Below are positions 1 to 39,488 of a stretch of DNA of 39,488 nt, in pieces. The DNA lies in the NCBI GenBank assembly GCA_947625805.1, contig CANQPT010000015.1, forward strand, positions 1 through 39,488, in the 5' to 3' direction. Under the pieces are notes generated by a model. That model saw nothing but the letters and a program-made list of their open reading frames with translations, was not told the DNA's origin and ran no database searches. Both the position numbers and the translations under genes were made by a program. Source of the stretch: an uncultured Clostridia bacterium (GTDB lineage Bacteria; Bacillota; Clostridia; Oscillospirales; CAG-272). Within the stretch, counting starts at the first letter, position 1. Each line of letters starts with the position of its first letter.

Positions 1-1
1 G

Positions 2-901
2 TCCCTTTCCGACAAGGTGCGCGCGGATGTGCTGGCGGTTTACGGATTGATCGCCCATGCGGAAAGCAAGGCGCACGGCATACCGGTCGAGCAGATCCAT
101 TTTCACGAGGTCGGCACCATGGACGCGATAGCGGACGTCACCGCAGTCTGTCTGTTAATGGACAAACTTGCGCCTGAGCAGGTGATCGCATCTCCCGTGC
201 ACGTAGGCGCAGGTCACGTGCACTGCGCACACGGCATTCTGCCGGTACCGGCCCCCGCCACAGCCCATATTCTGCAAGGAATACCAATCTACGGCGGAGC
301 GATCCAAAGTGAACTTTGCACGCCGACCGGAGCCGCCCTTTTGCGGCATTTTGTCACCCGATTCGGAGATATGCCGGTCATGCAGACCGAAGCGATCGGC
401 TACGGCATGGGCAAAAAGGATTTCCCGCAGGCCAACTGCGTACGCGCCTTTCTCGGCGAAACACAGGGTCAGGCTGACGTGGTACTGGAATTATCCTGTA
501 ACGTGGACGATATGACCGCAGAAGCCATCGCCTTTGCCGCCGAACGGTTGTTTGAAGGCGGCGCAAAGGAAGTATATACCCTGCCGATCGGCATGAAAAA
601 ATCCCGCCCGGGCACATTGATCCGGGTCATGTGCCGACCGCAGGACAAGGAACAGATGCTCCGTCTGCTCTTTTTGCACACCACCACCATCGGCGTGCGG
701 GAGGCAGTCAACCGCCGTTATGTGTTAGAGCGCAGCATCGAGACCCTGCACACCCCGTACGGAGACGTGCGGTGCAAGCGGTCATCCGGCTACGGGGTGG
801 AGCGCATCAAGTATGAATACGAGGACCTTGCCCGCATTGCGATCGAAAAAGGCATCAGCATCGAGCAGGCGCGGGAATTGGTTGAAAAACGGGAGAAATA
901 A
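2..901 (+). CDS. larC: LarC, nickel insertion protein of nickel-pincer cofactor synthesis (5' end missing)
   Basis: LarC inserts nickel into the pyridinium dithiodicarboxylate precursor, in a CTP-dependent reaction, to give the nickel-pincer nucleotide cofactor of lactate racemase-type enzymes. The visible part holds the LarC/DUF111 hallmarks: IHFHEVG, DAIADV, CTPTGAALL, GYGMGKKD, SCNVDDMTAE and PIGMKKSRPG. The GTG start offered by the ORF track at 17 is not the true start: the frame is open to the window edge (codons for SLSDK precede it) and the family has a further N-terminal part. The protein runs through the LarC1/LarC2 boundary in one frame, unlike the Lactobacillus plantarum gene, which needs a ribosomal frameshift. 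The stop codon shares one base with the larE start. Identity is firm; only the N-terminus is unseen. Confidence 0.93.
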   Translation, partial: SLSDKVRADVLAVYGLIAHAESKAHGIPVEQIHFHEVGTMDAIADVTAVCLLMDKLAPEQVIASPVHVGAGHVHCAHGILPVPAPATAHILQGIPIYGGAIQSELCTPTGAALLRHFVTRFGDMPVMQTEAIGYGMGKKDFPQANCVRAFLGETQGQADVVLELSCNVDDMTAEAIAFAAERLFEGGAKEVYTLPIGMKKSRPGTLIRVMCRPQDKEQMLRLLFLHTTTIGVREAVNRRYVLERSIETLHTPYGDVRCKRSSGYGVERIKYEYEDLARIAIEKGISIEQARELVEKREK

Positions 902-1701
902 TGCGTACCGCACATGAGAAAAAACAGCACTTAGAAGAATATCTGAAAGGACTTGGCAGTGTAGCCGTCGCCTTTTCCTCGGGAGTGGACTCTACCTTTT
1001 TGCTTAAAGTCGCCCACGATACGCTGGGTGAGCGGGCGATCGCGGTAACCGCACGCTCCTGCTCCTTCCCGGCGCGGGAATTAAACGAGGCGATCGAATT
1101 TTGCCGTGCAGAGGGGATCGGGCATATGATCGTGGACTCAGAAGAACTGTCGATTGACGGTTTTGCTGAAAATCCCAAAAACCGCTGCTATCTCTGCAAG
1201 CGGGAGTTGTTTACCAAGATCCTTGGCATTGCAAAAGACCGCGGGATCGCCCACGTGGCAGAGGGTTCCAATACCGATGACAACGGCGATTATCGCCCGG
1301 GACTGATCGCTGTGGCAGAACTGGGCGTCAAAAGCCCGCTGCGCGAGGCGGGACTGAACAAAGACGAGATCCGCGCCCTCTCGAAAGAACTGGGACTGCC
1401 CACCTGGGACAAACAGTCCTTTGCCTGCCTGTCCTCCCGCTTTGTGTATGGAGAGACCATCACCAAGCAAAAACTATCCATGGTCGACCGTGCCGAACAG
1501 CGACTGCTGGACTTGGGTTTTCGGCAGGTGCGGGTACGCATTCACGACAAACTGGCGCGCATCGAGGTGCTGCCGGACGAAATTCCGAAGATCATCGCCC
1601 ATGCGGAAGAATTAAACACATATTTCCGAACGTTGGGCTTTCTTTACGTCACCCTCGACCTGGGCGGTTATCAAATGGGAAGCATGAACAAAACGCTGTA
1701 A
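901..1701 (+). CDS. larE: LarE, sulfur transferase of nickel-pincer cofactor synthesis (three-cysteine type)
   Basis: LarE is a PP-loop ATP pyrophosphatase that adenylates the carboxylates of the pyridinium precursor and replaces them with sulfur. The PP-loop SSGVDSTF lies near residue 27, followed by NRCYLCKREL (about residue 98) and FACLSSRFVYG (about residue 178), then a C-terminal LGGYQMGSMN segment. The L. plantarum enzyme uses one sacrificial cysteine. Here a CxxC pair accompanies the conserved cysteine, matching the LarE class proposed to hold a [4Fe-4S] cluster. The 266-residue length is normal for the family. The ATG overlaps the larC stop as TAATG, and a GGGAG SD lies in the end of larC, so the two are translationally coupled. 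No clear terminator follows before the convergent lipoprotein gene. Confidence 0.93.
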   Translation: MRTAHEKKQHLEEYLKGLGSVAVAFSSGVDSTFLLKVAHDTLGERAIAVTARSCSFPARELNEAIEFCRAEGIGHMIVDSEELSIDGFAENPKNRCYLCKRELFTKILGIAKDRGIAHVAEGSNTDDNGDYRPGLIAVAELGVKSPLREAGLNKDEIRALSKELGLPTWDKQSFACLSSRFVYGETITKQKLSMVDRAEQRLLDLGFRQVRVRIHDKLARIEVLPDEIPKIIAHAEELNTYFRTLGFLYVTLDLGGYQMGSMNKTL

Positions 1702-1725
1702 AATCCGCCTTCCCACGGTTTTATT

Positions 1726-2505
1726 TTACGCCGGAACTCCTGTATTGCGAGGATAATGGCAGACCGAGCTAAAACCCGTTGGGTCTGCTCTTTCAAAGGA
1801 ATCGATCAGCCAGACGCCGTTTGCTTTTGTGATGGTGATCCTGATCGGGTCGATATCGGACACATCGTCCGGTCCGGTTATAATTTCATCAATCGTAAAG
1901 GCAACCTCGTCCGCCGTGCGGGAAAGTACCTCAATGCTGTCATAATCGTATGTTTGGGTCGAAAGCATATCGGACGCCGTGACGTAATAGTATAATTTTC
2001 CGTCGCTTTCTTTATACATAGCGTACACACGCGGATTGTCACCGTCATCGTGGTAATTTTGATATTCCGGCCCGCCTTCCGCATCTTCCACCAGGCGATA
2101 ATGCTCGGCGGCCTTGGACGCGGTAAACACGGATTCCACCACCGCCCGCACGTCGTCTATGCTTTGATATTCAGAGTCAATAATCTCACATTTTTCCATG
2201 TAATTCAACCCGGCGTCTTCCGCCATTTCCGTGTGTTCCGGGCAGTGGAAAAAGAGATCCCTTATGATGTACAACCGTCTTTCGGTCAACTCTTGTGCGA
2301 CTGTGCGCAATTCTTCATCCGACAGTAGTTCTTCCTCCGGCTCCGGATCGGTCGGCTGTGTTTGTGGCTCTGTTTTTTGTGTTTCAGGGGTCGATTCGGT
2401 CGGCTGACTTTCTCCCCGGTTGCCGTCAGCGGCCCGGCCGCAGGAGAGTAACAGGAGGGCAAGACAGGCAAGCAGAGCAATCCACGTGGTCTTTTTTGGT
2501 TTCAT
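1726..2505 (-). CDS. Secreted lipoprotein of unknown function
   Basis: I do not recognise the family. The ORF track starts 20 codons too early. The ATG at 2505 has a GAGG SD about nine bases upstream and begins a lipoprotein signal peptide: MKPKK, a hydrophobic stretch, then the lipobox LLSC. After the lipidated cysteine comes a low-complexity Ser/Thr/Glu/Gln/Pro linker of about 40 residues, then an acidic domain of about 190 residues. That domain ends with the phrase ITKANGVWLIDSFERA, typical of small NTF2-like or DUF-type extracytoplasmic domains whose last strand reads 'xxWkIdsf'. The predicted mature protein is 259 residues minus the signal. It has its own promoter and lies convergent to larE and divergent from the oxidoreductase gene. 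Function is unknown. Confidence 0.8.
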   Translation of the reverse strand: MKPKKTTWIALLACLALLLLSCGRAADGNRGESQPTESTPETQKTEPQTQPTDPEPEEELLSDEELRTVAQELTERRLYIIRDLFFHCPEHTEMAEDAGLNYMEKCEIIDSEYQSIDDVRAVVESVFTASKAAEHYRLVEDAEGGPEYQNYHDDGDNPRVYAMYKESDGKLYYYVTASDMLSTQTYDYDSIEVLSRTADEVAFTIDEIITGPDDVSDIDPIRITITKANGVWLIDSFERADPTGFSSVCHYPRNTGVPA

Positions 2506-2529
2506 TTTTATATCCTCGTTTCTTTTTTT

Positions 2530-2541
2530 GCACGATCGTGC
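2530..2541. promoter_or_regulatory. 12-bp perfect palindrome at the lipoprotein gene's predicted transcription start
   Basis: GCACGATCGTGC is a perfect 12-bp palindrome placed directly after the -10 box of the minus-strand promoter, about where transcription should begin. It may be an operator, but a palindrome of this size can also arise by chance. Confidence 0.3.
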
Positions 2542-2547
2542 GATTTC

Positions 2548-2576
2548 AGTATAGCATATTGCCATTCCTTTGTCAA
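2548..2576 (-). promoter_or_regulatory. SigA-type promoter of the lipoprotein gene
   Basis: On the minus strand TTGACA and TATACT are separated by 17 bp. The predicted start lies near 2541, about 36 bases before the ATG at 2505. Confidence 0.8.
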
Positions 2577-2608
2577 CTTAAGAAAAACCATGTTTTTTTC
2601 AAAAATGA

Positions 2609-2637
2609 TTGAAAAAAGCATGATTTTATAGTATAAT
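2609..2637 (+). promoter_or_regulatory. SigA-type promoter of the Gfo/Idh oxidoreductase gene
   Basis: TTGAAA and TATAAT are separated by 17 bp on the plus strand. The start falls about 27 bases before the ATG at 2671, leaving room only for the AAAGGAG SD. Confidence 0.82.
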
Positions 2638-2670
2638 AAAGTACCATATTTTCCGAAAAGGAGAAGTATC

Positions 2671-3798
2671 ATGATCAAAATAGGAATCGTCGGCGTGCGC
2701 GGCTTTTCGGTAGTCGACGCCATAAGCGCCATGCCCGGCGAGGCACAGATCACCGCAATGTGCGACCTCGACCAAGAGGGACTTGACCGGGCAAAAGAGA
2801 AGATCGGGCTTACCGACAGCCAGTGCTACCGCATTTATGAGGATATGCTGGAGCAGGCGGACATCGACGCTGTGGTCATCTCCACCCCCATGCAGTGCCA
2901 TGTGCCCCAGGCGATCCTCGCCCTGCAGGCAGGCAAGCACGTCATGTGCGAGGTTACGGCGGCGGTCAGCATGGACGAACTCTGGTGGCTGATCGAAAAC
3001 GTCGAGAAATCCGGCAAGATCTATATGTACGCCGAGAACTACTGCTATATGCCCGAGTTGCAATTGGTACGACAAATGGTCAAGCAGGGCTATTTCGGCG
3101 AAATCTACTACGGCGAGGGAGAGTACATTCACGACTGCACCGACCTCCGGCTATGGAAGGGCAAGACCGGCTGGCGCACCTACTGGCAGATGGGCACCCG
3201 CGGGTCATTCTATCCCACCCACAGCTTAGGCCCGGTCATGCAGTGCTTTGACGACGACCGCATCGTGTCCGTCACCAGTTTCGGCCCCGGCAACCACAAC
3301 CCATACGGTCTGCGCAACGACGACCTGACCCAGACCCTCTGTCAGCTGGAAAGCGGAAAGTTGGTTAAAATTCGGGTGGATACCATTTCTCCCCGTCCGC
3401 ACAACATGACCTACTATCAGATCCAAGGGACCAAGGGCTGTTATGAAGCGCCGCGCGGCCTTGGCGATGTGGCCAAGATCGCCATCGCAACCGACGAGGA
3501 CCCCACAGGCTTCCAAAACTGGAGGCCGCTCTCCGACTTCAACCATCTTCTGCCCGAGCGCTACCGCAGTGGTGAAGGGGACAACGCAGGGCACGGCGGC
3601 GGAGATTACTATATTGTCGCCGACTTTATCGAGGCCATCAAAACCGGCGTACAGCCCGAACTCAACGTCTACAAGGCGGCAGAGTGGACCTCCGTGGCGT
3701 TGCTATCCCAACTTTCCATCACCAATCAGGGCAAAACCATGGAAGTTCCCAACTTCCGCCGGGATATGCCATGGGAAGAAAAGCGAATCAAACTATAA
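2671..3798 (+). CDS. Gfo/Idh/MocA-family NAD(P)-dependent oxidoreductase
   Basis: These enzymes oxidise or isomerise sugars and related polyols with a Rossmann-bound NAD(P). The N-terminus MIKIGIVGVRGFSVVDAI is the nucleotide-binding fold, with the acidic residue of MCDLD at the end of beta-2. STPMQCHVPQAILALQAGKHV is the family's second conserved block. The following block reads CEVTAAVS where most members have CEKP, so the usual lysine is absent. The C-terminal half (residues ~125-375) is the substrate domain, with WRTYWQMGTRGSFYPTHSLGP and the glycine-rich GHGGGDYY segment also seen in GH109-like relatives. Length (375 residues) is normal. It appears monocistronic: own promoter, AAAGGAG SD and a strong terminator over its stop codon. 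Substrate cannot be told from the sequence. Confidence 0.88.
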   Translation: MIKIGIVGVRGFSVVDAISAMPGEAQITAMCDLDQEGLDRAKEKIGLTDSQCYRIYEDMLEQADIDAVVISTPMQCHVPQAILALQAGKHVMCEVTAAVSMDELWWLIENVEKSGKIYMYAENYCYMPELQLVRQMVKQGYFGEIYYGEGEYIHDCTDLRLWKGKTGWRTYWQMGTRGSFYPTHSLGPVMQCFDDDRIVSVTSFGPGNHNPYGLRNDDLTQTLCQLESGKLVKIRVDTISPRPHNMTYYQIQGTKGCYEAPRGLGDVAKIAIATDEDPTGFQNWRPLSDFNHLLPERYRSGEGDNAGHGGGDYYIVADFIEAIKTGVQPELNVYKAAEWTSVALLSQLSITNQGKTMEVPNFRRDMPWEEKRIKL

Positions 3799-3834
3799 CA
3801 CAAAGCCCGACCGTGCGGTCGGGCTTTGTGTTAT
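3795..3834. terminator. Bidirectional intrinsic terminator shared by two convergent genes
   Basis: A perfect 18-bp inverted repeat around a GTGC loop, with AT-rich ends, covers the stop codons of both the oxidoreductase gene (plus) and the ApbE-like gene (minus). The hairpin therefore terminates both convergent transcripts. Confidence 0.9.
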
Positions 3835-5081
3835 TCCATAGCGATCCGGCGGGTAGTATACCCGTCCGACAGGTCGACAAGGCCCGGATCCTGCTCGGTG
3901 TGGAAGATAACTCCGTTTTTGCAAAAGATCGCTCCGATATCCGTGCCCGAAAGTGATGCAAGATCCAGCGTGTCCGCAATATAGACCGGGATCATGCGCA
4001 AAAGAATTTCTGCACATCCCTTGTCCGACGAGTAACAGAGAAGATTGCTTTCGGCCGCCCGACAGCGCCCGTCTGCGGCGTCTATATAGGGAAAGCGAAT
4101 CTCACCCGCTTGAGTCATATAATAATGATCGTTATCCGCTTGATTGATCGGGAAAGTGCGCAGCAACACAAGGGAAAGCCGATCGCAATACGGCATGGTC
4201 CCCGCTTGATAGAGCGTGCCGTCCACTTGCTCAAAAAGGTTGACCGCGTAAGAGGTGCCCCGATCGTCCAGATTGCGGGAGAATCCGTCATAACTTGCAA
4301 GCATACCGTGCGTATAGCCCGCCGCACACAGCGTATCCGCCAGATAATCGGCGATAAAAGCGTTCTTCATCCAGTGAAAACTGACAAAGGTATAAATATC
4401 ATGCGTCCCGGCAAAGGCGAGATACTCCTCCGAAATACGCAAACAAACACGGTGATCCGACAGCAGTTGAATGGAGATGGAATCCGGATCGTTTGTATAC
4501 TCTAAAATTTCGGCAAACAGGTCGGCAAGTTCGGAGTTGACAGCGGGGTCATAGTCCACGGTCTGCTCATCTTCCGTGCAGGAAAAAAGATTGGCGTAAT
4601 ACTCATAGATGGGCGCAAGGAAAAGCTGACGGGTGTCTGCTTGTTCGCATAGCTTAAGCGCGTCATACAGCACCTCGTCCACCTCGACCGTCTGACCCGG
4701 ATTCGCGTTCAGATAGGCGACGTTGTATAGCCCGTCAAAAATCTGATTTTCTGCGAATACCCGATAGGCCGTGGCGGTCGCCTGCCCGTACAGTTCCGCC
4801 AGCGCGCGGTATTCGGCGTTTGCCGATCCGCCGTCCGCCCCAAGTTGGTACCGCAGGGTAAATTCGTCTCCGCAGTGGGCGCCGTCTTCGGTTTTTCCGA
4901 CAATGGTCTGCCAGCCGCTGCGATCCGTAAGCAACTGGGAGATCGCGTAAGCGATAGCCGAAACGCCGAATACCAGCAACACTACAAAAAGCACGATCCG
5001 AAGCGGAAAATGCTTTTGATCCAGTTCAATGCGCCGGACCGGTTTGACCAACGGACGGTTGTCCTTTGCGTTTTTTCCCAT
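3831..5081 (-). CDS. Membrane-anchored extracytoplasmic protein, distantly ApbE-like
   Basis: The protein has a short basic cytoplasmic tail, one membrane segment (residues ~28-52, IVLFVVLLVFGVSAIAYAI) and a large outer domain, with no lipobox. In order it shows LNANPGQTVEVDEVLYDALKLCEQA, FLAPIYEYYANLF, a strand-rich middle, and FHWMKNAFIADYLADTLCAAGYTHGMLASYDGFSRNLDDRG. This order echoes ApbE-type FAD:protein FMN transferases (IN...V...ell..., DPT..., KGyavD...L...G...lvnlGGnv). The typical ApbE glycines and DxxT metal-binding motif are degenerate or absent. It may be a non-catalytic or flavin-binding relative. A good GAGGTGA SD precedes the ATG, but a terminator hairpin sits just upstream, so expression may depend on readthrough from the opp operon or on an unseen promoter. 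The ApbE relationship is inference. Confidence 0.72.
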   Translation of the reverse strand: MGKNAKDNRPLVKPVRRIELDQKHFPLRIVLFVVLLVFGVSAIAYAISQLLTDRSGWQTIVGKTEDGAHCGDEFTLRYQLGADGGSANAEYRALAELYGQATATAYRVFAENQIFDGLYNVAYLNANPGQTVEVDEVLYDALKLCEQADTRQLFLAPIYEYYANLFSCTEDEQTVDYDPAVNSELADLFAEILEYTNDPDSISIQLLSDHRVCLRISEEYLAFAGTHDIYTFVSFHWMKNAFIADYLADTLCAAGYTHGMLASYDGFSRNLDDRGTSYAVNLFEQVDGTLYQAGTMPYCDRLSLVLLRTFPINQADNDHYYMTQAGEIRFPYIDAADGRCRAAESNLLCYSSDKGCAEILLRMIPVYIADTLDLASLSGTDIGAIFCKNGVIFHTEQDPGLVDLSDGYTTRRIAME

Positions 5082-5091
5082 AAGTCACCTC

Positions 5092-5133
5092 AAAAACAAT
5101 CCCGCGCGAATGGCATCCGCCTTTCGCGCGGGA
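5092..5133 (-). terminator. Intrinsic terminator after the opp operon
   Basis: On the minus strand an 11-bp GC-rich inverted repeat (TCCCGCGCGAA with TTCGCGCGGGA) is followed by TTGTTTTT. The T-tract directly abuts the GAGGTGA SD of the next minus-strand gene, whose ATG is at 5081. Confidence 0.8.
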
Positions 5134-5174
5134 AGTAAGGGAAAGGATGCGCCGAATAAAGATGCGGACAGCGG

Positions 5175-5206
5175 CTTTCCGGCGGAAATCGTCCGACCGG
5201 ACGCCG
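5175..5206. repeat. Short palindromic repeat, copy 1 (copy 2 at 31711-31742)
   Basis: This 32-base element differs at three positions from the one at 31711. Two of the changes (positions 18 and 27) swap a T-A pair for a G-C pair in an internal hairpin. Both copies lie 18-24 bases downstream of the last gene of a minus-strand operon. It looks like a REP-type intergenic repeat. Confidence 0.55.
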
Positions 5207-5229
5207 CGTGCCATTTGTTCTGCGTGTCC

Positions 5230-6546
5230 TTAAATCAATGCACTCAACAATAAGAGCAAATACAGCGCTATGATCGCGCCCAGCGTACCAAGTCCCACCA
5301 GCGCGCCCTTTAAGCAGGCCTTATAGTTGCGGATATGCCGGAATTTCCGGAAGATAAATCCGGCGATCAGACCAATGGGCGGCAGGAAGAAAGATGCCAC
5401 CGAATACCACATATTGCCGGTATCGTGCAGAGGAGCTTTCAGAATGTCGGGGTCATCCGGCAGGATATTCGCCTGCGGACGCTTTTCGGTTTGCTCGTTT
5501 TCGTCCGCAATGATGATCGACTTAAGAGGAACGCCCGCCTCGCGGACCTTCTTGTACTCCTCGATCTCCTTTTTGTTACCATACACAAAGTGGTTGTGTC
5601 CCACATCCACCAGTTCAGGCTCATCGGTGCTGTAATCGTGTATACTGGGATCATAGGTGAAGAGTACCTTGTTCTTCTCCAGTTTTGGATCGGGGATCGG
5701 AATGGCCGAGATCAGCGACCGGGTGTACGGATGCAGCGGATAGTCAAAGAGTTCCTCCGCCTCGGCAACCTCGACGATGTTCCCCTTATAAATGACTCCG
5801 ATCCGGTCGGAGATAAAGCGAACGATCGACAGGTCGTGCGCGATGAACAGATAGGTAAGCCCCTGCTCGCGTTGGAACTTGTTGAGAAGATTGAGCACCT
5901 GCGCACGAATGGACACGTCCAGGGCCGAGATCGGCTCATCGGCCACCACCAACTCAGGCTCCATGACCATTGCACGCGCCAAACCGATTCTCTGACGCTG
6001 ACCGCCCGAGAACTCGTGAGGGTAACGGGTCAGATGCTCAGGAAGCAGACCCACCTCGTCGATCATATGCTCGACCTTGCGGACTCTGTCCTCCTCGTTT
6101 TTGAACAGGTGGAAGTTATATAAGCCCTCGGACACGATGTAATCGACGGTCGCGCGCTCGTTCAGCGATGCGGCGGGATCCTGGAATACCATCTGGATAT
6201 TTCGGATAACCTCACGGTCGAGGGAGCGCGGAATCTTACCTGTGATGCGCACGCCCTTGTATAAGATCTCGCCGTTTGCACAGGGAATGACCCTGATGAC
6301 CGCGCGGCCGATGGTGGTCTTGCCCGATCCCGACTCGCCCACAAGCGAGAAGGTTTCCCCCTTGAAAATATCAAAGGAAGCGTTCTTGACTGCACGAACG
6401 GCGTTATCTCCCTTGCCGAACGTAATGTCTACGTTCCGGAGGGACAAGAGTACCTCTCTGCCGGACTCGTCGAGCGGCCCGTGTTCGGGCAGGTGAGCGG
6501 CAGTATCGGACAGCTTGAATTTTTCTTTTTTGATTTTCTTTTTCAC
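5230..6546 (-). CDS. oppF: Oligopeptide ABC transporter ATP-binding protein (OppF type) with membrane C-terminus
   Basis: This is the second ATPase of the peptide importer encoded by the operon. Walker A is [13 protein letters not shown], the Q-loop is [13 protein letters not shown], the signature is [15 protein letters not shown], Walker B is [14 protein letters not shown] and the switch histidine is in FIAHDLS. The OppF-type tail [16 protein letters not shown] is present. Unlike typical members (about 320 residues), it continues with a charged linker and about 60 C-terminal residues holding two hydrophobic spans ([19 protein letters not shown] and [20 protein letters not shown]). The track starts 10 codons too early. 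The GTG at 6546 has GGAGG eight bases upstream and follows the oppD stop by 13 bases. It is the last gene of the operon and is followed by a terminator. Confidence 0.92.
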
Positions 6547-6559
6547 AGCCTTGCCCTCC

Positions 6560-8308
6560 TCAGATATTGAACGCACGAATCAGTTTTCCGTGTATGTCCT
6601 CGATAATCTCAGGGCGATCCATCTTGGGCGCTCTGGGATCGAGTAACCATGTCTTGGCGTAGTGGGTGTCGCTGACCCGGAACATGGGAGGCTCCTTGAG
6701 GGTGTCGATCTTCAGACAATACGGATTTCTGGGTGCGAACGGATCTCCGATGATCTTGTTATAGAGGGACGGAGGTGTGCCGGTGATCGAATAAAGTTTT
6801 GTGTTTTTTTCCGCGAGCTGCGGCAGCGAGGAAAGCAACGCCCATGTATAGGGATGGCGAGGGTCGTAGAAAACGTCCTCCACCGTACCCAACTCCACGA
6901 TCTGTCCCGCATACAGTACGGCCACGCGGTCGGCGATATTCGCCACCACGCCCAGGTCATGGGTAATAAAGACGATCGTATAATTGAACTCCTTTTGCAG
7001 ATCCTTGATCAACTTTAAGATCTGCGCCTGAATGGTCACATCCAGTGCCGTGGTGGGCTCGTCGCAGATCAGGATCTTGGGCTGGCAGGACAGTGCGATC
7101 GCGATGACGATACGCTGACGCATACCGCCGGAATACTGGAACGGATAGTCGTCAAAGCGGTTTTCCACGTTGGGAATCCCCACCTTGCGCATGAGTTCCA
7201 ACGCACGTGCGCGTGCCTCGATTTCCGAGCAGTTCTGATGCTTGAGAATAATCGACGTGATCTGTTTTCCGATGGTAATGATCGGGTTAAGGGAGGTCAT
7301 GGGGTCCTGGAACACAGTGGCGATCTTACTGCCGCGCACCTGCATCCAGTCCTTGGAATACTTGACCTTTGCAAGATTGAGCACGCAGGTTCCGTGCAGG
7401 ATCTCCTCGGTTTGGTCCAGATAGCGGACCCGGAACACAACGCTGTCAAAGATCGCATTGCGATCGTTCTCGTTGTCTAAATCCACGCCCAGCCGCATAG
7501 CCTTGCGGAACGCGGCAAGCAACTGCCGGATCAGGCTGAGCCGTTTGATCAGGCTGTATCTTCCTACCGAAAGATAGATCTCTTTGGCAAGGACATCGTT
7601 GCGTGCGTATACGGCCTCGTCCGCCTTGCCGGCGATCTCAGCGTTGTATTGTTTGCGCAAAGCGCGCATCTGTTCCTTGTACGAGGTAAGATAAGCGTGA
7701 TCCCTGCCTGCGGCCTGTTTGTGGGCACGGATCTTGTCCCGCTTTTCCTTTTCAAGGGCCTTGATCTGTGCGTCGTAGCCGGCGATGCTGGCGGTGACCT
7801 CTTTCAGTCGTGCCTTTTCGTTGGCGGGGTCAATGGTTTGACGGAGGTTGAAAGCCTCGGTGCGTTCAAACCGAAGTTCGGCCAGCCTTTCCTGAAAACG
7901 CTCGTCCTCCTCGTCACTCAGCGTGAACTTGGCCTTTTTCTCGGATTGCAGTTCCAATATCTTGTGATAGGTAGCCGCGCCAAGTTCTAACTTGGAATAC
8001 TCGTTGAGTTTTTTCTTGGCGTGAGAGAGCAGAGGCCGGGCGATCCCCGACAGGGAAACCTTGGTGTCCGCCAACTCCTCGTCGCTGAAAATGATCTTTC
8101 CCTCGTCAATGCTACCGTTATCGTCCAGCATTCCGGCAAAGGTCTTGGTCAGCACTGATTTACCCGAGCCGGATTCGCCCACGATGGCGATCGACTCGTT
8201 CTCATAGATATCCAGCGATACGCCGCGAATGGCGGTCAGTTTTCTGCCGCGCACGCTGAAGCGCACCACCAGGTCCTGAATTGAAAGCAATACTTTTTTG
8301 TTTTCCAT
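6560..8308 (-). CDS. oppD: Oligopeptide ABC transporter ATP-binding protein (OppD type) with large coiled-coil insert
   Basis: This is the first ATPase of the peptide importer. Walker A GESGSGKS is at residues 44-51, but the Q-loop [12 protein letters not shown] comes near residue 333 instead of about 100. Between them lie about 230 charged, Lys/Glu/Arg-rich residues with heptad-like spacing (for example [19 protein letters not shown]), predicting a helical or coiled-coil insert. The rest is standard: [15 protein letters not shown] signature, [13 protein letters not shown] Walker B, FITHDLG switch, and a C-terminal segment with [13 protein letters not shown] resembling the usual OppD cysteine-bearing tail. 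Total length is 582 residues against about 340 for the family. The ATG has an AGGAGG SD and lies nine bases after oppC. The reading frame is intact, so the insert is part of the protein. Confidence 0.92.
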
Positions 8309-8317
8309 TCTGACCTC

Positions 8318-9295
8318 CTATCGATGCGTCCGCGGGTCGGAAGCATCGCCCAGATTCTGGCCGACCACGTACAGCACTACCGCGACGATGGCCGCGACGG
8401 CGGTGGGGCTCCAGAACTGGAAACGCCAGCCGGGAACGGCAATGCTGGGGACTGCCTCCTTAATCAAACGGCCGAGGGAAGCCTCCGACATACCGATTCC
8501 GATGTAGGATAGGAACACCTCGTAGGAGATGTAGGACGGAAGTTCGGTAGCAAGCAGTGTCACGATGACAGAGGTCATAAACGGCAGGATATTTTTCATT
8601 GCAATCCGCACGGTGGAAGTTCCGAGACAGCGGGACGCAAGATTGTACTCCCGATCACGAATGATAATGACCTGTGTCCGGATAAAATAGGCGATGGCAA
8701 TCCAGCCGGTGATGGTCATGGCAAAGGCCAGCGTCCAGAAAGACGGAGTAAACAGGCGCACCATGACCGCGATGACCAGAATGTAAGGCACGTTCCCCAC
8801 GATGTTGTTGACCTCGGTCATAAAGAGATCGACCTTTTTGGAGAAGCCCCAGATGGCGCCGATAACAACGCCGACGGTCATATTGATGGCGGCACAGATA
8901 AAAGCAAGGGAGATGGAGATTCGCGACCCGTTCCAGACCGCGTCAAAGACCGACTGTCCCAGTTTACCGGTACCTAAGATCCATTTGAGTTTGTAGCCAA
9001 GGGCGGACAGCGCCTGAGACGGCGAGAGATTCTTGGCCGCCGAATTCATGCTGTTCTCTAAGAGATCGTAATTGGAAAAAAGCGGATAGATGTAGGTAAA
9101 CGCAATGACCAAGCCCAGCGCGGCTAAGATCACAATGTTCACCTTATTGCGGAAGAACACCCGGAAAACCGACTTCCAATAAGAGTATCTGGGAGCGGTG
9201 ATCTTCTCGGAACTGATACCCGCATTGTCAACGGGAGCAAACAACTCCTCCTCCGACAGGTTCAGATCGGATAAATCAATCAGATTGTTTTCCAT
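8318..9295 (-). CDS. oppC: Oligopeptide ABC transporter permease (OppC type)
   Basis: This is one of the two membrane subunits of the importer. A cytoplasmic N-terminus of about 40 residues precedes the first membrane span (IVILAALGLVIAFTYIYPLF). Five more spans follow, with the coupling-helix EAA-type region SRCLGTSTVRIAMKNILPFM and the DppC/OppC-like end. The size (325 residues) is normal, so this subunit is not expanded. The track uses TTG at 9298; the ATG one codon later at 9295 fits the GAGGTGA SD better. The gene starts six bases after oppB ends. Confidence 0.93.
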   Translation of the reverse strand: MENNLIDLSDLNLSEEELFAPVDNAGISSEKITAPRYSYWKSVFRVFFRNKVNIVILAALGLVIAFTYIYPLFSNYDLLENSMNSAAKNLSPSQALSALGYKLKWILGTGKLGQSVFDAVWNGSRISISLAFICAAINMTVGVVIGAIWGFSKKVDLFMTEVNNIVGNVPYILVIAVMVRLFTPSFWTLAFAMTITGWIAIAYFIRTQVIIIRDREYNLASRCLGTSTVRIAMKNILPFMTSVIVTLLATELPSYISYEVFLSYIGIGMSEASLGRLIKEAVPSIAVPGWRFQFWSPTAVAAIVAVVLYVVGQNLGDASDPRTHR

Positions 9296-9301
9296 CAAAA
9301 A

Positions 9302-10882
9302 TCACCTCGCTTTTTCCGTAAAGGAAATTCTCGGGTCAACGAATGCCATCAGGATATCTCCCAGGATCAGAGAGAGCACGGACAGCAGAGCGTAGAACAG
9401 AGTCAGGCCGACGATAACACCGTTATCGTACTTGTTGATTGCCTCGGTCAGCAGATAACCCGCACCGGGCACCAGATAGATACTCTCGGTAATGATCGCG
9501 CCGATCAGAGCGCCCAGTACACTGCCGGGGATACCGTGTACGATAGGAATGATCGCGTTTTTCAGAATGTGCTTGCGGAAGATCTCTCCCTCCGACATAC
9601 CTCCCGATCTTGCAAACTTGACGTAATCGGAGTTTTGCTGGTCGATCATGTATCGGCGAACCCATTTCATCAGGTTTGCGATGGAGGGCATGGCCAAGGA
9701 AATAATCGGAAGCACATACATCATTTTGGTGGCCTGCTGGATCATAAAGGTTTTCGGCAGACCCGCCATACCGCCCAGCTCACGGAACAGGAAGATGTAC
9801 GCAAGAGAAGGTACGGCAATGATAAAGATGACGTAGACCGTTCCCAGCTTATCCACAAAGGTGTTTTTCCTTCTTGCCATCAGAATGCCCAGCGGAATGC
9901 CTAAGAAATAGGCGATCAGCACGGAAATCAAACCGATCACAAAGGAAAATCCTATCTTGGAGAAACTCTTCTTATAATTGCTTACGAGAGTGTAATCGTC
10001 CGTAAACTGACGTTGGTAAAGTTCGAGCGAATCTCTGCTTCCCTGCTTATAAACCGCAGTATGCAGGTTGTATGGAGTCAGCTCCGCTTGCCCTCCCGCA
10101 GGATATACCTGCATCACGTAACGGTCAGGGTCCTGCCGGTCGGTCATAGTATGATAGATATCGGTGTCACGGGTGACCGAATAGGAAAGACCCAGGTGTA
10201 CCGAAAGAAGATTCTGATGAATGTATGGGAACACGTTGTCAAAGTAAAGCAAATATTTGTGCTGTGTTCCGTTCCCCATAATCGCAGGCGCAAACACCTT
10301 GTGATTGGGGTCACTGTTGTATACCGGATCATAAAGCGTAAAGGTAATACCGGTATTCTCTAATTTCTCTCCTGTTGTTTTTTCTACATAGTGGATATTA
10401 TCCACCTCAAAAAGAGAGGTAAAATATTTTCCCAATCTGAGGAAAACGTTGACGTCTTTATAGGCAAAGAGCACTGCTCTTTGTTTGGTTCGTTTGTCAA
10501 AGTCCAGACGGACGACCGTATAGCCCTTTGACTGATAGTTTTTGGTAAATTTTTCGACGTATTTTTTTGTGAGGTCATTATCAGCATCCGGAGTTCTTCC
10601 GATGCTGGCCGCCTCGCTTTTGGTCTGGTCATCGATCTCGCCTGCATTTTTGAGCTCGGTGAGATAATCCGCGTACGGTACATAGTCAAGATAGCCGAAA
10701 CTTTCCCACTTTACGTACTTATACACTTCGGCGTCGTTGGCCTGCTGCTTGGCAAATTGCGGATCTGCGGCAAAAATCAGTTTTCTGTCCATTAAGGAAT
10801 AGACCAGCAACATAACGATCGCAACAACGATCACGACCGAGATCAAACCGTGCAGCAGCCTTTTTAATAAGTACTTAATCAT
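9302..10882 (-). CDS. oppB: Oligopeptide ABC transporter permease (OppB type) with large extracytoplasmic insert
   Basis: This is the partner membrane subunit. The first span (residues ~12-32, LISVVIVVAIVMLLVYSL) is followed by about 265 mostly hydrophilic residues before the next span (SFVIGLISVLIAYFLGIPLGILMARRK). Typical OppB has only 60-70 residues there, so about 200 are extra and should lie outside the cell. The conserved C-terminal half includes the EAA-type segment YVKFARSGGMSEGEIFRKHILKNAIIPI and LVPGAGYLLTEAINKYD. Total length is 526 residues against about 310. A GGTGG SD precedes the ATG. A 94-base gap with a stem-loop separates it from the binding-protein gene upstream. Confidence 0.92.
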   Translation of the reverse strand: MIKYLLKRLLHGLISVVIVVAIVMLLVYSLMDRKLIFAADPQFAKQQANDAEVYKYVKWESFGYLDYVPYADYLTELKNAGEIDDQTKSEAASIGRTPDADNDLTKKYVEKFTKNYQSKGYTVVRLDFDKRTKQRAVLFAYKDVNVFLRLGKYFTSLFEVDNIHYVEKTTGEKLENTGITFTLYDPVYNSDPNHKVFAPAIMGNGTQHKYLLYFDNVFPYIHQNLLSVHLGLSYSVTRDTDIYHTMTDRQDPDRYVMQVYPAGGQAELTPYNLHTAVYKQGSRDSLELYQRQFTDDYTLVSNYKKSFSKIGFSFVIGLISVLIAYFLGIPLGILMARRKNTFVDKLGTVYVIFIIAVPSLAYIFLFRELGGMAGLPKTFMIQQATKMMYVLPIISLAMPSIANLMKWVRRYMIDQQNSDYVKFARSGGMSEGEIFRKHILKNAIIPIVHGIPGSVLGALIGAIITESIYLVPGAGYLLTEAINKYDNGVIVGLTLFYALLSVLSLILGDILMAFVDPRISFTEKAR

Positions 10883-10907
10883 GTTTGCCCACCATAAGTA
10901 CGCTTAT

Positions 10908-10934
10908 GAGGAAGATAGCAAAACTATCTTCCTC
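10908..10934 (-). other. Stem-loop between oppA and oppB without T-tract
   Basis: A perfect 11-bp inverted repeat (GAGGAAGATAG / CTATCTTCCTC) with a five-base loop lies in the only sizeable gap inside the opp operon. With no T-run after it on the minus strand, it more likely protects the upstream oppA mRNA or attenuates partially than terminates fully. Confidence 0.6.
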
Positions 10935-10976
10935 ACGCGCACTTGTCACAGTATTTGTGAAATCAACCGATCGGTC

Positions 10977-13133
10977 TTATGCATCCAGACCCAGGGTCTT
11001 GAGCATATATCCGCCGCCCTTGATCATAGTGTCGAGGTAGGTAGACGGATCACCGTAGTCCGGACCCCAACCGGAGTTGATCGAGAAGTCGTAGTTCATC
11101 TGGTTACCCTGCGTGCCCCAATATGTTGCATTCAAGTAAGCCTCCTGATCTTCAGTGGCGACCAGGTTGACTACAACCTTGCCCTCGAGGGATTTTTCGA
11201 TCGAGCTCTTGACGACGTTCGCACGTGCGGTACGCACACCGCCGTCTTCCTGTAAAGGATAGTCGATGTAGATCGGGTTGTCAGCGGAAATCTCGACGCC
11301 GCTATCAGCCAACTCGGCAACGGCCTTATCGAGGTATTCCTTTGCGCTGGACGGATTGTACCAGCCGTCGTATCCTCCGCTGGAACCGATACCGCCGTCC
11401 TGCTCGGGATCAAAGACCTTCATGCTGAGTCCGTCAGCCGTAATCTGATCCTGCATGATCTGACCGTAGAAGGTGCCTTCCGCATAGGTCTTTTCCGCGC
11501 CGTTGATGGTGATGGTTGCGGCTTCAGGAAGAGCAACGAAAGTACCGGGTGTGTAGGAGTTCACAAGAGACGTGTACTTCAAATCCGCGCCAACAGACTG
11601 CTCCATGTAAGCGCCTCTGTCAAAGGCAGTGGAAAGAGCCAGACGGAAGTTCTTGTTGAGCATAGCCCATGCGGTTCTTTTCTTGGCGTCGTCATCTTTG
11701 GTGGAAACAAGCTGAGTATTGTCATTAAAGTTGGCAAACGCTGTACGATGAATGTTGAAGAAGCCGGGGAAAGAAGTAGCGTCGGTAGATGCAACGTAAC
11801 CGTAAGCTTCAAAGTTACCGTCTTCCTTAGCCAACTCAAGCGCCGCAGCGTTCAGACCGGTACCGTCAGTGATGCCGTCCTTGAAGTCGCTGTAAGCCTG
11901 CGTGTCGATATCACCGCTGTTGTAAACCCAGGTGATGGTGTCGATATTGATGTTATCGGCATTCCAATAAGCCTCGTTCTTTTCGAACACGAAGGTGTTC
12001 TCAGCAACGGCGGAGGTGATGATGTACGGACCGCAGTATGCGATGGTGTCTTTGCTGGTACCGTAGTCGCCGGTCTCAGCGCCGAAACCGAACTGGCCGC
12101 CCTGAGAGGTGTAGAAAGCTCTGTTCAGCGGAGCGAACACGCCGTAGCTGAACATGGTATCAAAATAACTGCAGGGAGCGGTCAGAGTGTACTCAACCGT
12201 GTGATCGTCAACAGCCTTGACGCCGACGTCAGCAAAGTCCTCGGTCTCGCCGTTGACATACTCGGTAACGCCCGCAACAACGCCGTCAACCAGCCAGGAA
12301 AGACCGCCCTCCGGATCGTCCAGCATATGCTGGAAGCCGGCTACAAAGTCGTCAGCGGTAACTTCACCGAGTTCAGACTTGGTGGAAGTGACCCACTTAG
12401 CGCCCTCGCGGAGCTTGAAAGTCCAGGTAAGACCGTCATCGGAAACGCCCCACTCGGTAGCAAGCGCCGGCTGCAGAACGTTCTCGCAGTCGTACTCGAT
12501 CAGGCCGTCGTAGGTGTTTACGAGAACCTCGGAGTCAGCGGCATTGGAGGTAAGATGTACGTCATAGGTCTGGGGATCAGTGTTATAGCTAAGGCTATAA
12601 GTGCGTTGCAGGGTGTAACCGTGCTCCTCGAGGTAAGCCTTAGCCTTCTCCTCGTAGGTACCTGTGCCCTTCACTTCAGCGTAGAGAGCCTTCAGAGCGT
12701 CTCTGTCCTCGGTCTTGATCGGCTCGGTTGCAATCAGAGCATTGTGATATCTGTAGGAGTCATTTCCCCACAGAACAGGGGTAATGGTGTAAGGAGCAAC
12801 CTTGGAGATCGCATAGTTACCGCCATTTGCCTGCATGGGCATCATAACGCCCGCCTCAAGCATCTTCGCCTCAGCGACTGCCATCAAGGCATATCTCTCG
12901 GCAACAGTCAGGTTCTCTGCCTTTGCCGCCTGATAGGCTTCATAGAACTCGCCGAATACCGCGTCGTAAATCTCCTCGTCGGTAGCGGTTGCGGGATCGA
13001 GCACTACGGCAGGCTTTTCGGGATTCGAAGGATTCTCGGAATCATTTCCTTTGTCGCTCTTGCAAGCAGAAAATGCAAACAGCATCATGCTTACAACCAG
13101 AAGCATACAAAGAATTCTGGCCATTTTACTCAT
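10977..13133 (-). CDS. oppA: Peptide-binding lipoprotein of the Opp importer, apparently circularly permuted
   Basis: This is the substrate-binding protein (SBP_bac_5/OppA family) that delivers peptides to the permease. It has a lipoprotein signal with FSAC (lipid on Cys24). The usual N-terminal core begins only near residue 165 (NTDPQTYDV, YDGLIEYD, LQPALATEWGVSDDGLTWTFKLREGAKW, TADDFVAGFQHML). The protein ends soon after GWGPDYGDPSTYLDTM, where normal OppA has about 85 more residues. Those missing features appear near the N-terminus instead (residues ~50-135): IYDAVFGEFYEAY, AERYALMAVAEAKMLEAGVMMPM and a strand-rich tail. These align with the OppA C-terminal 'D.I...R..LY..AE..L....P'. The ATG has an AAGGAG SD; a promoter and an unassigned ~225-base leader precede it. 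It is first in the operon. Confidence 0.93.
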   Translation of the reverse strand: MSKMARILCMLLVVSMMLFAFSACKSDKGNDSENPSNPEKPAVVLDPATATDEEIYDAVFGEFYEAYQAAKAENLTVAERYALMAVAEAKMLEAGVMMPMQANGGNYAISKVAPYTITPVLWGNDSYRYHNALIATEPIKTEDRDALKALYAEVKGTGTYEEKAKAYLEEHGYTLQRTYSLSYNTDPQTYDVHLTSNAADSEVLVNTYDGLIEYDCENVLQPALATEWGVSDDGLTWTFKLREGAKWVTSTKSELGEVTADDFVAGFQHMLDDPEGGLSWLVDGVVAGVTEYVNGETEDFADVGVKAVDDHTVEYTLTAPCSYFDTMFSYGVFAPLNRAFYTSQGGQFGFGAETGDYGTSKDTIAYCGPYIITSAVAENTFVFEKNEAYWNADNINIDTITWVYNSGDIDTQAYSDFKDGITDGTGLNAAALELAKEDGNFEAYGYVASTDATSFPGFFNIHRTAFANFNDNTQLVSTKDDDAKKRTAWAMLNKNFRLALSTAFDRGAYMEQSVGADLKYTSLVNSYTPGTFVALPEAATITINGAEKTYAEGTFYGQIMQDQITADGLSMKVFDPEQDGGIGSSGGYDGWYNPSSAKEYLDKAVAELADSGVEISADNPIYIDYPLQEDGGVRTARANVVKSSIEKSLEGKVVVNLVATEDQEAYLNATYWGTQGNQMNYDFSINSGWGPDYGDPSTYLDTMIKGGGYMLKTLGLDA

Positions 13134-13365
13134 AAAATGTTCTCCTTTTCAAATTCAGGCATTTTCATTTGAAATGAAAGCCGGAACGTCAAAGACGGTT
13201 TTGCCGCACTTTTTTGCAAGGCCGTTCCCTCCCCAGAAAAGAAAACCGGTCGTTGCAGAAAAGCACCGCAAAAGCGCGCCTCAAGCGCATTGGCAATCAT
13301 TCTTAAGCCTTTTTGTTATAGATATCCGATAACAGATACCCATATTTTACATATTATGCAATAGT

Positions 13366-13394
13366 ATTCTATCACATTTTTTCTGCAAATGCAA
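13366..13394 (-). promoter_or_regulatory. SigA-type promoter of the opp operon, followed by a ~225-base leader
   Basis: TTGCAT and TAGAAT are 17 bp apart on the minus strand. Between the predicted start (~13359) and the oppA ATG at 13133 lies about 225 bases of leader with two small hairpins (GTTAT...ATAAC near 13320-13340 and TTTCATTT-C-AAATGAAA at 13163-13179) but no known riboswitch signature. The stretch to tspO on the other strand holds no other gene that I can see. Confidence 0.7.
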
Positions 13395-13508
13395 TGTTTC
13401 CCATAAATTTTTCTTAAATTTTTTGTTAAAATGAGGTAAACCCGACAAACAAACCGGCGGAATAAAAGCCGATCTGACAGCATATAAAAAGGATAAGGAG
13501 ATGATACC

Positions 13509-13973
13509 GTGAAAATACAATGGAAAAAACTGATCGTCTGCGTCCTGATTCCGCTGGCAGTCGGAGGCCTGTCCGGTTTTTTGAGCCGCGCAGGAACGGA
13601 AACCTTTCGCTCTTTGAATCAACCGCCGCTTTCCCCGCCGGGCTGGCTTTTCCCGGTCGTATGGAGCATTCTGTACGTCCTGATGGGCATTGCGTCCTAT
13701 CTGGTACTGACCTCCGAGCACCCCGCCGGCAATGCGCTGACCGCGTATACGGTCCAGTTGATCTTCAACTTCTTCTGGCCGCTGATCTTCTTTAATTTAC
13801 AGCAATATCTGCTTGCCTTTGTCTTTCTGGTCGTGCTGTGGGGCCTGATCGCAGCGACTATCGTCCTGTTCGGCAAAAGTTCCAAGACTGCGGCTTATCT
13901 GATGATCCCATATCTATTGTGGGTCACCTTTGCGGGCTATCTCAACCTCGGGATCTATCTTTTGAACAAATAA
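13509..13973 (+). CDS. tspO: TspO/MBR-family membrane protein
   Basis: TspO proteins are five-helix membrane proteins that bind tetrapyrroles and cholesterol-like ligands and act in porphyrin and stress responses. The 154-residue length and five hydrophobic segments fit. Characteristic motifs are SLNQPPLSPPGWLFPVVWSILYVLMGIASYLV (family pattern kP.f.PP..vF..vW..LY.lmg.a..) and QLIFNFFWPLIFF. The start is GTG at 13509, with AAGGAG eight bases upstream; the ATG just before it (13501) is out of frame. No convincing promoter could be placed, although the AT-rich region upstream is shared with the divergent opp promoter. Its small-molecule partner cannot be inferred from the neighbours. Confidence 0.92.
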   Translation: MKIQWKKLIVCVLIPLAVGGLSGFLSRAGTETFRSLNQPPLSPPGWLFPVVWSILYVLMGIASYLVLTSEHPAGNALTAYTVQLIFNFFWPLIFFNLQQYLLAFVFLVVLWGLIAATIVLFGKSSKTAAYLMIPYLLWVTFAGYLNLGIYLLNK

Positions 13974-14030
13974 TAAGTAGGCAAGGCGGCTTTGTGCGGC
14001 CGTTCGCCCGCTCCCTGCGTCCCCGCGCGT

Positions 14031-14058
14031 AAAAGGGGCAGCGGTGACCCGCTGCCCC
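14031..14058 (-). terminator. Intrinsic terminator of the 31-residue peptide gene
   Basis: A 10-bp GC-rich hairpin (GGGGCAGCGG with CCGCTGCCCC) is followed by TTTT on the minus strand, ten bases after the stop codon at 14068. Confidence 0.75.
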
Positions 14059-14067
14059 GAAAGGCCA

Positions 14068-14163
14068 TTAGCCGTTGCACAAGCAGAAAATAATAGCCAA
14101 AGCGATCAGAATGATCCACACATTGCAATTGTCAAACAAATTGCACAGGCAGTTACAGCTCAT
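14068..14163 (-). CDS. 31-residue cysteine-rich membrane peptide (not in ORF track)
   Basis: This gene is too short for the supplied track. Reading the minus strand from ATG at 14163 gives MSCNCLCNLFDNCNVWIILIA, continuing LAIIFCLCNG and a TAA at 14068. A strong GGGAGG SD precedes the ATG and a terminator hairpin follows the stop, so it looks like a real single-gene transcript. The peptide has four cysteines in its first 13 residues, a hydrophobic helix of about 13 residues, and a closing CLC. Small Cys- and Gly/Asn-bearing single-helix peptides of this style are scattered through Firmicutes genomes, some linked to the spore coat (YjcZ-like), but I cannot assign a family. Function is unknown. 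Confidence 0.72.
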   Translation of the reverse strand: MSCNCLCNLFDNCNVWIILIALAIIFCLCNG

Positions 14164-14235
14164 CGTTATCCTCCCTTCAGTGCAGTATCCATAATCATTC
14201 TATGTCTGCACGCGACAGGTGTGACACGGCAAAAG

Positions 14236-14270
14236 CAAGGCAGTGATGCTTCGCATCACTGCCTTGTTTT
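14236..14270. terminator. Strong intrinsic terminator, 14-bp stem
   Basis: A perfect 14-bp inverted repeat (CAAGGCAGTGATGC / GCATCACTGCCTTG) with a TTC loop has TTTT on the plus side and CTTTT on the minus side. It should end the minus-strand GH27/zinc-ribbon transcript. The roughly 60 bases between it and that gene's stop hold nothing recognisable. Confidence 0.82.
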
Positions 14271-14329
14271 CGATTATTGATCGGAAAAAGTGCGTTTGGG
14301 TGCACGCGCCGATATGCCGTCTCCCTATT

Positions 14330-14542
14330 TTATCTTCCCAATTTATCTTCCTTTGGAAATAAGGTACAGCCGAGCGCACGCAGGGACGCGATGCGTTCCT
14401 CAATCACCGCTCGCTTAATTTTGAAGAGATCTGCAATGCAGTCTAGGCAATAAAACTCGGTCGCCGCACGATGAATGAATTTCCGGGTCGCCCCCACGTC
14501 GTCTGCGGTCAGAGCGGCGCCGCACCGGATACAGTCGTTCAC
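14330..14542 (-). CDS. Small zinc-ribbon protein, conserved hypothetical
   Basis: The 70-residue protein carries two CxxC knuckles (CIRC near residue 4 and CLDC near residue 32), giving a four-cysteine zinc site, then a charged helix (IKRAVIEERIASLRALGC) with a further cysteine. Proteins of this plan are common hypothetical genes in Clostridia; no function is known to me. The GTG start lies three bases after the GH27 stop, with only a poor SD (AGGG), so translation probably depends on coupling to GH27. Its cysteines and intact frame support a real gene despite the small size. A strong terminator follows. Confidence 0.72.
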   Translation of the reverse strand: MNDCIRCGAALTADDVGATRKFIHRAATEFYCLDCIADLFKIKRAVIEERIASLRALGCTLFPKEDKLGR

Positions 14543-14545
14543 GCC

Positions 14546-15715
14546 CTAAAACGCACAGCAGACGTAGGGTCCGCCGTCAGCGGGAACCAGTTTGCAGCGC
14601 AGCATCCGACAATCGTGCGGCTCGATCGTGGTTCGGTAGTAATCGATGAATTTACCCAGTTCCTTTCCCTCCCACAGGTCGGTGATCACAAGAGCCATGC
14701 CACTGGATGGATCCAGCCCCAGTTCGTCAAAGCCAAACCACGGGCTCTGCGTGTAATCGGACATATTGAAGATACCGATCGCAAGGTCGCCGCCGTCCAA
14801 GTGCTTGACCCAGACCTGAAGTTGAGAATTGTCATCCGAATCCGGGTCGGCACAAAGAAGATAAGGTTGTCTGCCGGCCGCGTCCTGATTGATGGCAATG
14901 ACGTCACGGTTTGTGACGATCTTCAGCGCCTCGGGGGACATATTGCGCACGTCGCAGCCCAGAATAAGCGCGGAGTTCAGCATTGCCCATGCGGAAAAGT
15001 GGGTTCTGTATTCGACGTCGTTACAGCCGCCAAAGCCGACATTTCCTTTGCCGTACATACCGACCACCAGCATATCCATATCGTTACAACAGCCGACGCC
15101 GTTGTACTTTTGCAGTCCAACCTGTTGCCAGAGCAGTTTTTTGATCGATTCCCAGTTGTCGTGAATATCGTAGGTCGAGCGCCACAGGTGGGCGCCGGTC
15201 TCCTTGATCCACTCCTCTACGTTTTCCTCGCCCCAGTTGCAGGCGGAAAAGAGAATATCTCTGCCGCAGTTCTCAAGGGCCAGACTCATCTTATGATAGA
15301 GCAGTCTGCCGGGAACGGTGCGCGGCTTATAGCAGTTATCGTATTTTAAGTAATCCACGCCCCACTCGGCGAACGTCTGCGCGTCGATAAACTCGCGCCC
15401 GTAAGATGCGGGATATGAGGCGCAGGTCATCACGCCGTCGCAGGAATATATACCGAATTTCAGTCCCTTGGAATGGACGTAATCGACAACGTATTTCATG
15501 CCGTGCGGGAACTTTTCGGGATTTGCCACCAGGCGGCCGTTCTCGTCCCGCGCGCGAAGCGACCAGATGTCGTCGATCACGAGATACTCGTATCCCGCGG
15601 CGAGAAGGCCGTTGTCCACCATTTTGTCGGCGGTCTCCATGATCAGTTTTTCATCGATATTCTGGGCGAACGTGTTCCAAGAGTTCCAACCCATTGGCGG
15701 CGTTAACTTTACCAT
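14546..15715 (-). CDS. GH27 alpha-galactosidase (intracellular)
   Basis: Glycoside hydrolase family 27 enzymes release terminal alpha-D-galactose from oligosaccharides with retention. The N-terminus reads LTPPMGWNSWNTF, the catalytic TIM barrel includes the nucleophile motif YLKYDNC, and a later acid/base region is WRSTYDIHDNW with the substrate-binding stretch GCCNDMDML. A C-terminal beta-sandwich (about residues 300-389) follows. There is no signal peptide, so it acts in the cytoplasm. The track's start is 28 codons too early, inside a duplicated degV fragment. ATG at 15715, preceded by AAAGG within that fragment, gives the family's usual MVKLTPPMGW beginning. Upstream synteny appears broken by an insertion (see the scar features). 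No promoter could be placed confidently. Confidence 0.9.
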   Translation of the reverse strand: MVKLTPPMGWNSWNTFAQNIDEKLIMETADKMVDNGLLAAGYEYLVIDDIWSLRARDENGRLVANPEKFPHGMKYVVDYVHSKGLKFGIYSCDGVMTCASYPASYGREFIDAQTFAEWGVDYLKYDNCYKPRTVPGRLLYHKMSLALENCGRDILFSACNWGEENVEEWIKETGAHLWRSTYDIHDNWESIKKLLWQQVGLQKYNGVGCCNDMDMLVVGMYGKGNVGFGGCNDVEYRTHFSAWAMLNSALILGCDVRNMSPEALKIVTNRDVIAINQDAAGRQPYLLCADPDSDDNSQLQVWVKHLDGGDLAIGIFNMSDYTQSPWFGFDELGLDPSSGMALVITDLWEGKELGKFIDYYRTTIEPHDCRMLRCKLVPADGGPYVCCAF

Positions 15716-15717
15716 CT

Positions 15718-15828
15718 TCTTAAACCTTTCTTCCATCCGCCGAATCATAAAAGACCGCAAGCGTGCCCGGACCGGCGTATGCACCCGTGCACAGGTCATA
15801 ATAACAAATCATGAAATTTTCCGCACCC
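15718..15828 (-). repeat. Duplicated 3' end of degV (111 bp, about 97% identical to 17228-17338)
   Basis: The sequence matches the last 37 codons of the degV/fakB gene with three substitutions, including the stop codon at 15720-15722, five bases before the GH27 ATG. It supplies the GH27 SD. The shared 3' end indicates that degV once lay directly upstream of GH27, and that a later event duplicated this stretch around the 1.4-kb AT-rich segment. Confidence 0.9.
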
Positions 15829-15912
15829 CGGTTGCAGACGAAAAAGAGAATATCTCCGCCGCAACTCTTAAGGGTCAGGCTCATCTTATATGAGCGATCT
15901 GCCGGAAAAGTT
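15829..15912 (-). pseudogene. Fragment of a second, diverged GH27 gene fused in frame to the degV remnant
   Basis: The minus-strand translation KMSLTLKSCGGDILFFVCN aligns with KMSLALENCGRDILFSACN inside the intact GH27 (about 15230-15316), at roughly 80% nucleotide identity by eye. It then runs in frame into the degV-derived RGAENFMICYYDLC. The divergence means it came from a GH27 paralog or homolog, not a recent copy of the local gene. It has no start and is non-functional. Confidence 0.75.
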
Positions 15913-15939
15913 GATTTTTTTATATTTGAGTGGTATAAT
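15911..15939 (+). promoter_or_regulatory. SigA-type promoter of the AT-rich insert genes
   Basis: TTGATT and TATAAT are 17 bp apart on the plus strand, beginning right where the GH27 remnant ends. It would drive the HExxH gene at 15995, after a leader of about 50 bases. Confidence 0.78.
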
Positions 15940-15994
15940 GCTAAATGTCAAGTGGACGACTGTTCGACAAATTTCCCTTTAGAGGAATTACAAA

Positions 15995-16456
15995 ATGCAA
16001 AAAAATGAACTGCAGCGCTTAGTGAATCAATACAGCGCCAAATTGCGGATTACGCCGGTATGGGATGTAAAACTCGAATTTGTTGAAGACCCTGCATGGC
16101 GAAAGACCGGAGACATCAAGATTGACTGCGACGATCGAAAAGCAATTCTTATGTTAAATGCGACAAATCCAAAGCAGGAAAATCTCGAAGAAGTGATCGT
16201 ACATGAACTGATGCACCTGAAAATGTACCCTCTCGACCAAGTGACCGAATCACTCATAATAAATGCATTTGAAGAAGGTACAACTGCACAAAATTTTGCA
16301 TATCAGCAGTTTTTCACCGCACTGGAGCAGACTGTTGAAGAACTTACAAAATGTTTCCTGTTGGAAATCGGAGAAAACCGCAATCTGTCGTTTGGTCGAT
16401 GTGCAAAGGGAAAATCATTTGATGAATTATATAACGGGCTAAAAGCACTAAAATAA
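15995..16456 (+). CDS. Putative zinc metalloprotease-like protein (HELMH motif)
   Basis: The 153-residue protein has the zinc-protease motif HELMH within EEVIVHELMHLKMYPL (about residues 69-84), preceded by a strand KAILMLNAT, as in small SprT/ImmA-like gluzincin folds. A third metal ligand is not obvious; the acidic stretch FEEG, about 15 residues later, is a candidate. The C-terminal half is helical (FFTALEQTVEELTKCFLLEI). An AGAGGAA SD lies seven bases before the ATG. Codon use is AT-richer than neighbouring genes, fitting the insert of about 15.9-17.2 kb. Similar small HExxH proteins are often found on mobile elements. The protein family is not certain and the substrate is unknown. Confidence 0.8.
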   Translation: MQKNELQRLVNQYSAKLRITPVWDVKLEFVEDPAWRKTGDIKIDCDDRKAILMLNATNPKQENLEEVIVHELMHLKMYPLDQVTESLIINAFEEGTTAQNFAYQQFFTALEQTVEELTKCFLLEIGENRNLSFGRCAKGKSFDELYNGLKALK

Positions 16457-16509
16457 ACGCCTGCTTTCATGAGGACGATAAATCGGTATATGATAGAAAG
16501 GAGTCTATG

Positions 16510-17043
16510 ATGGATAGAAAAGTTTTCATATCCGATCGTGATATATCTCTGGCGGAATACTGTCCGTCTATTGATGACAAATCACACTTTTTTTGTTGGC
16601 AAGACGCCGAAACGCAAAAGGGATACAACCATCAAATGACGGATTCATTTGAAGCTTTCTGCAAACGGCCAATACGTTCCCGCCTTTTGGCAGTTATTAT
16701 TCGCAACGAGGATAATGAGCCGTTAGGGATCGTGAGCTTATCACCGGAAGGTTCTCCGCCCGACTTGGCAATCATGCTATACAAACCATACAGGAGAAAG
16801 GGATATGGAACAAAGGCTTTTGCTCTTGCGTGCGCATATTGCTTTGAAGCGTTTAATTTTGAATACCTGTATGCCGGGTGCTATGAAACAAACCTGATCA
16901 GCCGAAAAATGCTGAAAGCCTGCGGCTTTGTTCCACATCCGGACGGTGACAGTCACGAAACTCATTATCTTACCGGAGAGCCCATTACACAGTATGATTT
17001 TGTATTACGTCGAAAAGACCGTAATTCACATCACCAAAGGTAA
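16510..17043 (+). CDS. GNAT-family N-acetyltransferase
   Basis: This is an acetyl-CoA-dependent acetyltransferase of the Acetyltransf_3 (RimJ/RimL-like) type. The acetyl-CoA loop is YRRKGYGTKAFALAC (motif A), followed by the conserved NLISRKMLKACGFVP (motif B, N..S....e..GF). The acceptor could be an amino group on a small molecule or protein. Two ATGs are in tandem; the second, at 16510, is six bases after GGAG and fits better than the first, at three bases. Composition is AT-rich like the preceding gene, and the two probably share one transcript (50-base gap) within the inserted segment. Length (177 residues) is normal. Confidence 0.88.
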   Translation: MDRKVFISDRDISLAEYCPSIDDKSHFFCWQDAETQKGYNHQMTDSFEAFCKRPIRSRLLAVIIRNEDNEPLGIVSLSPEGSPPDLAIMLYKPYRRKGYGTKAFALACAYCFEAFNFEYLYAGCYETNLISRKMLKACGFVPHPDGDSHETHYLTGEPITQYDFVLRRKDRNSHHQR

Positions 17044-17170
17044 AATTCCGTTTGTTGAGCCATTCGGGAACGAAAAGGCGCACTTCTATACATAGTCTCG
17101 TGCGCTCTGCGAGGTTTCCTCTTTAACAGCAGGAAGCCTCCTTCGTCGCTAAAGCAGCTATCTCCGGTGT

Positions 17171-17218
17171 ACTTGCCGAACAGATAGACCCGTTTCGCGT
17201 TTTATCTGTTCGGCAAGT
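17171..17218. other. 16-bp perfect inverted repeat at the edge of the AT-rich insert
   Basis: ACTTGCCGAACAGATA and its complement flank a 16-base loop, ten bases from the first base shared with the degV duplication. Neither side has a good T-tract. The gap 17044-17229 also contains a weaker hairpin (GAGG-TTTCCT...AGGAAG-CCTC, near 17114-17143) and no visible ORF. It could be a terminator-like barrier or the end of a former mobile element. Confidence 0.6.
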
Positions 17219-17229
17219 CTGAAAAAGTC

Positions 17230-18111
17230 TTAAACCTTTCTTCCATCCGCCGAATCATAAAAGACCGCAAGCGTGCCCGGGCCGGCGTGTGCACCCGTGC
17301 ACAGGTCATAATAACGAATCATGAAATTTTCCGCACCCGTGCGTTCGGCGATCATGTCACGCAGGGTTTCGGCGTCCCGCAAGCAGTCGGCGTGCGCGAT
17401 GCCGATCAGCGTATCGGGCGACGCCAGATGCACAGCACAGGAATCGGCAAGGGCGACAAGCGAGTTCATGCGCCCTCTTACCTTGCCGTGCATTTCAAGG
17501 GTGCCGGCATCCGAGCCGTGGAGAAGCGGTTTGATCCCCAGCATTCCGCCCGCGATAGACGCCAGCGCCGAAACACGGCCGCTTTTTCTCAAATAATACA
17601 GGCTGTCTATTGTAAACTCCTGGCGGAAGTTGTATTTGAGCCGGTCGATCTCAGCCACAGTCTGGGAAATGCTGTAACCCGCGTCCCGCAGACGGGCCGC
17701 TTGCATGACCATCATGCCCTCGCCCAACGACGCGGCAAGGGAATCCACCACAAGACAGGTGCGCTCGGGATAACGCTTCAACACCTCCTCGGCGGCAATG
17801 CGCGCCGCCTGCAAGGTACCCGAAATGCCCCCGGCAATGCCGATATACAAAAGGTCTTCGCCACCCGCCAGCACAGCGTCAAAGGCGGAAAGAAATTTGT
17901 CCGCATTGATAAGGGACGTTTTCACGTCCGCTTTGATGCGCAATAATTCGTAAAAACGCTTGGCTTCGGCCTCGGTGTCCTTATCCGGATGAAAGCACAG
18001 AAAATCCTTACCGCCCACGGTAAAGACAAAGGAGATCACGCCGACGTTATACTTGGCGGCGTCTGCCGGGGTCAGGGCGCTGGCAGAGTCGGTCAGAATG
18101 CGAAACGACAC
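17230..18111 (-). CDS. DegV family fatty-acid-binding protein (FakB)
   Basis: DegV/FakB proteins bind a fatty acid and present it to the FakA kinase, giving acyl-phosphate for phospholipid synthesis. The N-terminus VSFRILTDSASALTP has the lipid-binding DSAS motif. The loop IGIAGGISGTLQAA and LVVDSLAASLGEG, plus LRKSGRVSALASIAGGMLGIKPLL, are family blocks. Length is 293 residues. The track's start is 67 codons too early. The GTG at 18111 has AGGAGG seven bases upstream, overlapping the fakA stop, which gives an operon arrangement with a 12-base gap. Its last 37 codons are duplicated 1.5 kb away, next to GH27. Several FakB paralogs usually exist per genome with different chain preferences; that cannot be read here. 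Confidence 0.92.
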   Translation of the reverse strand: MSFRILTDSASALTPADAAKYNVGVISFVFTVGGKDFLCFHPDKDTEAEAKRFYELLRIKADVKTSLINADKFLSAFDAVLAGGEDLLYIGIAGGISGTLQAARIAAEEVLKRYPERTCLVVDSLAASLGEGMMVMQAARLRDAGYSISQTVAEIDRLKYNFRQEFTIDSLYYLRKSGRVSALASIAGGMLGIKPLLHGSDAGTLEMHGKVRGRMNSLVALADSCAVHLASPDTLIGIAHADCLRDAETLRDMIAERTGAENFMIRYYDLCTGAHAGPGTLAVFYDSADGRKV

Positions 18112-18122
18112 GGTGTTTCCTC

Positions 18123-19745
18123 CTACTCGACCGAAATGATATAGTGATAGAGCGGCTGACCGCCCGGAATGCTCACAAGTTCGCAGAGAGGATCCAACTT
18201 GCACCGCAGAATCTGCTCGGCTCTCTGCGCATCTTCTTCGGACACGTCCTCGCCGTAGAACAGGGTCACCATGGACGCATCTCCGATCCGATCGGCAAGG
18301 GCGCCGATACATTCAAAATCATCGTCCGCCACGCAGGCGATCTTGCTCTCGGCAAGGCCGAGCACCGCGCCCGAGGGAATGGTCTGCTCACCGATTACCG
18401 AATCCCGTACGGCGTAGGTCACCGAAAAGGTACGCACTGCCGCTAATGCCTCGGTCATCGCAGTTTGGTTGGTATCCGCATCCGCGCTCTCATCAAAGGC
18501 CATCAGAGCGCTGATGCCTTGGGGCACGCTCTTGGAGGCGATGACCACCACCCGTTTGTCTGTGACCATCTCCTCCGCCTGTTTTGCCGCCATATAGATA
18601 TTTTTGTTGTTGGGAAACAAGAACACGGTTTCGGCGCCTACCTGCCTGATCGCATGCACCAGATCCTCGGTCGAGGGGTTCATGGTCTGGCCGCCAAAGA
18701 CCACGCGGTCCACGCCCAGATCCTCAAAGCAGGCCTTTATCCCCTCTCCCATGCAGACTGCCACCAATCCATAGGGCTTTGCAGGCTCGGTCGGGGTGAT
18801 CTGCTCGACAAGGGTGGTATGCTGATGGCGCATATTCTCTACTTTTACCGTGTACAGCGAACCGTATCTGATGGCCTCGGACAGTACCTTGCCCGGGTTT
18901 TCGGTGTGCACGTGCAGTTTGACCATATCGGCACTCTCGATAAAGACCACGCTGTCGCCCATGCCCATAATGGTTTTATGCAGTTTTCCGCACTTTTCTT
19001 CACCGAAATAGTGGTCGCTCTTGGTCACGATACACTCTGTGCAGTAAGGGTACTTGATATCGCCGGTATCGAAAGCGGAAAAGTCTGCGGCTCCCGGGGC
19101 GGAAACCGTATTCCCGGCATTTGCCTGCACGGGAGTTCCCTCAAGGCTGGCCAGCATTCCCTGCAGAATGGTCACAAAGCCCTGTCCGCCGGAGTCCACC
19201 ACCTGCGCTTGTTTGAGCACGGGGAGCATATCCGGGGTTTTGGCAAGGGTGTCTACGGCCACCGACAAGAGATACCGGAAGAAACCGATCGGATCCTCCC
19301 GATAGGTAGACTCGGCCGTAGCCGTCGCCTGCTCGGCGCAGACGCGCATGACTGTCAGAATCGTGCCCTCCGTGGGGGTCATGACCGCCTTATACGCCTC
19401 CTCGGTACCGCGGGTCATGGCGGCCGCCAGGTCCACTGCGTCCGCCTCTTCCTTGCCCAGCAAACTCTTTGCAAAACCGCGGAAAAAGACCGACAAAATA
19501 ACGCCCGAGTTGCCGCGCGCACCGCGCAACATGATATTGCCGAGTTTGGCCGCACACTCGGACAGCGTGCCGTCAAAGTCTTTCAGTTCGGTCCGGCATT
19601 CGCTCATGGTAAGACACATATTGATACCCGTATCTCCGTCCGGCACCGGAAAGACGTTCAAATTATTGATTTCTTCCTTATGGTTATCCAGCGCGTTGGC
19701 GGCACTGATCGCCATGTCACGGAAAATTCTGCCGTTGATTTTCAT
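18123..19745 (-). CDS. fakA: Fatty acid kinase FakA (DAK1/DegV-linked, YloV family)
   Basis: FakA phosphorylates fatty acids held by FakB in the cytoplasm. The N-terminal DAK2-type nucleotide-binding domain is recognisable in NLNVFPVPDGDTGINMCLTM (metal/ATP-binding DGDTG) and GARGNSGVILS, followed by a middle domain with YCTECIVTKSDHYFGEEKCGKL and a C-terminal DegV-binding domain (VFLFPNNKNIYMAAKQAEEM). The length, 540 residues, is normal. An AGGAGA SD lies six bases before the ATG. It heads the fakA-fakB operon, with its own TTGTAA-17-TAAAAT promoter, downstream of the terminator of a separate small RNA. Confidence 0.93.
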   Translation of the reverse strand: MKINGRIFRDMAISAANALDNHKEEINNLNVFPVPDGDTGINMCLTMSECRTELKDFDGTLSECAAKLGNIMLRGARGNSGVILSVFFRGFAKSLLGKEEADAVDLAAAMTRGTEEAYKAVMTPTEGTILTVMRVCAEQATATAESTYREDPIGFFRYLLSVAVDTLAKTPDMLPVLKQAQVVDSGGQGFVTILQGMLASLEGTPVQANAGNTVSAPGAADFSAFDTGDIKYPYCTECIVTKSDHYFGEEKCGKLHKTIMGMGDSVVFIESADMVKLHVHTENPGKVLSEAIRYGSLYTVKVENMRHQHTTLVEQITPTEPAKPYGLVAVCMGEGIKACFEDLGVDRVVFGGQTMNPSTEDLVHAIRQVGAETVFLFPNNKNIYMAAKQAEEMVTDKRVVVIASKSVPQGISALMAFDESADADTNQTAMTEALAAVRTFSVTYAVRDSVIGEQTIPSGAVLGLAESKIACVADDDFECIGALADRIGDASMVTLFYGEDVSEEDAQRAEQILRCKLDPLCELVSIPGGQPLYHYIISVE

Positions 19746-19816
19746 AGTTCTCTCCTATTCCCCGCGTCTATGCACGCGCAGGTCACAAAGCGGATTTCGC
19801 TTTTATAGTCTTTACT

Positions 19817-19845
19817 ATTTTACTATATTTTCTCCTATTTTACAA
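19817..19845 (-). promoter_or_regulatory. SigA-type promoter of fakA-fakB
   Basis: TTGTAA and TAAAAT are 17 bp apart on the minus strand, in an AT-rich tract between the small-RNA terminator and fakA. The predicted start is about 65 bases before the fakA ATG. Confidence 0.65.
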
Positions 19846-19854
19846 TACATTCCC

Positions 19855-20037
19855 GCAAAAAAGTGAAAGGACATGCACACAGGGGATGTGTATGTCCTTT
19901 CGTCGGCGGTTATTCTTCTGAACCGGGTTGGAAAAAATGAGAAAAAACACCCGGGGTATACGAACCGACCAGCGGCCGTCAGCAGAACAACGGAAAGCGG
20001 TAGCTAATCGCTTTCCCGGCCAACCTGATTGGCCGCA
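19855..20037 (-). ncRNA. Candidate structured non-coding RNA, ~180 nt, own promoter and terminator
   Basis: A consensus promoter begins a minus-strand transcript near 20037. The RNA has a hairpin GGCCAA/TTGGCC, a second hairpin GGAAAGCG/CGCTTTCC, and a 13-bp long-range stem (GUUGUUCUGCUGA with UCAGAAGAAUAAC, one mismatch). That stem encloses CGGCC/GGUCG and CCGGGU/ACCCGG hairpins; the last has a U-rich loop. It ends in a 14-bp terminator and TTTTTT (19857-19901). There is no ORF with an SD inside. I tested it mentally against 6S, SRP, RNase P, tmRNA, T-box and the common riboswitches and found no match. It could be a standalone sRNA, or a leader if transcripts read through to fakA; the separate fakA promoter favours the former. 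Confidence 0.55.
19857..19901 (-). terminator. Intrinsic terminator of the candidate ncRNA
   Basis: GAAAGGACATACAC pairs with its complement (one G-U) around a short loop, and TTTTTT follows one dinucleotide later on the minus strand. Confidence 0.85.
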
Positions 20038-20042
20038 TACTT

Positions 20043-20071
20043 ATCTTACCATTAAAAAAACGGTTTGTCAA
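20043..20071 (-). promoter_or_regulatory. SigA-type promoter of the candidate ncRNA
   Basis: TTGACA and TAAGAT are separated by 17 bp on the minus strand, with no protein-coding start within 290 bases downstream. Confidence 0.8.
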
Positions 20072-20151
20072 CAATTATTGCACGTTATATTTCAAAAAAT
20101 TCTGAATTTTTTTCATAAAATTGCACAGATTGCCCATTTTTGTCGCCCGAC

Positions 20152-20180
20152 TTGACCGAATGTTGAAAATGCGATACAAT
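20152..20180 (+). promoter_or_regulatory. SigA-type promoter of pgeF, starting at its ATG
   Basis: TTGACC and TACAAT are 17 bp apart. The -10 box ends at 20180, so transcription should begin within a base or two of the ATG at 20187. No SD exists in the short space between. Confidence 0.7.
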
Positions 20181-20186
20181 AAGAAT

Positions 20187-20990
20187 ATGAAGACTTATTC
20201 CTGTATAGATGATTTCACGTTTCAAAGCAAAAAGGGCGTCGTGTACGCCGCCTCTCGGTCGATCACGGCAAAGCACGGTTTTTCCACCCGCAAGGGCGGC
20301 GTATCGGCGCTTGCCCACACCGCTTGGCTCAACCTCGCCCTCGGGCGCGGAGACGATGAGGCAACGGTGAAAGAAAACCTTCGCCTGTTCTGTGAGGCGA
20401 TCGGCGCGGACCCCTCCACCGTAGTCAGCGCACATCAGATCCATTCGAGCCGTGTGCTCACGGTAAGCGCGCAGGACGCGGGCACAAGCGATCGTCAGGC
20501 AGACGGATTCGTGACCGCCCAAGCGGGAGTCACGCTGTGTGTCAAGGTTGCCGACTGCGTACCGATTTTGTTCTGCGACAGCACCCACCATGTGATCGGC
20601 GCCTGCCACGCCGGGTGGCGTGGCACCGCCGCCGGAATCGCGCCGGTCACGGTCGGACGTATGCTCTCCTTAGGCGCAGGACGGGAATCGATCCGGGTCG
20701 CCATCGGCGCATGCATCCACCCCTGCTGCTATCAGGTAGGCGAGGATTTCGTGCGTGAGGTGGCCGCCCTGCGGGGCAAGTCCTTCGCACAACGATATAT
20801 CACGGCTAAGAACGGCGGCCTTTGGGCTGATCTTCCCGCCATGAACGTCGCACTGTTGCAGGACGCGGGCATCGCGGAAGAGCAGATCAGCGTTTGCGAC
20901 AGATGCACCTGCTGCCGGCCGGACCTGTTTTTCTCCCATCGGGCCACCGGCGGCCTGCGCGGCACCATGGCCGCCATGATCTGTTTGTGA
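20187..20990 (+). CDS. pgeF: Peptidoglycan editing factor PgeF (YfiH/YlmD, Cu-oxidase_4 family)
   Basis: PgeF-family proteins hydrolyse UDP-MurNAc with misincorporated L-serine and, as YlmD/LACC1-like enzymes, also act on purine nucleosides. Family blocks are HGFSTRKGGVS, the metal-site histidine in SAHQIHSSRV, VKVADCVPILF and CHAGWRGT, and the C-terminal CDRCTCCRPDLFFSHRATGGLRG. Length from ATG 20187 is 267 residues, right for the family. The track's earlier start at 20121 would run through the promoter. The candidate start shows no SD, and the mRNA appears leaderless. It converges on the ECF S-component gene with only five bases between stop codons and no visible terminator. Confidence 0.92.
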   Translation: MKTYSCIDDFTFQSKKGVVYAASRSITAKHGFSTRKGGVSALAHTAWLNLALGRGDDEATVKENLRLFCEAIGADPSTVVSAHQIHSSRVLTVSAQDAGTSDRQADGFVTAQAGVTLCVKVADCVPILFCDSTHHVIGACHAGWRGTAAGIAPVTVGRMLSLGAGRESIRVAIGACIHPCCYQVGEDFVREVAALRGKSFAQRYITAKNGGLWADLPAMNVALLQDAGIAEEQISVCDRCTCCRPDLFFSHRATGGLRGTMAAMICL

Positions 20991-20995
20991 GTCAT

Positions 20996-21511
20996 TCAGC
21001 GGTTCCCGTTTTCCAAGCGCAGCAGTAAATTTGAGAGCGGCAGTACCAGTGTGCAGACGACGGCATTGCTGATGCAGTGGGTAACGTCAAAGGGCAGTCC
21101 GCTCATGATCCACGCGGGAAGCGCACGGAGCGGAAGATGAAAGAGCACCATCTGCGACGGCGCCCACATGGCGCCGAATGCAAGGCCGTGCAGCGCCCCG
21201 ATGACGCAATAAAGCGGCCCTGACAAGCGCGGATCCAGATTTTTCGGCACCGGCATGGCAATCGCCCAAAGCACCGCCCAAATATACAGATAGGGGATCC
21301 ACCAGAGTGAAAAGCCCTGATACAGTCCCTCCAGAAAGACATACACGTAGAGCGGGATCAGCGCCTGTACGCGGTAGACCCGCGTACAGACAATGATAAA
21401 CAGCGCCAGCAGATGAACGTTGGGAAGCCCCTTCATCGCCCATGTGGAGGCAAACATCAGCGAGCCCAGCATGGCAAAGACGATCAGCCTCCGCACAGAC
21501 AAATTTTTCAT
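20996..21511 (-). CDS. ECF transporter S component, probable corrinoid importer subunit (CbrT-like)
   Basis: The 171-residue protein has about six hydrophobic segments (LIVFAMLGSLMFASTWAMKGLPNVHLLALFIIV opens it) in the pattern of energy-coupling-factor substrate-binding S components. The near-N-terminal helix carries the small-residue AMLGSLMFAS stretch expected to contact the EcfT subunit. Its ATG overlaps the stop of the DUF4430 gene by four bases (ATGA), so the two are coupled. The transcript starts behind a cobalamin-type riboswitch, so a cobalamin or precursor substrate is the best inference. The protein itself does not show its ligand. The EcfA and EcfT subunits are not in the window and are probably shared. 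Confidence 0.75.
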   Translation of the reverse strand: MKNLSVRRLIVFAMLGSLMFASTWAMKGLPNVHLLALFIIVCTRVYRVQALIPLYVYVFLEGLYQGFSLWWIPYLYIWAVLWAIAMPVPKNLDPRLSGPLYCVIGALHGLAFGAMWAPSQMVLFHLPLRALPAWIMSGLPFDVTHCISNAVVCTLVLPLSNLLLRLENGNR

Positions 21512-21927
21512 TCCGCCTTGAGTTGGTAGGAAGCGCCGTCCTCAAGGGCAAGCGAATCCGCTCCCACCGTCGCGTATTCGCCGTTTACATACAGCGCCCA
21601 ATATTTGCCGTCGGTTTCGTAGTCGAGGGTTTCTCCGTCCACGGTTTTGATGTAAAGCCCGAATTCGCCCTCATCTCCCGCGATGATACCCTTGTCCTGT
21701 AAATAAGCGCCGAGGGTGACCTCTCCCTCAAAGGTGTAATCGTTGGTTACCTCCGTGCCGTCTGCGTGGGTGATCTTCAAAGTGAAAGAAGCGCTTTGCT
21801 GTTGTTGCTGTGAGAGATCGGTCGGGTTGCTGTTTTCATCGGCCTTTTCCGCCGTGCAGGCGCCGAGCAGTACCACACAGCACAAGAGCAGTGCCGCAAA
21901 TAATCTTGTCCATACTTGATTTTTCAT
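21508..21927 (-). CDS. DUF4430 lipoprotein, probable cobalamin-binding surface protein
   Basis: The signal peptide ends with LLGAC (lipidated cysteine, residue 24). A Gln/Ser-rich linker precedes one DUF4430 domain (residues ~45-139), a fold related to the C-terminal domain of transcobalamin/intrinsic factor. Visible motifs are VTLGAYLQDKGIIAGDEGEFGLYIKTVDGETLDYETDGKYWALYVNGEYA and the closing LEDGASYQLKAE. Such domains cap bound cobalamin in the vertebrate carriers, so a corrinoid-capturing role before hand-off to the S component fits the operon and its riboswitch. CGGAGG precedes the ATG. The binding claim is inference from fold and context. Confidence 0.85.
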   Translation of the reverse strand: MKNQVWTRLFAALLLCCVVLLGACTAEKADENSNPTDLSQQQQQSASFTLKITHADGTEVTNDYTFEGEVTLGAYLQDKGIIAGDEGEFGLYIKTVDGETLDYETDGKYWALYVNGEYATVGADSLALEDGASYQLKAE

Positions 21928-22030
21928 AATAATCCTCCGAAAATTTGTTGTTTTCCGCGCGTATCGGGCATCTGCGGCTTTGACCGTTTTCCTCCTTCCC
22001 TATCGTGTTCGCTTTCAACTTGTCTTGCCA

Positions 22031-22059
22031 AAAACAAAAACCCTTCCGAATGACGGAAG
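22031..22059 (-). terminator. Attenuator terminator downstream of the riboswitch
   Basis: CTTCCG-loop-CGGAAG is followed by GGTTTTTGTTTTT on the minus strand, between the aptamer and the DUF4430 gene. It is placed to end transcription when the riboswitch is in its OFF state. Confidence 0.8.
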
Positions 22060-22130
22060 AGCGGCGATATCTACACAGAAACGGGGAAGATACCAACCAC
22101 ACGCTTGGCGCCATAACTGTGTGAAAGCTG

Positions 22131-22334
22131 AAAATACGGCGGGTTCTGACTTATGATCATACGGCGCACAAAGCCGCAAGAGTACCACCCTTCGGATACT
22201 CCCAATATGTCAAATACAGGAATGGCGGTTGTTCCGGATTCGAACCGGATCCCTTTTGGGAAACGATGATTCAAGCGATACATTGGACCATTACTTCCTC
22301 TTTACTCAGTGTACAACTTTTCAAACCGTATTTT
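22131..22334 (-). promoter_or_regulatory. Cobalamin riboswitch aptamer (divergent member)
   Basis: The minus-strand transcript is closed by a perfect 9-bp P1 (AAAATACGG with CCGTATTTT), 204 bases end to end, typical for the class. Inside, the order of conserved blocks matches: a GGTCC near the 5' side, AAAAGGGATCCGGTTCGAATCCGG (consensus AAaaGGGAAnnCGGUGnaAAUCCG), CAACCGCC...CCTGTA (consensus CaGCCCCCGCnaCUGUA) and AAGTCAGAACCCGCC (B12 box aGyCaGgAgACCkGCC). Two consensus positions differ (GGTT for GGTG, and a shortened B12 box). The tRNA T-loop-like TTCGAATCC is explained by this motif. It controls the DUF4430/ECF operon by the terminator just downstream. Confidence 0.75.
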
Positions 22335-22383
22335 ATCAATATTCTTTTGTAATTGCTCACCGCTTTGCGGTACGCGCAGTTAG

Positions 22384-22412
22384 ATTATATCTTTTTTTGC
22401 AGATTTTGTCAA
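22384..22412 (-). promoter_or_regulatory. Consensus SigA promoter of the riboswitch-DUF4430-ECF operon
   Basis: Perfect TTGACA and TATAAT hexamers are 17 bp apart on the minus strand, with the start about 43 bases before the aptamer P1. Confidence 0.88.
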
Positions 22413-22430
22413 TCGCCGTCCGAAAAAAGA

Positions 22431-22459
22431 TTGGAAAAACGGTTATTTTATGATACAAT
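22431..22459 (+). promoter_or_regulatory. SigA-type promoter of the CotH/SLH gene
   Basis: TTGGAA and TACAAT are 17 bp apart on the plus strand, about 26 bases before the ATG at 22492, divergent from the riboswitch promoter. Confidence 0.72.
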
Positions 22460-22491
22460 AAAGATATCAAACACAGGGAGGCTTATGCAAC

Positions 22492-25407
22492 ATGACAACC
22501 AAACGTAACCTCACCCTACGGGCGGGCGCAATGCTGCTTGCGCTTTTGCTGCCCGTACTTTCCGTGCCCTTTGCCGCCGGCGCCGCAGGTTACGCGGACG
22601 CGACGGCCGCAAATACGGCGGCGCCCATTGCGGCCGTGATCGCGGAAAATGCGGATGACTTAAGCGTAGTAGAGGCAGGCGGAGTCTACTATCTCTTTCT
22701 GCCGGGCGGAAGCGATCTTTCGGCTGTAACCGTGCGCTATACGGGAAAGACCAGCCTGTATCTTCCGGACACGAACACATATCTGCAGCCCCGGGACACT
22801 GCGGTATGTGATTTTTCCGACGGACAGGTGACCGTATACGAATATGATGAGGCGGCGGACGCCTATGATTCCTATCCGTTGACCGTGCTGTGCGGCGCTT
22901 CCATTCCGTCCCTGCATTTTTCGTTGGACCAAACCGATCATCCGGGCTTTGCCACCGTGCTCGACTGGATCAACAGTGACAAGGAAAACCAGACCACCGC
23001 GTCCCTTGTCATGCTGGACGGACAGGGAAAGCCCTATTATAAGGGCGACGTCGATACCTTCAAAGGGCGCGGCAACACCTCCTTCGTCGCTCCGGGTCTT
23101 GCCGGAAACGACAAGAAGTCCTACAACTTCAAGCTGGCAAAAAAGGACGAACTGATCCCGGGCGCAGGCAAGATGAAAAAATGGTCGCTTTTACATATGC
23201 GCATCTCGACCGCATACTACTATGACTGGACCGGACTGTGCAGTTCGCTGGGCCTTCAGACCTACGCCGCGCTCATGGGCAAGGACTATTTCTCCAATCT
23301 CACCCAGTACGTGGACGTGTATATAGGCGGAGTCTACCGAGGCGTATACATTCTGACCGAGCGCTTGGACAACAAGGCGGCTGTGGATATCACCGATCAG
23401 GAGGACTTTGTGACAAGCGCGTCCTCCGACATGACCGTGATCAGCGACCCGACCGATCCCGCAATCATCGCGGGCGTACAATACTACCGCTACACCACCG
23501 ACGCGCTCAAAACCACGGACTTCGACCTGTCGGGCGGATACCTGATGGAAACAAACTTCGGGAGCCTCGAGGACTGCGGCTTTGTGACCGCAAAGGGTAT
23601 GTACCTGAATCTCAAAGCGCCTGAGGTCTGCACCAGAGAACAGGTGCAGTATATCGCAAAATACGTACAGGAGTTTGAGAACGCCATCTGCTCCCCCACC
23701 GGTTACAATTCGCTCGGAAAACACTATTCCGAATATGCGGACTTAGAAAGCCTTGCAGGCATGATCCTGACCTATGCTTTCTATCAGAACTGGGAACTTT
23801 TCCGCACCAGCACCTATGTCTATATCGACACAGCAGACAGCGGTCACCCCAAACTGACCTTCGGCCCGGTGTGGGATTTTGAGACAGGACCGCAGATCTT
23901 ATCCGGCGACGCCACTCTGTTCGGTGAGCACAACGTATACACCGACACCCAGCAGTATATCTGGTTGGAGCCGCTCTGGCAGAAGGGCGACTTTATGAAG
24001 ATTGCATACGAGAAAGCGCGCAAGCTCTCGGGCATTCTCGACGCGACCCTTGAGCGCACAGAGGCGGCCGACGGCGTGCGCCCGGCAAGCAAGTTGTTAG
24101 ACGAGGCGCACGATTCACTGGTTATGAACTGGATCCGTTGGGACATTGAAAAGGCCATCCTCTCGAATCCCTCTTACAGCTCGCACGCAAACGATTTCGA
24201 CTATTATGCCGACAACTTCGTTGAGGCGCTGAACGCAAGAAAAGACAACTGGGATACTCTTTGGGAGGCCGACCGGTATCTCTACGGGGTGAAACTCTCC
24301 GCCATGCGGGAAAAGGACAGCTGCCGTTATGCCCTTTACTGTGCCGTGACCGGCAGCGAGCCGATCGACTACCGGTGGTACCGTGCCGACAAGGACGGCT
24401 CGTCCGGGCTGCAGATCGACGGTCAAGCCGGCGCGCGCCTGATCGTAAATGAGCCGGGCACCTACTATTGCGTTGTGACCGGCGCAAACAACGCATACTC
24501 CCGCAACGCACAGGGAGAGGCTTTTAAGAGCGAAACCATCGATATTGCAAGTCCGCTCTTTTCCACCGAGGATGCGGAAGAGGTAGATAAACTGCCCGAA
24601 CACGTTCCCGGCGAGTGGGAAACCGTGCAAGAGCCCACCTGTACCGAAAACGGACAGCGGGTCAGGCGCTGCACGATCTGCGAAGATCATGAAATTCTGG
24701 AAAACGAGATCATCGATCCCACCGGCCACGATGAGGGCAAGTGGACGATCCTGCGCCAGCCCAGCAAAACCGTTGAGGGCCTGCGGGTTCTCAGATGCAC
24801 GGTATGCAATACCGAACTGGACCGCCAAACCATCCCCAAACTCTTTTCCAACAATTTTGAGGACGTAAAGACGGGCAGTTGGTATGAAGACGCCGTCGAT
24901 TATGCGGTCGCAAACGGCCTCATGAACGGCGTAGATGAGAAAAGATTCTCGCCGGACGGCACCATGACCCGCGGTATGCTGGTAACCGTGCTCTGGCGCA
25001 TGGAAAACGCACCCACTGTGAGCGAATCCAATCCATTCGGCGACGTAGCCGCAGGCAAATACTACACGGACGCAGTGCTATGGGCCGCGTCGAATGACAT
25101 TGTCAACGGTATAAGTGCGGGCAAGTTCTCGCCCGCAGGCGATATCACCCGAGAGCAACTGGCTGCCATTCTTTACCGCTACGCCGGAAAAAGCAACCGC
25201 AATACCGACGCCCGCGCCGACCTGACCGAATTTCCGGATGGGACTGCCGCCTCGGAGTATGCAAAAGAAGCGCTCTCATGGGCTTATGCAGAGAAACTGA
25301 TCACCGGAAGCAAGGCGGGTGAGCAAACCCTGCTGAATTCCAAGGGATCGGCCTCCCGCGCACAGGTCGCCGCCATTCTGATGCGCTATCTGAGCGCAGA
25401 GAAGTAA
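22492..25407 (+). CDS. Secreted CotH-family kinase-like protein with Ig-like, Cys-pair and three SLH domains
   Basis: CotH proteins are atypical kinases that phosphorylate secreted proteins; members occur in spore coats and on cell surfaces. A signal peptide (residues 1-32, ending FAAGAAG) is followed by a short beta domain. The CotH kinase domain spans ~140-560, with KGRGNTSF (~190), KKSYNFKL, KWSLLHMR (~231) and the metal-site FGPVWDFETGP (~458). Next come an Ig-like segment (~613-680), two Cys-pair repeats (~703-783: CTENGQRVRRCTIC, then GLRVLRCTVC) and three SLH repeats beginning near 787, 849 and 914 (FEDVKTGSWYEDAV, FGDVAAGKYYTDAV and a weaker third) that anchor it to wall polysaccharide. 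GGGAGG lies ten bases before the ATG. Kinase activity is inference. Confidence 0.9.
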   Translation: MTTKRNLTLRAGAMLLALLLPVLSVPFAAGAAGYADATAANTAAPIAAVIAENADDLSVVEAGGVYYLFLPGGSDLSAVTVRYTGKTSLYLPDTNTYLQPRDTAVCDFSDGQVTVYEYDEAADAYDSYPLTVLCGASIPSLHFSLDQTDHPGFATVLDWINSDKENQTTASLVMLDGQGKPYYKGDVDTFKGRGNTSFVAPGLAGNDKKSYNFKLAKKDELIPGAGKMKKWSLLHMRISTAYYYDWTGLCSSLGLQTYAALMGKDYFSNLTQYVDVYIGGVYRGVYILTERLDNKAAVDITDQEDFVTSASSDMTVISDPTDPAIIAGVQYYRYTTDALKTTDFDLSGGYLMETNFGSLEDCGFVTAKGMYLNLKAPEVCTREQVQYIAKYVQEFENAICSPTGYNSLGKHYSEYADLESLAGMILTYAFYQNWELFRTSTYVYIDTADSGHPKLTFGPVWDFETGPQILSGDATLFGEHNVYTDTQQYIWLEPLWQKGDFMKIAYEKARKLSGILDATLERTEAADGVRPASKLLDEAHDSLVMNWIRWDIEKAILSNPSYSSHANDFDYYADNFVEALNARKDNWDTLWEADRYLYGVKLSAMREKDSCRYALYCAVTGSEPIDYRWYRADKDGSSGLQIDGQAGARLIVNEPGTYYCVVTGANNAYSRNAQGEAFKSETIDIASPLFSTEDAEEVDKLPEHVPGEWETVQEPTCTENGQRVRRCTICEDHEILENEIIDPTGHDEGKWTILRQPSKTVEGLRVLRCTVCNTELDRQTIPKLFSNNFEDVKTGSWYEDAVDYAVANGLMNGVDEKRFSPDGTMTRGMLVTVLWRMENAPTVSESNPFGDVAAGKYYTDAVLWAASNDIVNGISAGKFSPAGDITREQLAAILYRYAGKSNRNTDARADLTEFPDGTAASEYAKEALSWAYAEKLITGSKAGEQTLLNSKGSASRAQVAAILMRYLSAEK

Positions 25408-25446
25408 ACGATATCCCCCCCGGCAAGCCTTATGGAATTTTATCGC

Positions 25447-25484
25447 AAAAAAGTTTGGGCGTCCTCCGCAAGAAGGACGCCCAA
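25447..25484 (-). terminator. Intrinsic terminator of tyrS
   Basis: An 11-bp hairpin (TTGGGCGTCCT / AGGACGCCCAA) is followed by C-TTTTTT on the minus strand, four bases after the tyrS stop. The plus side lacks a T-tract, so the CotH gene's own terminator is not evident. Confidence 0.85.
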
Positions 25485-25487
25485 CGA

Positions 25488-26708
25488 TTATAATTCGATC
25501 TTCATAAACGACTTTTTTCCGCGTTTGAGTAAAAACTCGCCCGCAAAGTCTGCGGCAGTGAACGCCGCGCGGGTATCTGTGATTTTCTCACCGTTCACGC
25601 TGACCCCTCCCTGCTCGACTGCACGGCGGGCCTCACTGCGGGAAGCGACCAGACCGCTTGCGCACAAAAGTGCGAGAATATCAATGCTGCCTCCCTCAAG
25701 GTCTGAATCGGTCAGGGTATAGGTCGGAGCGTTGCTGCCTGCGCCCCCTGTGCCGAACAGAGCGCGCGCGCCCTCCTGCGCCTTTTTCGCCTCGTCCTCA
25801 CCGTGTACCATCTTGGTCAGTTCATAGGCCAGAATCTCTTTGGCGTCGTTGAGTTTGCTGCCCTCCCATGTGTCCATCTCATCGATCTGCTCCAGCGGCA
25901 GGAAGGTCAGCATACGGATACACTTGAGCACGTCGGTATCCGCCACGTTGCGCCAGTATTGATAGAAGTCAAAGGGCGAGGTCTTGTCCGGATCAAGCCA
26001 TACGGCGTTGCCTGCGGTCTTGCCCATCTTCTTGCCCTGTGAATCGGTCAGCAGGGTGATGGTCATGGCATAAGCGTCCTTGCCCAGTTTGCGTCGGATC
26101 AGTTCCGTGCCGCCCAACATATTGGACCACTGGTCGTCCCCGCCGAACTGCATATTGCAGCCGTGATTCCGGAAGAGATAGTAAAAGTCGTAGGACTGCA
26201 TGATCATATAGTTGAATTCAAGGAAAGAAAGTCCCTTTTCCATGCGCTGTTTGTAGCATTCGGCCGCCAGCATACGGTTGACCGAGAAACAGGCGCCCAC
26301 TTCGCGCAAAAGGTCTACGTAGTTGAGATCCAAGAGCCAGTCGGCGTTGTTGAGCATGATCGCCTTGTCGGGGCCAAACTCAATAAAGCGCTCCATCTGC
26401 CGACGGAAACAGTCGGCATTATGCGCGATGTCCTCGACCGTGAGCATTTTGCGCATATCGGTGCGCCCGGACGGGTCTCCGATCATCGTGGTGCCGCCCC
26501 CGATCAGCGCAATCGGGCGATTGCCCGCAAGCTGCAGGCGCTTCATGAGCGTAAGCGCCATAAAATGCCCTGCGGTCAGGCTGTCGGCGGTACAGTCAAA
26601 GCCAATATAAAAGGTGGCCTTTCCGTTGTTGATCAGTTCTTTGATTTGGTCTTGATCCGTCACCTGCGCAATCAGTCCGCGTGCAACGAGTTGGTCATAA
26701 ATTGTCAT
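25488..26708 (-). CDS. tyrS: Tyrosyl-tRNA synthetase
   Basis: TyrRS charges tRNA-Tyr. The class I site is seen in FYIGFDCTADSLTAGHF (HIGH-like; the first His is replaced by Thr-Ala-Gly) and in the tyrosine pocket LEFNYMIMQSYDFYYLF and MQFGGDDQWSN. The ATP loop is KKMGKTAGNAVWL (KMSKS variant KMGKT). An S4 RNA-binding domain closes the protein (ILALLCASGLVASRSEARRAVEQGGVSVNG). The track's start is 59 codons too early, in the promoter region. ATG at 26708, with GAGGG SD, gives the normal MTIYDQLVARGLI beginning and 406 residues. A perfect TTGACA-17-TATAAT promoter sits about 30 bases before it, so no T-box leader can be present. Confidence 0.96.
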   Translation of the reverse strand: MTIYDQLVARGLIAQVTDQDQIKELINNGKATFYIGFDCTADSLTAGHFMALTLMKRLQLAGNRPIALIGGGTTMIGDPSGRTDMRKMLTVEDIAHNADCFRRQMERFIEFGPDKAIMLNNADWLLDLNYVDLLREVGACFSVNRMLAAECYKQRMEKGLSFLEFNYMIMQSYDFYYLFRNHGCNMQFGGDDQWSNMLGGTELIRRKLGKDAYAMTITLLTDSQGKKMGKTAGNAVWLDPDKTSPFDFYQYWRNVADTDVLKCIRMLTFLPLEQIDEMDTWEGSKLNDAKEILAYELTKMVHGEDEAKKAQEGARALFGTGGAGSNAPTYTLTDSDLEGGSIDILALLCASGLVASRSEARRAVEQGGVSVNGEKITDTRAAFTAADFAGEFLLKRGKKSFMKIEL

Positions 26709-26736
26709 TTGTTCCCTCTTTCCTTTTATTATGTTT

Positions 26737-26765
26737 ATTATACCCGCCGAGAGGGCTTTTGTCAA
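26737..26765 (-). promoter_or_regulatory. Consensus SigA promoter of tyrS
   Basis: TTGACA and TATAAT, spacer 17, lie on the minus strand. The leader is only about 25 bases, too short for a T-box. Confidence 0.88.
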
Positions 26766-26802
26766 GAAAATCACAAAAAGCGAAAAATTCACAATATTTT
26801 TC

Positions 26803-26831
26803 TTGCAAAGACGGCGCACAGCGTGTATAAT
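26803..26831 (+). promoter_or_regulatory. SigA-type promoter of yajC
   Basis: TTGCAA and TATAAT, spacer 17, lie on the plus strand. The start is about 30 bases before the yajC ATG. Confidence 0.8.
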
Positions 26832-26869
26832 AGAATAGATATTATATTCAGAGATATTTGGAGGAAACA

Positions 26870-27205
26870 ATGAATCTTTGGGCACTGGACGCGGCGGCCG
26901 ACACCACAGCAGGCGGCGGTATGCAGTCGATCATCAGCATCGGCATGATCGTAATCATGCTGGCATTTTTCTATTTCTTCTTGTACAGACCGCAGAAAAA
27001 GCAGGAAAAGGAAACCGCAAAAATGCGGGACAACCTTGAAGTAGGGGACGAGATCACGTCCATCGGCGGCATCGTAGGTGAGATCGTGAGCATCAAAGGA
27101 GAGACGATCACGATCGAGACCAGCAAGGACCGCACCAAGGTACGCCTGCTCAAGGACGCGGTCAAGGTGGTCGACGTCAAGGCCAACGAGGACGCGGACG
27201 ACTGA
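26870..27205 (+). CDS. yajC: Preprotein translocase accessory subunit YajC
   Basis: YajC is a small Sec-associated membrane protein that binds SecD/SecF. A short acidic outer N-terminus (ALDAAADTTAGGG) precedes one membrane span (IISIGMIVIMLAFFYFFLYRPQKKQEKE) that ends in the family signature RPQKKQ. The soluble domain has the LEVGDEITSIGGIVGEIVSIKGETITIET and RTKVRLLKDAVKVV strands typical of YajC. The GGAGG SD is five bases before ATG 26870; the track's TTG at 26858 lies before the SD. It has its own promoter, then a hairpin terminator that merges with the translation signals of the next gene. secD/secF are not in the window. Confidence 0.94.
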   Translation: MNLWALDAAADTTAGGGMQSIISIGMIVIMLAFFYFFLYRPQKKQEKETAKMRDNLEVGDEITSIGGIVGEIVSIKGETITIETSKDRTKVRLLKDAVKVVDVKANEDADD

Positions 27206-27225
27206 TTCCTGCATAAATAAGCGCA

Positions 27226-27273
27226 CTCCCGAATAAACATGGGATAACAACCATGTATTCGGGAGGCTTTTTT
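27226..27273 (+). terminator. Intrinsic terminator after yajC that contains the next gene's SD
   Basis: CTCCCGAATA and TATTCGGGAG form a 10-bp stem, extended by CATGG/CCATG around an eight-base loop, followed by GC and six T up to base 27273. The 3' arm carries GGGAGG, the SD of the gene whose ATG begins at 27274. Folding would both end transcription and mask that SD. Confidence 0.82.
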
Positions 27274-27687
27274 ATGATCAAGCGGTTTTTTATAGGAATC
27301 GGGATTGCCTTTGCATCGGCGGCCCTCATGCTGGCAGTGCTTGCAATGATCGGAGCGGGAATGGACGATCCGCGCGCAAATGCGGCTCTGTTCGGGCTGA
27401 TCGCGTTTTTCGCGGGATCACTCGCCGCCGGGATCGCGGGCGCTCTTTTATCTGACGATATGCCCGCACTTGGCTCTGCCGTGTGCGGAGCGGTCTATGT
27501 GGGACTGATCTTTGTGGCGTCGCTGTTCTTCCGTGGGAAAGACACCCGCCCGCTTTTACAGTCGATGATCGTATACGGCTTGGGAATCCTCTTGCCGGTT
27601 GGCATCGGATTATTCTTCCGCTCCCACCGTTCCGGCTCTCGCAGGACCAGAAAAAATCTCATGAAAAAGATGGGAAAACGGGCGTAA
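27274..27687 (+). CDS. Small four-helix membrane protein (TIGR04086-like)
   Basis: The 137-residue protein has four hydrophobic helices: FFIGIGIAFASAALMLAVLAMIGAGM, NAALFGLIAFFAGSLAAGIAGALL, GSAVCGAVYVGLIFVASLFF and LLQSMIVYGLGILLPVGIGLFF. It ends in a basic tail (RSHRSGSRRTRKNLMKKMGKRA). The size, topology and position next to yajC resemble the TIGR04086 family of Firmicutes membrane proteins, whose function is unknown. The track's start at 27253 lies inside the terminator hairpin. ATG 27274 with GGGAGG seven bases upstream is preferred, although the SD is in the hairpin's 3' arm. Translation probably needs readthrough from yajC and melting of the hairpin. Confidence 0.75.
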   Translation: MIKRFFIGIGIAFASAALMLAVLAMIGAGMDDPRANAALFGLIAFFAGSLAAGIAGALLSDDMPALGSAVCGAVYVGLIFVASLFFRGKDTRPLLQSMIVYGLGILLPVGIGLFFRSHRSGSRRTRKNLMKKMGKRA

Positions 27688-27701
27688 GATATGCCGGCAC
27701 A

Positions 27702-27730
27702 GGGGCTGTCCGTTCGGGCGGCCCCCTTTT
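27702..27730 (+). terminator. Intrinsic terminator after the TIGR04086-like gene
   Basis: A ten-pair stem (GGGGCTGTCC / GGGCGGCCCC, two G-U pairs) is followed by CTTTT on the plus strand. Confidence 0.7.
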
Positions 27731-27733
27731 GCG

Positions 27734-29599
27734 TTATTCCGTATAATACTGCGCCTGAGCGTTCCACAGTTGGTGATATTTGCCGTGCTCGTTTGCCACA
27801 AGCGCGGCGTGCGTGCCCTGCTCGACCACCTGCCCCTCGTGGAATACCGCGATCTCGTCGCAGAACTTGCAGGAGGAAAGCCGATGGCTGATATAGATGG
27901 CCGTTTTGTCTCCGGCAATGTCGTTGAATTTGGAGTAGATCTCCGCCTCCGCGATGGGGTCGAGGGCCGCGGTCGGCTCGTCTAAAATGATAAACGGCGC
28001 GTCCTTGTACAGCGCACGGGCGATGGCAATCTTCTGGGCTTCGCCGCCCGATACCTCCACTCCGTTTTCGGTAAAGTCCTTGTACAAATAGGTTTCAAGA
28101 CCCTCGGGCATGGTGTCTGACCGCTCCCCGAATCCCGCGTCGACCAGCGCTTTGCGCACCCTGCGCTCATCGTAGTCCGCACAACCCGCCACATTGGCGC
28201 CCAAGGGCTGAGAGAGCAGCTGAAAGTCCTGAAACACGATAGAAAAGACGTCCATATAGTCCCGATAATTATACTTGCGGATGTCGATGCCGTTTAGCAG
28301 AATCTGCCCCTCTTCGGGATCGTACAGGCGGCAGAGCAATTTGATAAAGGTGGTCTTGCCGCTGCCGTTCTCGCCCACGATTGCAAGGCGCTTACCGACC
28401 TCGAATTTCATGCTGACGTTTTTGAGCGCCCACTTTTCCGCACCCGGATATCTGAACCAAACGTTCTGAAACTCCACCTGATACTTTCGGTCGGAGCGTT
28501 TTTCGGTGGTCAGGCTTCCCTGATACATAGCGCCCGGAATATCCAGAAATTCAAAGGCGGTATCCAAATATCCCGCGTTGGTTTTGATCATTCCGATCAG
28601 ACTGGTCACCTCAAAAATACTTCCGGCCATTGCCGTCGCAGCCCCCACGTACTGGGTGATACTGCCCACGTCAAACGCGCCCGCCCATGCCTTCAGGCAG
28701 GTGAATACATAGACCGATCCGGTGATCACGACCGTGATCCCCGTGCCGAGGCCGTAATAAATCCCCATCGGACCTCTTGCCAGTTTGCCGATCGGACCGT
28801 CTGTGCCGAAAGATGCGTTTTTATTCCAGTAGGCACTGACCAGATGCTGTTGGTTATATATCCGGATATCGGTCGCTCTTTCCCTCTTCTTGCCGAAAAA
28901 GCCAAAGAAGCCAAACAGTCGGTTGCCCATGGTAGCATCACTTGCCGCATTGCTCCAACAGGCCGTTGCCCTGGCGTTGCAGGCGCCCGCCAGCATACTG
29001 ACCGACACCATACCCGCCGCCAGCACCAGAATAAACACAGGACTGTTCAGAACGGTGAGGCCGCCTGCGCTTGCGGGAACGCGGGCAGTGAAAAGACTTA
29101 CGGTAAGAGCAATACCGCCAAGGATCCCGATAATGCTTTTCAATCCGCTTTCATATACCTCCGGGAGGCGCATCAGTCCCCAACCGCTCCAGTTTTCGTT
29201 TTGCCGGATCTGTGCGCGCAGGTCGTGGATCTGCTGCCGATCCAGATCGGCATAATCCATAGAAAACATTTTTCCGATAAAAAGGATCTCTTTGCGTCCC
29301 CAAAGATCGTCGAGCAACGTTTCTTTTCGCTGGTATAAAAACGACGCTGCCACCGCGAACAGTCCCGTGCACAGCACGCTGACAGCCACCCACTGCCATA
29401 AAATCTCCGCGCGGCGGGCCGTTGCCAGTTCTTTCAGAATTTGTGCGGAGAAGAACACCGTAATATAAGGGGTCAGAGCGCTCACCACGCAATAGAGCGC
29501 GGAGATCGCGAAAAACTTCGGGCTTACCTTGCGCAGAAGTCTGGCCGCCCGCAGATGCACGGAGACGGCATGGCCCATGGTCGTTTTCTTTTCCATCAT
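27734..29599 (-). CDS. ABC exporter half-transporter, second subunit of a heterodimer
   Basis: The N-terminal membrane domain (residues ~20-330) has six predicted spans; the ATPase domain follows. Walker A is GENGSGKTTFIKL, the Q-loop FSIVFQDFQLL, the signature VSGGEAQKIAIARAL, Walker B FIILDEPTAALDP and the switch SHRLSS. The catalytic glutamate of Walker B is present, so the site could be active. The stop codon of the partner gene shares one base with this ATG (TGATG), and GGAG five bases away comes from the partner's end, so the pair is coupled. The track uses TTG at 29602; ATG 29599 is preferred. Substrate is unknown; exporters of this kind carry drugs, peptides or lipids. The gene upstream encodes the partner, and a two-component system lies further upstream. 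Confidence 0.9.
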   Translation of the reverse strand: MMEKKTTMGHAVSVHLRAARLLRKVSPKFFAISALYCVVSALTPYITVFFSAQILKELATARRAEILWQWVAVSVLCTGLFAVAASFLYQRKETLLDDLWGRKEILFIGKMFSMDYADLDRQQIHDLRAQIRQNENWSGWGLMRLPEVYESGLKSIIGILGGIALTVSLFTARVPASAGGLTVLNSPVFILVLAAGMVSVSMLAGACNARATACWSNAASDATMGNRLFGFFGFFGKKRERATDIRIYNQQHLVSAYWNKNASFGTDGPIGKLARGPMGIYYGLGTGITVVITGSVYVFTCLKAWAGAFDVGSITQYVGAATAMAGSIFEVTSLIGMIKTNAGYLDTAFEFLDIPGAMYQGSLTTEKRSDRKYQVEFQNVWFRYPGAEKWALKNVSMKFEVGKRLAIVGENGSGKTTFIKLLCRLYDPEEGQILLNGIDIRKYNYRDYMDVFSIVFQDFQLLSQPLGANVAGCADYDERRVRKALVDAGFGERSDTMPEGLETYLYKDFTENGVEVSGGEAQKIAIARALYKDAPFIILDEPTAALDPIAEAEIYSKFNDIAGDKTAIYISHRLSSCKFCDEIAVFHEGQVVEQGTHAALVANEHGKYHQLWNAQAQYYTE

Positions 29600-31416
29600 C
29601 AAAACTCCTTTCCTTCCCGATAGTAGCGGCTTTGTACTTCAAAGAGATGCGCGTATTCTCCGCCGAGAGCCAGCAGGCTTTCGTGGGTGCCTTCCTCCGC
29701 AATGCGGCCGTCCGCAATAAAGATAATCCGGTCGCAGAATCGGGTGGACGCAAGGCGGTGGGAAATAAAGATCGAGGTCTTGCCCTCCGTCATATCGTTA
29801 TATTTCAGATAGACGTCATTTTCCGCGATGGGGTCAAGGGCGGCGGTCGGCTCGTCCAACATGAGGATCGGACCGTCCTTATATAGCGCACGCGCCAGCA
29901 TCAGGCGCTGGGTCTGCCCGCCCGAGAAGAGTACGCCATCCAGATAAACCTCTCTGCCCACATGGGTTTCCACACCCTCGGGCAAATCGGCGACCGTTTT
30001 GGTAAGACCCGCTTTTTCGATACAGTCCCGGACCTTGTCGTAGTCGATATTCCGATTGGTTTGAGCGATATTTTCCGCAACCGTCACGTCCAAAATCGAA
30101 AACTCCTGAAAGACCGCGCTGAACAGCCCGTAGTATTCCCGACGGTCAAAATCCCGGACGTCTTTTCCGTTTAAGAGCACCCTGCCCTCGGTGGGGTCAA
30201 GCAGACCGCACAGTAACTTGACCAGCGTGGTTTTGCCCGCGCCGTTCAAGCCCACGATCGCCAGTTTTTCACCCGGGCGGACGGTTAGATCCAAACCGTG
30301 AATGATATCCTCCCAAGCGCCGGGATAGCGGAACGATATGTTCTCTGCTTTCAGTTCAAAACCGGTTGCCGCAGGAATCGCCTCGCCTTCTTCAAATTTG
30401 AATGGCTCCGGATATTCAAGGTATTCTCTGACTCTGGAAATATCCAGACTTTGCTCGTGCAGTTTGGCCGTCTGCTGTAAAAACCCCATGACCCATGTGG
30501 TAAAGGTGGTGAGCGCCGTAAAATACAGCAAAAACTCCGGCACGCCAAGCCCCTCCCGAAGCGCCATATGGATCAGATACACATAGGCGATCCCGTTGCG
30601 CGCCACGGTCAGCGCGGCCTCCGTGATATCCGCAAGCAGGCGCTTGCCCTCGGCCTTCAGACGAAAGTCTAAATATGCGTCGTGTACCTTTGCCATCAGT
30701 TCCTCCAGCCAGTTTTGCAGGCCGAAAATGCGGACGTCCTTGGCCAATTCCACGGATTCCGCTTTCTCGCGGATATACCGCTTCTTGGTATAATAGACCT
30801 CCTCCGCTTCGCGATGGGTGAACATCCAGTTGCTCGTGTATCGTGACACCAGAAATCCGATGACACAGGTGACCATGACCACGGCGATCAGGAGCCGGTT
30901 CAGATAGGATAAGATGGTCAAATAGACCAAAAACCCACCGATATTCTGTAAGAGCAGTGTGAGCGTCTGCCAGATCAACTCGGTCGCTTCCCGGTTGTCC
31001 TCACAGGCCGTATACGCCTTGTCACAGAGTTTGATGTAGTTCTCATCGAGCGTATTCGGGTAGCAGGTAGTATTGCTCTTAAAACTGATCATACCGATAA
31101 TCGCAGAGCGCACGTCCACACGGGGAAAGAGCGTATTCTCTTTGATATAATCCTTAAAGCACAGGGTAAGAAACAGCGCGGCGGTAAAGAACAGGATGGT
31201 TCCGAGCAAAGCGCTCAGCGGCGCGTGCTCCTCCACACGGCCTAAGATCTGCGGCGCGATATAGAGCTGTGCCACCTGATACAGTACCTCGAGCAGTGCG
31301 GTCAGCACGCAGAACAACAGCACCCGTTTTCTTGTGCCCCATGCGATCTTCACCATCCACCCGACGTTTTGGGCGACGTTGTATTTTGGTTTAGAGCGCT
31401 TTTTTTCACCGATCAT
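29599..31416 (-). CDS. ABC exporter half-transporter, first subunit of a heterodimer
   Basis: The membrane domain (residues ~25-310; spans such as RVLLFCVLTALLEVLYQVAQLYI and LLIAVVMVTCVIGFLVS) precedes an ATPase with Walker A GLNGAGKTTLVKL, Q-loop FSAVFQEFSIL, signature FSGGQTQRLMLARAL, Walker B ILMLDEPTAALDP and switch SHRLAS. Length 605 is normal. The GGTGAT SD is six bases upstream. The start codon overlaps the stop of a 38-codon upstream ORF by 11 bases, so translation may be coupled to it. The pair has an extended -10 promoter at 31554, downstream of the terminator for the two-component operon. It may respond to that system, but the sequence does not show this. Confidence 0.9.
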   Translation of the reverse strand: MIGEKKRSKPKYNVAQNVGWMVKIAWGTRKRVLLFCVLTALLEVLYQVAQLYIAPQILGRVEEHAPLSALLGTILFFTAALFLTLCFKDYIKENTLFPRVDVRSAIIGMISFKSNTTCYPNTLDENYIKLCDKAYTACEDNREATELIWQTLTLLLQNIGGFLVYLTILSYLNRLLIAVVMVTCVIGFLVSRYTSNWMFTHREAEEVYYTKKRYIREKAESVELAKDVRIFGLQNWLEELMAKVHDAYLDFRLKAEGKRLLADITEAALTVARNGIAYVYLIHMALREGLGVPEFLLYFTALTTFTTWVMGFLQQTAKLHEQSLDISRVREYLEYPEPFKFEEGEAIPAATGFELKAENISFRYPGAWEDIIHGLDLTVRPGEKLAIVGLNGAGKTTLVKLLCGLLDPTEGRVLLNGKDVRDFDRREYYGLFSAVFQEFSILDVTVAENIAQTNRNIDYDKVRDCIEKAGLTKTVADLPEGVETHVGREVYLDGVLFSGGQTQRLMLARALYKDGPILMLDEPTAALDPIAENDVYLKYNDMTEGKTSIFISHRLASTRFCDRIIFIADGRIAEEGTHESLLALGGEYAHLFEVQSRYYREGKEF

Positions 31417-31522
31417 AAAAGATCACCATACTTTCCGCGCAAATCTGCGCACGCAGACTCGCCCACGGGTCGCACGCGGGCATTCTTGTGAACAAGACAT
31501 ATTGACTTTTTTGCATTTTCAC
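31406..31522 (-). CDS. Possible 38-codon leader or peptide gene overlapping the exporter start
   Basis: This is a short minus-strand ORF, part of a longer track entry that I would not start earlier. GTG 31522 follows GGTGG by six bases; an in-frame ATG lies two codons later. The peptide reads VKMQKSQYVLFTRMPACDPW and then ASLRAQICAESMVIFYDR, with two cysteines. Its stop codon overlaps the exporter ATG by 11 bases. It could be an uncharacterised coupling leader, a signal-peptide precursor for the exporter, or coincidence. No leader motif or maturation enzyme is visible nearby. Confidence 0.35.
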   Translation of the reverse strand: MKMQKSQYVLFTRMPACDPWASLRAQICAESMVIFYDR

Positions 31523-31553
31523 AAAAAACCACCGTCCTTTCTTTCTATCTCCT

Positions 31554-31562
31554 ATCATAGCA
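31554..31562 (-). promoter_or_regulatory. Extended -10 promoter of the ABC exporter
   Basis: TGCTATGAT (TGn plus -10 TATGAT) lies on the minus strand, with the start about 25 bases before the 38-codon ORF. The -35 region is weak. Confidence 0.5.
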
Positions 31563-31563
31563 C

Positions 31564-31593
31564 AAAAATTCGTCCCCGTTTTGTTTCGGGGAC
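31564..31593 (-). terminator. Intrinsic terminator between the two-component operon and the ABC exporter
   Basis: GTCCCCG and CGGGGAC flank an eight-base loop; GAATTTTT follows on the minus strand. The region between it and the kinase gene (31594-31759) holds the palindromic repeat but no gene. Confidence 0.75.
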
Positions 31594-31710
31594 CAATCGC
31601 CGTTTCCGGGTGATGAATTGCAGATTCAAAAATCGATGATTCAATCGGCGCGAATAAAAAAGACGTGAAAACGCAGAAATCCTTTGCGGATTTCAGATTT
31701 TCAACAACTC

Positions 31711-31742
31711 CTTTCCGGCGGAAATTGGCCGACCGGCCGCCG
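31711..31742. repeat. Short palindromic repeat, copy 2 (copy 1 at 5175-5206)
   Basis: This 32-base element differs from copy 1 at three sites, two of them a compensatory base-pair swap (T-A to G-C) in the internal hairpin. It sits 18 bases downstream of the kinase gene's stop, as copy 1 does for oppF. Confidence 0.55.
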
Positions 31743-31759
31743 TGACGCATTGATTTACC

Positions 31760-32422
31760 TCATATTTGCGGCAAAAGTATTTCGGTGGTAAACGCTCCAT
31801 CTTCGCTGTTGCGGCTGATATAGCCGTCCAGACGCTCTACGATCGCGTCGATGCGAACAAGTCCAAAGCCGTGGCCGTCTCCCTTGGTGGTACGAAAGCG
31901 CTTTCCCTCTTTTTTCAGTTTCTTTCCGGCGGTAAAGTTGGTAAAAGAAAGGTACAACTGCGTATTTTTCATATCCATATACACCCGGATCACCCGTTTC
32001 TCCTCCGGGAGTTTCATACTGGCCTCGATCGCGTTGTCAAACAAATTGCCGATGATACAGCAAAGATCGATCTCGGAGGTTTTCAGTCCCAGCGGAATGT
32101 GCGCGTCCGCGACCACCTCGATATGCCTTGCCTTTGCCAGCGAAATTTTGGAGTTCAAGATCGCGTCGGTCATGGGGTTTCCCGTCTTGATGACCGTATC
32201 GACCGTGGTCAGATCCTCGTCCAAAAGGTCAAGATATCGCTTGATGGCCTCCCAGTCCTCCACGGCGGCATAAGCCTTCATGGTCCCGATGTGATTTCGG
32301 TAGTCGTGCCGCCAGCCACGGATCTGCCGGTACATATTGTCCACTTCACGGTAATGAGTCTCGATCAGTTCCCGCTGGTAGGACTCGAGTTTTTTGTCTA
32401 TTTTTTTCGAAAAGAACCCCAT
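31760..32422 (-). CDS. Soluble GHKL sensor histidine kinase (AgrC-like catalytic core only)
   Basis: The 220-residue protein has an N-terminal helix of about 35 residues, then an H-box around His39 (GWRHDYRNHIG), an N-box (IIGNLFDNAIEA) and a G-box (GDGHGFGLVRI). It therefore has a complete HATPase domain and phospho-acceptor helix of the AgrC/SpoOB-like type. Such kinases normally carry five to seven membrane spans; none is present here and the start codon is well supported by AGGTGA, which overlaps the response-regulator stop. Its input must therefore be cytoplasmic or come from a partner protein. The neighbouring PP-loop and ParB-like proteins are candidates by position. It is last in a coupled four-gene operon. 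Confidence 0.87.
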   Translation of the reverse strand: MGFFSKKIDKKLESYQRELIETHYREVDNMYRQIRGWRHDYRNHIGTMKAYAAVEDWEAIKRYLDLLDEDLTTVDTVIKTGNPMTDAILNSKISLAKARHIEVVADAHIPLGLKTSEIDLCCIIGNLFDNAIEASMKLPEEKRVIRVYMDMKNTQLYLSFTNFTAGKKLKKEGKRFRTTKGDGHGFGLVRIDAIVERLDGYISRNSEDGAFTTEILLPQI

Positions 32423-32425
32423 CGC

Positions 32426-33124
32426 TCACCTCATATTGATGATCGCCCGGTTGACGCTTTCGTAAGCGCCTCTGGGCAGAGGAATGGATGTGCCGTCGTA
32501 CAGCCTGATCCCGGTTTTGGTGACCCGGCCGATCCGGGTAAGATTGACGATGGCCGACCGGCTCACGCGGAAAAAGCGATCGTCAAGTTGCTTTTCCAAC
32601 TCGCCTAAAGTCATTTTTACCCGAAAATCCCCGGCGGCGTGGACGGTCACGTAATTGCCGAACACCTCGGCATAGCGGATCTGATAGATCGGGACGCGTA
32701 CCATCTCGCCGCCCATTTCAAGGCACAGGACTTTTTCGTTTTTGGCAAGTTTTTCCACAGCCCGGTCGAGCACGGAAAACAGTTTTTCCTCGCGGACCGG
32801 CTTGATCAGATAGTGGAGCGCCTCCACCTCGTATCCCTCGGAGATATAGTCGGAATAACCTGTGATGAACACGATCTGTACGGTATCGTTTTCCTGCCGC
32901 AGTTTTTTCGCCATGGTCACGCCGTCCATCGCGCCCATTTCAATATCGAGCAGCAAAATATCGTAATCACTTTGCTCCGCATAGTGAAACAGGAAACTTT
33001 CGGCGGATGCAAATGCGGCAATCTGCGCCGTATGCCCGGTGTTTTCCGCCCACCGGGACGCCAGAGCGGACAGATACTCTCTTTGTGTCTGTGAATCGTC
33101 GCAGACAGCAATTTTATAATTCAT
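32426..33124 (-). CDS. LytTR-type response regulator
   Basis: A receiver domain (residues 1-~125; CDD acidic pair, phospho-acceptor Asp60 in LLLDIEMG, FITGYSD, conserved lysine in YLIKPV) is joined to a LytTR DNA-binding domain (residues ~145-232; YAEVFGNYVTVH, FFRVSRSAIVNL, IPLPRGAYE). These regulators bind direct repeats upstream of targets and usually pair with GHKL kinases, which matches the next gene. The ATG at 33124 gives the normal MNYKIAVCDD beginning; the track's longer start is unsupported. The gene overlaps ibrB by 11 bases with only a weak SD, so it depends on coupling. Confidence 0.92.
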   Translation of the reverse strand: MNYKIAVCDDSQTQREYLSALASRWAENTGHTAQIAAFASAESFLFHYAEQSDYDILLLDIEMGAMDGVTMAKKLRQENDTVQIVFITGYSDYISEGYEVEALHYLIKPVREEKLFSVLDRAVEKLAKNEKVLCLEMGGEMVRVPIYQIRYAEVFGNYVTVHAAGDFRVKMTLGELEKQLDDRFFRVSRSAIVNLTRIGRVTKTGIRLYDGTSIPLPRGAYESVNRAIINMR

Positions 33125-33668
33125 GTTTTTCACTTTCAAACGGGTCCTCCCCCGGTTGCCATGCACGGCCGAACTTGACGTCACGGAAAAGTGCCGCAAG
33201 ACCCGTGATCTGCTTGAGCCGCAAAATTTCGTCTTTCTGCATTCCCAAATGCTTACAGATCCAATCGTCAGAACGCCCCAACTCGTGCAGCTCTTTAATA
33301 ATATTGCTCATTAAGTCCACGTCATGCGTGCCGCGCGCGCGATTGTGCCGCACAGTGCTCGCCATGCGGGAGGACAGCGGTTTGTCGATGACCGTGACCG
33401 GCAAAAGTCCACGTTCTCTCCGGTAAATATCCGGATAGTCCTTCATTACCCGCCAGCGGTGAAAGCCGTCCACGATCGCATAAAGATCCTTAGAGGCCTG
33501 ATAGTAACAGACGATCGGCATGGTGTATCCGTCCTCGCGGATACTGTCGTATAACAGTTTCATCTCCGGGGGCGCGATGTGATTGGGATTGTAGGTATTG
33601 GGCACGATCTTCTCAAAGGGAACGGCGATCACGCCGTACGCCGGGCTTGTCCACTCGTTATCTGCCAT
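33114..33668 (-). CDS. IbrB-like ParB/Sulfiredoxin-fold protein
   Basis: The N-terminal ParB-like nuclease fold (residues ~15-105) shows VPNTYNPNHIAP, LYDSIREDGYTMPIV, DGFHRWRV (the GxxR box) and the closing LPVTVIDKPL. The C-terminal helix-turn-helix-like part (NIIKELHELGRSDDWICKHLGMQKDEILRLKQITGL) resembles the ParB spacer. With the adjacent PP-loop protein this matches IbrA/IbrB pairs, known from E. coli as regulators of immunoglobulin-binding Eib proteins and seen near phage. The gene overlaps ibrA by 11 bases and the response regulator by 11 bases. GGAG lies nine bases before the ATG. Biochemical activity is unknown. Confidence 0.82.
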   Translation of the reverse strand: MADNEWTSPAYGVIAVPFEKIVPNTYNPNHIAPPEMKLLYDSIREDGYTMPIVCYYQASKDLYAIVDGFHRWRVMKDYPDIYRRERGLLPVTVIDKPLSSRMASTVRHNRARGTHDVDLMSNIIKELHELGRSDDWICKHLGMQKDEILRLKQITGLAALFRDVKFGRAWQPGEDPFESEKHEL

Positions 33669-34977
33669 GGGTCATTTCTCCGTATTTCTTTCTCAAATAG
33701 TCGATTCGTTTCTGCTCCTGACGGGTCGGGCCAAAGCCCATAAACCGGCAGGTGTGGTCGTTTTTCAAAATACAGTAGCACATACGCTTCCAGCTTGGAA
33801 TATCTCTTGTACTTTTGATATCGTCGGTGTGGTCCGGGATCTCGCCTATAAAGACCACCCGCGATTTTTTGTCTAACGTATAGTTGGACACCCCGTTGCG
33901 CCGCACGGCATAGCCGTGACCGATCAACTCTTCTATGGTCTGCTCGGACAAGCCCCCGCCCGTTTCGTGCCAGAAGCGGATGGAAGTATTGAATTTCTTG
34001 ATGTAATTGTTCCGGATGCGCCCCGGCAGCGTATCGAGCAAAAACTCGGTATAGGATTTCCAGGTGTGTCCTTCGGGCAGGGTCACACTGCGGTACCCCA
34101 TCGCTTTGGTCTTGCCGTAGATCGCGCCGAAATTCGCCCCGCGCACCCGGCCGACCAGTTTGGTCCAGATCTCCGGGTCGATCACGCGGTAGAGATTCAG
34201 GCTGTCCTTGGAATAATCGTTGAACGGAGAGGCCACCCGCATCTGCGACAGTTTTAATCCCGCCTTATAATACAGGTCGTACAGCTGATTGTAGTCATAG
34301 CCGAATCGGCAGTTGGCCACCCACACGTCGGTGTCCGCCCAGTCATACAGCGGCGAGGCACAGTATACGTCTTTGAACTGCTCGGAAATCCAGCACTGCC
34401 CCGCATAGCCGTTTTTCTTATTGATAAAGCCGCTGTACCGCTGTAAGGATTCGTCCGAGCGCATTCCAAGCAGGCAGACGGTCTTTGCGCCGCCGTGAAG
34501 ATCCTTATACGAGCGGGCGAACTGCTTTGCCAGGTCCTCCTGATTCATCCGATAGCGGTAATGGGAGAAAGGTCTTTCCAGATTGATCACATAGGGATAG
34601 TCCGGCATGGGGCGTACCCACAACTCTTTTTTTGTGTCGTCCCACGGGTACCAGTACATCTCATAGTTACTGAGCGCCGTGCGGGTGGCCATGGGCAGAC
34701 AAACCCAATACAACTCCGCCTCCCCCTCGAGTCGCTCAAAAGTGCGGGTGACAAACTCGGTGGTCACGGTGTACTGAGCTTCAAAATCCTGATGAAATAC
34801 CCCCACCGTTCGGTCGGGCGCATATTTGCGCCGGTAGTCCATCAAAAGATTCAAGAGCACTCCGCTGTCTTTTCCTCCGCTGAATGAAACGAAAATGTTT
34901 TCAAATTCCCGGAAGAGCAATGCAAAGCGATCCTGTAATGCCTCGTATACGTTTTGTTTGGTGTAGCGTTTGATCAT
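33658..34977 (-). CDS. IbrA-like PP-loop protein (PAPS reductase family)
   Basis: PP-loop ATP pyrophosphatases of the phosphoadenosine phosphosulfate reductase superfamily activate substrates by adenylation. The P-loop motif is SFSGGKDSGVLLNLL (residues ~31-45), followed by VFHQDFEAQY, a second conserved segment LLGMRSDESLQRY (~180) and YDWADTDVWVANCRFGYDYNQLYDLYYKAG. The C-terminal region has ADTDVW-type and cysteine-containing RMCYCILKNDHTC segments that could bind metal. It is 439 residues, longer than true CysH, and lacks the CysH ECGLH motif. The ATG has only a weak AGAG SD. It is first in the four-gene operon behind an extended -10 promoter. Its role is unclear. Confidence 0.85.
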   Translation of the reverse strand: MIKRYTKQNVYEALQDRFALLFREFENIFVSFSGGKDSGVLLNLLMDYRRKYAPDRTVGVFHQDFEAQYTVTTEFVTRTFERLEGEAELYWVCLPMATRTALSNYEMYWYPWDDTKKELWVRPMPDYPYVINLERPFSHYRYRMNQEDLAKQFARSYKDLHGGAKTVCLLGMRSDESLQRYSGFINKKNGYAGQCWISEQFKDVYCASPLYDWADTDVWVANCRFGYDYNQLYDLYYKAGLKLSQMRVASPFNDYSKDSLNLYRVIDPEIWTKLVGRVRGANFGAIYGKTKAMGYRSVTLPEGHTWKSYTEFLLDTLPGRIRNNYIKKFNTSIRFWHETGGGLSEQTIEELIGHGYAVRRNGVSNYTLDKKSRVVFIGEIPDHTDDIKSTRDIPSWKRMCYCILKNDHTCRFMGFGPTRQEQKRIDYLRKKYGEMTHGR

Positions 34978-35018
34978 TTATACTCTTTTTTTCCATAATT
35001 TTACAGATTTCGCCTTTT

Positions 35019-35027
35019 ATTATAGCA
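35019..35027 (-). promoter_or_regulatory. Extended -10 promoter of the ibrA-ibrB-lytTR-kinase operon
   Basis: TGC-TATAAT lies on the minus strand about 35 bases before the ibrA ATG; the -35 is poor. LytTR-type direct repeats could not be confirmed by eye. Confidence 0.55.
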
Positions 35028-35036
35028 GAAATCCGC

Positions 35037-35091
35037 AAAAAAATCCACCCCTGACCGTTCCGGGTCGAGGGGCGGATTCTATTCTTTTTTT
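35037..35091. terminator. Bidirectional-looking terminator after the zinc ABC operon
   Basis: AATCC-CCCCT pairs with AGGGG-GGATT (35042-35078) with single mismatches, and T-runs lie on both sides (seven T on the minus strand, seven on the plus). It most likely ends the minus-strand zinc transporter transcript. The 35092-35157 gap shows nothing further. Confidence 0.78.
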
Positions 35092-35157
35092 CGCGCGTTT
35101 TCCGGATTCCCGCATTTCCGGCGGAACGCTCAGAAAGACCGCAGAGTAGCATCCCGC

Positions 35158-35985
35158 TCATTGTGCCCGCACGCGGCCGACCGAAAAGCAGACAAGGAAT
35201 GCCAGAAGATCGACGCACACCACCGTAGCGCCCGAGGGGGTGCCGAAGATCAGCGAAAAGAACATACCCGCCGCCGCACAGACCACGCTGATTGCCGCCG
35301 CGCAGATGATGACCGCGCGGAAAGAGCGAAAGAGCGACGTGGCACACAAGGTGGGAAAGACGATCAGCGCTGACACCAACAAAGCCCCTACCAGACGCAT
35401 GGCAATCACGATCACAACAGCCGCGGCCAGGGCAAGGCCTGTTTCCAGCGCCTCGGTATGCACGCCCGCCGCCCGCGCAAAGGCCGGATCAAAGGTAACG
35501 GCAAACAGCCTGTGATAAAAGCAGACAAACAGCGCGATCACCACCGCACACAGCGCCACGCACAACAGCACGTCCGAGCGGGAGAGCATCAAAATAGACG
35601 CCGAGCCGAACAGGGTCGTGCAGATATCCCCGCTGACATTGGCCGACACGGGAAAAAGATGCAATAAAAGATATCCGATGGCAAGGGCAGACACCGAAAG
35701 CATGGCGATGGCGGCGTCCCCCTGCATTTTCCGGGTGCGCAGGATAAAGAGGGCCGCGAGCATGGTCAGCGGCAGAGTCACGAGCATACTGTTTCCCGCC
35801 CCGCAGACCGCGCTGACCGCCATGGCGCCGAAAGCCGCGTGGGAAAGGCCGTCCCCGATCATGGAATATCGTTTGAGCACAAGAATCACGCCGAGAAGCG
35901 CCGCGCACAGGGCGATCAGCACTCCGACGATAAAGGCGTGACGGACAAAAGCAAATGAGAAATAATAGCGGATGCTGTCGATCAT
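35158..35985 (-). CDS. znuB: Zinc/manganese ABC transporter permease (ZnuB-like)
   Basis: This is the membrane subunit of an ABC-3 family metal importer. It has eight to nine hydrophobic helices, with the family blocks RYSMIGDGLSHAAFGAMAV, RKMQGDAAIAMLSVSALAIGYLLLH, GSASILMLSRSDVLL and IVIAMRLVGALLVSALIVFPTLCA. The ATG at 35985 overlaps the znuC stop by four bases (ATGA) and has AGGAGG seven bases upstream; the track starts 27 codons too early inside znuC. Length 275 is normal. It is the last gene of the operon. Confidence 0.91.
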   Translation of the reverse strand: MIDSIRYYFSFAFVRHAFIVGVLIALCAALLGVILVLKRYSMIGDGLSHAAFGAMAVSAVCGAGNSMLVTLPLTMLAALFILRTRKMQGDAAIAMLSVSALAIGYLLLHLFPVSANVSGDICTTLFGSASILMLSRSDVLLCVALCAVVIALFVCFYHRLFAVTFDPAFARAAGVHTEALETGLALAAAVVIVIAMRLVGALLVSALIVFPTLCATSLFRSFRAVIICAAAISVVCAAAGMFFSLIFGTPSGATVVCVDLLAFLVCFSVGRVRAQ

Positions 35986-36659
35986 TTCCGTTCCTCCTGT
36001 TCGGTCTGCAGATGGCTCATATACTGCTCTCTTGCGCCGAAAAAGGCTTCTTTTGCGTCGATGCAAAGAATGTGGGTCGCCTCCCGCAGGGCGGCGTGAG
36101 CGTCGTGAGAGATCATCAGGATGGTCACCCCCTGCCCGTGCAGAGTGCGCAGGGTGTCATACAGCCCGTCGGCGGCCTGGGCGTCCAGTGCGGCGGCAGG
36201 CTCGTCCAGAAGTAAGACCCGGTCGGCCGCACACAGCGCCCGGGCCAACAACACACGCTGTTGCTGGCCGCCGGACAGAGTGCGGTATCCCCGCCCCGCG
36301 ATCTCTGCAAGTCCCAGTTTTGCCATGGCGCGCTCGGCGCGCTCTTTGCTTTCGCGGGAATAAAAGAGCCCCGTGCGCGGGATGCACCCCGAGCGCACGA
36401 TCTCCCGCACCGATGCGGGGAAATCCTTTGCGGTAGCGTCCTGTTGAGGAAGATACCCGATCCCCTCCGCGGCAAATTCTATCGTTCCGCCTAACGGCTT
36501 TTGCAGGCCAAGCAGGGTTTTCATCAACGTGGTCTTGCCACTGCCGTTTTCACCCAGGATGCAGACATAGTCGCCCTCGTTCACTGAAAAGGAGAGCGGC
36601 GCACAGATCTGTCTGCCCTCGTAGCCCAAGATAAGATTTTCACAGGATAGACAAAACAT
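35982..36659 (-). CDS. znuC: Zinc/manganese ABC transporter ATP-binding protein (ZnuC-like)
   Basis: This is the ATPase of the metal importer. Walker A is GENGSGKTTLMKT, the Q-loop YLPQQD, the signature LSGGQQQRVLLARAL, Walker B VLLLDEPAAALD and the switch ISHD. Length 225 is normal. Its ATG overlaps the znuA stop by one base (TAATG). Confidence 0.93.
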   Translation of the reverse strand: MFCLSCENLILGYEGRQICAPLSFSVNEGDYVCILGENGSGKTTLMKTLLGLQKPLGGTIEFAAEGIGYLPQQDATAKDFPASVREIVRSGCIPRTGLFYSRESKERAERAMAKLGLAEIAGRGYRTLSGGQQQRVLLARALCAADRVLLLDEPAAALDAQAADGLYDTLRTLHGQGVTILMISHDAHAALREATHILCIDAKEAFFGAREQYMSHLQTEQEERK

Positions 36660-37600
36660 TATCCCAGCGCCTCCCGCAATGCTTCCAGATTTTTCTCCAT
36701 CAAAGAAAGATACGTTTCCCCCGTCGGGGGCGTAGATTGGATCGATTCAAGGGTCAGTACCGGCAGATCCCGCCCGGCGCTCTCGCACAAGGTGCGGGCA
36801 AGGGCGCCGTCTGAGGATTCGGTCACCAGCACGGCCCCCAATCCGCCCTCGCGCAACACTTCGGTCAAAGCCGCCACCGTAGCAAAACTCGCCTCAGTTT
36901 CGGCCGAGCAACCGGGGAAAGCGGCGTAGTAGGAAAGGCCGTACTCCTCCGTCAGATATAAAAAGGGAAAACGGTCGGCCACCAATATGGTATTCCCCGC
37001 CGCCCGGGCGCACATTTGCCGGTATTCCTCGTCTAAGGCAATCAGGCGGTTGCGATAGGCGGAACAATTCAAGCGGTAGTCGTTCTCCCCTGCGGGATTG
37101 ACCAGGCATAGCAAATCGCAAAGGCCCGAGCAGATCTCCTGCGCACAGACCGGGGAAAGCCAGACGTGCGCGTCATAGGCCGCCTGTTCGTCGCGGTCGT
37201 GCGCATGGCCGAAAATCCCCTCCCCGCTTTCGGTGAGCGGATGGGAAATGAGTTCGGTCAGGCGCACGATCCGCACGCCTTTCGCCGCGGCCATTGCCGC
37301 CGCATCCGCCTCCCAGCTTTCGCTTTCGGCGCCCAGACAGACAAAGACGGTCGCGTCGCAGACGGCCGCAAGATCGGCCGCCGTGGGCTGATAACTGTGG
37401 GGGTCTTCACCCGAATCTGCCAGCAGGTACACGCCCACCTCCCGGTCGGAGGCGGTCATCTGCAAGAGAAATTCATAGGGGGCATAGGTCGAGCACACGA
37501 TTCGAAACCGTTCGCCGTTTGCAGGTGCGCGCCCCGCGCAGCCGGTCAGCATCATAGAGGCAAGCAGAACCGCGCACAAAAGGGACAGTCTTCGCTTCAT
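36659..37600 (-). CDS. znuA: Zinc-binding lipoprotein (ZnuA-like, cluster A-I)
   Basis: This is the metal-capturing lipoprotein of the importer: signal peptide ending LTGC, then two lobes joined by a long helix. Metal ligands visible are His in DSGEDPHSYQPT (~residue 68) and His in DAHVWLSP (~150), with a short histidine-containing loop FGHAHDRDE (~134). Where ZnuA usually has a third histidine (HxAFxYL), this protein reads ADRFPFLYL, so that ligand is replaced. A related clostridial subgroup shows the same change. The ATG 37600 has GAAGGA eight bases upstream and overlaps the regulator stop by four bases; the ATG at 37609 lacks spacing to its SD. Specificity for zinc over manganese is inference. 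Confidence 0.88.
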   Translation of the reverse strand: MKRRLSLLCAVLLASMMLTGCAGRAPANGERFRIVCSTYAPYEFLLQMTASDREVGVYLLADSGEDPHSYQPTAADLAAVCDATVFVCLGAESESWEADAAAMAAAKGVRIVRLTELISHPLTESGEGIFGHAHDRDEQAAYDAHVWLSPVCAQEICSGLCDLLCLVNPAGENDYRLNCSAYRNRLIALDEEYRQMCARAAGNTILVADRFPFLYLTEEYGLSYYAAFPGCSAETEASFATVAALTEVLREGGLGAVLVTESSDGALARTLCESAGRDLPVLTLESIQSTPPTGETYLSLMEKNLEALREALG

Positions 37601-37986
37601 TTGCGGCATCCTTCACAGATCCCGTACAGCACGGTTTCCTCTCCGTCCACCGAGAACGCGCTGTTCCGTTTGATCATCTCGATCACCCGCTCGGAAACCG
37701 CGTCGTCGAGGTGCAGCAGCCGCCCGCAATCCCTGCACTTCATGTGCAGGTGGGCGTCGCAGTGCTCGCAGACCACCGCCTGATAGACCGATTTGTGTGA
37801 GCCGTCCGGCGCGTCAAAGCGCATGACCGCACCGCTTTTGACCAGTTCGGGCATACGGCGGTAGACTGTGCTGACCCCGACGCCGCCCGCAAGCGCCTGC
37901 GCGATCTGCCCCACCGTAAACTGCCGGTCGCTGTTCTTTCGCAACAGTCCCACGATCGCTTTTTTCTGTTCTGTATTATATTCCAT
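37597..37986 (-). CDS. zur: Fur-family metal regulator, probably zinc-sensing (Zur)
   Basis: A winged-helix domain (residues 1-~75; FTVGQIAQALAGGVGVSTVYRRMPELVKSGAV) is joined to a metal and dimer domain with CEHCDAHLHMKCRDCGRLLHL and a C-terminal CEGC, giving the structural zinc site and the HxH sensing site. It represses metal uptake when zinc is bound. Co-transcription with the zinc importer points to Zur rather than Fur or PerR. The length from ATG 37986 is 129 residues; the track's start adds 53 untranslated codons across the promoter. A perfect 17-bp palindromic operator lies 17 bases upstream of the start. Confidence 0.88.
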   Translation of the reverse strand: MEYNTEQKKAIVGLLRKNSDRQFTVGQIAQALAGGVGVSTVYRRMPELVKSGAVMRFDAPDGSHKSVYQAVVCEHCDAHLHMKCRDCGRLLHLDDAVSERVIEMIKRNSAFSVDGEETVLYGICEGCRK

Positions 37987-38002
37987 CGGTTTCCCGTCCG
38001 TT

Positions 38003-38019
38003 TTGAGAATGATTCTCAA
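38003..38019. promoter_or_regulatory. Fur/Zur-box operator (TTGAGAAT-G-ATTCTCAA)
   Basis: A perfect 8-1-8 palindrome containing TGAGAATGATTCTCA matches the 7-1-7 style of Fur-family operators. It lies just downstream of the -10 box, so a bound regulator would block initiation of the zur-znuACB operon (autoregulation). Confidence 0.85.
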
Positions 38020-38032
38020 TTTCTCCCGTACT

Positions 38033-38060
38033 ATTATACACATTTTTTTACATTTGTCAA
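38033..38060 (-). promoter_or_regulatory. SigA promoter of zur-znuACB
   Basis: TTGACA and TATAAT lie on the minus strand with a 16-bp spacer, immediately upstream of the operator palindrome. Confidence 0.85.
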
Positions 38061-38156
38061 TCCGTGCAATCATTTTCAGTAAGAAGAAAAGTCTGCGAAC
38101 ATTCCATACCGCCGCCCTTCGGTCGGAGTTTCGTCTTTTTTGCAATAAAAGCCAGA

Positions 38157-38183
38157 AAAATAGCTTTCCCCTTGAGGAGAAAG
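38157..38183 (-). terminator. Intrinsic terminator after the frameshifted remnant
   Basis: CTTTCTCC-TCAA-GGGGAAAG (8-bp stem) is followed by CTATTTTT on the minus strand. The 38061-38156 stretch between it and the zur promoter holds no gene. Confidence 0.7.
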
Positions 38184-38193
38184 TGCCGTTGCG

Positions 38194-38450
38194 TTACTGT
38201 CTGACGACCGCCTTCAGCCTTTCAGACAATGCGATCATGCGCGGGTTATAATGAAAGTCGGCAAAGGCTTTGGTCAAAGACCGCACACAGATGCACGATA
38301 CCTTTTCTTTCCGGTTTATGATCAGTCTGTTTTTCCGTTCTTCGATCCGGTCAAGCAGAGACACAGTGTAGTAGTAGAACGCCCCTTCCACAGCTTTATT
38401 GTCGGCCCTGCCAATGTCATGGCATCACCCGGTTTTGCCTGTTTTATCAT
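38194..38450 (-). pseudogene. Frameshifted small gene, unknown family
   Basis: An ATG at 38450 with a strong GGAGG SD opens a 42-codon frame (MIKQAKPGDAMTLA...) that ends at 38322. Continuing in another frame, the sequence encodes a longer coherent-looking stretch (ADNKAVEGAFYYYTVSLLDR ... SLTKAFADFHYN) down to 38194, which the track starts at GTG 38391. A terminator follows. A single frameshift between about 38410 and 38350 would join them into an 85-codon product. The first residues resemble the start of GNAT acetyltransferases (MIrkA...DA..la), but the rest does not. It could also be two overlapping genes or a sequencing error. Confidence 0.45.
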
Positions 38451-38509
38451 AATATGCCCTCCAAAAATCCCGATTTCACATTCAACTTTTCTCCTTGTCA
38501 AGAAGGAAG

Positions 38510-39004
38510 TTAAAGTGATTCTATTATTCCCACCGTTTGTTCCACACTTAAATCGGACACATCGACCTTTACTGTGTTGAGCGCAGCATAGAGCGGCAAC
38601 CGTTCTATGCTGCGAGTTATAACATCTTCTTGACGGATGCCCTCTTTAATATCTTTTTTCAACCGTTTAGCCAGTTCATCACGGTTGCAAATCAAAGATA
38701 ATGTTTTGACATCGCAGTTTGTTAAATCAAGGTTAGATAAAATATCGTTGATAATGCTTTGTTCATGCATAACCCAGCAAAAAATCACATTGTCATAAAC
38801 GGAGCAGTGTATGAAATTGTTCAGCAAATGGCAGATGTTATCTATAACTATCCGTTTTGTCTCAGCATTAACTTGAAACGGATTCGCATCCCAACACCAA
38901 TCCCCATCCAAAAACACCGCATTTTTAAGCTCTTTTTTCAGTCTCTGGCAAACGCTTGTCTTACCGACACCCATTGTTCCACCAATTAGATAAATTCGTT
39001 TCAT
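38510..39004 (-). CDS. P-loop nucleotide-kinase-like protein
   Basis: The 164-residue protein begins MKRIYLIGGTMGVGKTSVCQRLKKEL, with a Walker A loop GGTMGVGKT (residues 8-16), then VFLDGDWCWDANPF (a DGDW acidic motif near residue 36), as in AAA_18/AAA_33-type small kinases such as cytidylate or adenylate kinase relatives. The lid and base region (LICNRDELAKRLKKDIKEGIRQEDVITRSIERL) has the arginines expected there. The ATG 39004 has AGGGAG six bases upstream. The base composition is AT-rich compared with the zinc operon. Substrate is unknown. Confidence 0.8.
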   Translation of the reverse strand: MKRIYLIGGTMGVGKTSVCQRLKKELKNAVFLDGDWCWDANPFQVNAETKRIVIDNICHLLNNFIHCSVYDNVIFCWVMHEQSIINDILSNLDLTNCDVKTLSLICNRDELAKRLKKDIKEGIRQEDVITRSIERLPLYAALNTVKVDVSDLSVEQTVGIIESL

Positions 39005-39057
39005 CTCGAACTCCCTGAAAAATTCAAATTTTTCGCTGTGATCCACATATTGCCAGC

Positions 39058-39488
39058 TCACTGTCTTTTCATCTGCCGCAAAAATGCGAATACCGCTATG
39101 GCAGTCACGGCGACAGCGTAGCCTATTACCCACCAAATGTGAGAGAACACCCCCGCGTAATCGCCTTGAAGGACTGCCCGCTCCATTTCCACAGCGTGGA
39201 CGAACGACAGTAAATTTGCGATCTTTTGGAACGCGCCGCCCACCAGCCTCAGGTCAAACCAGATGCCGGAGAGCCACGCCGTCAGGTTTGTGAGTAAAGC
39301 CCCGCAGATGCCGCCTACCTGTTTATCCGTGAAAATGCTGCCGCAGAGCAGGCCCAGCGATACGAACAGCAGCGCGACGGGGAGGGTGAGCAAAACCGAA
39401 GTCAAAATATGGATCGTCACATGAAGCCCCAAAAGCACGGCCACAGCAAGGCAGATGACCGACTGCGCAATACAGATAGGCAAAATCG
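39058..39488 (-). CDS. ABC-2 type transporter permease, C-terminal part (runs off window)
   Basis: The visible 141 codons encode four or five hydrophobic segments (ICLAVAVLLGLHVTIHILTSVLLTLPVALLFVSLGLLCGSIF opens them) with the ABC-2 permease pattern: a loop FTDKQVGGICGALLTNLTAWLSGIWFDL before the last helix and a short basic end RQMKRQ. The apparent start at 39483 is a TTG inside the gene; the frame is open to the window edge, so the N-terminal half lies beyond it. It would pair with an ATPase not seen here. It is followed by a 53-base gap to the P-loop gene. Confidence 0.75.
   Translation of the reverse strand, partial: ILPICIAQSVICLAVAVLLGLHVTIHILTSVLLTLPVALLFVSLGLLCGSIFTDKQVGGICGALLTNLTAWLSGIWFDLRLVGGAFQKIANLLSFVHAVEMERAVLQGDYAGVFSHIWWVIGYAVAVTAIAVFAFLRQMKRQ

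Follow-up and report, generated by a model that had tools for sequence, protein, structure and literature searches.

Does the transcription unit between pgeF and fakA represent an RNA gene in its own right, or is it the leader of the gene that follows it? In the window, by which we mean the whole 39,488-nucleotide stretch of DNA analyzed here, the unit is encoded on the minus strand in the intergenic gap between the divergent neighbor pgeF (20187..20990, plus strand, TIGR00726) and a downstream gene of the fakA/yloV type (18123..19745, minus strand, TIGR03599 YloV, with FakA-like domains). No gene was found on the strand opposite the RNA unit. The start of fakA is 112 nt past the terminator of the unit, and since both are on the same strand, readthrough into fakA is possible. 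The initial annotation had proposed an independent structured RNA gene of ∼180 nt that belongs to no known class, and our Rfam, 6S, and antiterminator tests favor that proposal. We consider it probable that the locus is a free-standing small RNA (sRNA) gene with its own promoter and terminator, independent of fakA, species-restricted in the present data and predicted to act in trans.

The promoter claimed for the unit, TTGACA-17-TAAGAT, was located at 20071..20043 on the minus strand, an orientation left implicit in the initial annotation; it is near consensus with 10/12 matches, and carries a TG before the -10 element. A TTGACAAACCG-type promoter sequence also precedes tRNA genes in related genomes, and we therefore regard the RNA promoter as strong and of the housekeeping type. 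Transcription is expected from the sequence to start near 20037. The terminator (19857..19901, minus strand) is as strong as had been claimed, with a 15-bp stem and a UCCCC loop followed by ACUUUUUU, at -18.6 to -19.8 kcal/mol; its hairpin spans 19901..19865 and is followed by ACTTTTTT down to 19857. The distance from promoter to terminator is ∼175 nt, and the predicted RNA (19857..20037, minus strand) is ∼181 to 182 nt long. We infer that the unit is transcribed, in which case the housekeeping-type promoter would make an ∼180-nt RNA ending at its own terminator, upstream of fakA.

We found no convincing open reading frame (ORF) in the unit, in agreement with the initial annotation, and the longest complete ORF within it has 14 codons. 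A possible leaderless ORF of 11 codons, MRPIRLAGKAI, was read from the sequence on the minus strand (20003..20038, with the ATG at 20038 and the stop ending at 20003). It has no Shine-Dalgarno sequence and would be transcribed only if transcription started at or upstream of 20038, an arrangement that we regard as doubtful.

The predicted fold of the whole RNA has an energy of -71.4 kcal/mol, compared to an average of -48.6 kcal/mol for 1000 dinucleotide shuffles, and is better than all of them (z = -5.79), as expected of the structured RNA that had been claimed, and without the terminator the RNA body still gives a z of -3.25, with 4 of 1000 shuffles as good. Most of this folding signal comes from the terminator and two perfect 8-bp hairpins at the 5' end, P1 (CGGCCAAUCAGGUUGGCCG, 20017..20035, minus strand) and P2 (GGAAAGCG-AUUAGCUAC-CGCUUUCC, 19992..20016, minus strand, with pair probabilities near 1.0); P1 and P2 by themselves reach a z of -4.1 against shuffles. 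The long-range stem that had been described as 13 bp is present in the predicted fold as P3 (19909..19991, minus strand), enclosing three small helices, although its strands, 19991..19979 and 19921..19909, form 12 pairs with one mismatch. The P3 region alone beats shuffles weakly (z = -2.2, 26 of 1000 as good), so the long stem is the weakest part of the case. Inside P3, the helix P3c bears a 20-nt U-rich loop (19948..19929). The 9-nt loop of P2, AUUAGCUAC, contains the palindrome UAGCUA, through which the RNA could dimerize; since ∼6% of 9-nt loops would contain a 6-nt palindrome by chance (4 positions × 1/64), we treat this only as a lead. It seems very unlikely that the RNA represents a previously undescribed structured class, characterized by a multibranched P3 and a UAGCUA loop that could form a kissing dimer and seen so far in one lineage because near relatives are unsampled.

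The absence of a recognizable RNA class, also claimed earlier, held in our searches: no match to the RNA unit was obtained with Rfam at gathering thresholds, and the three matches listed in a permissive search (E up to 10) were all at chance level and unrelated, leaving no credible family. The known class named beforehand as an example of a match that would overturn the claim was 6S RNA (RF00013), which the unit resembles in its length of ∼180 to 190 nt and its housekeeping-type promoter. Size and promoter thus loosely fit a highly diverged known RNA such as a second 6S, a reading that we hold to be extremely improbable. The RNA unit gave no RF00013 match at E ≤ 10, and the genome already has a normal 6S RNA, a separate gene on contig C20 that scores 60 bits. 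The fold of 6S RNA is a rod with a central bubble, whereas the RNA described here has a branched fold of several hairpins. An identification of the unit as 6S was rejected.

The position of the unit directly upstream of fakA, on the same strand, and the presence of an intrinsic terminator at the end of its folded domain are features shared with terminator-type riboswitch and T-box leaders. The RNA could accordingly be a cis-acting leader of fakA, either a new riboswitch or a peptide-coded attenuator, in which P3 or the 11-codon ORF would control the terminator and fakA would be expressed by readthrough. Attenuation of this kind was assessed by asking whether the 5' arm of the terminator finds a competing partner in the upstream body, in comparison with 500 shuffled bodies. 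One weak upstream alternative exists, UGUUCU of the 5' strand of P3 with AGGACA of the terminator arm; as long as the terminator is incomplete, the two folds have almost the same energy (-53.0 versus -51.6), a point in favor of a leader. The arm gains 1.4 kcal/mol by upstream pairing, whereas shuffled bodies average 4.4 kcal/mol and 475 of the 500 (95%) give an equal or higher gain; no antiterminator pairing beyond chance was thus found for this arm, a result that speaks against control of fakA by an attenuator or riboswitch. In these folding models the terminator looks insulated from the RNA body. Unlike the known leaders, the RNA has neither an Rfam match nor a T-box sequence, its coupling between terminator and body is within chance, and it is not conserved upstream of fakA. 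The separate fakA promoter that had been proposed does have a candidate, TTGTAA-17-TAAAAT (19845..19817, minus strand), but it is weak, with 9/12 consensus matches. Given its candidate promoter and a start 112 nt beyond the terminator, fakA is unlikely to be controlled by this RNA as its leader, and the comparison with related genomes points the same way.

Searches for relatives of the RNA were negative throughout the several hundred genomes covered, which came from the family, the order, and the class and included congeners. BLAST against 97 relatives returned only the promoter, the T-run, and other short chance matches, and the promoter matches that we inspected were ordinary promoters, for example, of tRNAs; at an E value of 0.001, BLAST of 391 genomes of the class gave no convincing relative. 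A covariance model built from this single sequence (R1) found none in 146 relatives, in 395 family genomes, or in 37 genomes searched with laxer filters, sets that overlap. The best foreign matches of the family search (E of 0.1 to 0.8) were taken as chance, and the three checked for ORFs fell inside coding genes. Collections of phages, plasmids, and viruses gave no match, and a syntenic search found no counterpart upstream of fakA, degV, or pgeF in congeners. FakA relatives are present in 42 of 59 family genomes, yet neither the R1 searches nor congener synteny revealed a conserved aptamer upstream of homologous fakA genes, as a leader of that gene might be expected to show. Because no homolog was found, neither the covariation that the initial annotation had called for nor any trace of selection was seen in the RNA. 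The congeners compared share ∼71 to 74% amino acid identity in FakA, and with a one-sequence model at this distance, fast divergence is indistinguishable from a recent origin of the RNA.

In congeners G001 to G003, two degV genes flank fakA (degV-fakA-degV), and in G001 and G002 pgeF is on another contig than fakA. The RNA therefore occupies a lineage-specific junction. In G001 and G002, a T-box-like sequence was seen by eye upstream of the first degV, on the other strand. The junction, together with the lack of relatives in any searched genome, would fit a transcription unit that is decayed or incidental, a remnant of the rearrangement by which pgeF came to adjoin fakA, with an RNA that has no function. 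We judge this quite unlikely, since drift would be expected before long to erode the combination of near-consensus promoter, two perfect 8-bp hairpins, and 15-bp terminator.

An independent sRNA gene is thus the reading that we prefer. The bona fide sRNAs of Staphylococcus aureus are defined by their own promoter and terminator and by lack of overlap; the majority are confined to that species, and the UCCC motif has been tabulated for them (PMC5826253). As a sequence prediction, the unit between pgeF and fakA has the same attributes, with its own promoter, its own terminator, and no overlap. It further resembles the S. aureus Rsa/Spr sRNAs (PMC5826253), which have their own promoters and intrinsic terminators, in being intergenic and within ∼100 to 250 nt, in having no convincing ORF, in being species-restricted, and in exposing UCCC in a loop, a likeness of predicted organization for which no sequence relation was seen. 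By analogy with the majority of such Gram-positive sRNAs, the RNA would act in trans, and the most probable mode would be antisense, in which an exposed loop (UCCCC of the terminator, the U-rich loop of P3c, or the UAGCUA loop of P2) would pair with mRNA near translation starts.

Pairing by two of these loops was assessed. A GGAAAAAAUGAGAAAAAA-like start site can pair with the U-rich loop, yet over 1038 start regions this loop reached -12 kcal/mol in 46, compared to a mean of 66 for shuffled loops, and we rejected it as an anti-start-site element. UCCCC as an anti-Shine-Dalgarno seed was likewise rejected, GGGGA not being enriched in ribosome-binding regions. As both pairing tests were negative, the trans-acting mechanism and any mRNA target are putative. 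If expressed, the RNA would be one more orphan regulatory RNA in a clostridial lineage that has received little study, and its own promoter and terminator and lack of overlap would make the locus a clean candidate for deletion without polar effects; by itself, it leaves the general picture unchanged.

We also surveyed ∼1.22 of the 1.87 Mb of the same genome (G000) for intergenic units combining a 10/12 promoter with a terminator. Such units are rare, occurring at 14 distinct places; about half are tRNAs or known leaders (a T-box and the probable cobalamin riboswitch described below), and a handful, including the RNA before fakA, have no Rfam match. One of them, L206 14530-14707 on contig C8, is a free-standing unit with a TTGACA-17-TATAAT promoter, no ORF, and no Rfam match. 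The intergenic units L217 12635-12796, L247 19700-19837, and L233 10416..10314 have no match at Rfam gathering thresholds, although the start of the L217 unit resembles by eye a yybP-ykoY leader.

Within the window, a cobalamin riboswitch candidate at 22307..22121 (minus strand) falls below threshold at 27.7 bits (cutoff, 31.5; E of 3e-5). The genes that follow it encode a DUF4430 lipoprotein (21927..21508) and a small protein predicted to lie in the membrane (21511..20996), and the locus may be an operon for vitamin B12 uptake. The promoter of pgeF (20152-20192) places its -10 element only ∼6 nt before the ATG, and the same is seen in two congeners (L193 and L192); with the -10 element so near the start codon, the pgeF mRNA may be leaderless.
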